Shown: positions 1 to 64,000 of the stretch, in pieces | Layout: each line of letters starts with the position of its first letter | Numbering within the stretch: the stretch's first letter is position 1 | DNA from: Methanoregula sp. PtaU1.Bin051 | Lineage (GTDB): Archaea; Halobacteriota; Methanomicrobia; Methanomicrobiales; Methanospirillaceae | DNA: 64,000 nt | Reading direction: 5' to 3' | Assembly: GCA_002067895.1 (NCBI GenBank) | Contig: MVRE01000013.1 | Location: 124,001 to 188,000 of the forward strand | Translations under genes and position numbers: made by a program | Notes under the pieces: generated by a model | Databases searched by the model: none | Told to the model about the DNA's origin: nothing | What the model saw: only the letters and a program-made list of their open reading frames with translations

Positions 1-370
1 TCAGCACGTTGCGTTCCTGGAGGATCCTTTCGCGTATTACGGACGTGTTCCGAACAGCGTCCGTCTCATTCGCTCGGAGCGCTGTCTGTATCTCTTGACG
101 TTCCCGTGTCTGGTTCTGGACCGGGGGCTCCACCTCCTTACCGGTCTGGTTCCTGTTTCTGAGCTGTTCCTGAATAGTCTCGCGTACCTGCGTGACATTC
201 TCTTCAATCCTGTCAACGACTTTTCTTACCGCATCGCCCTGGCCCTGATTATCGTTGGAGGGAAGGGCAATACCGGCAGGTCTTCCGATCTCGTTTCCGG
301 CTGCGGTTACGGGCATCGCAAGAATGGATAAACAGATGGCAATGATCAGGATTACAGTTATGCGTTTCAT
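1..370 (-). CDS. Secreted coiled-coil-like protein, 3' end outside the window
   Basis: The minus strand reads open from an ATG at 370 to the left edge, 123 codons with no stop, so the gene is partial. Residues 1-23 form a signal peptide (K-R, a hydrophobic stretch, then A-M-P-V-T-A-A). The mature part is highly polar, rich in Q, E, R and N, with several N-x-T sites and a heptad-like pattern that suggests a coiled coil outside the membrane. An A/T-rich TATA-like stretch near 382-394 lies about 25 bp before the start and no Shine-Dalgarno is visible, which fits a nearly leaderless transcript. I do not recognise a family; function unknown. Confidence 0.7.
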   Translation of the reverse strand, partial: MKRITVILIIAICLSILAMPVTAAGNEIGRPAGIALPSNDNQGQGDAVRKVVDRIEENVTQVRETIQEQLRNRNQTGKEVEPPVQNQTRERQEIQTALRANETDAVRNTSVIRERILQERNVL

Positions 371-640
371 GAGCAATCCCACGTATTTTATTTGCACCTT
401 TCTTTCAGGCTGTTAAAAAATATTTTGAAATTATATTGCTCACTCAAGAAAACCGTACGTCCTGCACTTCAAGGGCAGCAGGGATTGGCGGAATACCGGT
501 ATAATGGTTTTGAAGCAGCTGTCATATCCCGGCCAAAAGATAAGGAAAGAAGAGAATTATCCCCGTTCGTATTCCGGAAAATTTCCGGAAAATTTTCATT
601 GCATTCAACGGATGGTATTTGATATGTTAAAATTGCACGA

Positions 641-808
641 TTAATCCGCGGGCTCGCATTTCAGCCCGATCTGGTTGCTGTTGCACTGCCGGTAATCAAG
701 CCCGCAGATCGTACATGCGGGATACGCCGCCTTCGCCCGGTATTCCTTGTCTTTCCACAGGGTCCGGATCCTTTCCTCATCTTCTGAAAATCTCCATAGA
801 CTATCCAT
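641..808 (-). CDS. 55-residue four-cysteine (zinc-knuckle-like) small protein
   Basis: An ATG at 808 opens a 55-codon frame ending in TAA at 641-643. The stop codon directly before the ATG fixes the start, and a GAGAG-type ribosome-binding site lies upstream. The protein begins M-D-S-L-W, has a charged helix with a W-K-D-K-E-Y pattern, then C-x2-C-x6-C-x8-C (Cys32, 35, 42, 51), suggesting one metal site. Codon use is normal for this genome. It stands alone between intergenic stretches. The longer overlapping frame at 661-966 has atypical composition and is taken as a shadow. Function unknown; a small nucleic-acid or protein-binding zinc protein is possible. Confidence 0.6.
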   Translation of the reverse strand: MDSLWRFSEDEERIRTLWKDKEYRAKAAYPACTICGLDYRQCNSNQIGLKCEPAD

Positions 809-1284
809 CTATTTACATCTCTCTTTCTGTTGGTGCAACCATATCTCATATAATAAAACCGGGTGGCAGGGCATACCTGCATGGCATAAGAATCCGGCGA
901 CAGGAAATCTGCCGGCCGTAGATTTTCAGGGTGGTGCAGGGGGTCGGGCCATGTATTAGCGTTCATGGCCGGCTGGGTACAGGGACAGAGTACAGCAACA
1001 TGATATTACCGGATTCTCTCTCGTGAAAATGCATTAGGCAACGGTAGGCGGCAACCATGCTATGGACCTGTGCGGACTGTCCGGATATCTGAAATATGTC
1101 ATCCGACCCCCCACATGCCCCTGTAATTTTGAACCGGTTTTTAGTGCAATTTTACGACAGAGAATGCTGGTATGATCCGGCCGGATCTTTTATAGGGGGT
1201 CGGATGGATATTTTCACTGCGCACAGAGTCCTCCCGCAGGCAGGACAAGTGAACCTGTGGAAACGGGACCGGTCAGGCTCCCTG
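809..1284. other. Intergenic stretch with no recognised gene
   Basis: No frame here has a convincing start, ribosome-binding site and codon pattern. The open frame at 1096-1368 on the plus strand has unnatural composition and overlaps a better small minus-strand candidate. I see no tRNA or strong terminator. Confidence 0.4.
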
Positions 1285-1355
1285 CTAAAGAGCAGCGATC
1301 ACGGCCATAATAATGACGGCAGGGATGATGAAATCAATTCTATCGGGTTCTTCAT
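1285..1355 (-). pseudogene. Tiny single-pass membrane peptide, apparently frameshifted
   Basis: On the minus strand an ATG at 1355 follows a good site (CAGGAG about 8 nt upstream) but that frame soon stops. The neighbouring frame encodes E-P-D-R-I-D-F-I-I-P-A-V-I-I-M-A-V-I-A-A-L and a stop at 1285-1287, a clean charged head plus membrane helix. One extra G after the second codon would join the two into a 23-residue peptide starting M-K-E-P-D-R. What is seen is a ribosome-binding site and a hydrophobic peptide one base out of frame; that it is a real gene with an indel or sequencing error is inferred. Confidence 0.35.
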
Positions 1356-1441
1356 GCCAGGCTCCTGAACAGAAGAGTTCAGCCGGGTGCGAAAAACGCA
1401 ATCCGATATGTTTATTTTTCAGACAGCACTGATTATTTCCT

Positions 1442-1873
1442 ATGAAGAACCGGTTTATTGTCCTGCTTACCGTTGTTCTCATCATAGCCTGCATCATCAT
1501 CCTGTTCCTTGTCCTCGGCATCGGGAATAAACCGCTCCCTGACAACGAATGCGCAATGGCGATAACGGTCCGGGTGTCCGACACTGAGTTCGGGCGATCG
1601 GTGTCCGGCTTTAGCTCGAAATCCGGCATTTTCCCGGCAGTCACGATTGCAAAAGGCAGCGCCGAATGCGGCAAACCGATAGTTGTCACGCTATATGACG
1701 CAAACAGACAGATCGTTCTTTCACACGCCTACAATTCCCCGCCGCAGGGCATGGGCGGGACGACCGGTTACGGGGACTATAACCCGGGAAGGAACCTCAG
1801 TCCGGGCTCGTACTATTTGGAATGCTCATATGGCGATGCGCTTGTGAACCAGATCCAAATAACCATCGTCTGA
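1442..1873 (+). CDS. Membrane-anchored extracytoplasmic protein, unknown function
   Basis: The 143-residue protein starts with K-N-R and one long hydrophobic segment (about residues 4-27), a signal anchor or uncleaved signal. The rest is an exported domain of alternating beta-type segments with two cysteines near residues 37 and 79 and a glycine/tyrosine-rich turn region near 105-125. It resembles the many small beta-sandwich proteins methanogens anchor outside the cell, but I recognise no named family. An A/T-rich TATA-like sequence near 1405-1415 and no Shine-Dalgarno suggest a leaderless transcript. It appears monocistronic. Confidence 0.7.
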   Translation: MKNRFIVLLTVVLIIACIIILFLVLGIGNKPLPDNECAMAITVRVSDTEFGRSVSGFSSKSGIFPAVTIAKGSAECGKPIVVTLYDANRQIVLSHAYNSPPQGMGGTTGYGDYNPGRNLSPGSYYLECSYGDALVNQIQITIV

Positions 1874-2275
1874 TACCTGATATCTTTTTCCGCTTTTCCT
1901 GTCGTTGCGCCATTTGCCTTTATCCGGAAAAGTACCCGGAACGGGCCTGTCGGCTGGATCAGAAAAAGAGGAATCGGTACTCAGATTGGGGCCGGATTCA
2001 TAGCACTCCCTGACCGGACATCGGGGATGGTTAATTTGCCCGCCCCTTTGGGGGGGGCGGGTTCTGGTGAGTATCGGGATAAATTGGCACTTTCGGGTAC
2101 TTTCCCATACCGAACTCCAGTATTTTCGTAAATCCTGAGGAAACCATAACGACGTTGAAAAACCTCCAACTATTTCGAAATTGGATCTTCAGAAAATTGT
2201 ATGAATTTCAACCTCTATATCCGGAGATTCTGTAAAAAAAATCGTTTAGCAAGCAAAAGAAATCTGCGATGAATA
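1874..2275. other. Intergenic region with one strong GC hairpin
   Basis: About 400 bases between two convergent genes. Apart from the GC hairpin at 2039-2061 I see no gene; the small frames here have no ribosome-binding site and are poor in composition. Confidence 0.5.
2039..2061. terminator. GC hairpin between convergent genes
   Basis: An 8-bp perfect stem (CCCGCCCC at 2039-2046 and GGGGCGGG at 2054-2061) lies between two convergent genes and could end either transcript. There is no long T run, which archaeal termination would favour, so a role as a barrier or as one of this genome's G/C palindromes is equally possible. Confidence 0.4.
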
Positions 2276-2770
2276 CTACTCCCTTTTAATTCGGGTATTA
2301 TTTCTTCGAACTATCAGCAGAATAATGATAATCTGCCCAAACAGCGAAACAATCGCAACGATGAACATAAGGAAAAAAGGATCATCGAAAACGGGGAACA
2401 AGGGCCGGGAATCAAGCCGGGGTAGCGTGAAATATGTATAGAATGCGGCCAGCCCGGTAATGAATGTCAGGATTGATGAAATAATTATGGACAACGTCAT
2501 TTTTTTGTCCGGATTAAAAATCGCTTTTCCGAATGGTGACAGATCATAGTATACCCATTTCCTCCCGTCTTCTTTCGACTCAATCAATCCGGATTCTTTC
2601 AAGCGTTCCAAGTGATGATGGATGGTAGATGGTTTCAGAGACAGTTCCTTTGAAAGCTCTGCATTTGTCTTCTTTCTCTCCCGAAGAGATGTCAAGATAG
2701 TTACTCTCGTATCGGATGAGAGGATGTCGATAGTGGATTTATCGATGATGTATTCCGTTTGATCGTCCAT
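2276..2770 (-). CDS. ArsR-type winged-helix regulator with two membrane helices
   Basis: A winged helix-turn-helix of the ArsR type covers about residues 8-85: I-L-S-S-D-T-R, then recognition helix L-K-P-S-T-I-H-H-H-L-E-R-L and the wing around D-G-R-K-W-V-Y-Y. It is followed by two transmembrane helices (about 92-112 and 130-153) and a basic tail. A DNA-binding domain fixed in the membrane suggests a one-component regulator that senses an envelope or extracellular cue. It is divergent from the secreted protease gene, with a 169-bp shared promoter region holding inverted repeats, so regulation of the protease and itself is likely. An A/T-rich TATA-like stretch lies just upstream. The ligand is unknown. 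Confidence 0.8.
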   Translation of the reverse strand: MDDQTEYIIDKSTIDILSSDTRVTILTSLRERKKTNAELSKELSLKPSTIHHHLERLKESGLIESKEDGRKWVYYDLSPFGKAIFNPDKKMTLSIIISSILTFITGLAAFYTYFTLPRLDSRPLFPVFDDPFFLMFIVAIVSLFGQIIIILLIVRRNNTRIKRE

Positions 2771-2895
2771 AGTGACTGATTTTAAAAAAATATTATATCA
2801 AATCTTCTGAATACAAGGACTATACAGAATTGGTTTTTGTTAGATTGAAATCTACGATTTTACCAGTCATATTATTCCCCTCCTGCAAATGCCAC

Positions 2896-2941
2896 ATGAA
2901 GACAGCGCGTCTTCATCGGAACGATAAAAGGTGGTCTTCAT
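2896..2941. promoter_or_regulatory. Inverted repeat and repeated half-site before the protease gene
   Basis: ATGAAGAC at 2896-2903 and GTCTTCAT at 2909-2916 form an 8-bp perfect inverted repeat with a 5-base gap. The half-site GTCTTCAT recurs in direct orientation at 2934-2941, overlapping the protease start codon. This is the layout expected of an operator for a dimeric winged-helix protein such as the divergent ArsR-type gene, but binding is inferred. Confidence 0.45.
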
Positions 2942-3986
2942 GAAAAATCTGTCAATCCTCCTTGGATTAGCAATTGCGCTGCTTCTTGTTGGTAGCGCAT
3001 CAGGAACTGTGATCGACAATAAAGTGTACAGTGCACTTGCACCCGGCTACTCAGAACATCTCATAAAATCGTTCGGGCCGGTCTCAATTGAAAAAACCGG
3101 TCAGCCAGCGCCTGAGGGCATTGCATCGAGCTTTAAAAGTTTCGTCGATCGTGATGTCTGGTATAAAAAACTCAACAAACTCTATGAAGAGACAAAGTAC
3201 TCCGTTGACGAGAAGTTCTCCTACCCAAGAGGTCCGGTTATTTCGTATGGGTACGATGCCATGGGATCCATTGCCGTGGGGATATATGACAAACAGGAAG
3301 TGAAAGAAGAAACAATCGATGAGATCTATGCATTCATAAACAATGAAGCCAAGAAGCAGGGAATCGATACGCTCCCCGTTGTATTCTTCTCAGCGCCAAT
3401 GCCTCAGATGGATTTAAACCGTGATGATGTCTGGCGACCGGTCATTGGTGGAGTGCAGGGTGCAAATTCGATTGGAGCATTCACCATCGGTTTTGCAGCG
3501 ACAAGAAGCGGACAGGAGGGTGTCATCACAGTTGGTCATGCCGGAAGCGTCGGGACAACCATTTACCAGCCAAATTCAGGATACTCGATTGGGACAATTA
3601 CCGTTTCTTCCGGGGGAGCAAATTCTGATTCTGCATTTATTGCGTTCGATGACACTTCCGGTCAGGTTTTTGAGACCTCCCAATCCCAACCGGGCGTTTC
3701 CGGAGGGACTGATCCTTGGTTGAACCTCGGCGTTACCAAATCCGGTATTTCAACAGGCGTAACTTCAGGTACCGTTGTATCTCAGACTTCGCTTTATAAT
3801 AGTTTCTTTGGCAAGACGATCTACAACCAGTGGTATGCAAGTTTTTCATCGGCAAGCGGAGACAGTGGCGCCCCTGTTTATTTCAAAGATGCAAACCAGC
3901 AGATCCAGATCGTTGGCGTTTATTGGGGACGGGGAAGTTACGCGGTATTCTCCCCAATTTCAAGTGTTCTGAGTGACTTGAGTTAG
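2940..3986 (+). CDS. Secreted chymotrypsin-fold (S1-like) serine protease
   Basis: The 348-residue protein has an N-terminal signal peptide (about residues 1-22), a propeptide-like region to about 165, then a protease domain with the S1 triad in order: His200 in I-T-V-G-H-A-G, Asp230 in N-S-D-S-A-F-I-A-F, and Ser309 in S-G-D-S-G-A-P-V. The layout resembles streptogrisin and alpha-lytic proteases, which are made as zymogens with an intramolecular chaperone. The ATG at 2940 was chosen over the in-frame GTG at 2931 because AAAGGTGG lies at the right distance. It is probably secreted and self-processed. The divergent membrane-bound regulator is its likely controller. The substrate is unknown. Confidence 0.85.
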   Translation: MKNLSILLGLAIALLLVGSASGTVIDNKVYSALAPGYSEHLIKSFGPVSIEKTGQPAPEGIASSFKSFVDRDVWYKKLNKLYEETKYSVDEKFSYPRGPVISYGYDAMGSIAVGIYDKQEVKEETIDEIYAFINNEAKKQGIDTLPVVFFSAPMPQMDLNRDDVWRPVIGGVQGANSIGAFTIGFAATRSGQEGVITVGHAGSVGTTIYQPNSGYSIGTITVSSGGANSDSAFIAFDDTSGQVFETSQSQPGVSGGTDPWLNLGVTKSGISTGVTSGTVVSQTSLYNSFFGKTIYNQWYASFSSASGDSGAPVYFKDANQQIQIVGVYWGRGSYAVFSPISSVLSDLS

Positions 3987-4209
3987 GACCTCAGTTTCCA
4001 GAAAACTTTCTTTTTTAATTTTATTTTCATATTGTCGGATGATAATTGATTCTACTTCCTCAAATGTCCCTTCATGCAGCTGCCAGAATCTTTTCTGACC
4101 GGTGATATATGAAGAAGGATTGTGTACTATTTTTTGAATTTGTGATACACAAAAGGATCCTAGCGATAGCATTTCTGTGCCATCATAGGATTTTAGGACA
4201 CTACTTGGA

Positions 4210-4440
4210 ATTGAGCAAAGGTCGATGGGGGGAGGGTCAGAGGGGGCCAGCTATTTTAAGGGAACGGACAGACGAGTACACGAGGTGGTGAACCCGGCAC
4301 ACTCTTCTCCGACAGAGGTTCCCCGCCGACACCAAGTCGAGAATTGTTTTACAATTTTCGGGAGCCTGCCCTTCCGAAGGAAAACCTGTGATCCGGGTAT
4401 CTCCGGGCGGCCTCCGGCACCCTTCCAGCACCTAATCCTA
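4210..4440. other. GC-rich, hairpin-forming block; candidate structured RNA
   Basis: This block is much richer in G and C than its flanks and contains GAGAATTG/CAATTTTC (one G-U pair, loop TTTTA, about 4338-4358), CCTTC/GAAGG around 4371-4381, and a doubled CCGACA motif near 4309-4331. Neither strand shows the signature bases of SRP RNA domain IV (GGAAG...AGCAG) or RNase P RNA (GAGGAAAGTCC). It may be an unrecognised RNA, an intron or element relic, or a structured untranslated region. Confidence 0.3.
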
Positions 4441-4696
4441 TCAAAGATAATTGCCTAGAACGCGAATACGAGCCGATTTTTGCAGCGTGATTTTCCGGGG
4501 TTTACGGTTCTGGTATGTTTGGCCGTTTTCCGGAATATCCTCTGCTATAACTCGACTAAATAGTGCGGTCATCCGGGGACGATTCAGGCAGGTTTTGGCT
4601 AATCCGGGGCTATATTGAAGATTTCTAAAAATAACTGTGTCGGTTTTTGGCAAAACCGTGTCGGTCGGCCATTCCGGGAAGGGAATCCGGGCTCAA

Positions 4697-4800
4697 ATCA
4701 GCCCCCGTTTCAACGGGGATTTGGGAAGACCCTTATGGGTTCTTCGATGGGGGTGGAATTGTCTGATGAGGTTGCCCACCCCCCTGAAGGGGGGGTCGCT
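4697..4800. repeat. Cluster of G/C palindromes
   Basis: Two clear hairpins lie close together: CCCCGT(TTCA)ACGGGG at 4703-4718 and ACCCCCC(TGAAG)GGGGGGT at 4779-4797, with a weaker AGACCC/GGGTTCT pair between them. They resemble the G-run/C-run palindromes at 2039-2061 and 48.7-49.1 kb, so a genome-specific family of intergenic palindromes is likely. Confidence 0.45.
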
Positions 4801-4926
4801 CGGCCGCCTCGTCGGGGCCTCGCTGGGCAGATTTTGATAATTCTACGATTTTATTTCTTATTCTCTTTTCGAAATCTTGATCATTTTTACCAAAACATTT
4901 AACGCAAGCATTTACATTTTCTCTTA

Positions 4927-5483
4927 ATGAAATTTAAAGAAATTATTAAACGCATTACTGGAATTAGTACTCCAATTTTCGGAATTTCATGGAATCCGGA
5001 AAATACAGAAAGGGATCATGCCAGAGAAGTAATAGCTTTTTTAGAAGATCGTCGTGTATTGTATAATCCGTGCGAAATTGAAATACCAGAACATTGCATC
5101 GATTCCGTGATACAAATCAGAGCATTTCTTACCAGAAAAATCGGTCAACTGGATCAAGATAGCGAGTTGTCAATGGCTCTTCGAGCCATGAGAGCTGCCT
5201 GTCGAAAGTATCTCGATAGAATGGGAGTAAAAGATGATTCGTTTTTTTTTTCGATGCTCATCGAACATTCAATAACCGTTGGGTATTACATAGCTATATT
5301 GGAGGATTAAGAGACGTATTTGGGGTGCATATAGCTAAAATCGCTGTTGCCTATGGCATTGATATTGAAGAAGATTTAGCGTCAATTATTCCGGGATTGG
5401 ATTCTGATTATGAATCCATCACAAATAATCGTAGTGATCAACCGGTTAAAAAAATCGAAAACAAAAGAAAGAGGAAGCATTAA
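4927..5483 (+). pseudogene. DUF6650-like protein gene, frameshifted in a T10 run
   Basis: The first frame (4927-5310) gives 127 residues starting M-K-F-K-E-I-I-K-R-I-T-G-I-S-T-P and ends abnormally. From the ten-T run at 5242-5251 the next frame continues without a stop to TAA at 5481-5483 and encodes convincing protein (Y-I-G-G-L-R-D-V-F-G-V-H-I-A-K-I-A-V-A-Y-G), so one extra T gives a 185-residue protein. From memory the joined sequence matches DUF6650, a family of unknown function with the same conserved start and the H-I-A-K-I-A segment near the end. The gene is AT-rich, unlike most of the window, and has no ribosome-binding site. Whether this is a real null, phase variation, or a sequencing error cannot be told here. 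Confidence 0.7.
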
Positions 5484-5968
5484 TTTTTTTTCTTACGTTT
5501 GAGTGCTCTCTCAATATTTTTATTAAGTCGTTCAACAATAGCATCGGAAAGCGGCAAATCAATTTCCATTATATTTTCTTCTTCAAGTTGTCCTTTAATC
5601 AGGCGACGTTTTGTAAGCTTTAATTTTATGGGTGCTTTGCGATCTTCTTGTAGAAATTTTAACAAAGTAATAATTAGATCAACAGCAGCTATTCCCAATC
5701 CAAGATGGGAAATAATTTCTGGGCCGCTCTCATGGCACTCCAAAACAAATTGCTCATCATTTCTCTCTATTAAAACATCACCTTCATCTCGTAAGTGCCC
5801 GCAGGGACGAATATATTCGTTTATTCTGGCCCATGTTTTTGGCCAACAATGAAAGCAGCAGCATCCTCCTTGAACGGGTTTGATTTTAATAGAAATGTAA
5901 TCTTCATAATTAGTCGGTGTTTTCAATAACCGGATTGCTCTGTTCAAACTGCTTTCCAAAAGATCCAT
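5480..5968 (-). CDS. Hypothetical cysteine-containing protein, AT-rich
   Basis: The 162-residue soluble protein has a cysteine/histidine cluster at about residues 35-57 (G-G-C-C-C-F-H-C-W and later R-P-C-G-H-L), perhaps a metal site, a middle part with L-G-L-G-I-A-A-V-D-L-I, and a lysine-rich tail. No family is recognised. Like the convergent frameshifted gene, whose stop it overlaps by four bases, it is AT-rich compared with the ribosomal operon beside it. The two were probably acquired together, but a functional link is only inferred. Confidence 0.65.
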   Translation of the reverse strand: MDLLESSLNRAIRLLKTPTNYEDYISIKIKPVQGGCCCFHCWPKTWARINEYIRPCGHLRDEGDVLIERNDEQFVLECHESGPEIISHLGLGIAAVDLIITLLKFLQEDRKAPIKLKLTKRRLIKGQLEEENIMEIDLPLSDAIVERLNKNIERALKRKKKN

Positions 5969-6142
5969 GATTAAGTGACCATTGCCTGTTAAGATTTATT
6001 ACTTTGTTGACAAGGTAGTTCTGGATTCATCTCTAATGGCATCAATCTCCACAGTACGAGATCACCTTTATCACCCCTTACGCCTAATTTTAAAGACCCA
6101 CGCTTAGTGCCCGTTTTCACGGGACGGCATGGAGCACAGAAC

Positions 6143-6616
6143 ATGGCAGAAGTGGTCGAGGTTTTAGTACCCGGCGGAAAGGCAACCGCAGGCCCGCCCT
6201 TAGGGCCAGCGCTCGGACCACTCGGTATCAACGTGAAGGCTGTCATCGACGAGATCAACAAGAAGACCGGCACATTCAACGGGATGCAGGTCCCGGTCAA
6301 GGTCGAGGTCGACGACAAGAAGCAGTTCACGGTGACGGTCGGGGTACCCCCGACGTCGGCGCTCATCAAGAAGGAGGCCGGTATCGAGAAAGGATCGAAG
6401 GAGCCGAACGCCATCGTGGCAGGAAACCTGCCATTCGAGGCCGCTGTCAGGATTGCCAAGATGAAGATCGAAGGCATGCTCTCCTACGAGCTGAAGACCG
6501 CAGTCAGAGAGGTCGTCGGCACGTGCGTCAGCATGGGCGTCAACGTTGACGGCAAGAAGCCCAAGGACATTTTAAAGGAGATCGCCGAGGGCAAGTACGA
6601 CAGCGCCATCAAGTAA
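6143..6616 (+). CDS. rpl11: 50S ribosomal protein L11
   Basis: The 157-residue protein has the L11 signatures: [20 protein letters not shown] near the start and the C-terminal rRNA-binding domain ending G-K-K-P-K-D-I-L. L11 binds the GTPase-associated centre of 23S rRNA. The ATG at 6143 is used, not the in-frame start at 6107, because GGAGC lies 9 nt upstream and the length fits archaeal L11. It is the first gene of the L11-L1-L10-L12 operon. Confidence 0.97.
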
Positions 6617-6642
6617 CTCGTTAGTTGTAAAAACCCATAGAA

Positions 6643-6658
6643 GATCGCTTGTGCGGTC
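6643..6658 (+). promoter_or_regulatory. Small hairpin in the L11-L1 spacer
   Basis: GATCGC and GCGGTC (one G-U pair) form a 6-bp stem with a TTGT loop 21 bases before the L1 start. In methanococci L1 represses its own operon by binding an mRNA mimic of its rRNA site. Whether this stem is such a site is inference; I do not see a full L1 consensus. Confidence 0.25.
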
Positions 6659-6679
6659 GCATCACTATGGAGGTAGCAG

Positions 6680-7324
6680 ATGGTTGAAAGGGCCAAAATA
6701 CTGGAAGCCGTGAAAACGGCTCTTGAAAAGGCGCCGAAGCGACAGTTCTCCGAGAGTATTGATATCACCATCAACCTCAAGAACATCGACATGGCGCAGC
6801 CGAAGAATCGTATCGACGAGACGATTCTCCTCCCCAACGGCACCGGCGAGAACATCGGGATCTGCGTTCTGGGCAAGGGCGACATCGTCACCCAGGCAAA
6901 GGACGCAAAAGTCGACCTGATCATGGGTCCCGAGGAGATCGAGAAGCTCGGCGGGCAGCCGCGCGAGGCACGCAAGGTGGCCGCAAAGTACCGGTTCTTC
7001 CTTGCGGAGACTGCGGTTATGCCGCAGGTCGGCAGGTTCCTTGGTCCCCGGCTCGGTCCGCGGGGCAGGATGCCGATGCCGATCGCAGGCGGGCAGGATA
7101 TCCGCCCGATCGTGGAACGGTTACGAAAATCGGTCAAGATTAGGACCAAGGACAAGACCGTGTTCTCCACCAAGGTCGGTTCCACGGCAATGAAGCCGGA
7201 GCAGGTCGCCGAGAACATCGACACCATCCTGAAACGTGTCGAGGCCGTTCTCGAGCAGGGATCGCTCAACATCCGGTCGATCTATGTCAAGACCACGATG
7301 GGTCCCGCAGTGAGGCTGGTGTAA
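6680..7324 (+). CDS. rpl1: 50S ribosomal protein L1
   Basis: The 214-residue protein carries the L1 signature G-R-F-L-G-P-R-L-G-P-R-G-R-M-P-M-P and the two-domain length of archaeal L1. It forms the L1 stalk on 23S rRNA, moves deacylated tRNA, and in archaea is also a translational repressor. GGAGGTAGCAG before the ATG sets the start. The next ATG follows its stop with no gap, so L1 and L10 are translationally coupled. Confidence 0.97.
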   Translation: MVERAKILEAVKTALEKAPKRQFSESIDITINLKNIDMAQPKNRIDETILLPNGTGENIGICVLGKGDIVTQAKDAKVDLIMGPEEIEKLGGQPREARKVAAKYRFFLAETAVMPQVGRFLGPRLGPRGRMPMPIAGGQDIRPIVERLRKSVKIRTKDKTVFSTKVGSTAMKPEQVAENIDTILKRVEAVLEQGSLNIRSIYVKTTMGPAVRLV

Positions 7325-8173
7325 ATGGCTCTTTATACACACCACCTCCCGGCATGGAAGAGGGAAGAGGTCGAGGAGATAAAGAAGAATTCCGCGCAGT
7401 ATACGCTGATCGGGCTTGTCGATATGTATGGCATCCCGGCTGCACAGGTGCAGCAGATCCGGCGCAACCTTCGCGGGAAAGCGGTCATCAAGGTAGTGCG
7501 TAACACCCTCATCGAGCACGCGCTTGGAGAGATCGGCGGGAAGGTAACAGAACTCAATAAGTTCATTTCCGGCCATTCCGCGATGATCTTCACGAACGAC
7601 AACCCGTTCAAACTCTTCAAGGCACTCGAGAAGACCAAGACCAAGATGGCGGCAAAGCCCGGTGAGACCGCTCCCGAAGACATCGTGATCGAGAAAGGAC
7701 CGACAAGCTTCAAACCCGGGCCGATTGTGGGCGAGCTCCAGCAGGCCGGTATCCCGGCGGCCATCGAGGGTGGCAAGGTCAAGATCCGCGAGACCAAGAC
7801 GATTGTGAAGAAGGGAGCGGTCATCAGCAGGAAGGTCGCCGACGTGCTCATCAAGATGGACATCAAGCCGATGGACGTCGGCCTTGTCCTGCAGGCGGCG
7901 TTCTACGAGGGAGACGTCTACGAACCGTCGGTTCTCGCTATCGACGAGACCGCGATCCTCGCACAGGTCCAGCTCGCAGCGCAGCAGGCATTCAACCTGT
8001 CCGTGAACGCGGCGATCCCGACCAAGGAGACGATCGCACCGATCCTTACCAAAGCGGTACGCGAGGCACGCGGCCTTGCAATCGAGGCGGCGATCTACGA
8101 GAAGGATGTCGTGGATGCGATTATCGGTAAAGCGCAGCGCGAGAGTCTCGCGCTGAAGAACATTGTGAAATAA
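7325..8173 (+). CDS. rplP0: 50S ribosomal protein L10 (P0), short C-terminus
   Basis: At 282 residues it has the N-terminal rRNA-binding domain (A-W-K-R-E-E-V-E-E-I near the start, R-N-T-L-I-E-H-A-L) and the following helical L12-docking region. It anchors L12 dimers in the stalk that recruits translation factors. It ends at L-A-L-K-N-I-V-K and lacks the alanine-rich acidic hinge and G-L-G-A-L-F-type tip present in longer archaeal P0 proteins; the tip is found here only on L12. The gene directly abuts L1. Confidence 0.95.
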   Translation: MALYTHHLPAWKREEVEEIKKNSAQYTLIGLVDMYGIPAAQVQQIRRNLRGKAVIKVVRNTLIEHALGEIGGKVTELNKFISGHSAMIFTNDNPFKLFKALEKTKTKMAAKPGETAPEDIVIEKGPTSFKPGPIVGELQQAGIPAAIEGGKVKIRETKTIVKKGAVISRKVADVLIKMDIKPMDVGLVLQAAFYEGDVYEPSVLAIDETAILAQVQLAAQQAFNLSVNAAIPTKETIAPILTKAVREARGLAIEAAIYEKDVVDAIIGKAQRESLALKNIVK

Positions 8174-8193
8174 GAAACTGAGGTGAACAAACG

Positions 8194-8511
8194 ATGGAGT
8201 ATATCTATGCAGCACTTCTCCTGCACAAGGCAGGCAAGAAGATCGACGAGAATGGTGTCAAGGCAGTCCTGACTGCCGCAGGTGCGAAGGTTGACGAATC
8301 CAGAGTCAAGGCACTCGTTGCCGCGCTCGATGGCGTAAACATCGAGGACGCAATCAGCAAGGCAGCAGCGGCCCCGGTCGCCGTTGCGGCAGCACCAGCA
8401 GCGGCAGCACCCGCAGCAGCAGCGGCAGCCCCGGCAAAGGAAGAGAAGAAAGAGGACAAGAAGGCAGAAGAAGAGAGCGGCATGGCAGGGCTCGGTGCCC
8501 TGTTCGGCTGA
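8194..8511 (+). CDS. rpl12: 50S ribosomal protein L12 (P1/P2 type)
   Basis: The 105-residue protein shows the archaeal L12 plan: helical N-terminal dimerisation domain ([14 protein letters not shown]), alanine-rich hinge (about 60-85), acidic stretch, and the tip G-L-G-A-L-F-G that binds elongation factors. GAGGTGAA precedes the ATG. It is the last gene of the operon; a T6 run follows the stop and may end transcription before the convergent two-component genes. Confidence 0.97.
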
Positions 8512-8550
8512 TACCTCTTTTTTCAGTCCACTATTAAAAACGTTTTAAAT

Positions 8551-9678
8551 TCAGAGCTGTTCCCTGAAGACAAACGTCCTGCAGAGCAGGCGGTTTCCTT
8601 CGACGACCGGGGAGCTCCGGAGCGACGCCCTGATCTTAAGGCCGTACTTGTTCTTCAGCGTGATATTCCCGCTCCATGCATCCTTCGAGCGGGCGATGAA
8701 CGCATTCTTGTCGATCGCAAACGGATCGCCGGGGTTCTGGAGTTCGCTGATGTGCCTGCGGAGAACCTCTCCGGGAGCAGACCCGATCTTCTTTACAAAT
8801 GCAGCATTGACATACTCGATGGTGCCAATCGAGTCGGTGAGGACGACGATGTCGTCCATGGTGTCGATGGCCGACGACATCACGAGCAGCCGCTCCCGCT
8901 CCTTCTCAAGGCTCTTGTTGGCCTCCAGCACCTTCAGTTCTTCCTGCTTCAGCCGGGTGATGTCATTCGAGAAGACCGCAACCATCGTCACGGCACCGGT
9001 GCTGTCCATGATGGGGCAGATGTTGTTGTCGTACCACCTGCCGCCGGACTCCTCCTCGAATCGGTTCTTCTTCCCGCCCATTCCCGCCCGGATCTCCTCG
9101 GCAAGCCGGGTCGAGATCGCGCCACTTGGGATCAGTTCGAAATAGGATGTATTTACGATGTCTGCCGTCTGTTTTCCCGCACGTCGGGCGAGCGCTTCGT
9201 TCAGGGCAAGGACGGTGCCGTCACGGTCGAGGATAAAGAGGGCGTCAGTCGTGGCATTCAGGAGGGCTTCGATGGTCTGTTCGTGCTTCTTTAAATTCTC
9301 GTCAATGGCATGCTTGTACAGCGCCATGTTGATGGCGATCCGAAGCGCCTTGTCGTCAACCGGCTTGATCAGGTACCCGAAGGGGGCGGAGACCTTTGCC
9401 TTTTCCACCGTCGCCTCATCGGACTGGCCGGTCAAGAAGATGACCGGGAGGGAATACTTCCCCTGAATCTGCTCAGCCGCCTCAATCCCGTTTATGGCTC
9501 CCTTTAAGTGGATATCCATCAGCACGAGATCCGCCCGCTGTTCGCCGGCAACCTGCACTGCTGATTCGCCGGTGTCTACGACAACCGGCACATCATATCC
9601 CATATCCTGAAGCTTTGCCTGCAGGTCTGCACCGGTGATGAACTCATCTTCGACAACGAGGATACGTGCCTTGTTCAT
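8551..9678 (-). CDS. Response regulator with REC and two PAS domains
   Basis: Residues 1-120 are a receiver domain: acidic pocket E10-D11, phospho-acceptor Asp55 in L-V-L-M-D-I-H-L, Thr in F-L-T-G-Q-S, Lys in L-I-K-P-V-D. Two PAS domains follow (about 140-250 and 275-375). There is no DNA-binding or catalytic output, so phosphorylation probably changes PAS-mediated protein contacts, as is usual for methanogen regulators. The ATG at 9678 fits an AGGAG site about 10 nt upstream better than the in-frame GTG at 9687. The gene lies 5 bases after the kinase gene, and the two form a cognate pair. Confidence 0.9.
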   Translation of the reverse strand: MNKARILVVEDEFITGADLQAKLQDMGYDVPVVVDTGESAVQVAGEQRADLVLMDIHLKGAINGIEAAEQIQGKYSLPVIFLTGQSDEATVEKAKVSAPFGYLIKPVDDKALRIAINMALYKHAIDENLKKHEQTIEALLNATTDALFILDRDGTVLALNEALARRAGKQTADIVNTSYFELIPSGAISTRLAEEIRAGMGGKKNRFEEESGGRWYDNNICPIMDSTGAVTMVAVFSNDITRLKQEELKVLEANKSLEKERERLLVMSSAIDTMDDIVVLTDSIGTIEYVNAAFVKKIGSAPGEVLRRHISELQNPGDPFAIDKNAFIARSKDAWSGNITLKNKYGLKIRASLRSSPVVEGNRLLCRTFVFREQL

Positions 9679-9683
9679 GGCAA

Positions 9684-11732
9684 TCACTCTCCTTTCTGTT
9701 TCTGCGGGAATATAATCGTATAGTGTATGCCGCTCGTGGTATCGATGGTGACCGTCCCGTCGAGCTGGTGGGTGAGGCCGTGGATCAGCTGCATCCCGAT
9801 GGAACCCGACCGTTCGAGGTTTGTGCCTGGCGGTACGCCGACGCCGTTGTCGCGGTAGTCGAGGACATACTGGTTGCCTTCAAGCCTGAACGAGATCGCG
9901 ATCTCCCCTCTGCGCCCGCCAGGGAATGCGTACTTGATCGAATTCGTGATCATCTCGTTGAGGATCAGGCTGCAGGGCACCGCCTGTTCGATATTAAGAT
10001 TGACGTCCTTTGCGTCGACCTTCCAGCTGATCTGGGCCGGGTTGACGTTGAACGATTCGAAGAGGTGCGCAATTACCTTGGCGAGGTAATCGCCGTACTC
10101 GATCCTGTCGAAACTCCGGTTCTGGTACAGTTTCTCGTGGACGAGCGCGATGGACCGGACCCGGTTCTGGCTCTCGGTCAGCGTATCCTTCACCTTCGGG
10201 TCGGTCGCTTTGCGTGCCTGCATGGAGAGCAGGCTCGAGATAACCTGCAGGTTGTTCTTGACCCGGTGGTGGATCTCCTTGAGGAGGTACTCTTTCTCCT
10301 GCAGGGAAGAAGCGATCTGGGTCTCCATCTTCTTGCGTTCGGTGATGTCATGGGAGACGCCGAGCACAGCATAAGCATCACCTTTCTCGTCATATAGGGG
10401 CATGAACGTGCTGTCGAGCCAGAGGGTATCCCCGCTCCTTTCGGTCAGGCGATCCTCGCGTTTGATAATCTGCCCTGTCGCAAGGACCTGTCTTATGGGA
10501 TCAGCCTTGCCGGTCTGTTCCGGGATTCTCCGGCCGTCGCCATTTCCGCTGCCGATCACATCCCTCAGTCCCTCGCCGATCAGGGTTGATGCGAGCATGT
10601 TGGCATACAGGACCCTGTGACCGGCATCCACGATATAGATCGCATCGGGAGAGCTCTCGGTAAGGATGCGGTACTTCTGTTCGCTCTGCTTCAGTGCGTC
10701 CTCCGCTTTTTTCCGCTCCGTGATGTCACGGATAATCGCCTGGACTGCAATCCTGCCATCGAGCTCGATCCTGGTGTAACTGGCTTCTGCGTCGAACTCA
10801 TGCCCGTCCAGCGTCTTGTGCTTCCAGGCAACGATCTGGGTGGTACCGCCAAGAGCTTTTGCGAGCAGTTCCTGGGCTTTCTCTTGCGATTCCCTGCCAT
10901 CAGGCTGGAGCGGCGGGGAGAGATCTTCGATCTTCTTATGCACGATCTCATCCTTGGTCCCCCCAAACAGGTGCTGCGCCCGCACGTTGCAATCGGTAAA
11001 CTGTCCGTCGCGGATGATCAGGATTGCATCATAGGTCGACTCGAACAGGGTCCTAAAACGCCTCTCCCTGTCGGTTAAGTCCTGGATCATCTTCGATCTC
11101 GTCTGCTCGACGCCGACGACGCCGAAGACCGCCATCAGGATACCAAGGAAGACGATCATGTATGAGGTCCACGAAATAATGTTCTGGCGGGCGAGCGCCT
11201 GCTCCTGGTCGAGATCCACCCCGACAAGTCCGACGCTCGTGCCGTCGCGATCCCGCACCGGGCTGTATCCCGAGATCGTTATCCCCCATGCATCGGTTGT
11301 CAGCTCCCTCTCGACCGACGTCATCTCAAATCCTGCCATCATCTCGCTGCTTGGATCCGGGTATACGTCCCCAGTAGCCGCCGGGGGCTTCTCTCCGTCG
11401 GTGTTCGGATCGATGACGAAAACAGCCCTGTCCCCCGCTTTCCGCAGGATATATATGTATTTGATTGCCGGCAGCGTTTTCTTGTACTGCCTGAGATGCT
11501 CGGAAATCGCGAGGTAGGCAGGAGTATTCTCATCGCCCGGCTGGATAGCCGCAACGGCATTCCCGTCAATCTCCTGTGCGATGATTGCCGCGATCCGACC
11601 CAGTTCGTCGCGGGTCTGGTCCTTAAGAGCGACCGTCGTCACATTGGAGATGTAGACGATGCTGCAGCCGGCAAAGATCAGGATCATCAGGAGGAGCGCC
11701 ATCGAGGTCTTGTCGGGCAGGCGGCGGACCAT
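9684..11732 (-). CDS. Membrane sensor histidine kinase (Cache-like, PAS-PAS, HisKA_2)
   Basis: The 682-residue kinase has a first membrane helix (about 10-31), an extracytoplasmic sensor domain with Cache-like features (Y-I-Y-I-L-R, then V-F-V-I-D-P-N), a second helix (about 188-210), two PAS domains (about 225-345 and 350-465), and the HisKA_2 box E-I-H-H-R-V-K-N-N-L-Q-V-I-S-S-L. The ATPase domain has N-E-M-I-T-N-S-I-K-Y-A-F, D-N-G-V-G-V-P and G-M-Q-L-I. It senses an external small molecule of unknown identity and should phosphorylate the downstream REC-PAS-PAS protein. Confidence 0.92.
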   Translation of the reverse strand: MVRRLPDKTSMALLLMILIFAGCSIVYISNVTTVALKDQTRDELGRIAAIIAQEIDGNAVAAIQPGDENTPAYLAISEHLRQYKKTLPAIKYIYILRKAGDRAVFVIDPNTDGEKPPAATGDVYPDPSSEMMAGFEMTSVERELTTDAWGITISGYSPVRDRDGTSVGLVGVDLDQEQALARQNIISWTSYMIVFLGILMAVFGVVGVEQTRSKMIQDLTDRERRFRTLFESTYDAILIIRDGQFTDCNVRAQHLFGGTKDEIVHKKIEDLSPPLQPDGRESQEKAQELLAKALGGTTQIVAWKHKTLDGHEFDAEASYTRIELDGRIAVQAIIRDITERKKAEDALKQSEQKYRILTESSPDAIYIVDAGHRVLYANMLASTLIGEGLRDVIGSGNGDGRRIPEQTGKADPIRQVLATGQIIKREDRLTERSGDTLWLDSTFMPLYDEKGDAYAVLGVSHDITERKKMETQIASSLQEKEYLLKEIHHRVKNNLQVISSLLSMQARKATDPKVKDTLTESQNRVRSIALVHEKLYQNRSFDRIEYGDYLAKVIAHLFESFNVNPAQISWKVDAKDVNLNIEQAVPCSLILNEMITNSIKYAFPGGRRGEIAISFRLEGNQYVLDYRDNGVGVPPGTNLERSGSIGMQLIHGLTHQLDGTVTIDTTSGIHYTIIFPQKQKGE

Positions 11733-11836
11733 ATAGATCAGTGTTTTTCACATCATGTATTAGGGTTGGGGTTCTGCATGGCGGATCTGCTGCAGGATGA
11801 CCGACCGCTCCTGATAAAAAAAAATGCAGAAATCCT

Positions 11837-12361
11837 TCATGCGAGGAACTGGACTGCCGGATACATCTTCTGGATGAATGCAAACGCCTCTCCGCTGACA
11901 AGATACCATCCGAAGAGGAGGATAAGAATCGCAAGTTCGACCCAGAAGAGGAGGCTTGGCCCCTTGAAATCTGTTGCTAGATGGTTGATGCGCCAAGAGG
12001 ATATCGGGGCGTCTGCGATCGATACAACCCAGGCACCGATAAGGATCCACGAAAGATAGGGGAACCCGATATACCCGAGCACAGCCGGCAGGTAGATAGC
12101 GTTCAGCAGCAGACCTTTTACCGTATCCCCGTTGTAGAACTGGCCGAGCCCCATACCAATGAACGAGAAGACTCCTGCGAGGAAGGGATTCCGGAGATCG
12201 AGGACAGATCCTTCCGGGAGAGTTGCCATCTTCGTCGGATCAGTCTCGGCGCCGCGGAGCTCGAACCTCTTATGACAGGCACGGCAGAAAAAGTCCTCGG
12301 ATGTGGTGACCGATCCGCAATACGGGCAGGTCCGTTCGACTGGCTCCGAGTTTACGGGCAT
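11837..12361 (-). CDS. Zinc-ribbon plus TM2-like membrane protein
   Basis: The 174-residue protein starts with a zinc ribbon (C-P-Y-C-G then C-R-A-C, residues 13-32) followed by hydrophobic segments. A-G-V-F-S-F-I-G-M-G-L-G-Q-F-Y-N-G resembles the TM2-type membrane module, in which a glycine-rich hairpin precedes a second helix. Four membrane segments are likely in total. The combination is common in archaea, but no biochemical role is established. It is a single gene upstream of the kinase operon on the same strand, about 100 bases away. Confidence 0.75.
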   Translation of the reverse strand: MPVNSEPVERTCPYCGSVTTSEDFFCRACHKRFELRGAETDPTKMATLPEGSVLDLRNPFLAGVFSFIGMGLGQFYNGDTVKGLLLNAIYLPAVLGYIGFPYLSWILIGAWVVSIADAPISSWRINHLATDFKGPSLLFWVELAILILLFGWYLVSGEAFAFIQKMYPAVQFLA

Positions 12362-12450
12362 TAGTACAGAGTGTTTCTTTTAATGATCTGATAAAAGGGT
12401 TCCGGGGGGCATGAAGACAGTCACCGACTCGTGTGATCGTACCAGATCTC

Positions 12451-13446
12451 TCAGGCCGGGACTGCGATATAAATACCGTGTTTTGCTGATACGATCTTCA
12501 CGCGGACGTTGCCCTTCTCCCGGTCGCAGTTCAGCACAGACACAACCCGGTCCTTTGCAACGCCAATCATCTCACCGTTCAGCCAGCCGGGCGCCCGGAT
12601 CTCAACGGTTGTCTTCTCCCCTTTCTCGAAACATTTCTTAACCATCGGGCGCCGGACTGTTCCAAAGTCCTGCGGTCTGATGATCAGCCGGAAGTTATAC
12701 TCCTTCTCCCACGGCTTGAGCGACCTGTTATAGAACTGCCACCAGCTCTGTACCTTTATGCCTCTTGGTGTCCTGCCGTACCGGTAGCGTTCGAACTTCT
12801 GGATCCCGAGCGCAGGGAAACGTCTCCCTGCCCCAATCTCCCGGGCGAATTGGATGATCCTCGGGATTTCGGCATCGTTGATCCCAGGCAGGAAGACCGG
12901 GGCGATTAAGAGATCGATCCGGCTCTTTGCGATCTCTCGTGCGGCATTAATAACCCTTGTCACATCAAACCACGGCACGCCGGATAGCTGGCGGGCAAGA
13001 TCCGGGTCGATGGCATGAAGAGAGAGGTTGATCCGGTCGAGTCCGGCAGATTCGAGCGATCGTATCGTGTCAGCGGTGAGAAGGGTACCGTTTGTCTGCA
13101 TCGATACCGTCACCACCTCATGAATCGCACGAAGGTCGGCGATAAGCCCGGAAAGTTCCTTATAAAGCATCGGTTCCCCCGGGGAATCAATGTGGCACTC
13201 GACACCGTCGCCCTTGAACCGGGCGATCTCCTTTACATACGACACGATATAATCCCGGCTGACCTCGTAGCTCGTTGCCCGTGTCCTTGAAGCCGGCCCG
13301 GCGTCGACAGAGCAGAACGGGCAGTTCAGGTTGCAGCCGCAGGACGGGCGCACCTGCAGAAGGCTTGTCCCGCGATCAATGATGCCAAAATAGAGTGAAC
13401 CTAAAAGGGGGATACCGGAATCTTCCGTGATGCGGATATGGGTCAT
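12451..13446 (-). CDS. Radical SAM protein with C-terminal TRAM-like domain
   Basis: The 331-residue enzyme has the [4Fe-4S]-binding C-x3-C-x2-C motif at about residues 38-45 (C-N-L-N-C-P-F-C) and the G-E-P-M-L SAM-contact segment near 90. The core is followed by a small beta domain at about 265-331 (V-E-I-R-A-P-G-W-L-N-G-E-M-I-G-V-A) like the TRAM RNA-binding fold. That points to RNA or tRNA modification, but the reaction is unknown. Archaeal homologues are usually annotated only as radical SAM protein. Confidence 0.85.
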   Translation of the reverse strand: MTHIRITEDSGIPLLGSLYFGIIDRGTSLLQVRPSCGCNLNCPFCSVDAGPASRTRATSYEVSRDYIVSYVKEIARFKGDGVECHIDSPGEPMLYKELSGLIADLRAIHEVVTVSMQTNGTLLTADTIRSLESAGLDRINLSLHAIDPDLARQLSGVPWFDVTRVINAAREIAKSRIDLLIAPVFLPGINDAEIPRIIQFAREIGAGRRFPALGIQKFERYRYGRTPRGIKVQSWWQFYNRSLKPWEKEYNFRLIIRPQDFGTVRRPMVKKCFEKGEKTTVEIRAPGWLNGEMIGVAKDRVVSVLNCDREKGNVRVKIVSAKHGIYIAVPA

Positions 13447-13500
13447 GCTGAAAGATATGAGCCCGCGTAACCGTTGATCAGCAGCCCAGAGCGGGAAGGG

Positions 13501-13920
13501 TCATACGCGTTCGCCCCGGATCCGGTATCCCTGCCATGCGCCGCCCCCGCCTGCCTTCTGTATACCCATCTGTGCGAGTACGAATTCGAATGAAGGCTGG
13601 TCAGCAACACCCCGTCCTTTCTGCCGGCAGTAGGAGACAAAGGATTCGTACATCCTGGTGTCCGTGATAGACGAGGCCGGGTCGGGTATGAGCATCTCCT
13701 CGTGGAACTTCCAGATTCCCTCAAACTCCGCGTCTTCCGCAAGAAGCGGTTTTAAGAGGGACTGATCAACGCGTTCCTCGGCGTCCTGCGCCTTTGCGAC
13801 CTTCTCAAGGTCATGATAATAGTCCTGGACGAGGCACAACCCCTGCCGGAGGTCGGTGAGCTCCTTTTCGAGGCCTGCAATCTTCACGCTTTTCTCTTTT
13901 ACAGGATCTTCTGGCTCCAT
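13501..13920 (-). CDS. Hypothetical coiled-coil protein
   Basis: The 139-residue soluble protein has an N-terminal coiled coil (about 8-60, rich in K, E and L) and a compact C-terminal half with Y-E-S-F-V-S-Y-C-R-Q-K-G and a glycine-rich G-A-W-Q-G-Y-R-I-R-G end. The C-terminal part recalls the winged-helix tails of phage D5-type primase/helicase proteins, but this is weak. AGGTGGGAG before the ATG supports the start. It lies between hypF and the radical SAM gene, with about 55-base gaps on each side. Function unknown. Confidence 0.65.
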   Translation of the reverse strand: MEPEDPVKEKSVKIAGLEKELTDLRQGLCLVQDYYHDLEKVAKAQDAEERVDQSLLKPLLAEDAEFEGIWKFHEEMLIPDPASSITDTRMYESFVSYCRQKGRGVADQPSFEFVLAQMGIQKAGGGGAWQGYRIRGERV

Positions 13921-13976
13921 GCTCTTGCTCCCACCTTTGGTCTGTCAGGAGAAAAACTTCTTGGGTAGCCGGCATC

Positions 13977-16220
13977 TCAATCCCGCCGGCGCAGGAGGGC
14001 ACCGGCCCAGACGCACTGGCCGAAAGAGACGCAACCATCCCCGAGGGGATATTCCCTGTTGAGAATGCAGTCAAGCGAGGCGGCTGCGACTTCCGCCCGG
14101 ATAGTCTCGCGGATGCTGTGGTTGTAGGCAACCCCGCCGCTCAGCGCCACTGTACGGATGCCATGCTTCTGCGCCGCGTTGATGGCAAGCCGAGCGATAC
14201 CCCGGGCAAGATTGTACTGGAACGAGGCGGCTATGTCAGATACAGCCCGACGGCTGCCCGGCCGAGCGTCCCGCAACCGGGCGAGTGCGGCCTCCATGAG
14301 GGCCCGCGAGGAGAGCACCTCCACGCCGCCATCAGTCTTCGTGACGAGATCCCAAAGCTCCGGTTTCCCGGCAGCTGCCGCAGATTCGAGCTTCATGGCA
14401 GGCTCTCCGTCATACGTCCGCTCGCGGCAGATGTTTAGGAGTGCTGATGCTGCGTCTAGCACCCTGCCGGTGCTGCTTGTCTTTGCGACATTGAATCCGG
14501 TTGCGACCTGTTTTTTGAGGATTCCCAGCTCGATTCCGGACCACCCACGGGAAGAGAGCAGCGCAAGGATCTCTTCCTCTGGGAGGATCCCGTATAGCAT
14601 CCGTTCTGGGAACCGGGTAGCAAGATCGCCGCCTGGCATATCCACCAGTTCTAGGTGCGCTACCCGTTTAAGGTCGGGGATCTGCCCGCAGAAAACCTCC
14701 CCGCCCCAGACCGAACCGTCGTCACCATAGCCTACACCGTCAATAGCGATCCCGATACAGGGTTCGGTTGTCGTCGCCGCGATGTGGGCGCGGTGGTGCT
14801 GAACCGGCACCCGCTCGATGGAGCGGTCCTCCGACAGCTCCTGCGCGAACCGTGTCGAGAGGAACTGCGGGTGAAGGTCATGGGCGACGACTTCGACCTT
14901 CGCCCCGAGGAGCCAGTGCAGCCGTGCAACTGTCTCCTTCAGATACTCGAGCGTCGAAGGGTTTCGTACATTTCCTACATGGGGGGAAGTAACGGCGAAT
15001 CCGTCCCTGTATAACGTGGCGTTCGCATTCAGTTCCGGCCCGACACCGAGGATCGTACGGTTCCCGAGATCGACTGCCACGCGCTTCGGGGCTATACCGC
15101 GTGAGAGGCGAATGATATAACCATCCCGGATTACTGAATCATCGCACCGGTTTACAATCGTCCTGTCATGGGTCAGGAAAAAGTCCACGCTGCCGGAGAG
15201 TTTCGCCATCGCCACATCGATATCCGTGATCATCGGGTAACCGGGCATGTTGGCGCTTGTCATAATCAGGAGGGGATTTTTAAGGCGGGAGAAAAGTAGG
15301 TGGTGCAGGCCGGTGTATGGGAACATACAGCCGAGGGTATGGAGACTGCTGATGCCTGTATGGGCCGAGGGGTCCCGCTTCTCAAGGACGACGATGGGGT
15401 GGACCGGGCTTAAGAGCGCCCTTCTCTCATCATCTGAAACGAGGGCAATCCGGTCGATGGCATCGGGGCGGACCATCACGGCAAACGGCTGCTCGATCCG
15501 GCCTAGTCTCCGTTTCAGTTCCCCGGCCGACCTCTCGATACAGCCGATATGGAACCCTCCAAGCCCCCGGATCGCGAGAATCCGTCCCGTGTCAAGCAGC
15601 GATGCGGCCTCGTCGATAATATCGCAGCAGTCCACGATCCTGCCCTCCTGATCGTACAGCCTGAGCTGCGGACCGCAGGACGTGCAGGCAATCGTCTGGG
15701 CATGGTGCCGCCGGCAGCCGGGGTCGGTGTACTCCGCTGCGCAGGCAGGACACATCGGGAATGCGGACATCGACGTGCGTTCCCGGTCGTACGGAAGGCT
15801 TTCAATGATACTGTATCTCGGGCCGCAGTTTGTACAGGATGTTGCCCAGTACTTCTCGTACCGCCCTCCGACTCTGAAAATATCAGCGATGCATGCGTCG
15901 CAGATCGCGACATCGGGAGGGATCATGCCGGACAGGGCGCCTTCTGTGCTTCTGAGGATTGTAAAACCGGAGCCGACCGGCTCTTCGAGGTCTTGAACAG
16001 CGATCGAATCGATTCGGGCGAGCGGGGGGCCCTGCCGGAGCGCAGCGACGAATTCCCCGAATCGTTCTCCTGAGGCATGGATCGCCACCTCGCTTCCGAG
16101 ATTTTTTACCGTCCCGCTGATTCCCAGTTCCTGCGCTTTTGCATAGACAAATGGCCTGAACCCCACGCCCTGGACGATGCCCCGCACGATGATCGTGCCA
16201 TTTTTGCGCCCGTCTCCCAC
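13977..16220 (-). CDS. hypF: Carbamoyltransferase HypF
   Basis: The 747-residue protein has every HypF module in order: acylphosphatase domain (G-I-V-Q-G-V-G-F-R-P-F-V-Y, about 10-95), two C-x2-C zinc-finger pairs (about 108-190), a YrdC-like domain (about 205-390), and a Kae1-like domain with H-H-R-A-H-I-A-A and S-G-G-V-A-Y-N near the end. HypF makes the carbamoyl group that becomes the CN ligands of [NiFe]-hydrogenases, acting with HypE, which is not in this window. It supports a hydrogenase-dependent methanogen. The start lies about 25 bp from a TATA box, consistent with a leaderless mRNA. Confidence 0.96.
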   Translation of the reverse strand: MGDGRKNGTIIVRGIVQGVGFRPFVYAKAQELGISGTVKNLGSEVAIHASGERFGEFVAALRQGPPLARIDSIAVQDLEEPVGSGFTILRSTEGALSGMIPPDVAICDACIADIFRVGGRYEKYWATSCTNCGPRYSIIESLPYDRERTSMSAFPMCPACAAEYTDPGCRRHHAQTIACTSCGPQLRLYDQEGRIVDCCDIIDEAASLLDTGRILAIRGLGGFHIGCIERSAGELKRRLGRIEQPFAVMVRPDAIDRIALVSDDERRALLSPVHPIVVLEKRDPSAHTGISSLHTLGCMFPYTGLHHLLFSRLKNPLLIMTSANMPGYPMITDIDVAMAKLSGSVDFFLTHDRTIVNRCDDSVIRDGYIIRLSRGIAPKRVAVDLGNRTILGVGPELNANATLYRDGFAVTSPHVGNVRNPSTLEYLKETVARLHWLLGAKVEVVAHDLHPQFLSTRFAQELSEDRSIERVPVQHHRAHIAATTTEPCIGIAIDGVGYGDDGSVWGGEVFCGQIPDLKRVAHLELVDMPGGDLATRFPERMLYGILPEEEILALLSSRGWSGIELGILKKQVATGFNVAKTSSTGRVLDAASALLNICRERTYDGEPAMKLESAAAAGKPELWDLVTKTDGGVEVLSSRALMEAALARLRDARPGSRRAVSDIAASFQYNLARGIARLAINAAQKHGIRTVALSGGVAYNHSIRETIRAEVAAASLDCILNREYPLGDGCVSFGQCVWAGALLRRRD

Positions 16221-16243
16221 AAAACCTTATTGAATTTCGCGGC

Positions 16244-16251
16244 GATATAAG
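16244..16251 (-). promoter_or_regulatory. TATA box for hypF in a short divergent spacer
   Basis: GATATAAG (CTTATATC on the minus strand) sits in a 46-bp spacer between hypF and the divergent regulator. Its distance to the hypF ATG (about 27 bp from the box centre) predicts a nearly leaderless hypF transcript. The same box may serve the plus strand, which would then start close to or just after the GTG at 16267. Confidence 0.5.
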
Positions 16252-16266
16252 TATAGGGTTTTTGCC

Positions 16267-16779
16267 GTGCCGGGCCATATCAGGATAGTTAATGATCCCG
16301 TGGAACTCGTTCCGCTTCTCATGACATTCAACGACCCTTCTTTCAAGCGGGTCTATGAAATTTTGAGCAAATCGTGGTTAACCGAGGACGAGATCTCCTC
16401 ACAGGTCGACTCCGACAGCGTTGCCGTCTGCCTCAAGATCTTAAAGAAAGGGAACCTTGTCGAAGAGCAGTGGCGGATGCCCAAGCGCGGGGAAAAACCG
16501 TGCAAGGAGTACAGGGCAACCTACAACAAGTTCCGGGCCAATTTCCAGTGTAATCTGCAGGACCTTTCTGATATCCTGTACCTTTCTCTCTCCAATGATG
16601 AGAATCTCCGGATTCTGGTCGACCAGATCGAGGGGGAATTGGCCGGTGGGAGCAGCTCAATCAATGACCTCTCGCGCCGGTTCGGCGTCAGCCCTGTCTT
16701 TATCAAGGGGCTCGCAAAACGGATCCCCCATCTCGATGTGAAGGGGCAGGGGCTGGTGCGGATTGACTCCGGGCGCTAA
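16267..16779 (+). CDS. ArsR-like winged-helix regulator
   Basis: The 170-residue protein has an N-terminal winged helix: L-M-T-F-N-D-P-S-F-K-R-V-Y-E-I-L, helix L-T-E-D-E-I-S-S-Q, then C-L-K-I-L-K-K-G-N-L-V. The middle and C-terminal regions contain a second helix-turn-helix-like segment (D-L-S-R-R-F-G-V-S-P-V-F-I-K-G-L). It starts at GTG 16267; an in-frame GTG at 16299 or ATG at 16321 is possible given the TATA position. It is the first of a three-gene overlapping operon with another HTH protein and a helicase, suggesting coordinated control of that helicase. The DNA target is unknown. Confidence 0.75.
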   Translation: MPGHIRIVNDPVELVPLLMTFNDPSFKRVYEILSKSWLTEDEISSQVDSDSVAVCLKILKKGNLVEEQWRMPKRGEKPCKEYRATYNKFRANFQCNLQDLSDILYLSLSNDENLRILVDQIEGELAGGSSSINDLSRRFGVSPVFIKGLAKRIPHLDVKGQGLVRIDSGR

Positions 16780-17572
16780 GGATCCCCTCTACACGATCCT
16801 GCGCAGCAAACGCGAAGTTTCCCGGCTCCAGATCCTTGTCGAGATTGCCGAGCACCAGCCAGCGGTGCGGCAGCAGGAGATCGCGGCAAAACTGGGAGTC
16901 ACACCCCAGGCGATCTCTGAATACATCCGCGAGCTGACAGACGAGGGCCTTGTCGCAGCGAGTGGCAGGGGCAACTACGAGGTCACCCGGATCGGCGTGG
17001 AATGGATTCTTGAAAATGCCGAAGCGCTCGAGGCCTATGCCCGGCACATCCGGCGTGACATCATCCAGCAGGTATCTATCTGGGCCGCAATCGCCGCAGA
17101 GGACTTAAAAACCGGCGATGAGGTCGGCGTCTTCATGAAAGGCGGGTGGCTCTATGCCGGAAAAAAGAAGCAGGCGGCGACGGGTACTGTTGTCGCGGAT
17201 GCGAAGAAGGACGAGGACGTCGGCGTTGCACGCTTAAGCGGGATCATCGATCACCGGGAAGGCGGGATCCGGGTCTGCAAGGTCCCCCGCATCCAGCACG
17301 GGGGGTCGCGCAGGGTGAACCAGAAGCGCCTTTCAGAAGTCCTCAAAGGAGCAGAGGTTGTTGCCGCAGTGGGCGTCGAGGCATTTATTGCCCTGCGCAT
17401 GGCGGGAAGGAAACCTGATATGTTCTACGGTGCGCGGGAAGGTGTTATCGAGGCGGCCTTCCACGGGCTCGAGTGCGTAATCGTCATTGTTGATGAGGAA
17501 TTCACCGATTTCTTAAAAAGGCTGGAGAGCGCTGGGATCGGGTATACGATCCATGACCTGATCGCCCCATGA
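16763..17572 (+). CDS. HTH regulator with ligand-type C-terminal domain
   Basis: The 269-residue protein has an N-terminal winged helix (Q-E-I-A-A-K-L-G-V-T-P-Q-A-I-S-E-Y-I, about 38-55) and a large alpha/beta C-terminal region (about 110-269) with G-A-E-V-V-A-A-V-G-V-E-A and V-I-V-I-V-D-E-E that may bind a metabolite. Archaea-only proteins of this layout are annotated as uncharacterised HTH regulators. It starts at TTG 16763, overlapping the upstream gene by 17 bases with a G-rich site before it, and ends in an ATGA overlap with the helicase. The tight coupling suggests it belongs with that helicase. Confidence 0.75.
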   Translation: MTPGAKDPLYTILRSKREVSRLQILVEIAEHQPAVRQQEIAAKLGVTPQAISEYIRELTDEGLVAASGRGNYEVTRIGVEWILENAEALEAYARHIRRDIIQQVSIWAAIAAEDLKTGDEVGVFMKGGWLYAGKKKQAATGTVVADAKKDEDVGVARLSGIIDHREGGIRVCKVPRIQHGGSRRVNQKRLSEVLKGAEVVAAVGVEAFIALRMAGRKPDMFYGAREGVIEAAFHGLECVIVIVDEEFTDFLKRLESAGIGYTIHDLIAP

Positions 17573-19713
17573 TGATTATCGTCCAGCCGGTGAAAGGGAG
17601 CTACCGGATTCTTTTCTATGACGGCCGGCATGTCCGCGGTGCCGGTATCACCGAACTGACCGATACGCCAAAGGGGCTGCGCCCGGTCCGGTACCGGCTC
17701 CGCTGGGGCGGGAAGAAAGATTACAAGCACACCCCTTCAAAGGATCTAATTGTCCAGCTCCGGCAGGGAGATGTCCGCCTGACCCGGCCCGACCCGGCAT
17801 TCGAATCGTTCCTGAAGAGTTTCCAGATCAGGGCAGGGCCGGTGGATGCATGCCGGATGTGCCTCCTTGATGAACGGGTCACTCCGATTACTGCGGAGAA
17901 CTCGGCAGAATTTTCCAGGGGAGAGCGGATCTGTATGGACTGCGCCCGCCGCGAGCTGCGCCGGGAAGCAACACAGGTGGGACGTCTCGGGAGGGACGCG
18001 ATCTCCCATCTCGAAGTGCTGCTGGATAAGTACCGGAATCTTGACAAGGTGCTTGCAACCCTCCAGCCGGACACGCTAGCCTTCTCCAGAACACTCTTTG
18101 ACCGCCTCGAGCCGCACCCGGAACTTGAGACGAAGAAGATCTCCGATCTCCGGCTCCCGCAAGTATTTGTAAACTCTGCAGGTGTCGGGTCGCTGATGCC
18201 GGCCCAGCAGCTGGCAATTGATGCTGGCCTGCTTACCGGAAAAGATCTTCTCATTGTTGCTGCAACGGCGAGTGGCAAGACCTTTATCGGCGAGATGGCG
18301 GGATTAAAAAACTATCTTGAAGGCAGGGGGAGAATGCTCTTTTTAGTCCCGCTCGTCGCGCTTGCCAACCAGAAGTACGAGCGGTTCAGCAACAGGTACG
18401 CGAAGTTTGCGAAATGCGGGCTCCTGACCGGTGTAAGCCGGATTAACCTTCCCGAAACGCGATCAGCCGGGGACAGGGATCCGCAGTCCCCTTTGGTGGT
18501 CGGTACGTATGAGGGGGTCGACCACCTGATCCGGTGCGGGCAGCGGATCCATGGCATAGGGACGATCATCATCGATGAGGTCCAGATGCTCGAAGACCCG
18601 GACCGGGGGCACCGGCTTGACGGGATGATCGCCCGGCTCAAGTATCTTGCACCGCAGGCCCAGTTCCTGTACCTCTCCGCGACTATCGGGTTCCCGAAAC
18701 TCCTGGCAAAAAAGCTGAACTGCACGCTTGTCCGGTATGACGACCGGCCGGTCGGGCTGGAACGGTATCTCCTCTTTGTGGAGCGAAAGCAGAAGATCCC
18801 GACAATCAAGCACCTGGCAACCGAGGAGTACAAGAAGACTTCCTCGAAAGGCTACCGAGGGCAGAGTATCATCTTCACCAACTCCCGTGCCCGCTGTCAC
18901 ACGGTTGCCGAAGCGCTCGGGATGCGGGCGGCGGCATATCATGCGGGGCTTACAGCGCAGGAACGCCGCGATGTGGAGACGAAGTTTGCCGGTGGGAAAC
19001 TGATGGCCGTTGTCACAACGGCAGCACTTGGGGCCGGCGTAGACTTCCCCGCCTCGCAGGTCATCTTCGATTCGCTTGCGATGGGCAACCAGTGGCTCTC
19101 GGTGCAGGAGTTCTCCCAGATGGGAGGGCGTGCAGGAAGGCCGGACTTCCACGACCTCGGAAAAGTCGTCATCCTTGCAGAACCGGGGGGGAGCTACTCG
19201 CGGGAGAGCCCGCTCACCGAGGAAGAAGTCGCGCTCCGGCTCTTAAAAGGCGAGATGGAGGAGGTCGCACCCGAGCATGACATCGAAGCGAGCAGCGAGG
19301 AGTACGTGGCGAACGCGGTGGTCTGCGGGGGCGATGAGCAGGAACTTGCCCGGATCAACGGGATGATGGTCGGGAGCATGGAACCGGTCCTACCCGACCT
19401 TGTCGCAAACCGTCTCGTGAAACCGACGGAGAGAGGGACGATCGAACTCTCGCCGCTCGCAAAGATGATGGCCGAGCACTTTATCGGCATCAACCGGTTG
19501 CTCCGGGTCGTTGCATTATCGGAGAAGATGGACGACCCGCTCGAGATCATAGCGGAGCTGGAATGCGGGGATGAAGCAGGGGTGCCGGAACCGGAAAAGA
19601 GGAAACAGGATAGGAGAAAACCCTCAAACAGGGATCGCAGCGGTCATAAGGCGATGTCGCATCATGAAAGGAAACATGTGGGCAAGAGTCTGAAAAAAAG
19701 ATCCGGAAGCTAA
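17569..19713 (+). CDS. Zinc-finger SF2 DEAD/DEAH-type helicase, Hel308/Ski2-like
   Basis: The 714-residue protein opens with about 190 residues including C-R-M-C and C-M-D-C pairs about 35 apart, a likely zinc finger. Helicase motifs follow: Walker A A-A-T-A-S-G-K-T (about 222), I-I-I-D-E-V-Q-M, L-S-A-T, a motif IV-type F-T-N-S-R-A, and motif VI Q-M-G-G-R-A-G-R. The D-E-V-Q and Q-x2-G-R-A-G-R forms are typical of the Ski2/Hel308 group. A lysine/arginine-rich tail may bind nucleic acid. It should be an ATP-dependent DNA or RNA helicase in repair or RNA turnover. It is translationally coupled to two HTH regulators, an unusual partnership. Confidence 0.9.
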   Translation: MMIIVQPVKGSYRILFYDGRHVRGAGITELTDTPKGLRPVRYRLRWGGKKDYKHTPSKDLIVQLRQGDVRLTRPDPAFESFLKSFQIRAGPVDACRMCLLDERVTPITAENSAEFSRGERICMDCARRELRREATQVGRLGRDAISHLEVLLDKYRNLDKVLATLQPDTLAFSRTLFDRLEPHPELETKKISDLRLPQVFVNSAGVGSLMPAQQLAIDAGLLTGKDLLIVAATASGKTFIGEMAGLKNYLEGRGRMLFLVPLVALANQKYERFSNRYAKFAKCGLLTGVSRINLPETRSAGDRDPQSPLVVGTYEGVDHLIRCGQRIHGIGTIIIDEVQMLEDPDRGHRLDGMIARLKYLAPQAQFLYLSATIGFPKLLAKKLNCTLVRYDDRPVGLERYLLFVERKQKIPTIKHLATEEYKKTSSKGYRGQSIIFTNSRARCHTVAEALGMRAAAYHAGLTAQERRDVETKFAGGKLMAVVTTAALGAGVDFPASQVIFDSLAMGNQWLSVQEFSQMGGRAGRPDFHDLGKVVILAEPGGSYSRESPLTEEEVALRLLKGEMEEVAPEHDIEASSEEYVANAVVCGGDEQELARINGMMVGSMEPVLPDLVANRLVKPTERGTIELSPLAKMMAEHFIGINRLLRVVALSEKMDDPLEIIAELECGDEAGVPEPEKRKQDRRKPSNRDRSGHKAMSHHERKHVGKSLKKRSGS

Positions 19714-19766
19714 TTACACGAAAACCATCGTTTTAATCTTCATTTTCAGGATTGCGTAAACAGGGG

Positions 19767-20603
19767 TTATTTTCCACCGCTTACGCATACCCACCGGTCG
19801 TAGATCGGATCTTTCGGGTTGTCGGAAACAGCGACCTTCCGGCCCATCTCCTCCCCCCACTTCCGGACAAGATTAGCTTCCGGTTCCGTCCCCACCGTTA
19901 TGATCACCTTATCGGCCAGCGAGAAGATTTGGAAGACCAGCTGCTGCCAGAGGTCCTGCGTGTGCGTATTGATCTCCCCCATCATGACACCGATTGCGCG
20001 GGGGACCGGTTCGAGATAATCTGACGCCCGTGTTGCATCGATGCAGATCGTCTCTTGGGGAAGCAGGCGGCCTGCCGCAAGCCCCCTCGAGAGGAGTGCG
20101 GGGTCGTTGTCACAAGAGAGCGGCGTATACCCGAACCGCCGGAGGACTTCGGAACCGGCTCCTGACCCACAGCAGAAGTCGAGACAGGTCTCCCCGGATC
20201 CCCTGTTCCACGTCTTTGCGATAACGTCTTCGATAATTGCAGGGCGGTCCCTGTTAAGGTCGTCTACTGCAGGTGTTACGTTCGCTGCGATATCATTGCT
20301 GTAGTATTCCCTGACCGCAGGCAGCCATACTTTCCGGTCCTCCTGGTAGATCTCGCCATTTACCTCCTCGAAATGCTCGATGGCGGCAACAGACGGCTTC
20401 CGGCAGATGAACGTCCCTGCCAGCCAGGAACCGGCATCGTGAAAGGCAATCGCGAGCGGCTCGTCATGCTCGTCGATCAGGAGCCGTGACTGGTCGGCCG
20501 GCAGTCCCGAAAGTATCTCGTTAAATATCGGGTTGGTGAGATCCGCATAGGATGGTTCAACAAAGCTGACGGTACCAACTCCAAGGATCTCCGCGGCCTT
20601 CAT
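19767..20603 (-). CDS. SAM-dependent methyltransferase-like protein
   Basis: The 278-residue protein has a Rossmann methyltransferase motif I (L-D-F-C-C-G-S-G-A-G-S-E-V-L) at about 142-156, an acidic post-I strand ending S-C-D-N-D, and later strands ending K-V-I-I-T-V-G. The first 110 residues are a distinct domain rich in acidic and aromatic residues. The expected catalytic motifs for DNA or RNA methylation are not obvious. It overlaps the bactofilin-like gene by four bases (ATGA) and is last in a run from apgM. The substrate is unknown. Confidence 0.75.
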   Translation of the reverse strand: MKAAEILGVGTVSFVEPSYADLTNPIFNEILSGLPADQSRLLIDEHDEPLAIAFHDAGSWLAGTFICRKPSVAAIEHFEEVNGEIYQEDRKVWLPAVREYYSNDIAANVTPAVDDLNRDRPAIIEDVIAKTWNRGSGETCLDFCCGSGAGSEVLRRFGYTPLSCDNDPALLSRGLAAGRLLPQETICIDATRASDYLEPVPRAIGVMMGEINTHTQDLWQQLVFQIFSLADKVIITVGTEPEANLVRKWGEEMGRKVAVSDNPKDPIYDRWVCVSGGK

Positions 20604-21466
20604 GCATCCCGCTCGATCTGGAGCCCGTGGGGGGCCTCGATAGTGCCGTCAATCTTTGCATCCTCGTGCAGCCGGAGGGTTTTTGCAATTACGTTGCCGA
20701 GGATATGGGCGCCTTTGAGAACGACAACCTCGCCGGTACTCTCCACATTCCCATGGATGGCCGTACCGCCGGCAACTGTAACTCCTTTCCTCGCCCGGAG
20801 ACTGCCGAAGACAACAGTATCCTGCTGCACGTCGATAGAGCCGGCCCTTATGTTGCCGTGGAGCCGGCACCTCTTCCCGATCCGCATAGTCGAAGGTACC
20901 GAAAAAAGGTTCATGTTCAGTTTCGACCGGGAGGGGATCATGAGCGGCATGACGAAGTCTTCCTCCTCTTCCGAGAACAGGTCGTCAAGTATCCGGTCGA
21001 TGTCCTCCTCCCGCTGGATTTGAAGGAGAGTCATGAAATAGATGAGTATGAACATGAGGACCGGCATCGGGTTCCGGATCTCGATCGCCCCGGTCGCTTC
21101 GAACCCTTCCTTGATCTCGACCCGTTCGCCGATATCCAGCGTGCCGGCCACCTTGAGCTTACCGCCAATCTTCGCCCCTTCACCGATATAGGCGTCCTGT
21201 TTTGCGATGACATCGCTCCCGATCTCGCACCAGTTGCCGACCCGTGCGTCCCCCTCGGCCCAGATGTATTCGCGAATCTTCGTAGAATCTCCCACGATGA
21301 CATCAGCGCCCCGTAAGCCGTAATCGATCTGGCAGAACTCCCCAATCACGATGTTCCGGTCGGTCCTGATTGCATGCTCCTGCAGTTCCGTCCCGTCGGG
21401 AAGGAGGCAGTGGCGGTGCCAGTTCTCGACACGCCGTTTCGGTTTCTTTGCTCTCGCCTTGGCCAC
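20600..21466 (-). CDS. Bactofilin-like polymer-forming protein
   Basis: The 288-residue protein has repeated short beta strands of the right-handed beta-helix, bactofilin-like kind in two blocks (about 35-135 and 195-285; for example G-E-F-C-Q-I-D-Y-G-L and V-E-S-T-G-E-V-V-V-L-K-G-A-H). They are split by a hydrophobic/acidic insert with F-I-L-I-Y-F-M-T-L-L. Such proteins polymerise into cytoskeletal scaffolds in bacteria; archaeal function is unproven. The GTG at 21466 is preferred because GAGGGG precedes it and it lies 10 bases after apgM; an upstream start would overlap apgM by over 100 bases. The hydrophobic insert could attach the scaffold to the membrane. Confidence 0.8.
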   Translation of the reverse strand: MAKARAKKPKRRVENWHRHCLLPDGTELQEHAIRTDRNIVIGEFCQIDYGLRGADVIVGDSTKIREYIWAEGDARVGNWCEIGSDVIAKQDAYIGEGAKIGGKLKVAGTLDIGERVEIKEGFEATGAIEIRNPMPVLMFILIYFMTLLQIQREEDIDRILDDLFSEEEEDFVMPLMIPSRSKLNMNLFSVPSTMRIGKRCRLHGNIRAGSIDVQQDTVVFGSLRARKGVTVAGGTAIHGNVESTGEVVVLKGAHILGNVIAKTLRLHEDAKIDGTIEAPHGLQIERDA

Positions 21467-21476
21467 TTGTGTCCCC

Positions 21477-22712
21477 TCAGGCACCGTACTTGCGGGATCG
21501 GTTGAGCAGGTCGAGTGCGATAGGAAGAAGCGAGGATCCGGTGATCCGGCATAACCCTCCCTCCGCACAGGAGATCTCGTCAAACTGCTGCACACAATCG
21601 GTTCGGACGCCCTCGCCCCAGATAACGGCCGGGACCGGGTCCGCGCTGTGGTCTTTCACCGTGCACGGTGTCGAATGATCGGCGCAGATCACGATGATGC
21701 AGTCCTCTATAGTACGTAAGGGGGCGATTGCGCTATCAATCTTTTCGATAAAGGCCGTTTTCTGCAGGGCGAGCCCGTCATGCCCTGATTCGTCTGCTCC
21801 CTTGATATTGACGAGCACGAAGTCCCTTGATTTGAGTTCATCGAGCGCCGCTGAAATTTTCCCAGAAAGGTTGCTGTCCTGCGAACCGGTAATCCCGATA
21901 ACATGGACGCGCTGGAGCCCGACCGCCGTCCCAATTCCCCCGATCAGGCTTGCAGCCGCAATCACGCTTCCGGAAAGTCCGTACTTCTCGTTGAATGGTT
22001 CGAAGTGTCCCATCTCTCCTGCGCCCCGCATCAGCACAAAGTTCGCAGGATTCTTCCCCTCCGACTCCCTTTTTTGGTTGACCGGGTGGCTTGAGAGGAT
22101 TGCGGTCGCCTGCCGGACAAACTCGTTGCATACCTCTGCAGTCTTCCGGTGCGCTGGCTCGTCTTTCAAGGGAACGATTGTTAAAGGTGCAACCCCCTCC
22201 TTCTTGGGATCGTTCGAGGAAACACAATGCCCGAGCCCCTTCCCCCTTAGTGCCAGGGAGGCCCGGTGGCCGGCGCCGGAACGGAAGATAAACTCAACAC
22301 CGAACCGTGACAGATCCACTCCTTTCTGGATCGCCGCGGAGAGATCCTGGGTGTCATGAATTCTCCCCGCCCTTCGGTCCGTGACTTTACCCCTGTTCGA
22401 AACGGTTGCATAATTGCAACGGAAGCCGATCATACCCGGTTCCATGTGGATGCCGGTGCCTTCGCATTCGAGAGGTCCCCTGCCTGTATAGTATGTATAA
22501 GGATCATATCCGAGCAGGGCAAGGTGGGCGGTATCGGAACCCGGGCGGATCCCCGGGCCGATCGTGTCCATGACCCCGCAGACACCCTCGCGGGCAAAGG
22601 AATCGAGGTTGGGCGTTTTTGCAACCTGCAGCGGGGTCTTCCCGGCAAGATCCGGGCAGGGCCGGTCGGAGATGCCGTCAAGCACCAGAAAGAGGATCCT
22701 GTGCGCGGTCAT
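21477..22712 (-). CDS. apgM: 2,3-bisphosphoglycerate-independent phosphoglycerate mutase, archaeal type
   Basis: The 411-residue enzyme begins with the metal-binding L-V-L-D-G-I-S-D-R-P and has later alkaline-phosphatase-superfamily motifs D-E-S-G-H-D-G and C-A-D-H-S-T-P-C. The archaeal-type length is shorter than bacterial GpmI. It interconverts 3- and 2-phosphoglycerate in glycolysis and gluconeogenesis, two-metal dependent through a phosphoserine. Enolase for the next step is in the same window at 39.1 kb. The next gene begins 10 bases after its stop. Confidence 0.95.
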   Translation of the reverse strand: MTAHRILFLVLDGISDRPCPDLAGKTPLQVAKTPNLDSFAREGVCGVMDTIGPGIRPGSDTAHLALLGYDPYTYYTGRGPLECEGTGIHMEPGMIGFRCNYATVSNRGKVTDRRAGRIHDTQDLSAAIQKGVDLSRFGVEFIFRSGAGHRASLALRGKGLGHCVSSNDPKKEGVAPLTIVPLKDEPAHRKTAEVCNEFVRQATAILSSHPVNQKRESEGKNPANFVLMRGAGEMGHFEPFNEKYGLSGSVIAAASLIGGIGTAVGLQRVHVIGITGSQDSNLSGKISAALDELKSRDFVLVNIKGADESGHDGLALQKTAFIEKIDSAIAPLRTIEDCIIVICADHSTPCTVKDHSADPVPAVIWGEGVRTDCVQQFDEISCAEGGLCRITGSSLLPIALDLLNRSRKYGA

Positions 22713-22807
22713 TAGAAGAATTGTTTGCGATTACGAGCTCTTATGCTGAACGGTCAGCGCGCCCGTTCCGGCTATTTCAGGGTATGAAAAAAAGTTTGGA
22801 TCCGGCC

Positions 22808-23431
22808 TTATGCCGCTTGTGCCGCCGCCGCCTCTTGCGGGGCAGGTGCAGCGACCGGTTCGACCTTGGACTTGATGATTTCCACCCTGCGGACAGGGTA
22901 GAGGGCTTTTACGACCTTGAATATGTCGCGGGAGATTTCGCCGCCGACAATCCCGTTGACCAGCGTGTTGAGGTCCCATGCCTGCGCCTGTGCCTGCACG
23001 TTTGCCGTAATCGCGTTCCGGATCGCGTGGATCTGCGAGACGTTTGCACGCGCTAGGGTGTAGCAGCTGATGGTCAGCCGGACTTTCTTTCCTTCCTTGG
23101 TCACGATGGGAATAAGGCAGTCGATCCGGGTACTGCGGCGCTTGATGAGCGAGCGCAGGTAGTCCCGTGTCACTTCGTGGCCGACGAACTCGGTGTATGC
23201 CGCGTCGCCGGTCACGGATGCGACTTTGAACCGCATCTTGATGTGCTGCTTGGCATAGTCATTCGTGATCTCGCCGAGCGTCGCCTGCATGATCCTGCCG
23301 ATAACGCTTCCGGCGTCGTTAGCAATTGTATCGCCGATGTACGCTTTCCCGAGGTTGTCGGGGACGTGCACCTTGAACCAGCTTTTGGCTTTCCAGCCTT
23401 CAACTCTTCTTCCAACCTGTTTCTTTGCCAT
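22808..23431 (-). CDS. rps3ae: 30S ribosomal protein S3Ae (eS1)
   Basis: The 207-residue protein has the S3Ae pattern: W-K-A-K-S-W-F-K-V, G-H-E-V-T-R-D-Y-L-R-S-L, and R-R-S-T-R-I-D, followed by an alanine-rich tail. It is an archaeal and eukaryotic small-subunit protein near the mRNA exit. The start overlaps the preceding stop in TAATG, so it is coupled to the pcc1-like gene. The order rps15, recJ-like, pcc1, rps3ae is conserved in euryarchaea. Confidence 0.97.
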   Translation of the reverse strand: MAKKQVGRRVEGWKAKSWFKVHVPDNLGKAYIGDTIANDAGSVIGRIMQATLGEITNDYAKQHIKMRFKVASVTGDAAYTEFVGHEVTRDYLRSLIKRRSTRIDCLIPIVTKEGKKVRLTISCYTLARANVSQIHAIRNAITANVQAQAQAWDLNTLVNGIVGGEISRDIFKVVKALYPVRRVEIIKSKVEPVAAPAPQEAAAAQAA

Positions 23432-23733
23432 TATCTCACCTTTTTCTTATCCTTGTCAACGCCGTCTCCTTTCTGTCCTGTCGTACGCCCATGTCCCTGG
23501 GTATCGGTTACACCCCTGCCATACCGGCAGGCCTCGTCTGCTATGGCTAGGTTCATTAAGTAATCATCCACCGATGCAATCACCGAGCGGAGTTTCGTAC
23601 CGGTAATCTTTGTTGCGACTCCGGACTCTGTTGATTCGGTCTGCATTGACGCGAGATTATCGATACGGATCGCGCCTGCTACGCACGATGGATTCCTGTG
23701 CGAGGTCATGATCTTCCCTTCGATCTGCATCAT
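23431..23733 (-). CDS. KEOPS subunit Pcc1-like protein
   Basis: The 100-residue protein begins at ATG 23733 (or 23730), overlapping the DHH gene stop. The core, I-R-I-D-N-L-A-S-M and T-G-T-K-L-R-S-V-I-A-S-V-D-D-Y-L-M-N-L-A-I-A, matches Pcc1, the dimerising subunit of the KEOPS complex that makes t6A37 in tRNA with Kae1, Bud32 and Cgi121. A lysine-rich tail is added after residue 80. Upstream in-frame extension to 23910 would overlap the DHH gene with poor composition and is rejected. Operon context supports the call. Confidence 0.85.
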   Translation of the reverse strand: MMQIEGKIMTSHRNPSCVAGAIRIDNLASMQTESTESGVATKITGTKLRSVIASVDDYLMNLAIADEACRYGRGVTDTQGHGRTTGQKGDGVDKDKKKVR

Positions 23734-24947
23734 GCCGCCACCGCCTCTGTCCAGCCTTTCCTGAAGGCCTCGAGCCTGTCGCACGGGATCGTCGCCCCGG
23801 CCCTGCTCCGGTGTCCTCCGCCGGTCCCCCCGCATGCCTGTGCTAGGGTGCGGATTGCAGCCCCAAGATCTATAGCGGCGCCTTTCGGGCACCGTGCGGA
23901 GATCCGGCACGAATTACCTGAACGGGCCACCACCGCAATCGGGATCTGAGGAGTGCTCCTGCAGGACAGTGCATCTGCGACATCGCCTGCCACATCAGGG
24001 CTCTCCACCTGATAGATCCCGGCCGGGTCGTTCTGCTTGGTCACAGACCGGAACGATGCGATCATCTTCAGCCGGTGCATACGGGCAGTCTCCCACGCGG
24101 CCCCGAGATCCCGGGAATACCGCAGGCAGAGCGATGCCCCGAGATCGCCATGCCCGGATTTACCGCAGGCATCGACAACCGCGGCAAACGAATGGGCATC
24201 TACGATCACTTCCCGGTCAAGACCGTAGGTGTCGCCGTAGATGGCCTCGACACAGCCGGCATTGTGCGTCCTGATCGCCGAAATGACACAGAGCGAGAGG
24301 ATTTTCTTAAGGTCATACACTCCCCCGGCATCAGGCGTTCCAACAATCGCTTTTACCGCTGCTTCATCGCCACTGACCCCATCGATCACGGGACCTGCTG
24401 CCATCAGCAGCTGTTCGGGGAGGTCCCGCCCCGGGAGCCGGAGCCCGCGACGCACCGCGATGATGCCATTTGCCACTCCGTCGTTGAAGATCTCAAGGTT
24501 CATGCCGGCAAGCGTCTGGCCGTCGCCAATCATGCCGAGCATGGCAAGGCCGGCAAGGTCACGGTTGTCTCCGAGCCGGTTTGCGACGAGGTACGCGGTT
24601 CCCGATGCGGAGAGTTCGTATTCCCCGTCAAGCCCGAAAAGCCGCGGATTGATATGGTGCTCCCCGGTGAAATGGGCTTCATGGTGGTCGACAACAATCG
24701 TCTCCTTTTGGAGATCTTCCATACCGGCACCAAGATCGCAGAGAAGGTATGCCTGGTCCCCGGAAAGGTCCTCGGGAACAATATCGCTCCGGATCCTGAG
24801 CCGGAACCGGAGACCGGCCCGTGCCATCGCGTGGGCGAGGATCGAGCCGGCGGCAATCCCGTCAGCATCATGGTGGGCGATGATCTCCACGTAACCGTAG
24901 CTGCGGATCCGGCCTGCAACATCTTCGGCAGCGGCGTGAAGGGACAT
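23730..24947 (-). CDS. RecJ-like DHH phosphoesterase
   Basis: The 405-residue protein has the DHH family motifs: I-A-H-H-D-A-D-G (motif I), L-C-D-L-G, V-V-D-H-H-E-A (motif III) and the DHHA1 ending G-G-G-H-R-S-R-A-G-A. Euryarchaeal homologues are RecJ-like single-strand-specific nucleases, and some bind GINS. It is probably a cytosolic nuclease for replication, repair or RNA. It lies 17 bases after rps15 and overlaps pcc1, so it is expressed with translation genes. Confidence 0.93.
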   Translation of the reverse strand: MSLHAAAEDVAGRIRSYGYVEIIAHHDADGIAAGSILAHAMARAGLRFRLRIRSDIVPEDLSGDQAYLLCDLGAGMEDLQKETIVVDHHEAHFTGEHHINPRLFGLDGEYELSASGTAYLVANRLGDNRDLAGLAMLGMIGDGQTLAGMNLEIFNDGVANGIIAVRRGLRLPGRDLPEQLLMAAGPVIDGVSGDEAAVKAIVGTPDAGGVYDLKKILSLCVISAIRTHNAGCVEAIYGDTYGLDREVIVDAHSFAAVVDACGKSGHGDLGASLCLRYSRDLGAAWETARMHRLKMIASFRSVTKQNDPAGIYQVESPDVAGDVADALSCRSTPQIPIAVVARSGNSCRISARCPKGAAIDLGAAIRTLAQACGGTGGGHRSRAGATIPCDRLEAFRKGWTEAVAA

Positions 24948-24964
24948 AGGTTTTTACGACAATC

Positions 24965-25426
24965 TTAACGGGACAGCAGGATCTCCGTGTTCTCCGGCTT
25001 GTAGACCCACCCTGCCGGCAGCCTGCGGCTTTTCGAATAATACCTGACCAGCCTTCGGATCTTGGATTCGATCAGCTGGAGCTGCCTCTTGTTGTGCAGG
25101 TCGTTTGCGTTCTCGGACAGGTGCTTGCGCAGTCCCAGCGCCTTTATCATGAGGTCGCGCAGGTCCTCGGGAATTGCCGATTCCAGCTTGTTGTCCCGGA
25201 GGATGTCGCCGATACGCTTCCCTCCTGTTATAAGCTTGATGTCGGGGACGCCATACCGGTCCCGCAGGATCAGACCGATCCTGCTGCTGCTCACGCCCTC
25301 CTTCCTGAGGTCAACGATGACCTTCTCGATCGCCTTTATGTCCATATTGGACCATGCGGGCGCCTCTTTCCGGTAAGGACGGACAGAGCATGACTTGCCC
25401 CTTCTGCGGGCATGCATTCTTGCCAT
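24965..25426 (-). CDS. rps15: 30S ribosomal protein S15 (S13e type)
   Basis: The 153-residue protein has the archaeal N-terminal extension (M-A-R-M-H-A-R-R-R-G) and the S15 core (L-R-K-H-L-S-E-N-A-N-D-L-H-N-K-R-Q-L). S15 binds 16S rRNA helices and nucleates platform assembly. The start has GGAGG about 12 bases upstream. Its leader lies over a strongly structured element (25452-25540) that could be an autoregulatory site. Confidence 0.97.
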   Translation of the reverse strand: MARMHARRRGKSCSVRPYRKEAPAWSNMDIKAIEKVIVDLRKEGVSSSRIGLILRDRYGVPDIKLITGGKRIGDILRDNKLESAIPEDLRDLMIKALGLRKHLSENANDLHNKRQLQLIESKIRRLVRYYSKSRRLPAGWVYKPENTEILLSR

Positions 25427-25451
25427 TCTTAACTAACCTCCATATACGAAT

Positions 25452-25540
25452 GTAAGTCCAAAAAGAGTCGCAGGTGATTGCTGACTCCCGGTAATCCCGA
25501 GCCTTGAACAGGCAGTGCACGTTATGCACGTCGGACTTAC
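25452..25540. other. Multibranched structured element upstream of rps15
   Basis: GTAAGTCC (25452-25459) and GGACTTAC (25533-25540) form an 8-bp closing stem. Inside lie GAGTC/GACTC (25465-25469, 25483-25487) extended by GCA/TGC, GCCT/AGGC (25501-25504, 25510-25513) and GTGCA/TGCAC (25515-25519, 25525-25529). The result is a cloverleaf-like set of helices readable on either strand. It lacks a T-loop and anticodon arm, so it is not a tRNA. It may be the rps15 mRNA leader, a small RNA, or an extruding DNA structure. Confidence 0.45.
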
Positions 25541-25585
25541 TTCTGTCAGCACTTATATAAGAAGTGCTTATCTCTATTCTGTCAG
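25541..25585. promoter_or_regulatory. Bidirectional TATA box inside an inverted repeat
   Basis: The self-complementary TATA sequence TTATATAA (25553-25560) is flanked by a 7-bp perfect inverted repeat, AGCACTT (25548-25554) and AAGTGCT (25562-25568). TTCTGTCAG is repeated in direct orientation at 25541-25549 and 25577-25585. It lies between divergent rps15 and the HEPN-like gene. A repressor at these repeats would block TBP in both directions. The regulator is unknown. Confidence 0.55.
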
Positions 25586-25693
25586 GGGTATATTAATGAT
25601 ATTGGTGGTGGAACAGCAGAAAACTCTTTCTCTGGGATTTATTGTATTACCCGCGTTGTCTTTTTACCCATGAAAAAAGAAGGAATAATCAGG

Positions 25694-26431
25694 ATGAACA
25701 AGATCCCTCTCGAAACAATCGGCGAGGAATCGGAGATCCGGTTCCGGGACTGCTTCTCCGTCCGGTATATCCAGTCTGCAGCCCTTCTCTGCCGGCTGGG
25801 GTACGCCATCGAAAAGGACTTTGCGAAGTCCGGGCAGGTCTCCACGGAGTCGGTTCTCTCTCACGAGGCTTTTATCCTCAACTCTGTCCTCTCAACTGTT
25901 GCTTTCCTTGAGTCCACGATCAACGAACTCTATTCTGATGTTGTCGACAATGCCTACCTCTCGTTGGACGAGAGGGGCGAAGCCCTTCTGCATAGCATAT
26001 CAGATGGATGGAGGAACGAGAAGAATTTCGATCGGGCCCCTGTGCTTACCAAATACCAGAAAATCCTGTCCATTGCAGGCATCCCGCAGTTTCCCGAGAC
26101 AGACCCGGCATTTCTTAATGTGAAGAACGTAATCGAGATCCGGAATTTCCTGATGCATTACCGGCGCGAATGGGTGGTTCTCTCGAAAAAGAAGGTAGCC
26201 GCCGGCGGTCAGGAAACACGCGGGGAAAAATTCGAAAGGGATCTCAGACATGCATTCAGGGAAAATCCCCTGGCTCATGTCAGCCGGCCGTTCTTCCCGG
26301 ACAAGTGTCTCGGGCATGGCTGTGCCGAATGGGCAATCATCAACAGCCTGATAGTGACCGACGAGTTTTTTTCAAGGCTGGGATTCGCAGCCCCCTATGA
26401 GGGGATCAGAAAAGAGTTGTTGACAAGGTAG
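25694..26431 (+). CDS. HEPN-like protein with R-x4-H motif, unknown function
   Basis: The 245-residue, mainly helical protein has E-I-R-N-F-L-M-H-Y-R-R-E-W near 152-164. R-N-F-L-M-H fits the R-x4-6-H catalytic motif of HEPN ribonucleases found in toxin-antitoxin and defence systems. No nucleotidyltransferase antitoxin is next to it. ATG 25694 has an AAGGA site about 10 nt upstream; the ATG at 25670 is a possible alternative. It is a single gene, convergent with the zinc-ribbon gene. The HEPN call rests on one motif and helical character, so it is tentative. Confidence 0.55.
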   Translation: MNKIPLETIGEESEIRFRDCFSVRYIQSAALLCRLGYAIEKDFAKSGQVSTESVLSHEAFILNSVLSTVAFLESTINELYSDVVDNAYLSLDERGEALLHSISDGWRNEKNFDRAPVLTKYQKILSIAGIPQFPETDPAFLNVKNVIEIRNFLMHYRREWVVLSKKKVAAGGQETRGEKFERDLRHAFRENPLAHVSRPFFPDKCLGHGCAEWAIINSLIVTDEFFSRLGFAAPYEGIRKELLTR

Positions 26432-26437
26432 CGGCAC

Positions 26438-26830
26438 TCAACGCTTTTTACGCTTCTTTTTCTTCTCATCCTTGACAAACGAAAGGAGGTCGATATTGTA
26501 CACACCCTCTTTTCCTACCGATATGATCCGTTCATCGCCTTTGGCCATCTTCTCGATATTCAGCTCATAGGTACCGGGCCCTACAATCCGGATCGTCTCG
26601 ACCCGGTCGTACATCTCCACCTCTTTCTGAGGCTCTGTTTTAACTTCTAGAACCTCCTCTTTGGTCTCGGTTGCGATCTCTTCGACGGACTTCTCCTCCA
26701 GTACGTCCTTGTGGATCTCCTCAGCTTTTACATAGAGAAATTTCTTGCCCCCGCAGCTGGCGCAGCCCTTAAGGATTTCAGTCGAACCGTCAGGGTATTC
26801 CCGCCCGCACTTGGTACACTTGTGTGGCAT
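26438..26830 (-). CDS. ArvC/OapC-type zinc-ribbon protein
   Basis: The 130-residue protein has an N-terminal zinc ribbon (C-T-K-C-G-R-E-Y and C-A-S-C-G-G, about 5-28), an acidic linker, then a conserved C-terminal strand region (G-P-G-T-Y-E-L-N-I-E) and a very lysine-rich tail. This layout is that of the OapC/ArvC family, which in haloarchaea sits with the GTPase ArvA and supports extracellular vesicle formation. It starts 22 bases after the GTPase gene on the same strand, so the two form an operon. The third partner (ArvB, DUF2073) is not between them. Confidence 0.75.
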   Translation of the reverse strand: MPHKCTKCGREYPDGSTEILKGCASCGGKKFLYVKAEEIHKDVLEEKSVEEIATETKEEVLEVKTEPQKEVEMYDRVETIRIVGPGTYELNIEKMAKGDERIISVGKEGVYNIDLLSFVKDEKKKKRKKR

Positions 26831-26852
26831 GCGATAGATCCCCGCGGATATC

Positions 26853-27506
26853 TTAACCGAATAATTCGATCATCGTCTCGTAGAGCTCTTCTGTGTTTTT
26901 TCCCTCAAGGCCCGATATGGGAATAACAGGGTGCTGGGGGAATGCGCTTCGGATACGGGCAGGCGCTGCTTCGGGAAGATCAATCTTGTTGGCGACGATA
27001 ATGACCGGCAGCTTGCGGCTCTCGATGATGCCTACCATCATGATATTGACCTGCATGAAGGGATCGATCGTGGAGTCAAGCATGTAGATGACCCCGTCGA
27101 TATCTTCGCGGAGCCAGTGCATCGCCTCGGCAACACCCTCGGTCGCCTCACGTGCCCGGATGATTGCCTCGTCCTTCTCAAGACCGAATTCAAGAAATTC
27201 GTGGTAATCGATCCTGGTAGTAACACCCGGGGTATCTACGATATCGATAGTGACAGTAGCTCCGTTTGCCCCCGAGATGATGATATCCTCCTTTCTCCGG
27301 GCACGCCGGGTCTCGTGAGGGATCTCGCTCACTGGCCCGACAGCATCGCCGGTCCAGTCGCGTGCAATCCGGTTGGCAAGGGTCGTCTTTCCTGCATTGG
27401 GGGGACCGTAAATACCGATCCTTGTCCGCTTTTTCTTGAAAAAACGGTTCAGAAAACCGGAAAATCTTTTCTTGACTCTGCCCACCGTCTGATAAAATAT
27501 CTTCAT
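26853..27506 (-). CDS. Era-like small GTPase of the ArvA/OapA vesiculation type
   Basis: The 217-residue protein has a basic N-terminus (K-K-K-R-T-R), G1 G-P-P-N-A-G-K-T, G3 D-T-P-G-V, G4 N-K-I-D and a G5-like I-S-G-L. Together with an adjacent zinc-ribbon protein it matches the archaeal ArvA (OapA) GTPase, reported to drive extracellular vesicle formation in Euryarchaeota. It probably acts on the inner face of the cytoplasmic membrane. GAGGTG precedes the ATG. The ArvA identity is inferred from sequence and gene context; generic Era-like GTPase is certain. Confidence 0.8.
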   Translation of the reverse strand: MKIFYQTVGRVKKRFSGFLNRFFKKKRTRIGIYGPPNAGKTTLANRIARDWTGDAVGPVSEIPHETRRARRKEDIIISGANGATVTIDIVDTPGVTTRIDYHEFLEFGLEKDEAIIRAREATEGVAEAMHWLREDIDGVIYMLDSTIDPFMQVNIMMVGIIESRKLPVIIVANKIDLPEAAPARIRSAFPQHPVIPISGLEGKNTEELYETMIELFG

Positions 27507-27702
27507 TCTAACTTACACCTCAGGGTACGCCCCGTTTCGGTTATCCGGAACCGCCCATAATCTCACAGTTACTGTATGGGATCGACTCTTTATTAGGTTT
27601 CTTCTGATATTGTCGGGGCATTTTCGTTATTTATAAGCAATAACCGGTCTTCGGATATCAGGAATTTTATTCTTTTGCACCATTGCTTGGCACTGCCCAA
27701 TT

Positions 27703-27771
27703 CTTTATATCAGAGTTGTTGAGTATTGGTAAATTGTAAACATCAGACCAGAATCATACGGAGGTGATCTC
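27703..27771 (+). promoter_or_regulatory. TATA box and strong ribosome-binding site of the CBS operon
   Basis: CTTTATATC at 27703-27711 is a good archaeal TATA box, predicting a start near 27735. GGAGGTGATC at 27760-27769, just before the ATG, is an almost full-length match to the 16S anti-Shine-Dalgarno, the strongest site in the window. The CBS cluster appears well expressed from this single promoter. Confidence 0.6.
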
Positions 27772-28338
27772 ATGAAAAAGACCGACACTCAGATTCGCTT
27801 CGAGACCCGTGTTCCCTTAAGCGAGGTAATGCGGCCCAATCCGACAACGATTAACAATGGTGCCACGGTTGCCCAGGCTGCCGCGGCCATGTGCCATGAC
27901 GACGTCGGGAGTGTAATCATCCTCGAACGGAACCTTCCCATCGGGATTGTCACCGAACAGGATATCAACTGTAAAGTTGTTGCAAAGGATCTCAAGCCAA
28001 GCACTGTCCATGTGAACGAGATCATGAGCACCCCGCTGATCACAGTGGGTGCAAAGAAGACGGTGGGGCATGCGGCCCATATGATGGTGAAGCACCGGGT
28101 AAGGAGACTCCCTGTAGTCAATGAAAAGAAGAAAGTCATCGGGATTGTCACGGTACGTGACCTCCTCACCGTCTCAAACGAGCTCAACGAGCTGATGGCT
28201 GAACTCATCGAGATTAACCGTGAGGATATTGTTGAGCCGGGTATCTGCAACCGCTGCAGCCAGATGTCTGATGACTTAAAGCGCGTGGACAACCAGATGC
28301 TCTGCGCACGGTGCAGGGAGGAGGATAAGATTACATGA
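27772..28338 (+). CDS. Two-CBS-domain protein with C-terminal zinc ribbon
   Basis: The 188-residue protein has two CBS motifs (starts at about 18 and 80; S-V-I-I-L-E-R-N-L-P-I-G-I-V-T and H-R-V-R-R-L-P-V-V-N) that form one nucleotide-binding Bateman module. A zinc ribbon C-x2-C-x15-C-x2-C follows near 161-183. CBS pairs often bind AMP, ATP, SAM or NAD; the ligand is unknown here. It opens a five-gene run of CBS proteins and overlaps the next gene by four bases (ATGA). Confidence 0.88.
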   Translation: MKKTDTQIRFETRVPLSEVMRPNPTTINNGATVAQAAAAMCHDDVGSVIILERNLPIGIVTEQDINCKVVAKDLKPSTVHVNEIMSTPLITVGAKKTVGHAAHMMVKHRVRRLPVVNEKKKVIGIVTVRDLLTVSNELNELMAELIEINREDIVEPGICNRCSQMSDDLKRVDNQMLCARCREEDKIT

Positions 28339-29084
28339 AACTGGCACAGGATTTCCTCGTTGAGATTCCTGTGCTGCGTTTCAATGACCGGTTGACAAAG
28401 GCCAGGCAGATCCTCAGGGATGACCGGTTCCGCGAAGTCTACGTCGTTAATGACAGGAAAAAACTGTTAGGTTTTGTCGACATTACTGATGGTCTTCGCG
28501 TAACCGCCACGAAATCCAATGTTACCGTCGAAGGGTTCGTCAAGGACGCAGCAGAGGTGTACCGGGAGGACACCGTCGAGCAGCTGGCCCGTCAGATCCG
28601 TAAATTCCGCACAGACAGCGCCGTCGTAATCGACAAGGAGCGGTTCGTGATCGGGGGCGTGCTTCTATCGGATATCTTCCCAGTAATCGTCTCGCGCAAT
28701 AAGCTTCATGGTACAGTTAAGGATTTTATGTCCCGTACCGTTGTCGCAGCACAGGCAACTGATACGATCCAGCATGTCTATACCCTGGTACTGGAGAGCG
28801 GGTACTCGGCATTTCCGGTCCTGAAAAAAAAGAAACTTGCCGGCATGATATCGCGGCGCGATCTCATTGCCGGCGGAAGGGTACGGACGACCCTGACGAA
28901 CGCAGCCCGTGCGACTGTCGAAAGCCTAATGGTGAGGGATGTCTTCACAATCGGTCCGGATGAAGCGATCAGCACTGCTGCCGATCTCCTCGTCCGCCAT
29001 GACGTGAGCAGGCTTCCGGTCCTTGAGGGAGAATCACTTGTCGGGATCGTGAGCCGGCATGATGTCCTGTCCGGGCTCCGCTGA
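28335..29084 (+). CDS. Four-CBS-domain protein
   Basis: The 249-residue protein consists of four CBS repeats (about 1-60, 65-120, 127-180, 190-249), the last with F-T-I-G-P-D-E-A-I-S-T-A-A and S-R-L-P-V-L-E-G. No enzyme, transporter or DNA-binding domain is attached. It is translationally coupled to the CBS/zinc-ribbon gene upstream and followed by another CBS gene. The second repeat is more divergent than the others. A nucleotide-sensing or scaffold role is likely; partners are unknown. Confidence 0.88.
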   Translation: MKLAQDFLVEIPVLRFNDRLTKARQILRDDRFREVYVVNDRKKLLGFVDITDGLRVTATKSNVTVEGFVKDAAEVYREDTVEQLARQIRKFRTDSAVVIDKERFVIGGVLLSDIFPVIVSRNKLHGTVKDFMSRTVVAAQATDTIQHVYTLVLESGYSAFPVLKKKKLAGMISRRDLIAGGRVRTTLTNAARATVESLMVRDVFTIGPDEAISTAADLLVRHDVSRLPVLEGESLVGIVSRHDVLSGLR

Positions 29085-29185
29085 ATTGCATCACGATATG
29101 CCAACTAAGACCAACCAAGGAGAAGAAAAGGTCTTTTCCCTGTCTGTTCAGGATGGGGACAACGCAAGGGAGGGATACCAAGAAC

Positions 29186-30130
29186 ATGAATAACCGGGGT
29201 ATCAAGCAGGGGGATAAACTGCTCAAGATGCACGGAAAATTCGACCGGGGCCCGGTCGAGTTCCGGTCCCATATCGTACCGCAGGAAGGGGAGATCATGG
29301 CGCTTGCCAGCCGCAATGTCATTTCGGTTCCGCCGACAACGACCATTATTGCGGCAGTCGAGACCATGACGAAGTGCGGCTTCAGGAGACTGCCGGTGAC
29401 AGATGCCGGTACCAGGAAACTGCGGGGAATCGTTACCTCCGGAGACATTATCAACTTCATGGGTGGCGGTGACAAGTACCAGCTCGTGCAGGTGAAACAT
29501 GGCGGCAACCTGATCTCTGCAGTCAACGAACACGTGCGGGCGGTCATGACCCAGCAGCCGGTAACCCTGCCGGAGACAGCAACGATAGCCGATGCGGTGG
29601 AGATTATCGTAAACAGGAAGATTGGCGGGCTTCCCATAACTGACGGGGACGGTGTGCTGACTGCAATCACAACGGAACGCGACGTAATGCGGGTGCTTGC
29701 GATGGAAAGGAGCAGGCTCAATGTGGAGGAGGTGATGACGGCAGCCCTGAGGGTGACGCATCCCGACCGCCCTATTGCAGAGGTGACGAAGGAGATGACC
29801 CGGTACCGCTTCCGGCGGCTTCCGGTTGTGAGCGACGATGTGCTGTACGGCATCATCACTGCTACCGATATCATGCGGTACCTAGGCAGCCGTGAGGTCT
29901 TCGCCCGGATCTCGACCGGGGACATTACCGAAGTGACGAATCTTCCCGTCCGCTCACTCATTGCAGGAGACCTCTATACGATCGATCCCAAGAAGAGTAT
30001 AAATGATGCGGCAAAAGAGATGCTGGAGCGTAACATCGGGGCGCTCCCCGTGATTGAGGATGCCCGCCTGATCGGGCTCATTACCGAGTTCGATCTTGTG
30101 CGGGCGTTTGCCCGGAGGTTATGTCATTGA
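29186..30130 (+). CDS. Four-CBS-domain protein with basic N-terminal extension
   Basis: After about 35 basic residues (K-Q-G-D-K-L-L-K-M-H-G-K-F) the protein has four CBS motifs (at about 45, 125, 185 and 245 of 314), each ending in a G-I-I/V-T type strand. The ATG at 29186 follows AGGGAGGG; an in-frame ATG at 29153 would add 11 residues and lacks a site. It overlaps the next CBS gene by 10 bases. In some archaea such multi-CBS proteins are partners of metabolic enzymes; none is attached here. Confidence 0.85.
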   Translation: MNNRGIKQGDKLLKMHGKFDRGPVEFRSHIVPQEGEIMALASRNVISVPPTTTIIAAVETMTKCGFRRLPVTDAGTRKLRGIVTSGDIINFMGGGDKYQLVQVKHGGNLISAVNEHVRAVMTQQPVTLPETATIADAVEIIVNRKIGGLPITDGDGVLTAITTERDVMRVLAMERSRLNVEEVMTAALRVTHPDRPIAEVTKEMTRYRFRRLPVVSDDVLYGIITATDIMRYLGSREVFARISTGDITEVTNLPVRSLIAGDLYTIDPKKSINDAAKEMLERNIGALPVIEDARLIGLITEFDLVRAFARRLCH

Positions 30131-30957
30131 AAGCAGCTGACATTATGTCCGCACCGGTCCGGGTGGTTTCGCCATCGGACACCATAGCGCATGCCCGCAG
30201 GTGCATGGTCAGGTACCGCATATCGCGTCTTCTTATTGTAGAAGATGGTGCGCTGACCGGCATCGTAACGAAAAAGGATCTGGCATACCGGCTCCGGCAG
30301 AGCGAGCCTGCATGGCGACGGCGCCCGATTGACCATATACCTGTCAGCGTGATCGCAATCCCTGATCCGATAACAGTTACTCCTTCAACAAGTGTCCGGG
30401 AGATTGCAGCCCTCTTTGTCGAGCATGCAATCAGCAGCGTGCCGGTTATGGGGGGTGATGAAGTGGCGGGAATAATCACGAAATCCGACCTGATGCGATC
30501 AGCATCATTCCAGAACCTGAAAGGTTCGGTTCAGGACCTGATGGAAGACGTGGTAACAGTAAGCCGGCTCCATTCGCTCGACCATGTCATTGATGTCATG
30601 AGCGAACGTAACGATAAGGTGGTGGTAACCAATAATGATGGATCCATTGCAGGAATTATAACGGAGACAAACCTTGCATTCCTCGAGAACGGGGAGCAGA
30701 TCTCCGGTATCGCTTACAAACGCGTTCCTGTTAACCGGCAAAAACCTTTCCGGGCAATGCGGGCGCTTGTTGTCGGTCCTGTGACTGCCGAGGACATCAT
30801 GACATCTCCGATCCGTACAACGGCACCGGAAACTCCTTTGAACAGGGCTATAGCCGATATGAACCGGTATGGTATCAACAGTCTGGTGGTTGTTGATGAT
30901 AAAGACATAGTTGGCATTATAAAACGTGACGATATTATCATGGAGGTGGCAAAATGA
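30121..30957 (+). CDS. Four-CBS-domain protein
   Basis: The 278-residue protein has four CBS repeats: V-R-V-V-S-P-S-D-T-I, I-T-V-T-P-S-T-S-V, V-V-T-V-S-R-L-H-S-L and I-R-T-T-A-P-E-T-P-L open the repeats at about 12, 78, 140 and 225. A linker of about 30 residues before the last repeat is rich in basic residues. It starts within the end of the preceding gene (GGAGG before the ATG) and ends in an ATGA overlap with the next, so all are made together. No other domain is present. Confidence 0.88.
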   Translation: MSLKAADIMSAPVRVVSPSDTIAHARRCMVRYRISRLLIVEDGALTGIVTKKDLAYRLRQSEPAWRRRPIDHIPVSVIAIPDPITVTPSTSVREIAALFVEHAISSVPVMGGDEVAGIITKSDLMRSASFQNLKGSVQDLMEDVVTVSRLHSLDHVIDVMSERNDKVVVTNNDGSIAGIITETNLAFLENGEQISGIAYKRVPVNRQKPFRAMRALVVGPVTAEDIMTSPIRTTAPETPLNRAIADMNRYGINSLVVVDDKDIVGIIKRDDIIMEVAK

Positions 30958-31730
30958 CAAAAGAGCTGTTCGTAAAAGACGTAATGACAAAACCAGTAAC
31001 AATCGCAAAATCCGCAAAGCTGACTGAAGCGCTTGACAAGATGCTTTCAGAGGGTGCCGACCCGCTGATCGCTACCAACCAAACCAATGTTACCGGCACG
31101 GTTTCCAGAGAGGCCATTGCCAGAAAGCTCGGTAACAGGCATGATGCCGCAATTGCCCCGGCCTCACTTCATGTTTCCAGTGTCGTGGACGAGGATTTTA
31201 CAGGCGTATATCCCGATGAAAGCATCAACGTATTGATCCCCCTGCTCCAGCGTTACAAGCTTGTTGTCGTTTATGACAGCGATCATAAACTTCTCGGGCA
31301 GGTCGGTGCGATTGACATCCTCCGGAAACTCAAACCTGAAGGCAATATTTCCGATGTGCTGGAAAAATGCATCACCATTGAGGCCGATGAGCGGGTTGTC
31401 CACCTCCGCCGGAGGATGCTGGATGATGCTATATCACGGTTCATCGTGACAGAGAATGAGCGGATCACCGGGATCGTGACCGAGACCGATGTTGCCGTAG
31501 CGATGCGTAAGTTCCGCGAAGCAGTATCCGGAAAACACCAGGACCACCAGATCCGGAACCTTCTGGTAAAAGACATCATGAAAACGCCGGTCCTGTCTGT
31601 TGACTGCAGCGCAACGATTGCCGAGATCGTCGATCTCATGCTGAAAAAGAATATCGGATCGATACCCGTCACCGACAAGGGAAAACTGGTCGGGATGGTA
31701 ACACGGCGTTCTCTTGTCAATGCCCTTTAA
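30954..31730 (+). CDS. Four-CBS-domain protein, last of the cluster
   Basis: The 258-residue protein has four CBS repeats (about 1-60, 68-125, 130-180, 195-258), including K-P-V-T-I-A-K-S-A-K-L-T and T-P-V-L-S-V-D-C-S-A-T-I-A-E. The first two are degenerate at the usual nucleotide-contact strand; the last two are better conserved. ATGA overlap with the previous gene indicates coupled translation. A T-rich run follows the stop and probably terminates the operon. Confidence 0.87.
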   Translation: MTKELFVKDVMTKPVTIAKSAKLTEALDKMLSEGADPLIATNQTNVTGTVSREAIARKLGNRHDAAIAPASLHVSSVVDEDFTGVYPDESINVLIPLLQRYKLVVVYDSDHKLLGQVGAIDILRKLKPEGNISDVLEKCITIEADERVVHLRRRMLDDAISRFIVTENERITGIVTETDVAVAMRKFREAVSGKHQDHQIRNLLVKDIMKTPVLSVDCSATIAEIVDLMLKKNIGSIPVTDKGKLVGMVTRRSLVNAL

Positions 31731-31832
31731 TCTTCTTCTTTTTTTAGTTTCCAACGATGAAATGAATACCTGTCGGTCAACCCCGTGACCGGAAAGAATC
31801 ATTAATAAGATCCGGCCGCAACAATAGAGCAG

Positions 31833-32834
31833 ATGGCCGGTAAAAAACCGCTGAAGACGACCTGTCCGGTCTGCCCTTCAGAAAACATTGCAATGCTCCT
31901 GTCTGGCATGGCAAAAACGGGGTTCCAGGGGCGCAAGCTCGGCGAATCGGTGGAGATCTGGCGCCGGATGCTTGCCGATCCGGACTGCACGATCTTATTC
32001 GGGCTTTCCGGAGCGATGATACCGGCCGGGATGCAGCGGTGCCTCGTCGAGATGGTAAAACGCCATTATGTGGACGTGATCGTTTCGACCGGTGCCAATG
32101 TATTCCATGACATCTGCGAGCATCTCGGGGTCTGTCACTATCTCGGGCACCACCATGTGGATGACGTGGAACTCTACCGGCAGGGAATCGACCGGATCTA
32201 TGATGTGTTTGCTTACGAAGAAGAGTTCCGGTCCGTGGACCGCATGATTGCCCGGTGGTCCGAATCGATCGTCCCATTCAGGGGATCTTCCCGGGAATTT
32301 ATCCACAGGTACGGGAAATATCTGGCAGGAGAAAATCCGGGCCGCGAGTCACTTACTTCAGTCTGTGCACAGAAAAATATCCCGATTTTCATCCCGGCGC
32401 TCTGCGATTCCTCGATCGGCATCGGACTCCTGATCGCCCGGCGGCAGGGTATTGATATCGATATCGACCAGATTGCCGATGCAGACGAGATCACGCGGAT
32501 TGTCGAGAAATCCGGAAAGAGCGGGGTCATCTATGTCGGAGGCGGCGTTCCCAAAAATTTCATCCAGCAGACGCAGGTAATCGGATCAATCCACGAGAAA
32601 GATCTCGGTGGGCATGATTACGCGATCCAGTACACGACCGATTCCCCTCACTGGGGAGGCCTGTCAGGCTGCACGTTCGACGAGGCGATCAGCTGGGGCA
32701 AGGAGTCCGTGAGCTCCCGGCAGGTACAGGTGCATGTCGATGCGACGATTGCACTCCCGGTTGTCCTATCAGCCTTGATTGCCAGTGGAACAAAACGGGC
32801 CTTAAAACGGAAGACCAAAAAGAAAAATCCCTGA
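31833..32834 (+). CDS. dys: Deoxyhypusine synthase
   Basis: The 333-residue enzyme has S-T-G-A-N-V-F-H-D, L-G-H-H-H-V-D-D, G-G-G-V-P-K-N-F-I-Q-Q and the active-site lysine segment D-E-A-I-S-W-G-K-E. Deoxyhypusine synthase transfers the aminobutyl group of spermidine through NAD chemistry to a lysine of aIF5A, essential in archaea. It ends in a lysine-rich tail. It stands alone with short flanks; aIF5A is not in this window. Confidence 0.92.
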   Translation: MAGKKPLKTTCPVCPSENIAMLLSGMAKTGFQGRKLGESVEIWRRMLADPDCTILFGLSGAMIPAGMQRCLVEMVKRHYVDVIVSTGANVFHDICEHLGVCHYLGHHHVDDVELYRQGIDRIYDVFAYEEEFRSVDRMIARWSESIVPFRGSSREFIHRYGKYLAGENPGRESLTSVCAQKNIPIFIPALCDSSIGIGLLIARRQGIDIDIDQIADADEITRIVEKSGKSGVIYVGGGVPKNFIQQTQVIGSIHEKDLGGHDYAIQYTTDSPHWGGLSGCTFDEAISWGKESVSSRQVQVHVDATIALPVVLSALIASGTKRALKRKTKKKNP

Positions 32835-33057
32835 CAAGCACCGGTCGGGAACCCGCCTGCTCTGACAGCCTGCCGGTTATTGGAAGCCCCCTTATCTGGA
32901 TATAACGATCCTGAAAAATCCTGAGCCTGTAAAAGGTTTCCAGGCAGTGGTATTTCCAAAAAATATTTTTTCGGCTATCTCCTGAATAATACCGAGAATA
33001 TTTTAACCCCCCTGCCCAATTTACAGTAAAAGTGTGCCATGGGACTGAGAATCCTTC

Positions 33058-34806
33058 ATGTCAGATCCGCTCATTAAACGATTACGAAATCCCCCTGTCT
33101 CCCATGCCATCGTGGTTCTTGTTTCTGCTGTTATTGCCTTTACAGCCAATATCTACTGCATAATCATCGGGGTTACCACTGTCAGCCCCCACCTTTTTTA
33201 CATCCCCATTATCCTCGCTGCATTCTTCTTCCCCAGACGCGGGATATTCACAGCGGTTGAGATATCATCGGTCTATTTCCTGATCGTTGCAGTATTCCGT
33301 GGCAGCGATTACGGAACGATCATTTCGGCAGCGGCGCAATGTGTTGTCTTTATCGTTATCGCCGCAATCATGTCATATTTGTCCAACCGGATCAACGACC
33401 GGGAAACAGCACTACGGCATGCCAAGGAAGAATGGGAACGGACATTCGATGCCGTACCGGACTTAATTGCACTTATCGATACGCATCACCGGATATTCAG
33501 GGTGAACCGTGCGATGGCGGAGAGCCTGGGCCTCTCCCCCCATGAGGTTATCGGGAAGCGATGTTATGAAATCGTACACCGGACACATGCCCCGCCGGCA
33601 TTCTGCCCACATGCCCTCCTCCTTAAGGACGGGATGGAGCATTCCAGCGAGATCCACGAGGATCATCTCGGCGGGGATTTCATGGTAACCTCCTCGCCCC
33701 TCCGCAACGCGAATGGCAGGCTGATTGGAAGCGTACATGTCGCACGGGATATCACTGTCCGTAAACTGGCAGAGGAAGCCCTTCGGGAAAAGACAGAGGA
33801 GCTTGACCGGTTTTTCTCAGTGAATCTCGACCTGCTCTGCATCGCGGACACCGATGGCAACTTCCACCACATCAATGCGGCATGGGAGAGTACGCTCGGG
33901 TATAACCACGAGGAGCTTATGGCCTATAGACTTCTCGACCTTGTACATCCTGACGACCTGCAGAAGACGCTTGATGCCGTTGCTGGCCTTGCTGAAAGAA
34001 AAGAGGTGACGAGTGTTGTCAACCGGTACCGGTGCAGGGACGACAGTTATCGCTGGATCGAGTGGCGGATGTACCCGTACGGGAACCTCATCTATGCCGC
34101 TGCCCGGGATATCACCGACAGGATACAGGCTGAGCTCGCATTTGTGCAGGCAAACAAGAAGCTCAACATCCTGTCATCCATCACCCGCCACGATATCCTG
34201 AACAAAATCACGGCCCTTTATGCATATCTCGACCTGACCCGGGACATGTGCACGAACCCGGCCCAGCGCAAACATATCGACAAGCAGATCGGGACCGTGG
34301 AGGCCCTTCAGCGCCAGATCGAGTTTACGCGGTACTACCAGGACATCGGGGTCAAGGCCCCCGAATGGCAGGATATCGCTACCGTTTTCAGCAAGGCCGT
34401 CTCCCAGATACCGCTCGAGGGTGTCACAGTCCGTGTTGATGGCGGGGGTTACCAGATCTATGCAGATCCCTTAATCGAGAAGGTCTTCTATAACCTTGTG
34501 GAAAACTCGCTCCGCCACGGCGGAAGAGTTACATCTATCCAGCTGGCCACGCAGAAGACCGCTGCCGGCCTCCTGATCATCTACCGGGACAACGGGAACG
34601 GTATACCGGTAGAATCGAAGGAGAATCTCTTCCAGCGGGGATACGGGAGCCACACCGGCTTCGGGCTCTTCCTGTCCCGCGAAATCCTCGCGATCACCGA
34701 CATCCTCATAACCGAGAACGGCGAGCCGGGAAAAGGGGCCCGGTTCGAAATCATCATTCCCCATGGCGGTTACCGGAAGGTCGACCACGGGGTCAGGGTT
34801 TCATAG
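33058..34806 (+). CDS. Membrane sensor histidine kinase with two PAS domains
   Basis: The 582-residue kinase starts with about four membrane helices (16-115), without a large external loop, followed by PAS (about 125-245) and PAS/PAC (about 255-365) domains. The H-box is S-I-T-R-H-D-I-L-N-K-I-T, the methanogen-type form, and the ATPase domain has N-L-V-E-N-S-L-R-H-G-G, D-N-G-N-G-I-P and G-F-G-L-F-L. It probably senses a membrane or cytosolic redox or ligand cue. No response regulator is adjacent. Tandem hairpins follow it. Confidence 0.92.
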   Translation: MSDPLIKRLRNPPVSHAIVVLVSAVIAFTANIYCIIIGVTTVSPHLFYIPIILAAFFFPRRGIFTAVEISSVYFLIVAVFRGSDYGTIISAAAQCVVFIVIAAIMSYLSNRINDRETALRHAKEEWERTFDAVPDLIALIDTHHRIFRVNRAMAESLGLSPHEVIGKRCYEIVHRTHAPPAFCPHALLLKDGMEHSSEIHEDHLGGDFMVTSSPLRNANGRLIGSVHVARDITVRKLAEEALREKTEELDRFFSVNLDLLCIADTDGNFHHINAAWESTLGYNHEELMAYRLLDLVHPDDLQKTLDAVAGLAERKEVTSVVNRYRCRDDSYRWIEWRMYPYGNLIYAAARDITDRIQAELAFVQANKKLNILSSITRHDILNKITALYAYLDLTRDMCTNPAQRKHIDKQIGTVEALQRQIEFTRYYQDIGVKAPEWQDIATVFSKAVSQIPLEGVTVRVDGGGYQIYADPLIEKVFYNLVENSLRHGGRVTSIQLATQKTAAGLLIIYRDNGNGIPVESKENLFQRGYGSHTGFGLFLSREILAITDILITENGEPGKGARFEIIIPHGGYRKVDHGVRVS

Positions 34807-34878
34807 ATCTATTATGATGGCATGCAAATTTCTGGAAGTATCCCGCCTATAGCTTATTTCGCAAGTTGTGGTCTATTC

Positions 34879-34929
34879 GAAGAACCCTGACAGGTTCTTC
34901 TCTAAGTTTGTCCCTCCCTTAATAGGGAC
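34879..34929 (+). terminator. Tandem hairpins between the kinase and tRNA-Ser
   Basis: Two stems lie in a row: GAAGAACC/GGTTCTTC (34879-34886, 34893-34900), 8 bp perfect with a 6-base loop, and GTCCCT/AGGGAC (34910-34915, 34924-34929). They lie past the kinase gene and before the tRNA operon, so a barrier or 3' end is likely. There is no strong T run. Confidence 0.45.
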
Positions 34930-35040
34930 TTACTTTTCCCAAACACTTATTACCCCTCCCCTACCATAGTATAAAGCACCATTCATGGAGCGGCGTTATT
35001 GTTTACGTCGCGAGTGTCTGTATCAGACGCGAGATTCTCT

Positions 35041-35125
35041 GTTGAGGTAGCCAAGCCTGGTATGGCGCAGGTTTGCTAAACCTGTGTCCCAAAAGGACTC
35101 GAGGGTTCAAATCCCTCCCTCAGCG
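35041..35125 (+). tRNA. tRNA-Ser (GCT)
   Basis: The 85-base gene folds as a class II tRNA: acceptor GTTGAGG/CCTCAGC with one T-G pair, anticodon stem CAGGT/ACCTG around loop TTGCTAA (anticodon GCT, serine codons AGC/AGT), a long variable arm GTCC/GGAC, and T arm GAGGG-TTCAAAT-CCCTC. The discriminator is G, as expected for serine. CCA is not encoded. It sits 32 bases before rps13, perhaps on the same primary transcript. A small stem (GTCTG/CAGAC) and a TATA-like TATAAAG near 34970 precede it. Confidence 0.93.
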
Positions 35126-35157
35126 CTTCAGGGGATTTCACGAAACGAGGGGATTGG

Positions 35158-35625
35158 ATGGCAGAAGAAGAGATAAAATACTTCGTACGGATTGGCACCA
35201 CCGATCTGGACGGCACGAAATCAGTCCGTGTCGCCCTGACCGGCATCAAGGGTGTAGGCAGGCACACGTCTTCCGTGATTGCCCGCATGGCACAGGTGAA
35301 CGAATACTCCCAGCTCGGCCGCCTTCCCGAGGCGGACGTCAACCGGATCCGCAATGCTGTGGAATCATATGGCAGCAGGATACCGGCATGGATGTCCAAC
35401 CGGCCCAAAGACGTGTATACCGGGGAATCAAAGCACCTGTTCGGCGCAGACGTGACCATGGCGAAGGACGATGACGTCAACATGATGCGGAAGATCCGGT
35501 GCTACAAGGGCATCCGGCACGAGACCGGACAGAAGGTCCGCGGCCAGCGCACCAAGTCCAGCGGAAGGACCGGCTCGACCGTGGGCGTGAGCAAGAAGAA
35601 AATAGCACAGGGCGGAGGTGAGTGA
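35158..35625 (+). CDS. rps13: 30S ribosomal protein S13
   Basis: The 155-residue protein has [11 protein letters not shown] near the N-terminus and the C-terminal [12 protein letters not shown] signature. S13 sits in the head of the small subunit and contacts the P-site tRNA and L5. It leads the conserved archaeal run rps13-rps4-rps11-rpoD-rpl18e-rpl13-rps9-rpoN-rpoK. Confidence 0.97.
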
Positions 35626-35629
35626 GCCC

Positions 35630-36181
35630 ATGGGATACCCGGGAAAGAACCATAAGGCATACCAGACCCCCAAGCGCCCGTTCGAGAAGACACGTATCGA
35701 GGAAGAAACCCGTCTCGTCATTGAATATGGTCTCCGGAACAAGCGCGAGGTATGGAAAGCACAGAGTATCCTGCGCAAATACCGCAAGGGCGCCCGCGAC
35801 CTGCTGGCCCTCATGTCAAGCGGTACTGATAAAGCACTCGTCGAGGCTAAGCGCTCCGAGCTTATCACATCCCTGCAACGTGCAGGGCTTCTCGGGCCCG
35901 ATGCGGATATCGAAGACATCCTCTCGTTAAAGGTACAGGCGCAGCTCGAGCGCCGGCTCCAGACGCTCGTGTACCGCAAAGGCCTTGCGCGCTCACCGAA
36001 ACAGGCACGCCAGATCATCACGCACGGCCATGTCGCGATTGGTGGCCGGCGCGTAAACATCCCCGGCTACCGCGTCAACCGCACGGAAGAGACCCAGATC
36101 GCATATTACGGGAAATCGCCGTTTACAGCCGACACCCATGCGGAAAGATCGAGGATCACCAAGGCTGCAGGAGTGAAATGA
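35630..36181 (+). CDS. rps4: 30S ribosomal protein S4
   Basis: The 183-residue protein begins [10 protein letters not shown] and has an S4 RNA-binding domain ([17 protein letters not shown]) near 125-160. It nucleates 16S assembly. The ATG at 35630 is favoured over the in-frame GTG at 35618 because GGAGGTGA, which overlaps the end of rps13, lies about 8 bases upstream. Confidence 0.96.
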
Positions 36182-36182
36182 G

Positions 36183-36581
36183 ATGACCGGTACCGAAAAG
36201 GAGAAGTGGGGAATCGCCCACATCTTTGCATCGTTTAACAATACCATCATCACGATCACCGATCTCTCCGGTGCCGAAACGGTTACCAAGAGCTCGGGTG
36301 GCATGGTGGTCAAGCAGGACCGGAACGAGAGTTCGCCCTACGCCGCGATGCAGATGGCCGCAAACGTTGCTGCAGCGGCAAAAGAGAAGGGAATCGTCGG
36401 TGTTCATGTCAAGGTGCGTGCACCGGGACAGGGCAAGCAGCGGAGCCCGGGGCCCGGGGCGCAGGCGGCCATCAGGGCGCTTGCCCGTGCCGGCATGCGT
36501 ATCGGCAGAATTGAAGACGTCACGCCAATCCCCCACGATTCATGCCGTCCGAAGGGTGGCAGGCGAGGAAGGAGAGTGTAA
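36183..36581 (+). CDS. rps11: 30S ribosomal protein S11
   Basis: The 132-residue protein has [13 protein letters not shown] and the ending [16 protein letters not shown], universal for S11/uS11. S11 shapes the platform near the mRNA exit. It ends in TAATG, overlapping the start of rpoD, so S11 and the polymerase subunit are translationally coupled. Confidence 0.97.
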
Positions 36582-37411
36582 TGGAGATCCAGTTCGCAAG
36601 TCTGGACGATGCTGCTTCCCGCTTCACCCTCTCCGGTGCAAGCCCCGCGTTTGCCAATGCACTGCGCAGGGCGATGATCGCCGATGTTCCGACGCTTGCC
36701 ATCGAAGACGTAAGGATTTACGATAACACGAGCGCACTCTTCGACGAGATGCTCGCCCACCGGCTCGGACTTATCCCGATAACGACCGATCTTACCGCAT
36801 ACCAGAGCAGGGACGCCTGTTCCTGTAACGGTGCAGGATGCCCGGCATGTTCGGTCACATTCACCCTCAGTGCCGAAGGCCCCAAGGTAGTTGTCTCCGG
36901 TGACCTGATCCCGCAGGATCCCAAAGCAGTCCCGGTACATGCCGCAATCCCTATCGTCAAACTGGTCAAAGGGCAGAAACTGGTGCTCGAAGCGAAAGCC
37001 GTTGTTGCTACCGGTAAGGAACATGCCAAATGGCAACCGACGCTTGTCTGCGGGTACAAGAACCACCCTGTCATCACGATCGGCGATACCTGCGATGCCT
37101 GTGGCATGTGCGTGGACGAATGCCCGCGCGAGATACTGACAGTAAAAGGCAAGAAAGTGGCTGTGGCTGCCGGCAAGCTATCAGAGTGCTCCCTGTGCCG
37201 TCTCTGCGAGCGGGCATGCATATCGACAGGGATTGGGGAGGAACCGGCTATAAAGGTCTCCGCGGAACCCGACCGGTATATTTTCGTGGTCGAGAGTGAC
37301 GGATCGCTTCCGGTCAAGGAGATCATAAAGCGGGCGCTGAAGCATATTAAAGGACAGTCGGATGAGCTGGAACACAAGATACGCGAAATTTCAGGGGATG
37401 ATAAGAAATGA
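36581..37411 (+). CDS. rpoD: RNA polymerase subunit D (Rpo3) with two 4Fe-4S motifs
   Basis: The 276-residue protein is the archaeal counterpart of bacterial alpha and eukaryotic Rpb3, starting M-E-I-Q-F-A-S-L and with L-R-R-A-M-I-A-D-V-P. The middle carries a ferredoxin-like insert with two complete cluster motifs, C-D-A-C-G-M-C-V-D-E-C-P and C-S-L-C-R-L-C-E-R-A-C; an extra C-S-C-N/C-P-A-C group lies near 85. Subunit D pairs with L to start polymerase assembly. Many archaea keep only one or none of these cluster sites. The ATG at 36581 overlaps the rps11 stop; the in-frame upstream start is rejected. Confidence 0.96.
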   Translation: MEIQFASLDDAASRFTLSGASPAFANALRRAMIADVPTLAIEDVRIYDNTSALFDEMLAHRLGLIPITTDLTAYQSRDACSCNGAGCPACSVTFTLSAEGPKVVVSGDLIPQDPKAVPVHAAIPIVKLVKGQKLVLEAKAVVATGKEHAKWQPTLVCGYKNHPVITIGDTCDACGMCVDECPREILTVKGKKVAVAAGKLSECSLCRLCERACISTGIGEEPAIKVSAEPDRYIFVVESDGSLPVKEIIKRALKHIKGQSDELEHKIREISGDDKK

Positions 37412-37773
37412 CAAGAACCATAGCAAAGACGAACCCCCGTCTGAGCAACCTCATTCTGCTCCTAAAGAATACATCGCGCGAGAATGAGGCCAAGATCTGG
37501 CGGGAGATCGCAAGCAGGCTGGAGACCCCGAGCAGGAATTATGCCGAGGTCAACCTGTCCAAGATCAACCGCTATGCCGGAAACGGTGAGACGATCATAG
37601 TCCCAGGTAAAGTGCTGGGAAGCGGGATTCTCTCGCAGTCGGTGAAAGTGGCCGCACTGAACTTCTCGGCATCGGCCACGAGCAAGATACGGGACGCGAA
37701 GGGACAATGCATGACGATCGAACAGCTGCTCAGAGACAACCCCAAGGGCAGTGGTGTCCGTATCCTGAGGTGA
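37408..37773 (+). CDS. rpl18e: 50S ribosomal protein L18e
   Basis: The 121-residue protein has the L18e/L15 pattern, with N-L-S-K-I-N-R-Y-A near 50 and [10 protein letters not shown] following. It is a large-subunit protein of archaea and eukaryotes. Its ATG overlaps the rpoD stop (ATGA). Confidence 0.96.
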
Positions 37774-37780
37774 CGAGAAT

Positions 37781-38203
37781 ATGGTTACAATTATCAACGG
37801 AGACGGCATGCTCCTCGGAAGGCTCGCAAGTGTTGTCGCACAGCGGGCGCTCGCCGGTGAAGAGATCGCAATAGTGAATGCGGAAAAGGCAATCATATCG
37901 GGAAGCAGGGCCCGCGTTCTTGGGAATTACCACCACAAGCGCAGCCGGGGTTCCACCGGCTGGGGCCCGTTCCTCCCCCGGAGGCCCGATCACTTAATGA
38001 AGCGCACGATCCGGGGAATGCTTCCCTACAAGCGCCCCCGTGGTGCGGATGCATTCAAACGGATCAAGTGCTATGTCGGGATACCGGCGGAATTCACCGG
38101 AAAAGAGATGGAAGTGCCCGAAGAAGCGCACATGAACCGGTTGAATAATGCCCAGTTTGTCACCCTTGGTTCCGTCTGCACGTTCCTGGGGGCTAAGTTC
38201 TAA
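37781..38203 (+). CDS. rpl13: 50S ribosomal protein L13
   Basis: The 140-residue protein starts [17 protein letters not shown] and has the archaeal [11 protein letters not shown] signature. L13 is an early-assembly large-subunit protein. It follows rpl18e by 7 bases and precedes rps9 in the universal L13-S9 order. Confidence 0.97.
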
Positions 38204-38215
38204 GGAGGTGCATAA

Positions 38216-38617
38216 ATGGTCAAGATCATCAATACCAGTGGAAAGCGCAAGACAGCGATTGCACGTGCCACTTTAAAGGCGGGCAAGGGGATTATCCGGA
38301 TCAACTCTGTTCCTCTCGACAAGTACGGGACCGAAGTCGTCCGGATGAAGATATCCGAACCGCTCCTCTTATTCCCCAACGCAGTTGGAGGGATCGATGT
38401 TGCAATCGATGTCGAGGGCGGGGGTGTGATGGGGCAGGCCGAGGCTGTGCGGACGGCGCTCGCCCGAGGTATCCTCGAATGGCACAACGATCCCCAGATC
38501 AAGGACGCGTACCTGTCCTACGACCGGACGCTCCTTGTGAATGACTCGCGCCAGAAAGAGACGAAGAAGCCTCACGGGCGCGGGGCGAGAAAGAAGTTCC
38601 AAAAGTCTTATCGTTAG
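38216..38617 (+). CDS. rps9: 30S ribosomal protein S9
   Basis: The 133-residue protein begins with [12 protein letters not shown] and ends [11 protein letters not shown], whose C-terminal arginine reaches the P-site tRNA. AAGGAGGTGC before the ATG is a strong site. It is followed by rpoN. Confidence 0.97.
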
Positions 38618-38647
38618 GATAAAAGAAATGATGAGAGGCCGACAAAC

Positions 38648-38836
38648 GTGATACCCGTACGATGCTTCACCTGTGGGAAGACGATCTCAACAGCGTATGA
38701 AGAGTTCAAACAGCGGCAGAGTGCAGGCGAGGATCCCAAAAAGATCCTCGACGACCTCGGTCTGACGCGGTACTGCTGCCGCCGCATGTTGCTCACGCAC
38801 AACGAGATCATCGATGAGCTCAACCCGTACCAGTGA
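38648..38836 (+). CDS. rpoN: RNA polymerase subunit N (Rpo10)
   Basis: The 62-residue zinc-binding protein has C-F-T-C-G at residues 6-10 and C-C-R-R-M near 44, the Rpb10 pattern. It supports the D-L assembly platform. It starts with GTG. It belongs to the ribosomal/polymerase operon. Confidence 0.96.
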
Positions 38837-38849
38837 AGATGACTTATCC

Positions 38850-38924
38850 GGGGTCGTGGGGTAGCCTGGACTATCCTATTGCGTTCGGGACGCAGTGACC
38901 TGAGTTCGAATCTCAGCGACCCCA
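38850..38924 (+). tRNA. tRNA-Pro (CGG)
   Basis: The 75-base gene has acceptor GGGGTCG/CGACCCC (perfect), a D arm with GGGTA/TATCC, anticodon loop TTCGGGA (anticodon CGG, proline codon CCG), and T arm CTGAG-TTCGAAT-CTCAG. The discriminator A and G37 fit tRNA-Pro. CCA is not encoded. It lies between rpoN and rpoK, so the tRNA may be cut from the operon mRNA. Confidence 0.94.
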
Positions 38925-38953
38925 TTCCAATACTACAGAAAAAGGAGAAACAG

Positions 38954-39127
38954 ATGCCAACGCAGACGTACACCCGGTATGAACGGGCGAGAATTATCGG
39001 GGCGAGAGCCCTGCAGATATCAATGGGTGCGCCGCTGCTTATCAAGACTACCCAGATCGACCCTCTCGGGATAGCTCTCGAGGAATTCACCCACAACAAG
39101 ATACCCATTACGGTAAAGAGGAAGTGA
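38954..39127 (+). CDS. rpoK: RNA polymerase subunit K (Rpo6)
   Basis: The 57-residue protein, starting [16 protein letters not shown], has the Rpb6/omega core. It fastens the large subunit during assembly. The ATG at 38954 follows AAAGGAGAAA; the in-frame upstream start at 38879 lies inside the tRNA and is rejected. Confidence 0.96.
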
Positions 39128-39134
39128 ACTACCC

Positions 39135-40322
39135 ATGACCATGATCGAGGCTATCGAGCTCCGTGTGATCCTGGACTCCAGAGGCAACCAGACGGTCGAG
39201 GCCGACGTGATGACGACAACCGGCTTCGGCCGGTCGGCAGCCCCGGCAGGTGCCAGCACCGGGTCGCGAGAGGCGAAAGTAAGGCCACCGCAGGACGCTG
39301 TCGAGAACGCTGTATCCAACCTGATCCCGGCGCTCATCGGCACGGATGCGTCCGACCAGCAGGCGTTCGACGAGCAGCTCCGGGACATCGACGGAACAGC
39401 AGACTTCTCGTCGATAGGGGCGAACATTGCCGTAGCGCTCTCGCTCGCAAACGCCAAAGCCGCTGCGTCATCGGCCGGCATTCCGTTATTCCGGTACCTT
39501 TCCGGTGCATTCGGTGCCGAACTTCCGCTTCCGCTCGGGAATGTCATCGGGGGCGGGGTGCATGCGGCGGATGCAACCGAGATTCAGGAGTTCCTTGTCG
39601 TGACCGGGGAAGCTGCCGACGTGCAGGAAGCGGTCTTTGCCAATGCCGCGGTGCACCGCGCGGTAAAGGAGATCTTAAAGAAACAGGGGAAAGCCTGCGG
39701 CAAGGGTGACGAGGGGGCATGGGCCCCGAAGATTGACGACGCGCTCGCGTTTGAGATCGTTACTGAAGCCTGCAAAACGGTATCGGACGAGATGAATGTG
39801 TCTGTCGATATCGGTATTGACGTTGCAGCAAGTCAGTTCTGGAATGGCGAACAGTACCAGTACCGTAACAGAAGGCTGAGTACAGAAGACCAGGTCGCCT
39901 ATATCGCAGAGCTGGTCGACAAGTACGACCTCGTCTATGTCGAGGATCCCCTCCATGAAGAGGACTTTGCCGGATTCGCCGACCTCAATGCACAGGTCGG
40001 GGACCGCTGCCTTGTCTGCGGGGACGATCTCTTCGTCACTCAGACCGAGTATATCGCAAAAGGCATCGAGATGGGATCGGCCAACTGCGTGCTGATCAAA
40101 CCAAACCAGGTCGGTACGCTGACCGATACCTACGATGCAGTACGGCTCGCCCATACATCCGGACTGGACACGGTCATGAGCCACAGGTCCGGAGAGACAA
40201 CGGATGAGACCATCGCACACCTTGCAACCGCGTTCTCCTGTGTTTTTTTAAAGACCGGCGTTGTAGGCGGCGAACGCATTGCCAAACTGAACGAACTGAT
40301 TCGCATAGAGGAACAGTTATGA
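39135..40322 (+). CDS. eno: Enolase
   Basis: The 395-residue enzyme has the N-terminal [10 protein letters not shown], the substrate loop G-A-S-T-G-S-R-E, metal ligands near V-D-I-G-I-D-V-A and E-D-P, catalytic lysine in L-I-K-P-N-Q-V-G-T, and S-H-R-S-G-E-T. It converts 2-phosphoglycerate to phosphoenolpyruvate. It is slightly shorter than most. It sits between rpoK and rps2, a common euryarchaeal order, and ends in an ATGA overlap with rps2. Confidence 0.97.
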
Positions 40323-40930
40323 CCCAAGTAACCGAGATGGAAATCGAACTGAAAGAACCGCTCGTCCCTGTCGAGGACTACCTCGCTGCAGGCGTGCACA
40401 TTGGGACGCAGCAGAAGAGCGAGGACATGAAGAAGTTCATCTACCGCGTCCGCGGGGATGGGCTCTATATCCTGGATATCCGCGAGACCGACGGGCGGAT
40501 AAAAACTGCGGCGAAATTTTTAAGCCAGTACGAGCCCCCCAATATTCTCGTAGTCACATCGCGGCAGTACGGGCAGTATCCGGCCAAGAAGTTTGCCGAT
40601 ACGATTGGTGCAATGTCCGCGACCGGCCGGTTCATACCGGGGCTGCTTACCAACCCGGTTCTTGAGGGGTATATCGAACCAGAAGTCATCGTTGTCACCG
40701 ACCCGATCGGAGACGCGCAGGTCATCCACGAAGCCGTGCAGTGCGGAATTCCTGTCGTTGCACTCTGTGATACCAACAATATGACAAAGTTCGTCGACTT
40801 CGTAATCCCTACAAACAACAAGGGCAGGAAAGCGCTCTCGATGATCTACTTCCTCCTGACCCGCGAGATGCTCCGGCACCGTGGTATCTCCACGGCACTC
40901 ACCCCTGAGGACTTCGAGACTGATATATGA
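40319..40930 (+). CDS. rps2: 30S ribosomal protein S2
   Basis: The 203-residue protein has [19 protein letters not shown] and the C-terminal [10 protein letters not shown]2 joins late in small-subunit assembly. It overlaps eno by four bases and is followed by a strong 10-bp inverted repeat. Confidence 0.97.
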
Positions 40931-40933
40931 GAG

Positions 40934-40970
40934 ATCGGTTGGCAGGAGCGCAGCACTGCCGCCAACCGAT
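40934..40970 (+). promoter_or_regulatory. Ten-bp perfect hairpin after rps2
   Basis: ATCGGTTGGC (40934-40943) and GCCAACCGAT (40961-40970) are exact inverse complements; an inner GGCAG/CTGCC pair can form as an alternative. The hairpin starts 4 bases after the rps2 stop and lies before the MEMO start. It may be a transcript-processing site, an attenuator, or a 3' end for the ribosomal part of the array. No long T run follows. Confidence 0.5.
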
Positions 40971-41006
40971 ATCTGGATATACCAGTTCGACCAGAGGGTT
41001 GATTCG

Positions 41007-41801
41007 ATGAATATGCGTTCATGCGCCGTTGCCGGCATGTTCTATCCCCGGGACCCGAACCATCTCGAGCAGCTGCTCAACCGTTTCTTTATGAGCAGCC
41101 CGGATATGGGAAGCACGGACGCGAAAGGGATTGTTGTCCCACATGCCGGCTACATATATTCCGGTGCAGTTGCAGCACGGGCATATGCAGCAATCCCGGA
41201 ATCTTTTTCCGGGACATTCGTCGTTATCGGGCCATCCCATCGAGGTTTCCTTTCCGCAGGATCATCTGTTCCCTGGGAGTCCCCCCTTGGGGTCGTTGAC
41301 ACAGATTCGGCGTTTGTCGATGCGCTGGAAATTGAGATCGATGAGGGCGCCCATGCTGCTGAGCACTCGATCGAGGTCCAGGTACCGTTCATCAAGTTCC
41401 GGTTCCCCCGTGCACGGATTGTACCGGTCATGATGGGAGAACAGGATGAAGAGTCAGCTGCCGGGCTAGCGCGGAAGATCGTTGCAGCAGCAGAGGCAAC
41501 ACGGCGTGATATACGGATCATCGCCTCAAGCGATTTCTCCCACTATGTGCCGGAGACAGTTGCCCGAGGAAATGATCTCTATGCCATTGAAGCCCTCCGG
41601 ACGCTGGATACAGCGGAGTTCCTCAACAGGATCCGGAACCGTAATGTCTCAGCCTGCGGATATGGGCCGGTTGCAGCGATGGCGGGTGCCTGCCGTGCCA
41701 TGGGAGCGACCGAAGGGAGGCTGCTGACCTACGCGACGAGCGGGGAAGTCACAGGCGACCGGCAGGAAGTCGTCGGTTACGCAGCCATTGCGGTGATATA
41801 G
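41007..41801 (+). CDS. MEMO1 family protein
   Basis: The 264-residue protein has the MEMO fold signatures: P-H-A-G-Y-I-Y-S-G, G-P-S-H-R-G and S-S-D-F-S-H-Y. These histidines line an iron/copper-binding pocket in some homologues, related to aromatic-ring dioxygenases. The archaeal function is unknown. It lies between rps2 and mevalonate kinase, as in many methanogens. The ATG at 41007 follows AGAGGG; a longer in-frame reading from 40881 runs into rps2 and is rejected. Confidence 0.9.
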   Translation: MNMRSCAVAGMFYPRDPNHLEQLLNRFFMSSPDMGSTDAKGIVVPHAGYIYSGAVAARAYAAIPESFSGTFVVIGPSHRGFLSAGSSVPWESPLGVVDTDSAFVDALEIEIDEGAHAAEHSIEVQVPFIKFRFPRARIVPVMMGEQDEESAAGLARKIVAAAEATRRDIRIIASSDFSHYVPETVARGNDLYAIEALRTLDTAEFLNRIRNRNVSACGYGPVAAMAGACRAMGATEGRLLTYATSGEVTGDRQEVVGYAAIAVI

Positions 41802-41802
41802 G

Positions 41803-42672
41803 TTGGCAACATGGAGTGCACCGGGCAAGGTGTTTCTTTTCGGGGAACACGCCGTCGTGTACGGAAAACCCGGCATTGCCATGGCGATCCGGCCGCGGGT
41901 CTACGTGACCGTCAGGAGGGCGAAACGCCCCCACGCAGTCAGTTCCCCTTATATCCGGAACTGCTTTACGGACATGGGCGTTTCAGGCAGCGTGTACATC
42001 AACTCGCAGATACCCAGCTCCTCGGGGCTGGGGTCGTCGGCAGCAGTGACGGTGGCCACGCTCTCTGCGATCAACGATGAGTTCCAGCTCGAAAAGACCC
42101 GCGAGGAGATTGCCGATATGGCGTTTGCGATCGAGAAGAAGGTGCAGAAAGGCAGGGCAAGCCCGACGGATACGACCGTCTCCTCCTACGGAGGGATCGT
42201 GCTGATCACCGGGACGTCCCGCCGGCGCCTGCCCCCCGTGAACCTGCACATCGTGATCGGGGACACGCTGGTCTCCCACAGCACGTCGCAGATGGTGGAG
42301 CAGGTGAGCGAACTGAAAAAGCGGCACCCGGATATCGTCGGCCACCTTCTCGATGCTATCGAGGGAGTCAGCCTGAACGCCATCCACCATCTGAATAACC
42401 CGAAAGAGCTGGGCAGATACATGGACATGAACCATGCGATCCTTGATGCGCTTGGTGTCGGCCATCCCGCCCTCTCCCGTCTCGTGCTTGCCGCCCGGTC
42501 TGCAGGAGCATTCGGCGCCAAGCTGACGGGTGCAGGCGGGGGCGGATGCATGGTTGCGGTCTGCCCCAAGAACCAGAAACACCGTGTTGCAAAGGCAATC
42601 GAGTCGTATAATTGCCGGGCGATCATGACCGGCATCGACACCGAAGGAGCACGGAAGGAGAAAAATGCCTGA
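41803..42672 (+). CDS. mvk: Mevalonate kinase
   Basis: The 289-residue GHMP kinase has F-G-E-H-A-V-V-Y-G near the start, P-S-S-S-G-L-G-S-S-A (motif 2) and L-T-G-A-G-G-G-G-C (motif 3). It phosphorylates mevalonate in the archaeal isoprenoid pathway that makes the C20 and C25 lipid chains. It starts with TTG at 41803, directly after the MEMO stop. It is followed by isopentenyl phosphate kinase in the same operon. Confidence 0.95.
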   Translation: MATWSAPGKVFLFGEHAVVYGKPGIAMAIRPRVYVTVRRAKRPHAVSSPYIRNCFTDMGVSGSVYINSQIPSSSGLGSSAAVTVATLSAINDEFQLEKTREEIADMAFAIEKKVQKGRASPTDTTVSSYGGIVLITGTSRRRLPPVNLHIVIGDTLVSHSTSQMVEQVSELKKRHPDIVGHLLDAIEGVSLNAIHHLNNPKELGRYMDMNHAILDALGVGHPALSRLVLAARSAGAFGAKLTGAGGGGCMVAVCPKNQKHRVAKAIESYNCRAIMTGIDTEGARKEKNA

Positions 42673-43432
42673 CCGGATATTGCTCAAACTGGGCGGCAGT
42701 GTGATCACCGACAAGGGCGGGGACTGTCGTATCGACCATGCCCGGCTTTCCGCAATTGCCAAAGCAGTTGCAGATGCGCAACCGGGCGGGCTCGTCATCG
42801 TCCATGGCGCCGGTTCCTGCGGGCATCCCGAAGCCAAACTGTACCGGCTCGACAGGGGTGTAAAAGCCGGGCATGCGGAAGGGATTGCGGTTACTCACCG
42901 AGCGGTCTCTGCGCTCAATGCGGAGGTCGTATCAGCACTACGCACGCAGGGCATCGAAGCAGTCGGCATCCACCCGCTCCATGCCGGTTATGCGGATGAC
43001 GGGCGGCTGGTTTCCTTCGAATCACGGCACCTTGACCGGATGCTTGCCCTTAAGATGGTCCCGGTGATCCACGGCGACGTGGTGATGGACCATACCCGCG
43101 GTGCCTGCATCGTGTCAGGAGACCAGCTGGTAAGCTACCTTGCCGGGAAGCTTGCCGTGCGGCGCGTGGGACTCGCCACCGATGTACCGGGAGTGCTGGA
43201 CGGGGGCAACGTCGTGCCGGTGATTACACCGGCAACGGTTACAACCCTCCGGATCGGCAGCTCGACACATACCGACGTCACCGGTGGAATGAGAGGAAAG
43301 ATTACCGAACTGATCGGCCTTGCCTCCTCAGGTATCGAGGCCGAGATATTCCATGTCTCGCGCATCCCCGATTTCCTCAATGGAAGGGACTGCGGCGGGA
43401 CGCGGGTTACGACAGACAGGCAGGGGGAATGA
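42665..43432 (+). CDS. ipk: Isopentenyl phosphate kinase
   Basis: The 255-residue amino-acid-kinase-fold protein begins L-L-K-L-G-G-S-V-I-T-D-K with a C-terminal D-V-T-G-G-M-R-G-K pocket and a conserved active-site H in V-I-H-G-D-V-V. It makes isopentenyl diphosphate from the monophosphate, the step that defines the modified archaeal mevalonate route. It overlaps mvk by 8 bases and fni by four, so the three enzymes are coupled. Confidence 0.94.
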   Translation: MPDRILLKLGGSVITDKGGDCRIDHARLSAIAKAVADAQPGGLVIVHGAGSCGHPEAKLYRLDRGVKAGHAEGIAVTHRAVSALNAEVVSALRTQGIEAVGIHPLHAGYADDGRLVSFESRHLDRMLALKMVPVIHGDVVMDHTRGACIVSGDQLVSYLAGKLAVRRVGLATDVPGVLDGGNVVPVITPATVTTLRIGSSTHTDVTGGMRGKITELIGLASSGIEAEIFHVSRIPDFLNGRDCGGTRVTTDRQGE

Positions 43433-44526
43433 TTACGAAAGACAAGAAGCGTTTTACATCGTCGCGGAAGCTCGACCACCTGCGGATCTGCGCAGAGGAG
43501 GATGTCGAGCGCGGCGATACCGGTTTTTCTGACATACGGTTCGTGCATAATGCGCTGCCGGAGTGCGATATGGCGGCGATTGACCGGCGAACGCGGTTCC
43601 TGTCCCGGACTTTTGCCTCACCTCTGTTTATCTCCGCGATGACAGGCGGGCATCCTGACAGTGTCACTGTCAACGAACGGCTTGCCCGGGCGGCACAGCG
43701 GCACGGCATCGGTATGGGGGTCGGCTCCCAGCGGGCTGCCCTCGAGGATCCGGCGCTTGAAACAACCTTCTCGGTCGTCCGGAAGGAGGCACCGGACGCA
43801 TTTCTCGTAGCAAATCTCGGCGCCGTCCAGCTCCGCGAGCATGGCGCCGGCTGGGCCGAACGCGCGATCGAGATGATCGATGCGGATGCAATTGCGATCC
43901 ACTTAAATTTCCTGCAGGAAGCCATCCAGCCGGAGGGCGACCACAATGCTGCAGGCTGCCTCGATGCGATCCGGGACCTCTGCCTCGATATCAGGACACC
44001 GGTGATTGTCAAGGAGACCGGTTCCGGCATCTCTGCCGGGACGGCAAAGGCGTGTCTCGGTGCCGGTGTTGCTGCGATCGATATCGCCGGAGCCGGCGGG
44101 ACTTCATGGGCAGCGGTCGAAAGCCTGCGGGCCGGCAGGAACCGGAGCACGGCAAGCCGGCAGAAGCAGGCGCTCGGCGAGACCTTTGCTGACTGGGGGA
44201 TACCGACTGTCGTGAGCCTCTGCGAGGTGCTCACGACGGGGGCCCCCGTCATTGCATCGGGAGGGATACGGAGCGGCATCGATGCGGCCAAGGCGCTCGC
44301 GCTGGGTGCCGACCTTACCGGTATAGCGCTACCGCTGCTTAAGCCGGCGCTTGAAAGCGACACCGCGCTTGACCGGGCGATTGATGCATTCCACCGGCAG
44401 CTTGACATTGCCATGTTCCTTACAGGATCGGCCAGAATCGCAGACCTGAGAAAAGCCCGGATGTTTGTTACCGGGCGGACCCGGCAGATGATCGGTAAGG
44501 ATAACCCGGTCAGGATCCGGAATTAG
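43429..44526 (+). CDS. fni: Type 2 isopentenyl-diphosphate isomerase
   Basis: The 365-residue FMN-dependent enzyme has S-A-M-T-G-G-H-P, G-V-G-S-Q-R, and the ring loops I-V-K-E-T-G-S-G-I-S and D-I-A-G-A-G-G-T-S-W typical of type 2 isomerase. It converts IPP and DMAPP, supplying the starter for idsA downstream. It is the third enzyme of the coupled mvk-ipk-fni run. Confidence 0.95.
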   Translation: MITKDKKRFTSSRKLDHLRICAEEDVERGDTGFSDIRFVHNALPECDMAAIDRRTRFLSRTFASPLFISAMTGGHPDSVTVNERLARAAQRHGIGMGVGSQRAALEDPALETTFSVVRKEAPDAFLVANLGAVQLREHGAGWAERAIEMIDADAIAIHLNFLQEAIQPEGDHNAAGCLDAIRDLCLDIRTPVIVKETGSGISAGTAKACLGAGVAAIDIAGAGGTSWAAVESLRAGRNRSTASRQKQALGETFADWGIPTVVSLCEVLTTGAPVIASGGIRSGIDAAKALALGADLTGIALPLLKPALESDTALDRAIDAFHRQLDIAMFLTGSARIADLRKARMFVTGRTRQMIGKDNPVRIRN

Positions 44527-44597
44527 CAGTTTGTAATTTCCAGCGATAATTTCAGAACACACACGTTCATACAACCAGAACAACAGGAGACAACACA

Positions 44598-45935
44598 ATG
44601 GATATAGAGATTATAGCAGTGGGCGGGTACGACGAGGTCGGGCGGAATATGACCGCCGTCCGCTGCGGCAAGGAGATCGTCATCTTCGACATGGGTCTGC
44701 GCCTCGACCAGGTGATGATCCACGAGGACGCGGAGATCGAAAACATGCATTCCCTCGATCTCATCAAGATCAAGGCAATCCCCGACGATACGATGATGAA
44801 CTCGGTAGAAGGGACGGTGAAAGCCATCGTCTGCACGCACGGGCACCTCGACCATATCGGGGCGATCCCGAAACTGGCGCACCGTTATAACGCGCCGATC
44901 ATCTCCACTCCCTATACGACCGAACTCATCCGGCAGCAGATCTCCGGTGAGCAGAAGTTCGGCGTCAACAACAAGCTCTTCGCGCTGAGGTCCGGCCAGC
45001 GGTATACGATCTCGCCGACGTTAACACTCGAGTTTGTGCGGATGCAGCACTCGATCATCGACACGGTGATGGCGGTCCTCCACACCCCGCAGGGCGCGAT
45101 CGTGTACGCGCTGGATTTCAAGCTGGACCGGACACCGGTCATCGGAGATCCGCCGGACTTTGCACGGCTCCGCCAGATCGGCAAGGAAGGTGTTGTTGCC
45201 TTAATCACGGAATGCACCAACATCGACCGGCCGGGCAGGTGCCCCAGCGAGCGGATCGCCCGGGACCTCGTCCGCGACACGATCACGAGTTACGAAGATG
45301 ATAAAAACGCACTTATCGTCTCGACGTTTTCTTCCCATATCTCGCGCGTGAAGACGATCGCCGAATGCGCCCACGAGATAGGGAGGAAACCGGTGCTGCT
45401 CGGCCGTTCCATGGAGCGGTATTCCGTGACCGCCGAGCAGATGAAGCTCGTTTCGTTCCCGTCGACGACCAGTGTCTTTGGCAACCGGCGGACGGTCGAC
45501 CGGACACTCCGGCGCATGATGAAGGCGGGAAAGGACAAGTTCCTGCCTATTGTCACCGGCCACCAGGGGGAGCCCGGATCGATCCTGACAAGGGTTGCAA
45601 CCGGGGACACTCCGTTCCTGCTTGCCAAGGGAGACAAGGTGATCTTCTCGGCAAACGTAATCCCGAACCCGATGAACTACGGGCAGCGCTACATGGTGGA
45701 AGCGCACCTGCGGCTTGCCGGCGCCCGCATATTCGAGGACCTGCATGTGAGCGGGCACGCGTACAAGGAGGACCACTACGAGCTCGTCCACCTCTTAAAC
45801 CCGCAGCACATCGTCCCTGCGCACGGGCACATGAAGATGACCGCAGCGTATGCCGACTTCGCATCGGATATAGGGTATACGCTTCACTCCGACCTGCATG
45901 TGGTGAAGAACGGCCAGCGCATTAAAATAAATTAG
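44598..45935 (+). CDS. rnj: Archaeal RNase J
   Basis: The 445-residue metallo-beta-lactamase/beta-CASP protein has H-G-H-L-D-H (metal motif), A-L-D-F-K-L-D, T-G-H-Q-G-E-P-G-S, and the terminal histidine in P-A-H-G-H-M-K-M. Archaeal RNase J is a 5'-3' exoribonuclease. AGGAGA lies before the ATG. It is embedded among isoprenoid genes and idsA, an arrangement recurrent in methanogens. Zinc-dependent; cytosolic. Confidence 0.94.
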   Translation: MDIEIIAVGGYDEVGRNMTAVRCGKEIVIFDMGLRLDQVMIHEDAEIENMHSLDLIKIKAIPDDTMMNSVEGTVKAIVCTHGHLDHIGAIPKLAHRYNAPIISTPYTTELIRQQISGEQKFGVNNKLFALRSGQRYTISPTLTLEFVRMQHSIIDTVMAVLHTPQGAIVYALDFKLDRTPVIGDPPDFARLRQIGKEGVVALITECTNIDRPGRCPSERIARDLVRDTITSYEDDKNALIVSTFSSHISRVKTIAECAHEIGRKPVLLGRSMERYSVTAEQMKLVSFPSTTSVFGNRRTVDRTLRRMMKAGKDKFLPIVTGHQGEPGSILTRVATGDTPFLLAKGDKVIFSANVIPNPMNYGQRYMVEAHLRLAGARIFEDLHVSGHAYKEDHYELVHLLNPQHIVPAHGHMKMTAAYADFASDIGYTLHSDLHVVKNGQRIKIN

Positions 45936-45944
45936 GGGATCAGC

Positions 45945-46907
45945 ATGGACCTTTCCGAGTATCTTGCATCTGCCGCACGGTCGATTGACGTGATGATCGA
46001 CCGGTATTTCGTCGATACGACCGGCGAGCTGAACAAGGCGAGCGCCCACCTGCTGGCTGCCGGCGGAAAACGCCTGCGCCCGGCCGTCGTCATGCTCGCT
46101 GCCGATGCGGTGAACCCGGGCAGTTCGTCGGAAATCATGCCGGCCGCCCTTGCACTGGAACTGACCCATACGTTCACGCTCATCCATGACGACATCATGG
46201 ACGACGACTCGCTCCGCCGTGGTGTGCCGACCGTTCACACGGTCTGGGACATGCCGACGGGAATCCTTGCCGGGGACGTCCTTTACGCAAAAGCCTTCGA
46301 GTTCCTGATTCGTTCGAAGGCAACGGACGAGGCCAAGATCCGGGCAACGTCCATGCTCGCGGTCGCCTGCGCCGAGCTCTGCCAGGGCCAGCACATGGAT
46401 ATGTCCTTCGAGAAAAGGGACGATGTGGATGAGGGCGAATATCTTGAAATGGTCCGGAAGAAGACAGGAGTGCTCTATGCAGCGGCAGCCGGAATTGGCG
46501 GAATCCTCGCCGGTGGCAACGCCCGGCAGGTCAAGGCCCTTTACGACTACGGGCTGAACACCGGCATGGCGTTCCAGATCCAGGATGACGTCATCGATCT
46601 CATAACCCCGCCGGAAAAGAGCGGTAAGGACCGGGCATCCGATCTCCGCGAGGGGAAGCAGACGCTCATCTGGATCAAGGCAAAGGAGAAAGGTATCGAT
46701 CTTTCACCCTACAAGCGGGACCTTACCGATGCCGAGATCGACGCGGTCATCAAAAAACTGGAGGACGCCGGCGTGATTGAAGACGTGAAAGGAATTGCAA
46801 ACAGGCTCGTTGCGACAAGCGCAAAACATCTTGCCCTCCTGCCCCCGACAAAGGAGCGCGAGCTCCTGCGGGAGATCGGCGAGTTCTTCGTGACCCGGAG
46901 CTTCTGA
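45945..46907 (+). CDS. idsA: Isoprenyl diphosphate synthase (GGPP type)
   Basis: The 320-residue trans-prenyltransferase has first aspartate motif I-H-D-D-I-M-D-D-D, second motif Q-D-D-V-I-D, G-G-K-R-L-R-P at the N-terminus, and a K-A-F-E-F region. The residues before the first motif suggest a C15-C20 product, geranylgeranyl diphosphate for archaeal lipids. It follows RNase J by 9 bases and lies 1 base before gltX. Confidence 0.95.
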   Translation: MDLSEYLASAARSIDVMIDRYFVDTTGELNKASAHLLAAGGKRLRPAVVMLAADAVNPGSSSEIMPAALALELTHTFTLIHDDIMDDDSLRRGVPTVHTVWDMPTGILAGDVLYAKAFEFLIRSKATDEAKIRATSMLAVACAELCQGQHMDMSFEKRDDVDEGEYLEMVRKKTGVLYAAAAGIGGILAGGNARQVKALYDYGLNTGMAFQIQDDVIDLITPPEKSGKDRASDLREGKQTLIWIKAKEKGIDLSPYKRDLTDAEIDAVIKKLEDAGVIEDVKGIANRLVATSAKHLALLPPTKERELLREIGEFFVTRSF

Positions 46908-46908
46908 G

Positions 46909-48606
46909 ATGGCCGGGGAAGACCCGCGTGACCTCCTGCTGCGCTGTGCGCTTGCCAATGCAGTGAAGCATGGCGGCGTGCCGCAGGCCGGTGCCGTGAT
47001 CGGTATGGTGATGGGGGCGAACCCCGATCTCCGGTCGCGGGCAAAGGAGGTCTCGGCGCTCGCCCGCGAGGTGATCGCGGAGGTTGCGGCCCTCGAGCCG
47101 GAACAGCGCAGGAAAAAATTATCCGAGCTCGCCCCGGAGATGATCGCGGCTCTTTCGGAAAAACACGAGCACAGGAAAGTGCTGCCCGAGCTGGAGGACG
47201 CAAAGGACGGCGTCGTCATGCGGTTTGCACCGAACCCGTCCGGCCCGCTTCACATCGGGCACGCCCGGGCGGCAGTTCTTAACGATGCGTACGTGAAGAC
47301 ATACGGCGGCCGTTACATCCTCCGGATCGAGGATACTGACCCGAAGCGGGTTGATCCCGAGGCGTACGAGACTGTTGTGGAGGACATCAAATGGCTGGGC
47401 CTCGGCATTACCGAGACAGTATACCAGAGCGACCGGCTGGATTTGTACTATGACCTCTGCCGGCAGCTGATCGGACGCGGCGGGGCGTACGTCTGCACCT
47501 GCGACAACGAGCGGTTTAAGGAGCTCAAGATGGCAAAGCAGGCCTGCCCCTGCCGCGAGCAGCCGGTGGAGCAGAACCTCGCACTCTGGGAGAAGATGCT
47601 TGCCCACGGTTTTATGGAGGGAGAGGTGACGGTCCGGGTGAAGACCGATCTTATGCACCCGGACCCTGCGATGCGGGATTTTCCCGCGTTCCGGGTCCTC
47701 GATTCCCCGCCGCACCCCCGGAAGCCTGATGCGTTCGTGTACCCGCTCATGAACTTCTCGGTCGTTGCCGACGACCACCTGCTCGGCGTCACCCACGTGA
47801 TACGGGGCAAGGATCATATCGCCAACACCCGCAGGCAGCGGTACATCTACGACCACATGGGCTGGAAGGTGCCCGTATACCGTCACTACGGCAGGATGGG
47901 GATCGAGGGAGTCGTGCTCTCGACCTCGCAGATGCGGCTCGGGATTAAGGAAGGGACATACACCGGCTGGGACGACATCCGGCTCGGGACATTGCGGGCG
48001 CTCGCCCGGCGGGGAATCCTGCCCGAGGCGGTCAGGAACGCGATGCTGGCTATAGGAATCGGTGAGACTGACATCTCGTTCTCGTGGGACAACCTGTACT
48101 CGGAGAATAAAAAGATCATCGATCCGATTGCGAACCGGTACTTCTTTGTTCCGGACCCGGTGACGATCACGATCCGTGCTGCCCCGCAGCTGACAACACA
48201 CGCGCTCCTCCATCCCGCCGATGAGAAGCGGGGCGTGCGGACACTTGCGTTCACCGGCGCGATCGTCCTTCCGGCAGCCGAACTTGGGGACAGGACAAGA
48301 AGCCTTATCCGGTTAAAAGACCTGTTCAACGTTACGGCGGAGTACGACCACGGGAGGCCGCACCTCTCCTATGCCGGCGATTCCCTTGCCGAAGCCCGTG
48401 CGGCAAAGGCCCCAATCGTCCAGTGGCTGCCGGTCGCGGATCAGGTCCCGTGCACTTTGCGGACACCGGAAGGGGATATCATCGGGGCCTGCGAACCTGC
48501 CGTACGGAACGAGCTTGGAAAAGTCGTCCAGTTCGAGCGGGTCGGGTTTGCCAGGATCGATTCCGTGACGGACGACGGTGTTGTGGCGTATTTCACGCAT
48601 AAGTAA
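46909..48606 (+). CDS. gltX: Glutamyl-tRNA synthetase, archaeal (Glx) type
   Basis: The 565-residue class I synthetase has the HIGH motif in P-N-P-S-G-P-L-H-I-G-H-A-R and a KMSKS-type loop V-L-S-T-S-Q-M-R-L, in which the usual lysine is replaced by Gln. An archaeal-type beta-barrel anticodon domain follows. It charges tRNA-Glu and, where an amidotransferase exists, misacylates tRNA-Gln. It closes the lipid/translation operon; the next region is palindrome-rich and gene-free. Confidence 0.96.
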   Translation: MAGEDPRDLLLRCALANAVKHGGVPQAGAVIGMVMGANPDLRSRAKEVSALAREVIAEVAALEPEQRRKKLSELAPEMIAALSEKHEHRKVLPELEDAKDGVVMRFAPNPSGPLHIGHARAAVLNDAYVKTYGGRYILRIEDTDPKRVDPEAYETVVEDIKWLGLGITETVYQSDRLDLYYDLCRQLIGRGGAYVCTCDNERFKELKMAKQACPCREQPVEQNLALWEKMLAHGFMEGEVTVRVKTDLMHPDPAMRDFPAFRVLDSPPHPRKPDAFVYPLMNFSVVADDHLLGVTHVIRGKDHIANTRRQRYIYDHMGWKVPVYRHYGRMGIEGVVLSTSQMRLGIKEGTYTGWDDIRLGTLRALARRGILPEAVRNAMLAIGIGETDISFSWDNLYSENKKIIDPIANRYFFVPDPVTITIRAAPQLTTHALLHPADEKRGVRTLAFTGAIVLPAAELGDRTRSLIRLKDLFNVTAEYDHGRPHLSYAGDSLAEARAAKAPIVQWLPVADQVPCTLRTPEGDIIGACEPAVRNELGKVVQFERVGFARIDSVTDDGVVAYFTHK

Positions 48607-49114
48607 CCTTATCGGGATCCGGTTATAGGGGGGTGCCCCTCTCTCCACCCCATAAGCCACCCCCCTTAGCCCATACCCTACCCCCCCACCTCCGGACCCC
48701 GTTTACCCCCCTCGTTTTTCCCAACGATTCTCGTTTTACGGCTAACTCTCCGACGAAAGAGGGGGTGGTACCCCCACCTATGGCCATGAGGGGGTACCCC
48801 CACCTCGATTGGTCAGGGATACCCCCCTCCCCCCCACCCGGGGGTCACGGGTACAGTGACCGGCCCCCCTCCCCAAGGGGGGAGGGGTGGGGGTACCCCC
48901 CTTGTGGCGGTTTTGGGTCTTCGACGGCGATTTCAGTGGTTTAACCTGCATTTCCGGTGCAAAACGGGGGGGTACACCCCATCGGGTGGGGGAGGGTATC
49001 CCCTCACCCCCTTTGATCGCAGAGCCCCTCCCACCCCCCCGGGGGGTGGTTGGTCGGGCTGAGGGTGGCACCCCCCCGTTACGGCCAAAAGGGGGGTACC
49101 CCCCCATCGCACCT
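48607..49114. repeat. Array of G-run/C-run palindromes
   Basis: The stretch holds repeated palindromes around a GGTACC core. Exact GGGGGTACCCCC copies occur at 48790-48801 and 48889-48900, and a 14-bp GGGGGGTACCCCCC copy at 49091-49104; degenerate copies lie near 48761, 48820, 48965, 48995 and 49072. CCACCCCCC/GGGGGGTGG (49031-49039, 49041-49049) and a CCCCTCCCC/GGGGAGGGG-type hairpin near 48867 add to it. It starts after gltX and ends just before the methyltransferase gene. No coding sense is apparent; the open frames through it are low-complexity. Confidence 0.7.
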
Positions 49115-50452
49115 GTGATCTGCCGGCTTAGGGACATACCCGATTATTCCCTGCCAGCGAGGTTTTACGTACCTTTGCGCCCAACAGTGTCATGGAAGAA
49201 GGTGTGCGATCTGGCACAGTTGTCCGGCCCCGGTCTCAAGAAGTTCCTGTCGGAATTCAGGGGCCCGTCCGGTACCCGCACCGAGACGGACGAGATAGCA
49301 CTTACCGGCATCCCTCCTGTCCCGGTCTACTCCAACGAGTTCTGGACGGCAGGGCAGCGGAAGGCGTCATCGATCCACGAGATCTCGTACCGTGCCTGCT
49401 TCAAGCCCCAGCTCCCCCGGTTCTTCATCGATCTGTTAACAACGAGAGGGGACATCGTATACGATCCCTTCAGCGGGAGGGGGACGACGGTCATCGAGGC
49501 TGCGCTCTGCGGCCGGAAGATTATCGCAAACGATGCCAACCCGCTCTCCCGGATCATGACCGAGCCCCGGCTCGCCCCGCCCCGGGTTATCAATGTGGAG
49601 GAACGGCTTGCAACAATCCCCCGCGATGGCAGTCGTGCGGACTGCGACCTCTCCATGTTCTACCACAAGGATACCGAGCGCGAGATCGTGGCACTCCGGG
49701 AGTACCTTCTGGAGCGGAGAAGGGAACATAAGGAGGATGTGATCGACCGCTGGATCGCGATGGTCGCAACCAACCGGCTGACCGGCCACTCGTCCGGGTT
49801 CTTCTCTGTCTATACCCTCCCGCCCAACCAGGCGGTCTCGCCGGAGAGCCAGAAGCGGATCAACCGCCGCCGGAACCAGAAACCGGGGTACCGTGACACG
49901 CACAAACTCATCCTGAAGAAAACAAAGAGCCTGCTCTCAGGCCTGAATACGGATCAGATCCGGAACCTGAACAGTGCGGCAAAAACAGCGGTGTTCCTGA
50001 CCTGTGATGCCGGGCGGACTGAAGCAATCCCCGATAGCTCCGTTCATCTCACGGCAACCTCGCCCCCGTTCCTAGACATCGTCCAGTACCGTGAGGACAA
50101 CTGGCTCAGGTGCTGGTTCAACGGCCTCGATACCGATGTGATCGGGAAAGGGATCACGATGGCGCGGACCGTCAGGGATTGGACCGGGGTGATGCAGGAC
50201 GTCTTTGATGAGCTCTACCGGATCACCAGACCCGGGGGCCGGGTGGCATTCGAGGTCGGCGAGGTGAGGAAAGGTACCATCCGGCTCGAGGAAGAGGTTA
50301 TTCCCCTCGGGACTGCAGCCGGGTTCTCCTGCGAAGCGGTCATGATCAACTCGCAGGAGTTCACCAAGACCTCGCACATCTGGGGTGTTGCCAACATGGG
50401 CTGCGGAACTAATACGAACCGGATCGTTATGTTCAGGAAACCAGCCGGATGA
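49115..50452 (+). CDS. DNA methyltransferase (N6A/N4C type)
   Basis: The protein of about 445 residues has motif I D-P-F-S-G-R-G-T-T near 115 and catalytic motif IV T-S-P-P-F-L-D near 310, followed by a motif R-P-G-G-R-V-A-F-E-V. Motif I precedes motif IV, the reverse of the order in beta-class enzymes. No restriction endonuclease is adjacent, so it may be an orphan methyltransferase. The start is uncertain: GTG 49115 precedes the first protein-like residues, while the open frame to 48887 runs through the palindrome array. A start even later (GTG near 49184) is possible. Confidence 0.8.
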   Translation: MICRLRDIPDYSLPARFYVPLRPTVSWKKVCDLAQLSGPGLKKFLSEFRGPSGTRTETDEIALTGIPPVPVYSNEFWTAGQRKASSIHEISYRACFKPQLPRFFIDLLTTRGDIVYDPFSGRGTTVIEAALCGRKIIANDANPLSRIMTEPRLAPPRVINVEERLATIPRDGSRADCDLSMFYHKDTEREIVALREYLLERRREHKEDVIDRWIAMVATNRLTGHSSGFFSVYTLPPNQAVSPESQKRINRRRNQKPGYRDTHKLILKKTKSLLSGLNTDQIRNLNSAAKTAVFLTCDAGRTEAIPDSSVHLTATSPPFLDIVQYREDNWLRCWFNGLDTDVIGKGITMARTVRDWTGVMQDVFDELYRITRPGGRVAFEVGEVRKGTIRLEEEVIPLGTAAGFSCEAVMINSQEFTKTSHIWGVANMGCGTNTNRIVMFRKPAG

Positions 50453-50574
50453 AACGGGGGTATTCCTTCTACTGAAAACAACCTTGTTTATTTGTCGCTC
50501 TTTTCCCGACAGGCGCCCCCGTAACCGCTTCGGAAAAAACCATCCTTAAGTATCCCGGCAACCAATACCTGCGC

Positions 50575-52236
50575 ATGGTTACCTCGATCCGGCGGTATGC
50601 GCAGATCATCGACGTTCTGGGCAAGTACGGTTTCGGTATCGCGCTGGAGAGAATGTTTCCCGGTAAACCCCGGTTCCGGCTCCCGACGGCCGGTGGCCCT
50701 CCGGAAACGTCCACGGTTTACGAACGGATACGTCTTGCGATCGAGGAACTCGGCCCGACGTTCGTGAAGTTCGGGCAGATCATGAGTACGAGAACGGAGC
50801 TTCTGCCCCCCGAGCTGATCGAGGAGCTGAAAAAGCTTCAGGACCATGCCCGCCCCCTCCCGTTCTCAGAGGTGCAGGAAGTTATTCTCGAGACCTGCCC
50901 GGACATCGACGCATGGTTCTTAGAGATCGATGAGACCCCGCTTGCCTCCGCCTCGATCGGGCAGGTTCACTGCGCAGTCTTAAAAGACGGCACGAAGGTT
51001 GCGGTCAAAATACAACGCCCCGGCATCCCCGAGCTCATCGAGAATGACCTTGCGATCCTGATGTCCATGGCCGAGCGGATCGACGCTGTATTCCCGGAGA
51101 TCCGGGTATACAACCCGGTCGGGATGGTGCAGGACTTTGCCCAGCAGATAAGGAAAGAGCTGGACTTCACCCGGGATGCACGGAACGCGGACCGGATGGC
51201 ACGCAATTTCAAGGAAGTCCCCGGTATCCGCTTCCCGAGGATCTACTGGGAATACTCCTCTCCAAAGATGCTGGTCATGGAGTTCATCGAGGGCGTACGG
51301 ATCGACAACCCCGGGGCCATACAAAGTATGGGAGTCGACCCCCATGATGTGGGAGTCAGGGGGTTCAATGCCTACCTCAAGATGATCTTCGAGGACGGGT
51401 TCTTCCATGGCGACCCACACCCGGGCAACCTGCTCGTGACAAAGACGGGGGACGTTGTATTTTTGGACTTCGGTATTGTCGGCGTGCTCCGCCCGGAGAA
51501 GCGGCAGATCTTCATCAACCTCCTCTTCGCGCTTGTCACCGATGACATCGAGATGATGCTCAAGTCGCTTGAGGGGTTCGGGATCATCATCAACGAGGCT
51601 GACAGGGAATCTGTCCGCGACGACCTGTACATCATGATGCACGATTTCGGGGGCGGGGGCGACGACACGGTGCATTCCCTCAACTTCGGGCTGATGGTGA
51701 ACGAACTGACCGAGACGATGCGGCGATACAAGCTCAAGGTACCCATGAACCTGATGCTGCTTTTAAAGGTCTTTGTCATGGTGCTTGACATCGGCGTCCG
51801 GCTCGACCCGCAGTTCAACATCAGCAGGGAGATCACTCCTTACCTGACCAAGCTTGCCGATACGAACACACTCTCCGCGGCCTACGTCAAGCGGGCGTCC
51901 AACTCCATGATCGAGGCTGTGGATGCAGTCCTGGACCTCCCCCGGAACGTGAACCTGATGCTGAAGAGGTGGGCGACCGGGACAGTCCGGCTGGAGATCG
52001 TGGACACCGATCTCCAGAAACTCCAGATGGCGCTTGACCGTTCAAGCGACAAGATTATGATCGGGCTCGTTGTTGCCGCGCTCGTCGTCGGGTCATCCCT
52101 TGTACTCCAGACATCCTCGATCACGCTTCCCAATGAGGTGACCTTGATCGCAATCTTCGGCTATGCAGCGGCCGTGGTCGTCGGGTTCTACGCGATCTAC
52201 CACGTCATCTTCCTGAAGTTCCGGCTCGAACGGTAG
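50575..52236 (+). CDS. ABC1/AarF/UbiB family kinase-like membrane protein
   Basis: The 553-residue protein has the family K-x-G-Q signature (V-K-F-G-Q-I-M-S-T-R, near 63), an alanine-rich nucleotide loop (L-A-S-A-S-I-G-Q-V-H), H-G-D-P-H-P-G-N-L-L and D-F-G-I-V-G. Two hydrophobic helices end the protein (about 490-545). ABC1 proteins are atypical ATPase/kinases tied to isoprenoid or quinone lipid metabolism; archaeal substrates are unknown. It lies alone 122 bases after the methyltransferase. Confidence 0.9.
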   Translation: MVTSIRRYAQIIDVLGKYGFGIALERMFPGKPRFRLPTAGGPPETSTVYERIRLAIEELGPTFVKFGQIMSTRTELLPPELIEELKKLQDHARPLPFSEVQEVILETCPDIDAWFLEIDETPLASASIGQVHCAVLKDGTKVAVKIQRPGIPELIENDLAILMSMAERIDAVFPEIRVYNPVGMVQDFAQQIRKELDFTRDARNADRMARNFKEVPGIRFPRIYWEYSSPKMLVMEFIEGVRIDNPGAIQSMGVDPHDVGVRGFNAYLKMIFEDGFFHGDPHPGNLLVTKTGDVVFLDFGIVGVLRPEKRQIFINLLFALVTDDIEMMLKSLEGFGIIINEADRESVRDDLYIMMHDFGGGGDDTVHSLNFGLMVNELTETMRRYKLKVPMNLMLLLKVFVMVLDIGVRLDPQFNISREITPYLTKLADTNTLSAAYVKRASNSMIEAVDAVLDLPRNVNLMLKRWATGTVRLEIVDTDLQKLQMALDRSSDKIMIGLVVAALVVGSSLVLQTSSITLPNEVTLIAIFGYAAAVVVGFYAIYHVIFLKFRLER

Positions 52237-52249
52237 GTTCTTCCTTTTT

Positions 52250-52750
52250 TCAAAGGTACCGGGTCAGGACCGACCATGCCCGGCATTTTTCCCGGAACGG
52301 CAGGCGGGCGTTCGCCGGGCTCGTCGACGGCAGCCGGATTACGGTTATCGTTTCCGGAAGGCTGAGGCCTTTGAGAAACCGTGCCGATGTGCTGCCGTTG
52401 CAGGCAATGAGCCGGATGCCGGGATGTGATGCCAGCAGGCCGGCGACGTCGTTTTTCATGGCATCGCCAATCCGGCTGTCGGCACTCCCTGTTCTCCTGC
52501 ATGATCCAATAACATCCCAGAGCGCGATGTGGCGGGATGTAAGAAGCCTTACACGTTCATCGTATGGCAGGGCAGGGTCGGTGCCGGTAATCTTTCCAAG
52601 GATCCTCCAGAACACATTTCTCGGGTTGGCATAGTACTGCCCGGCCGAGAGGGACCGGACACTCGGGAAGCTCCCGAGGATTAGCACCTTTGCGTCCCGC
52701 GTTATAACCGGTGGCAGGCCGTACTGGATCTGGCGGGCGCGATCTGGCAT
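52250..52750 (-). CDS. Hypoxanthine-DNA glycosylase (UDG family 6)
   Basis: The 166-residue protein has L-I-L-G-S-F-P-S-V-R-S-L, Y-Y-A-N-P-R-N-V-F-W, and the product-side loop L-P-S-T-S-P-A-N, the UDG-superfamily pattern of family 6 (HDG) enzymes first found in Methanosarcina. It removes hypoxanthine arising from adenine deamination. Its convergent neighbour is the ABC1 gene, whose stop lies 13 bases away. Gene symbol left empty because names vary. Confidence 0.85.
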   Translation of the reverse strand: MPDRARQIQYGLPPVITRDAKVLILGSFPSVRSLSAGQYYANPRNVFWRILGKITGTDPALPYDERVRLLTSRHIALWDVIGSCRRTGSADSRIGDAMKNDVAGLLASHPGIRLIACNGSTSARFLKGLSLPETITVIRLPSTSPANARLPFREKCRAWSVLTRYL

Positions 52751-52774
52751 AAAAAAAAGACGGTGGCAGGGGGT

Positions 52775-53050
52775 TCAGGCTTTGAAGTACAGGTTGCAGT
52801 GGCAGCTGCCGTCCTGTGCAATCTCGTCTTCATGGTATATACAGGGACACTCGATGGACTTGTCCTTCTCAGGATCGCCCCTGCGCAACCGGCAGGGGCA
52901 GTACTGGTGGCCGAACTTCGTCTTGTTCCGCACAAGCCCGCGGATCACGGTGCCAAGTTGTTTCTCGTCAGTATTCAGCACCCACCCTCGTTTCTTCGCA
53001 TATTCCCGTGCCCAATTGAGCATTTCCTCTTCCGGTGTCTTCTCTGTCAT
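52775..53050 (-). CDS. Ferredoxin:thioredoxin/disulfide reductase catalytic subunit
   Basis: The 91-residue protein has the catalytic chain pattern C-P-C...C-P-C...C-H-C with 14 and 12 residues between, close to the C-P-C-x16-C-P-C-x8-C-H-C of plant FTR. It holds a [4Fe-4S] cluster and an active disulfide that reduces thioredoxin-type proteins using ferredoxin. Methanogens carry stand-alone forms acting in redox control. It lies 24 bases from the glycosylase gene on the same strand. Confidence 0.9.
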   Translation of the reverse strand: MTEKTPEEEMLNWAREYAKKRGWVLNTDEKQLGTVIRGLVRNKTKFGHQYCPCRLRRGDPEKDKSIECPCIYHEDEIAQDGSCHCNLYFKA

Positions 53051-53190
53051 GGTATCCGCTTAAAATGTCCCTTTACAACCTTATGCGGGTTTCAAGGACG
53101 TTAGCCTTTCTGTCCGGCTCCGCCATATTACGCAACCCGCTCCATCTACGGGGAACGGTCGTCCTTTCAGGCAGGCAGTGATGGAACTAC

Positions 53191-53931
53191 TTACTTCTTC
53201 TCTCGCTTTGCCTTTCCTTTCTTCTTGGGCGCCATGATGCGCCGGGCGACACGGTGGTAGGTCGCCATCACGTCGCCCTTGTCGAACCGGTACACGTCCT
53301 TGTCGAGCGATTCGCCGGTCTTTACGTCCCACAGGCGCATCGAGTCCATGGAGATCTCGTCGCCGAGGCAGATAGCCTTCCCCGCCTTCCCGAACTCGAT
53401 CTTGAAGTCCACGAGCGTGATGCCCTGTTTTTTCAGGAGGGTGGACAGCAGGCTGTTTACCTTAAGGGCAGCTGCCTTGATCTTCTTCAGCTCTTCAGGG
53501 GTTGCGAGCTTCAGTGCGATGATTAAATCGTCGTTGAGCATCGGGTCATGCCGCGAATCGTCCTTGTAATCGATCACGATTACCGGAGGGCGGAGCGGTG
53601 ATCCCTCCCTGAACGGGTAGTTCCGGACGATTGAACCGGCAGCAAAGTTTCGGACGATGACCTCGAGCGGGATCATCGTAAGCTTCTTAACCAGCATCCT
53701 GTTCTCGTCAAGCATCCGGATAAAGTGCGTCCTTACCCCGTGCTTTTCAAGATAGGAGAAGAAGAATGCCGAGACATTCGCATTGTAGTTCCCCTTGTTC
53801 TTCAGCGTATCCTTCTTTCCGCCGTCGAATGCGGTAATGTCGTCCCGGAACTCCACAATAAGGTGCTTCGCATTGTCGGTGCGGTAGACGGATTTTGCCT
53901 TCCCGGCATAGAGCAGGCCTTTCTGTTTCAA
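53191..53931 (-). CDS. purC: Phosphoribosylaminoimidazole-succinocarboxamide synthase
   Basis: The 246-residue enzyme has L-L-Y-A-G-K-A-K-S-V-Y near the start, V-I-V-R-N-F-A-A-G-S and the terminal D-K-D-V-Y-R-F region, as in SAICAR synthase. It forms SAICAR from CAIR, aspartate and ATP in purine synthesis. The start is TTG 53931 with AAGGAGAGG 8 bases upstream, immediately after the cofG stop, so it is co-translated with cofG. A lysine-rich tail is added. Confidence 0.95.
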   Translation of the reverse strand: MKQKGLLYAGKAKSVYRTDNAKHLIVEFRDDITAFDGGKKDTLKNKGNYNANVSAFFFSYLEKHGVRTHFIRMLDENRMLVKKLTMIPLEVIVRNFAAGSIVRNYPFREGSPLRPPVIVIDYKDDSRHDPMLNDDLIIALKLATPEELKKIKAAALKVNSLLSTLLKKQGITLVDFKIEFGKAGKAICLGDEISMDSMRLWDVKTGESLDKDVYRFDKGDVMATYHRVARRIMAPKKKGKAKREKK

Positions 53932-53946
53932 GCTGAAAACCTCTCC

Positions 53947-54948
53947 TTACCCTATACTATGTGCGAGCCTTGTTATTAGTGGTTTCAGGCCGGGGTCGAA
54001 CCAGCCTTTCTCAATGAACCGCGGGTAGATGCAGAGCCGCTCCTTCAGCACGGCATCGCCAATAAGATCACGGAGGGAGTCTATTGCCGGCCACGGGTGT
54101 TCCGGGTTTACGTAATCGATGGTGAGCGGGGAGACCCCCCCGAGATCGTCGACACCGCAGGGGATCAGGTCCTTCGCATCGGTCAGGTTGGGAGGGATCT
54201 GGATCGCGATCTCCCGCGGCAGGATCTGCCGCGCAAGCCGGATTGTCTCGCAGATCTCGTCCGTTCCCGGCCCCGGGTGATTTGCCATCGGGGTACCGGG
54301 TTTTCCGCAGAAGTTCTGGATGATAATCTCCTGGATATGCCCGTACCGTTTGTGCAGGTCGCGGATCGCAAGGAGCGACTCCTCCCGGTCAGCGGGGGTC
54401 TCGCCGATGCCCAGCAGGAGCCCGGTCGTGAAAGGGATTTTCAGCCTGCCGGCATCCTCCATCATGGCAAGCCGGACCTCGGGCCGTTTGCCCGGGGAGT
54501 TGCGGTGCGCCGGAACATCCGCGGTTGTCTCCAGCATGATCCCCATGCTCGCGTTCACTTCACGGAGGACCGACATCTCGTCATATGTCAGGATCCCGGC
54601 ATTGGTGTGGGGGAGGATACCGGTTTCGATGCTCTTTTGGCACATCGCATACACGTAATCGAGGAAACGGCCAAACCCGGTCTTACCGAGGTGCTCGTTG
54701 AAACCGGGCTCCAGCTCCGGGCGTTCGCCGAATGTGAACAGGGCTTCGGTACACCCGAGCGTGGCGCCCTGCCGCAGCGTCCGCTCCACGTCCCCCGGTA
54801 CCATCAGGCAGCCATCCTGCACCGGCGTCCGGAAGCAGCAGTATCCGCACCGGTTCCGGCAGACTGTCGTCAGCGGGAGAAAGACGTTTCTGGCAAACGT
54901 GATGGTATGCTGCTGCATCGTACGATAGGATTGTTCTGCCGCGGTCAT
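53947..54948 (-). CDS. cofG: FO synthase subunit 1 (radical SAM)
   Basis: This radical SAM enzyme has C-R-N-R-C-G-Y-C (C-x3-C-x2-C) and the CofG-type L-G-G-V-S-P-L-T-I-D-Y-V-N near 280. With CofH (not here) it builds the 5-deazaflavin FO of coenzyme F420 from the flavin precursor and tyrosine. The ATG at 54948 is used because a TATA box about 30 bp upstream and a hairpin abutting it indicate a near-leaderless start; ATG 54918 is an alternative. The track-like longer reading from 54975 would start inside the hairpin and is rejected. purC follows in the same operon. Confidence 0.92.
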   Translation of the reverse strand: MTAAEQSYRTMQQHTITFARNVFLPLTTVCRNRCGYCCFRTPVQDGCLMVPGDVERTLRQGATLGCTEALFTFGERPELEPGFNEHLGKTGFGRFLDYVYAMCQKSIETGILPHTNAGILTYDEMSVLREVNASMGIMLETTADVPAHRNSPGKRPEVRLAMMEDAGRLKIPFTTGLLLGIGETPADREESLLAIRDLHKRYGHIQEIIIQNFCGKPGTPMANHPGPGTDEICETIRLARQILPREIAIQIPPNLTDAKDLIPCGVDDLGGVSPLTIDYVNPEHPWPAIDSLRDLIGDAVLKERLCIYPRFIEKGWFDPGLKPLITRLAHSIG

Positions 54949-54949
54949 T

Positions 54950-54985
54950 AAGATGGCGAAGCAGAACACCGCCATCTTTTATAGG
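54950..54985 (-). promoter_or_regulatory. TATA box and 9-bp inverted repeat at the cofG start
   Basis: CCTATAAAAG (minus strand, 54985-54976) is a strong TATA box predicting a start near 54955. AAGATGGCG (54950-54958) and CGCCATCTT (54970-54978) form a 9-bp perfect inverted repeat with an 11-base loop that overlaps the box edge and the start site and ends one base from the cofG ATG. This is a likely operator or RNA hairpin controlling F420 synthesis. Confidence 0.5.
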
Positions 54986-55030
54986 AGAAAAAAATAGATT
55001 GTTCCGGTATCAAGTAAACGGTTGAGATGC

Positions 55031-55795
55031 ATGACAGTCGGGCAGGGCGGACAGGGACAGGCAGCGGGCACCGATACACCACCGGTGCAAAAGGAGGAGA
55101 CGCCGCAGGAAGCGGTCGTGCGCCTGCAGCAGGAACTTGCATTCTTACAGAATAAACTACAGGTGGTCGGGAGCGTAACCCGGCACGACATCCTCAACCA
55201 GATGACTGCGATCATGGGATACAACGAGATCCTGCTCTCAATGATTGAGGACGAGAAACTCCGGCGCTACCTTACTATCGAGCATGAGGCAACCGAGAAG
55301 ATGCGGCGCATCTTTGCCTATTCCAAGGTCTTCCAGCTGACCGGTACCGAACCGCCACGCTGGCAGCGACTCGACGGCATCGTCCACATGGCCTGCGACG
55401 AGGCCGATCTGAAGTCCGTTTCCGTCAGGCAGGGGGCAGGCCCCGTCTCGCTGTTTACGGAACCCCAGATCTACAAGGTATTCTCGTACCTGTTCGACAA
55501 TGCCGTCAGGCACGGGAAGACGACAACGGAGATCCGGCTGACAATCAATCCCGGTCCGGAAAATGCGGTTCTTGTTGTCGAAGACAACGGATCGGGGATT
55601 CCGGGGACATCCAGGGAGAAAATATTCGATCACGGGTTCGGGAAATATACCGGCTGGGGGCTTTTTGTCGCAAGGTATATCGTCGAGGCAAACGGGATGA
55701 CGATCCGTGAGACCGGTCAGCCGGGAAAGGGCGCCCGGTTCGAGATTGTAATCCCGAACGAACGGATCAGGATCGGCACCGAAAAGACCGGATAA
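55031..55795 (+). CDS. Sensorless histidine kinase, cytosolic
   Basis: The 254-residue protein has no membrane helix or PAS domain. After a low-complexity start come a short coiled coil (about 25-48), an H-box S-V-T-R-H-D-I-L-N-Q-M-T and an ATPase domain with D-N-A-V-R-H-G, D-N-G-S-G-I-P and G-W-G-L-F-V-A-R. It may take a signal from another protein through the coiled coil. The ATG at 55031 is chosen over the TTG at 55022. It is divergent from cofG across a palindrome-bearing spacer, and no response regulator is near. Confidence 0.88.
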   Translation: MTVGQGGQGQAAGTDTPPVQKEETPQEAVVRLQQELAFLQNKLQVVGSVTRHDILNQMTAIMGYNEILLSMIEDEKLRRYLTIEHEATEKMRRIFAYSKVFQLTGTEPPRWQRLDGIVHMACDEADLKSVSVRQGAGPVSLFTEPQIYKVFSYLFDNAVRHGKTTTEIRLTINPGPENAVLVVEDNGSGIPGTSREKIFDHGFGKYTGWGLFVARYIVEANGMTIRETGQPGKGARFEIVIPNERIRIGTEKTG

Positions 55796-55835
55796 CTATC
55801 TTTTTTTCCTTTCCCGCACTACCGGAAAAAGTACT

Positions 55836-56462
55836 ATGACCGTGGCCGTCATCCCGTTCAAGCGGAAAAACCCCAAGACCCGGCTTTCCTGCATGCTCGA
55901 TGAATCCGAACGCGAGGGGTTTGCCGAAGCGATGATGCTTGACGTGGTCGCGGCAGTGAAGCAAGCGGACTGTCAGGCAGTGATCCTCGGGACCGAACCG
56001 TTCGAATCGGAAGATCTCGTCCAGGTAGCCATGCCGGAAAAAGGGCTCACCGATGCCCTCAACGAGTATCTCCCCTGTGCGCTCAGCTCAGTCCTCATTA
56101 TCATGGCCGATATCCCTCTTGCAGACGAGGCATCCGTAAAAAGAGTTCTTTTAACCGAAAAAGACATTGCGATCGTGCCCGGGCGGGGCGGGGGGACGAA
56201 CGTGATCTTCATCAGGGATCCTTCGAAGTTCCGTGTGGACTATTATGGCGGCAGTTTTACAAAGCACATGAAGATCGCACAGGAAGCCGGGCTTGCAGTC
56301 GAAGTGATTGACTCGTTCCGGCTCCATACCGACATTGACGAGAAAGAGGATCTTGTCGAGGTTCTCGTCCATGGCACGGGAAAGAGCAGGGCCTACCTCG
56401 AGGAACGGGGATTTACCCTGACCACCGAGAAGGGGCGGGTCGGGGTGGAGCGGAAACGGTAG
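55836..56462 (+). CDS. cofC: 2-phospho-L-lactate guanylyltransferase
   Basis: The 208-residue nucleotidyltransferase has A-V-I-P-F-K-R-K-N-P-K-T-R-L-S, M-A-D-I-P-L and R-G-G-G-T-N-V-I-F-I, matching CofC. It activates 2-phospho-L-lactate with GTP to LPPG, which CofD then joins to FO in F420 synthesis. cofG and cofE are in the same window but not adjacent. The rnc gene follows 18 bases downstream. Confidence 0.94.
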   Translation: MTVAVIPFKRKNPKTRLSCMLDESEREGFAEAMMLDVVAAVKQADCQAVILGTEPFESEDLVQVAMPEKGLTDALNEYLPCALSSVLIIMADIPLADEASVKRVLLTEKDIAIVPGRGGGTNVIFIRDPSKFRVDYYGGSFTKHMKIAQEAGLAVEVIDSFRLHTDIDEKEDLVEVLVHGTGKSRAYLEERGFTLTTEKGRVGVERKR

Positions 56463-56480
56463 GGTCCGCAGGAGTATCCT

Positions 56481-57197
56481 GTGAACGGGCAGCCGGGACC
56501 AAAGCTCTCTGAACTTCTCCGGATGAAGAGCACGGATACCGGCCGCGTCATCGACTGTTTCATCCGCCAGTTCAATACCGCGCACGGTAACCCTTCTGCA
56601 GAGCGCTGGGACATTTTAAAAGAAGAGTGGCAGCGGTACGAGTTCCTTGGGGACCGGGTGCTGAACCTGATTGTCGCCCGGACACTCTTTACGCGCCATA
56701 ACCGTCTGCTCGACGAGGGGGAGATGACGAAGATCCTAAGTTCCGTCGTTTCCAACCAGTCGCTCTCCGCCATCGCAGGCAGGATCGATCCTGTAATTTT
56801 TGCCCGCCTTATCCCTGCCGAGATAGGGGAACAAAAAACCTACGGTGACCGTATCATTGGCGGGGCGTTTGAGGCGTTTGTCGGGGCACTCTACTGCGAA
56901 GCAGGTTTTGACGATGTGGCCTGTTTTGTCAATGCGATCATGGAAGAGCCACTGGATCACTATGACCCGCAGGGCAATGCCGTCGGTCTCCTGCAGGAAT
57001 ATTACCAGAAACAGGGGAAACCGCTCCCCGAATACGATCTTATTGGCAGGACCGGCCCTGACCACCGGCCGGTATTTGCGATCCGGGTGACGACTCCCGA
57101 CGGCCGGACTGCTGAAGGGACCGGCCTGAACATACCCGATGCACGGCAGGCGGCGGCACGGGCGGTACTTCAGGACATTGGTAAAGGGAAGTCCTGA
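56481..57197 (+). CDS. rnc: Ribonuclease III
   Basis: The 238-residue protein has the RNase III signature R-Y-E-F-L-G-D-R-V-L-N-L near 52-63 and the second acidic motif G-D-R-I-I-G-G-A-F-E-A-F-V-G-A-L near 120-135, then a C-terminal double-stranded RNA-binding domain (L-Q-E-Y-Y-Q-K-Q-G-K ... A-R-Q-A-A-A-R-A-V-L). All four catalytic acidic residues of the family appear present. It starts at GTG with AGGAG 6 bases upstream. RNase III is common in bacteria and eukaryotes but uncommon in archaea, so this may be an old transfer. It would cut structured RNAs. Confidence 0.93.
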   Translation: MNGQPGPKLSELLRMKSTDTGRVIDCFIRQFNTAHGNPSAERWDILKEEWQRYEFLGDRVLNLIVARTLFTRHNRLLDEGEMTKILSSVVSNQSLSAIAGRIDPVIFARLIPAEIGEQKTYGDRIIGGAFEAFVGALYCEAGFDDVACFVNAIMEEPLDHYDPQGNAVGLLQEYYQKQGKPLPEYDLIGRTGPDHRPVFAIRVTTPDGRTAEGTGLNIPDARQAAARAVLQDIGKGKS

Positions 57198-57214
57198 ACA
57201 TATTCATTCGACAC

Positions 57215-57862
57215 TCACGGCCCGTTGCCGTACCGCTCGTTACGGAACCGGATCAGCTCGTCGCAAAACTCGCCGAGATACCTGTCCATGGAGAGGCTGC
57301 CCTCGGAGAACCGGCAGTCCTCCTCCCCGATGGCCCGGTCGATCAGGTCCCGGCCCGGCAGCAGGAGGTCGATTTTAACTCCTGATTTTTCCGATCCCCG
57401 TATCAGGGCCTCGCGGAAGAGCCCGATGCAGTACCCGATGCGGTACTTGTAAGTATGCCGCGTCTTTTCGAGATATCCCGCGACCCGGTTCGTTTCGATA
57501 TCAAGAAAATCCTGTCTCGTTTTCTCGTCATTGCACTTCCCGAGCATGTACTTATAGTGTGCAAAGGGGTACATCTCCTCCAGCTCGGCGGGGACGATCC
57601 CGCAGGTGCCGAAGATGACGATGTGGTACTGCGAGGGATCGAACACCTGCGAGATGATCATCCGGATGAGCTGGTGGCTGGGGCTGGAACTGTATGGTTT
57701 TCGCACGGCGCAGGGCATGAAGATCGCGATATCACAGGGTTCGACCTCGTATTCGTCGATAATGTACCTGTACGACCTCTCGAATTCCGGGAGGTAGAAT
57801 GGAGGGCCGGTGAGGAGGTGTTTATCCGGCTCCGTAAATTCCCTGTCTGTATCATCCGCCAT
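57215..57862 (-). CDS. DUF5591 domain protein (archaeosine-synthase-related)
   Basis: The 215-residue protein has the DUF5591 core C-A-V-R-K-P-Y-S-S-S-P-S-H, I-F-G-T-C-G-I-V-P-A-E-L-E and Y-P-F-A-H-Y. This domain forms part of archaeosine synthase ArcS, which modifies G+15 of tRNA, and is fused there to TGT-like and PUA regions. Here it is alone, so it may be a subunit or a distinct enzyme. It is convergent with rnc, 17 bases apart. The exact reaction is unknown. Confidence 0.85.
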   Translation of the reverse strand: MADDTDREFTEPDKHLLTGPPFYLPEFERSYRYIIDEYEVEPCDIAIFMPCAVRKPYSSSPSHQLIRMIISQVFDPSQYHIVIFGTCGIVPAELEEMYPFAHYKYMLGKCNDEKTRQDFLDIETNRVAGYLEKTRHTYKYRIGYCIGLFREALIRGSEKSGVKIDLLLPGRDLIDRAIGEEDCRFSEGSLSMDRYLGEFCDELIRFRNERYGNGP

Positions 57863-57979
57863 GCGTCTTCTCTATCCGGTAGCACCCGGAATACAAGAAA
57901 CAACCGTTGGTTACCGGTTTTTCGGGCACGCCTGTTCCTGAAGGATACACCCCTGACCGACTTTCGTAAAATCCGCCGG

Positions 57980-59194
57980 CTATTTGACGTCAGCGCGGCG
58001 TCCCTGCACAAGTTCCCACAGTACAGGCACGGCAGCGCACTGCATCAATACCATGAATGCAATGGCATAGTTGGTTCCAAGCGTGTAGAGTATCCCGATG
58101 GCAAGGCTCCCTGCGAACCATGCGGCGCCGTATACGGTGTTGAAGATCCCGTACGTAAACCCGCGACACTCTGCAGGCGTAAAATCGGCGACAGCCGCAC
58201 GGAGCACGGTCTCCTGCAATCCCATGGACGCGCCCCAGAGGACGGCGCCTAGCAGGGCGGGTATATATGCGGGGGAGAACGCTGTAAGAGGGATCGCAAT
58301 GCCTATCACCGGCACTGCAAAGAGCACGGCAAGTCCGCTCCTGTCGTATGCTTTTCCTGCGATAAGGGCGATTATGGCATCCACTGCCATTGCTATCGCA
58401 TAGAACGCCGGGATCTCCGCGTCGGGGATGACCGATAGCGCCTTGTAGTGGTAGGCGAGCAACGGGAAGACGATGAACCCTGCCATCGTGAGCATGGTGA
58501 ACGCTCCATAGAGGGTGAGCTGGCGTCTGCGGAAGGTGTCTGCGGAATCGGGCGCTGCTGTCAAACGGGCAGTTTCCTCGAATGTAAGCGGATCAGGCAT
58601 ACTCTTCCATGCAAGAAGCAATGCTACAAGGAGCAGGCCGAAGGGGATGGCGAGAAGGGCAAAACCCCCGCGATAGGTACCCCCGGCCGCGAGCGCGAGG
58701 ACAAAGAGGAGGGGACCGGCGACCGCCCCGATCTGGTCGAGCGCCTCGTGGATGCCGAACCCCCAGCCCCGCCCGACCGCTGTGGCTGCATGGGAGAGCA
58801 CGGCATCCTTTGCCGGCGAGCGGACAGCCTTTCCGATCCTTTCGACGATCAGGAGAACGGCGGCGATCTCCCAACTGCCGGCAAGGACAAGGAGCGGGAT
58901 CGCCGCAATCAGGGCATATCCCGCGATTACGAACGTCCAGTACCGTTTCGACCTGTCAGCGGCATATCCCGTAACGATCCGGATCGCGTACCCTGCAAAC
59001 TCCCCGAACCCTGCGATGAATGCGACAGCAAAGGCCGAGGCGCCCAGCGTGAACAGGAACGGGCCGGCGACGCTCCGTGCACCTTCGTAGACAATATCGC
59101 CGAGCATGGCGACGATGCCGAGGAGGATGATAAGCCGATAGGCAGGAGAAGAGAACGGGGAAGTATCAGGCCGGTTATCAGGGTTATTGTTCAC
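57980..59194 (-). CDS. Major facilitator superfamily transporter
   Basis: The 404-residue protein has about twelve membrane helices and the MFS loop residues D-R-S-K-R (about 81) after helix 2 and D-R-S-G-L in the second half. The family members closest by eye are archaeal and bacterial drug/sugar-type efflux proteins. It starts with GTG at 59194 and lies 11 bases after a secreted-protein gene, forming a two-gene operon. Substrate unknown. Confidence 0.88.
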   Translation of the reverse strand: MNNNPDNRPDTSPFSSPAYRLIILLGIVAMLGDIVYEGARSVAGPFLFTLGASAFAVAFIAGFGEFAGYAIRIVTGYAADRSKRYWTFVIAGYALIAAIPLLVLAGSWEIAAVLLIVERIGKAVRSPAKDAVLSHAATAVGRGWGFGIHEALDQIGAVAGPLLFVLALAAGGTYRGGFALLAIPFGLLLVALLLAWKSMPDPLTFEETARLTAAPDSADTFRRRQLTLYGAFTMLTMAGFIVFPLLAYHYKALSVIPDAEIPAFYAIAMAVDAIIALIAGKAYDRSGLAVLFAVPVIGIAIPLTAFSPAYIPALLGAVLWGASMGLQETVLRAAVADFTPAECRGFTYGIFNTVYGAAWFAGSLAIGILYTLGTNYAIAFMVLMQCAAVPVLWELVQGRRADVK

Positions 59195-59205
59195 TCACTC
59201 TACCA

Positions 59206-60057
59206 TCAGGTTGCCGGTTCCGGGGCATTGGCAGTTCCCCGGATCCAGTCCCCGGGCCTTGTCCAGTCGGCATCCTTTGTCCGGGCAAAGTACACGACGA
59301 CAGCCCCGTCCTGCTCCAGCCGTTTGAGCTCCGGAAGTTCGTACTTGTAGAATACGCGGTTCTCGCGGGCCCCTTCGACATAGCACCAGACAATTACCGG
59401 TTTTCCTGTCGCATTGCGGATCAGGCCGGCCATATCGGCATACCGCTGGGAATACTGCCCCCAGATGTCATCGGCCTGCGTCATTGTCACCGTGTACGGA
59501 TCACGGTACGCTTTGCCAAAGACAAGTACGCTTCCATTCTTAAGGGGATTTGCACGTTCGTACCAGTGCTCTGCGAGCATCCGGAAATATGACGGGTAGT
59601 TGTAATATGAGGAGACGCCCTCGTCGAAGATTGCCTTCCGCGGCGTTTCACCGGCTGAAAGAGGCATATCGTTGACGGAGTCTACGAGCCGGATCAGGCT
59701 CCCGTGGTTCCCTGCCCCCGACCAGTATCCCATATGGACCTGCGTTCCGGTAGTACCGAGCAGGGGTTCGTACTGCAACGCTTCCCTGTACAGCTGTGAT
59801 GAGAAATACGGATCCGATGTCTCTGTCAGTTTTACAGAAGGATCGGTAAAAACAGGGGTGTAAAGCGTTGTATATCCGCCGGTTCCGCCTGCTGCTTCAG
59901 GTGTGCCCGAAAGTGCAACAGAGCCTGCGCCGGTAGTTCCTGATATCTGCGGTACCGGAACAGCAAGGAAGGCAAGGATTAAAAGAGCGAGGATTAAAAG
60001 CCCGACAGCTGCGGATTTAGCAGGACTGCGGCTTGTCGTATCCGATCCAGTTTCCAT
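59206..60057 (-). CDS. Membrane-anchored secreted protein, unknown function
   Basis: The 283-residue protein has one N-terminal membrane helix (about 16-36), a Gly/Ser/Thr-rich linker (40-62), and an extracytoplasmic domain with several Tyr/Trp-rich patches (H-W-Y-E-R-A, G-K-A-Y-R-D-P-Y, D-I-W-G-Q-Y). No family is recognised. It is coupled to the MFS gene downstream (11 bases), suggesting a role in transport or cell-surface handling of the same compound. Confidence 0.75.
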   Translation of the reverse strand: METGSDTTSRSPAKSAAVGLLILALLILAFLAVPVPQISGTTGAGSVALSGTPEAAGGTGGYTTLYTPVFTDPSVKLTETSDPYFSSQLYREALQYEPLLGTTGTQVHMGYWSGAGNHGSLIRLVDSVNDMPLSAGETPRKAIFDEGVSSYYNYPSYFRMLAEHWYERANPLKNGSVLVFGKAYRDPYTVTMTQADDIWGQYSQRYADMAGLIRNATGKPVIVWCYVEGARENRVFYKYELPELKRLEQDGAVVVYFARTKDADWTRPGDWIRGTANAPEPAT

Positions 60058-60187
60058 AGCTGACCCCGTTTCCCTGTACTCTGCTGTGCTTTGGGGATCT
60101 TTTAAAGTTACTGCTGATAATTTGCAGGCAGTAGAACATGTTCAGGCAGGAGGATTGCAGGCAGCCGTCGATAAAATGCTCTGGCAA

Positions 60188-60964
60188 TTACGCCTGGTTG
60201 TGCCGCAGCAGCCCCATGAAGAGGCATTCGGAAGCACCGATGGATTCGACACCGACAGCATCATCACGGATCGGCAGCCCCAGTCCCCGGACGATTGCGG
60301 CCGGCACCCCTTCGTCCGCCTCGCCCATCATGAGCTCGGCCGCAGAGGCGATGTTGTCGGCGACAGCCCTTTTTGTGACCTCAAGGACATTACCGAACAG
60401 GTCGCTCCTCCCGCGGTCATCGATCACGGAGGCGATCCCGGCGCAGCCGATGGCGACCCCGGAGCACCCGCTGCGCATTGCGTGCGTGCGGCTGTCGGCG
60501 ATAATGACGGCTACCTTCTTTCCCGATAGTTGTTCCAGATCCCTCCGGAGCCGGAGAGCGCTTGCATCCGGATCTTTCGGCAGCGGGACAAGGCAGTCTT
60601 TTGGTGCATTCGAACCGTCAACGCCGGCATTGGGGAGCAGGGTGCCTCCTTTCATGCAGAGCAGGAAGTGCGGGATCCCCCCCACAACCTCGTCGCTCTC
60701 CTGCAGTACGACCTCGGCTGTCTTCGGGTCCATATCATACCGGGCTGCATATTCTTCCGCTCGCTCCGATGGGATGATGGTGTCGAGGGAAACAACCCGT
60801 CCCTCCACGGTCGCGACCATGGACTCTGCAAGCACAAAGACGTCCCCGTCACGGATGCCTGCGGAAGGTGAAGCATTTGCCGCGGCAACGAGGCGGCCGG
60901 GAAGATCGTCCCCGTCCCGGATAAGGCCGGTCTTAAGACCAAAGACGGAGAACGAGATGTTCAC
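60188..60964 (-). CDS. cofE: Coenzyme F420:L-glutamate ligase
   Basis: The 258-residue enzyme has D-G-D-D-L-P near 18, a S-A-G-I-R-D-G-D-V-F loop, and D-S-R-T-H-A-M-R-S-G-C-S-G-V-A-I near 165, as in CofE. It adds glutamates to F420-0 using GTP. It starts with GTG overlapping the folP stop (GTGA). The run glyA-folD-folP-cofE puts it with one-carbon enzymes. Confidence 0.94.
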   Translation of the reverse strand: MNISFSVFGLKTGLIRDGDDLPGRLVAAANASPSAGIRDGDVFVLAESMVATVEGRVVSLDTIIPSERAEEYAARYDMDPKTAEVVLQESDEVVGGIPHFLLCMKGGTLLPNAGVDGSNAPKDCLVPLPKDPDASALRLRRDLEQLSGKKVAVIIADSRTHAMRSGCSGVAIGCAGIASVIDDRGRSDLFGNVLEVTKRAVADNIASAAELMMGEADEGVPAAIVRGLGLPIRDDAVGVESIGASECLFMGLLRHNQA

Positions 60965-61773
60965 GTCCCCCTCACCAGCCGCTCGTGGATACGTACGACA
61001 TCGGCCGTGGCTGCAACATCATGAGTCCTGATGACCGATGCCCCTTTCTGGAGAAGCCAGAAGGTTGCGGCAAGGGATCCGGCGAGCCGCTCTTCCGGTG
61101 GACGGTCAAGGAGCATTCCCAGAAATGTCTTGCGCGAGATAGCTCCAAGGAGCGGCCGGTTAAACGAGAGGAAGGAATCAAAACTGCGGCAGAGTTCCCA
61201 GTCGTCCTCCACGGAACGGAACGGCACCCACATCCCGATGGCCGGGTCGAGAACGTAGTTGTCGATGCCATGCTTCTCGCACCGGGATACGACCTTGGCA
61301 AGTGCCTTTATCGTCTCTGCCACTCCGACAGCATCCCCCGGCTGGGAAAAAGAGGCCATCGCAATGACGGGGAGCTTTGACGCTGCAGCTATCCCTGCAT
61401 AAGTCTCGTTGGAGAGGCCCGCGATGTCATTGATCATGTGGATATCGTGCTTCAGGCAGACCTCAAGGACCCCCGGGTGCATCGTGTCGACGGAGACGGT
61501 GATCCCGCTTCCGTCCATTTCGGAAAGTGCGGCATTGATCCGTTCGGCCTCGGTCTTCCCGCTGATCTGCTGGGTATTGGGTGCGGTACTCCGGGCCCCG
61601 ATATCGATGATGGATGCCCCTGCTTCGACCATTTCGACCGCACGCTTGTGGACCGACTCCGTGGGCACGAACGAGTCGGTATAGAAAGACTCGTGGCTGA
61701 CGTTGATGACGCCCATGATCCGGACCGGGGCGTCCCCGCCGATGGTAACTCCGTTTACCACACACTGCCGCAT
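60961..61773 (-). CDS. folP: Dihydropteroate synthase family protein
   Basis: The 270-residue TIM-barrel protein has [11 protein letters not shown] near 20, [10 protein letters not shown] near 60, [10 protein letters not shown] near 96, and A-I-S-R-K near 212. This matches DHPS but with a non-standard second motif (A-R-S-T for the usual G-E-S-T). In methanogens the family acts in pterin/methanopterin synthesis, and in folate users joins pterin to pABA. Placement between folD and cofE supports a cofactor role. It overlaps folD by 19 bases. Confidence 0.88.
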
Positions 61774-62597
61774 GCCCGCTCCTTTGCTGCCTGAAACGTA
61801 TTCTCCATCAGCGTTGCGATCGTCATCGGGCCGACCCCGCCGGGCACAGGCGTGATCGCGGATGCGATGCTGCTGACCGCTGCAAAGTCCACGTCGCCGA
61901 CCAGTTTCCCGTTGAGCTGGTTGATCCCGACATCGATGACGACTGCCCCTTTCTTCACCATTCCCGCGGTCACGAAGTGCGCCTTTCCCACGGAGGAGAC
62001 GAGGATATCTGCCTGCCGGGTCACGTCCGCAAGGTTCCGGGTCTTCGAATGGCAGACCGTGACAGTTGCATCGGCGTTGAGGAGGAGGGCTGCCATGGGC
62101 CGGCCCACGTCGACGCTCCTTCCCAGGATAACGGCATGCTTTCCTGCTACCGGGATCCGGTTTGCCGCAAGGAGCGTCATGATCCCCCTAGGTGTGCAGG
62201 GTGCGAACCGGGGGGTGGCGGAAAATAGCAGCCCGAGGTTCACCGGGTGATAACCGTCTACGTCCTTGTCGGGCCGGACTGCCTTGATTACACGTCCCGT
62301 TTCGACCTGCCTCGGGAGGGGGAGCTGGACGAGAATGCCATCGATTTCAGGATCCTCGTTCAGCTGCCGGACCGATGCGATCACTTTCTCCGTTGTCGCA
62401 TCAGCGGTAAGTTCGATTCCGACGGAACCGATATGCACCCGCTCGCATGCCCTGTGCTTCATCCGCACGTACATCTGCGAGGCCGGGTCGGAACCAACGA
62501 TGACTGTTGCGAGATGGGGGGAGAGCCCGGACTCGTCGATCTCGTCCCGCAGGATCTCCAGCCGCTGTTCCGAGCAGGCTTTGCCATCGAGGATCAT
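61755..62597 (-). CDS. folD: Methylene-tetrahydrofolate dehydrogenase/cyclohydrolase
   Basis: The 280-residue bifunctional enzyme has [10 protein letters not shown] (with the catalytic lysine), [15 protein letters not shown] and [10 protein letters not shown]. It interconverts methylene-, methenyl- and formyl-tetrahydrofolate. Most methanogens use methanopterin instead, so FolD implies a tetrahydrofolate side pool, as shown in some Methanosarcina. It lies between glyA and folP, all on the minus strand. Confidence 0.95.
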
Positions 62598-62630
62598 AGA
62601 AATGTGGGGATAGGGAAGGTGTATTATTGT

Positions 62631-63869
62631 TCACGCCGGGTAGAGCGGGAATTTCCCGGCCATCGCCTCAACCTTTGCGTGCACGTCCCTGATTACCGCA
62701 TCATTGTGGATGTCTTTAATCACCCGTGCAATATAGCTGCCGATCTCGCGCATCTCGGCTTCTTTCATGCCCCGCGAAGTGACGGCAGGAGTGCCGATGC
62801 GCAGTCCGCTCGTGACAAACGGGCTCTTGGTCTCGTTGGGGATCGTGTTCTTGTTCACCGTGATCGCGGCCTTCCCGAGCACGGTCTCCGCCTCGAGGCC
62901 GGTGATGCCCTGCTCCGTGAGGTCGAGGAGCATGAGGTGGTTGTCGGTGCCGCCCGAGACCAGCCGGAGACCGTTGTCCATGAGCGTCTCGGCAAGCACC
63001 TTCGCGTTCTTCACGATCTGCTTATTATATTCCTTAAATGATGGTTGAAGAGCCTCCTCAAAGCAGACCGCCTTTGCCGTGATCGTGTGCATCAGGGGGC
63101 CGCCCTGCATGCCGGGGAAGACCGCCTTGTCGATTATCTGAGCGTACTCGGTATTGCACATGATAGCGCCGCCGCGGGGGCCGCGGAGCGTCTTGTGGGT
63201 CGTTGTCGTGGTGAAATTTGTGACGCCGACCGATGTGGGGTGGATGCCGGTGGCAACAAGTCCGGCGATATGGGCGATGTCGGCCATGCAGTATGCGCCC
63301 ACGTCGTCTGCGATCTCCTGGAAGGCCTTAAAGTCGATAGTCCTCGGGTACGCGGAGGCGCCGCAGACGATGATCTGGGGCTTCTCTTTTTTTGCCATCT
63401 CATGGACAGCACCGTAATCGAGGACTTCTGTCTTCTCGTCAACGCCGTACTGGGCTACCGCGTAGAACTTGCCGGTAAAACTGACCGGCGAGCCATGCGA
63501 AAGGTGCCCGCCCTGATTGAGCTTCATTGAGAGGATTTTGTCTCCAAGCCTGATGGCTGCAAAATAAACCGCCATATTTGCCTGGGTGCCGGAATGAGGC
63601 TGGACGTTTGCGTGCTGTGCACCGAAGAGCTTTTTCAACCTGTCACGGGCGAGGTTCTCGGCCATGTCATGGAACTCACAGCCGCCATAGTACCGCTTCC
63701 CAGGGTAGCCCTCGGCATACTTGTTGGTCATTATCGATCCCATCGCTTCGAGGACGGCGCGGGATACGAGGTTCTCGGACGCGATCAGCTCAAGCCCGTT
63801 TGTCTGACGCAACCGTTCTTTCTCGATAATATCTGCTATCTGAGGATCCGTTGTTGCCAGATACGACAT
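62631..63869 (-). CDS. glyA: Serine hydroxymethyltransferase
   Basis: The 412-residue PLP enzyme has the lysine motif [13 protein letters not shown] near 225, G-G-P-L-M-H, and the E-N-L-V-S start. It makes glycine and a one-carbon unit from serine with tetrahydrofolate or tetrahydromethanopterin as acceptor. The ATG at 63869 has no Shine-Dalgarno, but a TATA-like GATTATAG about 25 bp upstream suggests a leaderless mRNA for the glyA-folD-folP-cofE run. Confidence 0.96.
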
Positions 63870-64000
63870 ATGGAAAAAGGTGTGCTATAATCAGGTAATA
63901 CACTTGTGTTCATGTGCCGTCCGGCCGGCCAAAAGGCGCTATGGGCAGATACAAGCAGGGACGGCACCGGTTTTTGGAAAAAACCGAGGAAAATAGCACA

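Follow-up and report, generated by a model that had tools for sequence, protein, structure and literature searches.

Several of the systems closest to the array examined here are archaeal CBS-module proteins linked to the ribosome. HibA of Pyrococcus and Thermococcus, in which a CBS module is joined to a RaiA domain (PMC13324472), uses a four-CBS module in ribosome hibernation, and Dri of Pyrobaculum calidifontis (9E6Q, 9E7F) is a single protein whose two fused four-CBS modules bind to the archaeal ribosome. In addition, CBS-module proteins, often encoded in gene clusters, were found in dormant ribosomes of M. acetivorans; the stand-alone four-CBS families CM-1, CM-2, CM-4 and CM-5, some of which are among these ribosome-associated proteins, rarely occur alongside HibA (Madru et al. 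2026, PMC13324472). Three PDB entries released on 2026-01-28, whose titles came from a search for folds similar to the P3 model described below, contain the M. acetivorans 70S ribosome in complex with SriA and SriB (9ZNF), SriD (9ZNG), and SriC and SriD (9ZNI). As described here, the five-gene array of Methanoregula is very probably the Methanoregulaceae version of this Sri ribosome-hibernation operon. It had been annotated initially as an undescribed system, a claim that no longer holds given 9ZNF, 9ZNG and 9ZNI and the CBS-module families and clusters of PMC13324472; it is a further instance of a system described in 2025-2026, and the new question that it poses is the role of its head gene, P1. 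An array of 18 CBS domains that had been puzzling can thus be tested, in environmental methanogens, as an operon for ribosome hibernation.

The array lies within a window of 64,000 nucleotides (the whole stretch of DNA that was analysed) and, in the list of open reading frames of this window, consists of five collinear frames, designated P1 to P5, on the + strand from 27772 to 31730. A local CBS profile counted 2+4+4+4+4 domains, 18 in total; 17 of the 18 were detected by Pfam, and the weakest domain (13 bits) spans residues 65-125 of P2. The head gene P1 (27772-28338) encodes a 188-aa protein with two CBS domains (Pfam CBS x2) and a C-terminal zinc ribbon, CxxC-x15-CxxC (C159, C162, C178, C181; 28246-28314, + strand), whose columns are nearly invariant in the alignment of its orthologs (A1). 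P1 and P2 overlap by 4 nt, P3 and P4 by 10 nt, and P4 and P5 by 4 nt. The listed start of P3 (29153) is probably too early, since the alignments of relatives begin at its residues 10-13, and an ATG at 29186 gives a protein of 314 aa that fits the length of the orthologs (313-315 aa); with this start, the gap between P2 and P3 is approximately 100 nt. The Shine-Dalgarno sequence GGAGGTGATC precedes P1 (27760-27769, + strand) and is an exact match, the only 10-mer in the whole window, on either strand, to match the canonical sequence. No enzyme or transporter domain was detected by Pfam in P1 to P5. These results bear out the initial annotation of the layout, which had described five CBS-only genes with overlaps or short gaps, a zinc ribbon on the first, the strongest Shine-Dalgarno of the window ahead of them, and neither enzyme nor transporter among them.

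When the four-CBS proteins were searched by sequence against the PDB, each of them best matched a different chain among chains 4 to 7 of 9ZNF, 9ZNG and 9ZNI, in a one-to-one manner: P2 (28335-29084, + strand) matched 9znf_4 (1e-26), P3 (29186-30130, + strand) matched 9znf_5 (5e-72), P4 (30121-30957, + strand) matched 9zni_6 (8e-48) and P5 (30954-31730, + strand) matched 9zni_7 and 9zng_7 (5e-40). A search with the window's own uS13 found this ribosomal protein in all three entries. Since chain 7 is common to 9ZNG and 9ZNI, it corresponds to SriD, and chain 6 corresponds to SriC; chains 4 and 5 were assigned to SriA and SriB by their order. On sequence grounds, P2, P3, P4 and P5 are therefore orthologs of SriA, SriB, SriC and SriD, respectively, and the titles and shared entries place these orthologs on the ribosome. 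Identity to the solved Sri chains is just 27-45%, so ribosome binding by the window proteins is transferred by orthology, and SriA to SriD of M. acetivorans have been seen on the 70S ribosome whereas the window array is known from its sequence. Weak sequence similarity to Dri was also found in all four proteins, and the fold of P3 (AF2 model, pLDDT 86) matches it too; however, Dri carries its two modules in one protein and the array encodes them as separate genes. As stand-alone four-CBS proteins encoded in a cluster, P2 to P5 can be likened to CM-1, CM-2, CM-4 and CM-5 as a set, without one-to-one family numbers.

Among the 31 genomes of Methanosarcina (a genus assigned by inference), one encodes chain 4 at 100% identity. 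In this genome the four Sri chains correspond to four consecutive genes (L212:6490-11017; 100% identity over the aligned parts), and the gene that precedes them (L212:5506-6135) encodes a protein with two CBS domains and a zinc ribbon that resembles P1. The gene order of the source genome (L212:5506-11017) is thus that of the window (27772-31730), indicating that the five-gene unit is equivalent in both genera, although the genes are spaced in Methanosarcina and tightly overlapping in the window.

Many families of the phylum share the gene order P1-P2-P3-P4-P5, with lineage-specific losses, which argues that the array is not a chance arrangement; the refuting condition named in the initial annotation, an array absent in all relatives and decaying, is thereby excluded. 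Full-length P3 orthologs are present throughout the order. Some Methanomicrobiales are without P2 and/or P4, family f9 retains P1 and P3, a Methanosarcinaceae genus (g68) retains P1, P4 and P5, and in another genus (f3/g26) P1 has mostly been lost while P3 and P5 are retained. The closest named relatives are metagenome-assembled genomes labelled Methanoregula sp., several of them from Lac Pavin, with P3 78% identical. In a tree of 86 CBS modules, P2, P3, P4 and P5 each formed one clade with the matching PDB chain inside (support 100, 100, 100 and 98, respectively), and a sister-group placement of HibA received a support of 43. Since each of P2 to P5 forms a single well-supported clade, the duplications are older than the sampled members of the phylum, and the array existed before most of the lineages sampled diverged. 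The tandem duplication that repeat phylogeny had been expected to reveal can accordingly be accepted as a very old event, and a recent expansion was ruled out by the tree.

Several variants of the array were observed. In one Methanosarcinaceae genome the orthologs of P3 and P4 are fused into a single protein of 630 aa with eight CBS domains (L075:8543-10435), an arrangement reminiscent of Dri. In some Methanoregula a sixth gene, a paralog of P5 that is 53-59% identical to P5 of the window, follows P5 (L120:8596-9378, L121:8599-9375, L127:8594-9409 and L134:4435-5211). The host genome encodes two more four-CBS proteins on other contigs (L200:854-1678 and L201:895-1740), and these fall outside the Sri clades.

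By orthology to the deposited complexes, each of P2 to P5 would form a disc-like module of four CBS domains and bind to the 70S ribosome, the deposited pairs being SriA with SriB and SriC with SriD. Bound modules would occupy sites required for translation, and idle ribosomes would be inactivated and protected when energy is limited; the binding is expected to be inhibitory and reversible, although the PDB titles state "in complex" and not "inhibits". Adenylate-type CBS pockets may report the energy state of the cell. A ribose-binding type motif, G-x-x-[ST]-x-x-D, was found in most pockets of P1 (read directly from its sequence), P3 and P4, but in only some of those of P2 and P5. The CBS module of HibA binds AMP best (Kd 12 uM; PMC13324472), which makes energy sensing by the array plausible, and AMP or ATP in the CBS pockets may tune the binding of the Sri modules. 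Two elements could contact rRNA. One is the loop between CBS3 and CBS4 of P4 (30685-30789, + strand), a candidate ribosome contact of 35 aa with a net charge of +4; among P4 orthologs this loop has 33-39 aa and, for the most part, a charge of +3 to +7, compared to 7-24 aa in the majority of P2, P3 and P5 orthologs, and Dri and HibA have a long loop at the equivalent position (PMC13324472). The other is the N-terminal tail of P3 (29186-29287, + strand), which has a pLDDT below 50 at residues 1-31 and bears the family motif DRGPVEFKxRI (consensus of alignment A2). P1 may act in the same pathway, for example as a sensor, loader or release partner.

The initial annotation had proposed a multi-subunit nucleotide sensor that governs methanogenic enzymes in trans. 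The part of this proposal that remains plausible, from the pocket motifs and the AMP binding of HibA, is a multi-protein CBS set that works in trans and probably responds to adenylates; the target, however, is the ribosome, to which orthologs of P2 to P5, four of the five proteins, are bound. The host genome does carry mcrA, adenylate binding is frequent among CBS domains, and across the phylum P3 tends to occur in genomes with mcrA (odds ratio 3.5). Yet the presence of P3 does not track mcrA, as among 247 genomes 53 of the 154 with P3 are without detected mcrA and 33 of the 134 with mcrA are without P3; furthermore, no methanogenesis gene was found among the conserved flanks checked. A link to methanogenesis was ruled out by this distribution of mcrA, and we regard control of methanogenic enzymes as very improbable indeed. 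A second alternative is that the proteins are free adenylate sensors or transcription factors with no relation to the ribosome, similar to AMPK gamma or HhpR; HhpR shows that a stand-alone CBS module may serve as a transcription factor (PMC13324472). P3 matches MJ1225 (3kh5, 2e-59), labelled a putative archaeal gamma-AMPK homolog, MJ1225 is an ortholog that falls in the P3 clade of the tree, and the P3 model matches AMPK gamma. However, the ribosome-bound SriB chain lies in the same clade and is closer to P3 than MJ1225 is (5e-72 vs 2e-59), and the AMPK label is older than the ribosome structures; the label was therefore not adopted for P3. HhpR (CM-3) and the AMPK-gamma-like CM-6 stand outside the hibernation-linked CM families (PMC13324472). 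A free sensor or transcription factor of this kind is thus a very unlikely account of the array. The five-gene array contains no kinase gene.

The distribution of HibA, an alternative factor for hibernation in archaea, was compared with that of the array. The Pfam S30AE profile was too weak as a detector of HibA, with matches in 23 of 247 genomes, and was replaced by an alignment of the C-terminal part of HibA built in this study, which detected HibA in 88 of the 247. In all 247 genomes, HibA was found in 43 of the 154 with P3 and in 45 of the 93 without it. Outside the families f9 and f14, HibA was present in 0 of 110 genomes with P3 vs 45 of 93 genomes without P3, a comparison in which the two families were excluded post hoc, after the data had been seen, and in which the genomes are not independent, so its p-values should not be read literally. 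The comparison outside f9 and f14 speaks for the hibernation reading of the array, in line with the rare co-occurrence of HibA and stand-alone CBS modules described in PMC13324472; the 43 genomes of f9 and f14, which hold P3 together with HibA, count against this reading. Neither the S30AE profile nor our alignment detected HibA in the window genome. HibA itself carries its RaiA/HPF domain C-terminal to the CBS module, and Pfam detected no HPF/RaiA domain in P1 to P5, which sets the array proteins apart from HibA.

Across the phylum, no other gene of the array is retained as constantly as the head gene P1. Orthologs of P1 were found in 151 of the 154 genomes with P3 (E<=1e-50; tallied by hand from match tables), and in the HibA-only families f13, f17, f21 and f23 the search with P1 yielded only weak matches. 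The CxxC-x15-CxxC ribbon was kept in 24 of 25 orthologs. The AF2 model of P1 (mean pLDDT 84) matches Ta0289 (2qh1/1pvm) over 151-168 columns; with its CBS pair and four-cysteine ribbon, P1 belongs with the Ta0289-like CBS-zinc-ribbon proteins and shares the fold of Ta0289 (1PVM, 2QH1; CBS-rubredoxin-like), CBS pair and metal-binding ribbon included, along most of its length, but at only ~20% identity. In one Methanosarcina array the head gene is a tandem fusion of two P1 copies (L102:6705-7970; 421 aa, four CBS domains and two ribbons).

Whether P1 belongs to the hibernation machinery is a matter on which the evidence points both ways. A search of the PDB found no ribosome-bound structure of P1 or a relative, and the main text of PMC13324472 makes no mention of a zinc or ribbon domain. 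Where P3 is missing, P1 is accompanied by P4 and P5 in g68 and is solitary in the P3-less families f10 and f24, which ruled out P1 as a gene exclusive to the array. These observations, together with the genus f3/g26 noted above, would fit a hibernation set made up of P2 to P5 only, with P1 sharing the operon as an independent sensor of metal or redox state, and we give this close to an even chance. In contrast, P1 heads nearly all arrays examined, even the reduced ones of f9 and g68, and its presence in nearly all P3-bearing genomes likewise speaks against a passenger. We tentatively propose, as a possibility somewhat short of even, that P1 is an unrecognised fifth Sri component, a sensor of adenylates (perhaps also of metal or redox state) that would load, clamp or release Sri modules on the ribosome. 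Component and independent passenger are about equally likely, and the genetically tractable M. acetivorans offers a way to test the role of this conserved gene. At the three solitary loci read, one in f10 and two in f24, P1 adjoins a RadA-like gene, as judged by eye (L214:9299-9871, L215:4419-4973 and L216:8078-8632).

Upstream of the array and divergent from P1, a small GTPase gene (26853-27506, - strand; Pfam MMR_HSR1; OapA-like by context) and the gene for the origin-associated protein OapC (26438-26830, - strand; PF09845, 1e-41) lie outside the array. In many families a conserved cluster of this GTPase, OapB and OapC adjoins the array; at the window locus, OapB is missing between the GTPase and OapC. 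Within the order, the conserved neighbours also include deoxyhypusine synthase and uS13. The Methanosarcina arrays (L212/L213 of genome G387 and L071 of G301) are located ~8-15 kb from an Orc1/Cdc6 gene and thus close to a likely replication origin; in the window genome, Cdc6 is encoded on contigs other than that of the array. A further gene (25670-26431, + strand) encodes a 253-aa protein that has no Pfam match; two relatives (L034 and L041) also have it next to the array.

Follow-up and report, generated by a model that had tools for sequence, protein, structure and literature searches.

The gene-free DNA between a Glu/Gln-tRNA synthetase family gene (PF00749; gltX; 46909–48606, plus strand) and a DNA methyltransferase gene (PF01555; PADLOC MTase_II; 49187–50452, plus strand) of Methanoregula sp. 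PtaU1.Bin051 is crowded with palindromes, which raises the question of what kind of element they form and whether it belongs to either neighbour. Positions refer to the window, i.e., the whole 64,000-nucleotide stretch that was analysed; an S15-Methanomicrobia leader, together with close relatives of the synthetase that carry the names Methanoregula or Methanomicrobiales, points to a position near Methanoregula. We consider it moderately probable that the array belongs to a family of GC-rich, palindromic, non-coding repeats that has persisted at old sites and is homogenised through recombination.

The clustering itself is far beyond chance. Counting non-overlapping hairpins and palindromes (arms ≥ 5, loops ≤ 4) yields 12 in 48607–49114, compared with 4.9 ± 2.0 after dinucleotide shuffling and 5.8 ± 1.8 when every homopolymer run is preserved, and none of the 300 shuffles of either type reaches 12. 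The palindrome cluster of the original prediction is thereby borne out, and its three exact palindromes of at least 12 bp become four even ones: GGGGGTACCCCC at 48790–48801 and again at 48889–48900, CCCCCCGGGGGG at 49035–49046, and GGGGGGTACCCCCC at 49091–49104. For exact palindromes of this length, the observed count is equalled by 0 of 300 dinucleotide and 4 of 300 run-preserving shuffles. Runs of at least five G or C number 23 in the array against a window mean of 1.2 per 508 bp; when the window is binned by such runs, the two highest bins, taken as overlapping the array, hold 18 each and the others at most 7. Three G-quadruplex motifs lie within the array and one in the remainder of the window. 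GGTACC does occupy palindrome centres as had been claimed, four of them (48767, 48793, 48892 and 49095), yet the same hexamer occurs 31 times in the 64 kb window.

The bounds of the element are corrected to about 48627–49106, directly 3′ of the Glu-tRNA synthetase stop codon; both flanking genes are neighbours that lie outside it. This copy (48627–49106, plus strand; R1) sets the orientation for all others. From its 5′ end, it comprises a conserved linker GTTTACCCCCCTCGTTTTTCC (48701–48721, plus strand), the reverse complement of which, GGAAAAACGAGGGGGGTAAAC, resembles a half-site of the 3′ linker, and a second conserved linker CTCTCCGACGAAAG (48746–48759, plus strand), which is a hairpin CTCTC..GAGAG in other copies. 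There follow the palindrome GGGGGTGGTACCCCC (48761–48775), the first of the two exact GGGGGTACCCCC palindromes, a hairpin GGTCAC..GTGACC (48843–48861, plus strand), and a hairpin CCCCTCCCC..GGGGAGGGG with arms of 9 (48866–48887). The second GGGGGTACCCCC palindrome, which is kept across copies, precedes the most conserved linker, with the consensus TCTCCGACGGAGANTTCA (48918–48935, plus strand), and a further conserved linker with the palindrome CATTTCCGGTGCAAAACGGGGGGGTACACCCC (48949–48980, plus strand), which weakly resembles an origin recognition box (ORB). The 3′ part consists of the palindromes GAGGGTATCCCCTC (48992–49005), CCACCCCCCCGGGGGGTGG (49031–49049) and GGGTGGCACCC (49063–49073), and the exact palindrome GGGGGGTACCCCCC. 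Open frames of 103 and 119 amino acids run across the array, and array copies differ by indels; the element is non-coding.

The adjacent methyltransferase and the four GGTACC centres invite the reading, contained in the original prediction, that the palindromes are operators for autoregulation of the enzyme or its recognition sites. However, the seven other copies of the array in the genome lie beside other genes. The methyltransferase occurs in 43 of 61 genomes (own genome included), and 20 of its loci were fetched, 18 of them with a script-readable frame (own locus included). None of the 17 other readable loci carries an array upstream: within about 700 bp, 16 lack a G4-n-C4 palindrome and one has a single such palindrome. 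Neither partner was found downstream of gltX in relatives, where up to 700 bases in the 8 relatives with sequence contain no array and tblastn detects the methyltransferase at 0 of 9 gltX loci; the neighbourhood seen in the window is therefore not common to the relatives examined. On the strength of the dispersed copies, the gltX loci of relatives, the spread of the gene and the lack of upstream arrays, the link is rejected and the autoregulation proposal, which we regard as scarcely credible, finds no support. The position of the array looks like a coincidence, and the gene like a bystander.

Of the options first proposed, the repeat-born element is supported. In the own genome (G000; 2,312,687 bases, 23 contigs) the element is found at 8 places: a search with the whole 508 bp returned, beyond the window copy, seven places at 77–88% identity, two of which are clearly partial. 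When the copies are aligned, their palindromes and linkers follow a single fixed order, and the recurring unit is the whole array of about 450–500 bp, not the single palindrome. A genome-wide count, which had been proposed as a check, gives 17 sites for GGGGGTACCCCC compared with 3 for the backwards-read pattern, and these are mostly clustered. The other copies adjoin unrelated genes. Copies on contigs C18, C5 and C2 lie at contig ends, where C2 starts with a fragment of the element, and the copy on C20 lies no more than about 700 bp from an end, as expected if repeats break assemblies. Separately, the last 75–83 bp of contig C5 are 98–100% identical to the starts of C2 and C23, itself a sign of repeat-broken assembly.

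Close relatives possess the element as well, as the proposed search for the array in relatives established. The DNA query detects it in 4 of 101 genomes, all of the own genus. A sequence-only model, a core of 153 positions derived from 12 copies, matches 15 of 149 genomes: in the own genus 7 of the 8, in a second genus (g5) 7 and in a third (g15) 1. The weaker ones among them may be chance hits in G/C-run DNA. When the filters are relaxed, all genus genomes except G003 (7 of 8) match at E ≤ 0.01, several of the matches being reverse-strand echoes of one place. An initial pattern scan of genome contigs, from which the own genome was possibly left out, gave no match.

Some of these copies sit in the same gene neighbourhood in different species. 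Flank proteins were compared between the eight stretches fetched from the own genome, together with 20.6 kb of the window, and seven stretches from relatives. The arrays at G000 C5, G004 2.056 Mb and G002 C12 have flank genes in common, the latter two on both sides. Those at G000 C18 and G004 2.139 Mb have a methyltransferase-like gene in common, a match that rests on this one gene, and the G004 2.139 Mb and G002 C45 arrays have genes on the other side in common. The pair G000 C20 and G004 1.367 Mb has a lipoprotein-like gene in common with the array on opposite sides of it, and was not counted as matching. Under a rough Poisson model, the probability that G000 and G004 coincide in two neighbourhoods within 5 kb is 0.006, and for three it is about 2e-4. 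At the window site, what follows gltX is different in each of the 8 relatives for which this side is sequenced, and no insertion or empty site could be demonstrated.

Despite the shared positions, own-genome copies group together. In a maximum-likelihood tree of 13 of the 15 copies, from which two truncated own copies were dropped, the own copies and those of relatives separate with 100% bootstrap support, and the G002 and G004 copies are intermixed among the relatives. Grouping of the 13 copies by matching locus is rejected (delta logL 239, AU p 4.8e-5). In addition, a double hairpin of about 55 nt occupies one shared register in three copies from separate loci (G004 2.139 Mb, G004 1.367 Mb and G005 C79), and is absent at that register from G002 C45, the positional match of G004 2.139 Mb.

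Gene conversion explains both the likeness within genomes and the distribution of the double hairpin. Haloarchaea and the mtrA genes of Methanomicrobiales are both reported to undergo gene conversion (PMC8223754, PMC4632066). In our reading, the element belongs to a Methanoregula-like genus, and some copies have stayed in an unchanged gene neighbourhood since before the species split. Copies within a genome would exchange sequence, with gene conversion or recombination-templated copying as the most likely route, and because of this exchange they would resemble one another more than the copies at matching positions in other species. Palindrome centres have also taken up short hairpin modules, which are seen at one shared register in copies from separate loci. 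As an alternative, recent amplification into the same, preferred sites would also account for the clustering within species.

Miniature inverted-repeat transposable elements (MITEs) are short, non-coding and dispersed, with terminal inverted repeats and target-site duplications. The array is likewise short, non-coding and dispersed, but both of its fuzzy ends are full of C/G runs, terminal inverted repeats could not be defined, and no target-site duplication was found: a flank repeat at p = 0.04 was seen in 1 of 6 copies and none in the others, a test limited by the fuzzy ends. No mobilising enzyme was identified for the element.

Extragenic palindromes in mosaic clusters are also seen in bacterial REP/BIME families (PMC2817692, PMC3116915, PMC3733652), and the array units are palindromic, extragenic and clustered, as would suit a family moved by an IS200/IS605-type (RAYT) transposase. 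REPs, however, usually exceed 100 copies per genome and are tied to RAYT transposases (PMC2817692; PMC3733652), whereas here there are about eight arrays of 450–500 bp, each recurring as a whole, and 17 GGGGGTACCCCC sites. The Y1 transposase (Y1_Tnp, PF01797) is present in 0 of 37 genomes of the own family, own genome included, and in 5 of 14 control genomes. A present-day RAYT is thus rejected as the mover and a past one is conceivable; overall, we hold membership in a REP/BIME family to be very unlikely. RepRanger (PMC12306157) reports REPs in archaea in general, and the archaea in the table passage of that paper do not include this genus.

Viral or plasmid carriage was considered and rejected. 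BLAST against phage and plasmid records returned no match to the element, nor did an IMG/VR search with the linker pattern, and a looser palindrome pattern picks out 8 viral contigs that contain single palindromes and at best one weak match of 28 nt to the model (E 0.0048).

Of the known kinds found, yeast mitochondrial GC clusters come closest. GC42 is a 42-nucleotide unit with a putative target-site duplication, and the clusters (GC42 and others) are dispersed GC-rich palindromic intergenic DNA whose units merge and shuffle and for which a part in recombination and gene conversion has been proposed (PMC4478555). The array shares the dispersed GC-rich palindromes and the merging or shuffling of units, but differs in its scale of about 500 bp, its location on an archaeal chromosome, its matching neighbourhoods between species and the lack of a detectable duplication. 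A literature search on palindromic repeats in methanogens found no description of such arrays. The element is real and not described in the literature searched; it is of an ordinary kind, and unusual in scale, in its persistence at fixed sites and in its homogenisation.

Could the array instead act as a transcribed, multi-copy structured RNA that folds as a chain of hairpins? Its linkers are strongly conserved, and the aligned copies (12 of 15) fold better than 60 column-shuffled alignments, with z −7.4 on the plus and −11.0 on the minus strand; however, better folding of both strands is what any palindrome array would show. Compensated cells number 15 compared with 7.9 ± 1.9 in shuffles, of which 0 of 500 reach this value, in a test that ignores the kinship of the copies, but the 8 extra pair types (5.6 expected) are equalled by 37 of 500 shuffles. 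For Watson–Crick-only structures, the minus-strand excess of G·U (61 G·T vs 26 A·C) is paralleled by 35 A·G vs 11 C·T and hence reflects G richness, and single mismatches within helices run in the opposite direction (3 G·T vs 12 A·C). A strand-specific wobble signature is accordingly rejected, as the G·U asymmetry disappears once other mismatches are counted. No Rfam family matches the arrays: a search of 14 array loci returned two fluoride riboswitches, both outside the array. A/T-only 7-mers are scarce inside the elements (0, 0, 8, 4, 2 and 1 in six copies), the flanks differ among copies, and no common promoter is seen. Taken together, a structured RNA appears unlikely, while the structured DNA element that had also been suggested is a candidate reading compatible with the data.

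A different role, as a chromosomal protein-binding array, is suggested by one linker. The conserved linker TTTCCNGTGSAAAACGRGGGGGT, also written TTTCC..GSAAAACGRGGGGGT, has the layout of the ORBs beside cdc6 in the genus (TTCCAGTGGAAACAAAGGGGT), with a dyad akin to the ORB dyad TTCCANNNGAAAC and a comparably spaced G-string; nine of the ten best matches of a matrix of 20 cdc6-side ORBs in 208,730 own bases fall within arrays, and array positions are conserved between species. Binding of Orc1/Cdc6, as an initiator sink or an accessory origin, would be one possibility. However, array sites score 9–19 bits compared with 26–37 for true ORBs, in a scan that favours G-rich DNA and is biased to the G-rich arrays, and in the relatives' stretches the top match (19.9 bits) lies outside any array. 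The motif drifts, by eye, to forms like TTTCCTGTGCAAA in more distant copies. Nor is the array adjacent to an orc1/cdc6 gene: cdc6-1 lies near C12:148 kb with the nearest array about 13 kb away, and in the own genome no array and no array-type motif is found near cdc6-2. Set against archaeal ORBs (PMC4010727), the array is alike in the dyad and G-string layout of one linker, and unlike in scoring well below true ORBs and in not lying beside an initiator gene. We judge such a protein-binding array improbable. The broader version, with the arrays as selected chromosomal loci that serve as multi-copy binding platforms, perhaps as an Orc1/Cdc6 sink, with positions fixed and sequences evolving in concert, is to us quite improbable. 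The bacterial datA locus has a role comparable to that of the proposed sink. Binding platforms of this kind, if real, would constitute a new kind of archaeal chromosome-control element. As a separate observation, a probable chromosomal origin lies beside cdc6-1, with ORBs in opposite orientations (L096 about 1800–2300; L097/L098).

A palindromic repeat that persists at old sites while recombination homogenises its copies remains our preferred reading. It is most likely a selfish or neutral repeat, probably devoid of a host function, the palindromes of which would extrude as hairpins in vivo and serve as substrates for recombination. That copies have stayed so long where they are, and that linkers are strongly conserved, could equally point to selection for a function, and the conserved linkers provide a short list of candidate protein-binding sites. 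Repeats that keep their place and are homogenised per genome would be a clean natural case in which to measure gene conversion between distant sites in methanogens.

Several further features were seen at these loci. At L008:3448–5962, the array copy C12b has an Mrr-type nuclease gene and another DNA methyltransferase close by. In two genomes of genus g5 (L112, L113), related arrays lie beside an apparent ribosomal protein L40e gene, labelled by reading. At L005, two divergent fluoride riboswitches (5741–5803, minus strand; 5893–5957, plus strand) lie about 90 bp apart. The double-hairpin module of about 55 nt (GAAGATA..TATCTTC, CTGCC..GGCAG) occurs inside array palindromes and in another repeat context (stretches L069, L070, L074, L072, L060 and L033–L050), and its pattern matches a single genome as many as nine times; since a wider search revealed this second context, no target specificity for palindrome centres is claimed for the module. 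The own genome also holds a further family of palindromic repeats, R2, the palindromes of which are of the GGGGGTCTCATATGAGACCCCC type, at six places (L008:2600–3085 on G000 C12, C18:30–239, C5:38066–38387, C12:205454–205659, C9:17822–18129 and C2:44462–44769), and at three places it is joined to the array element.
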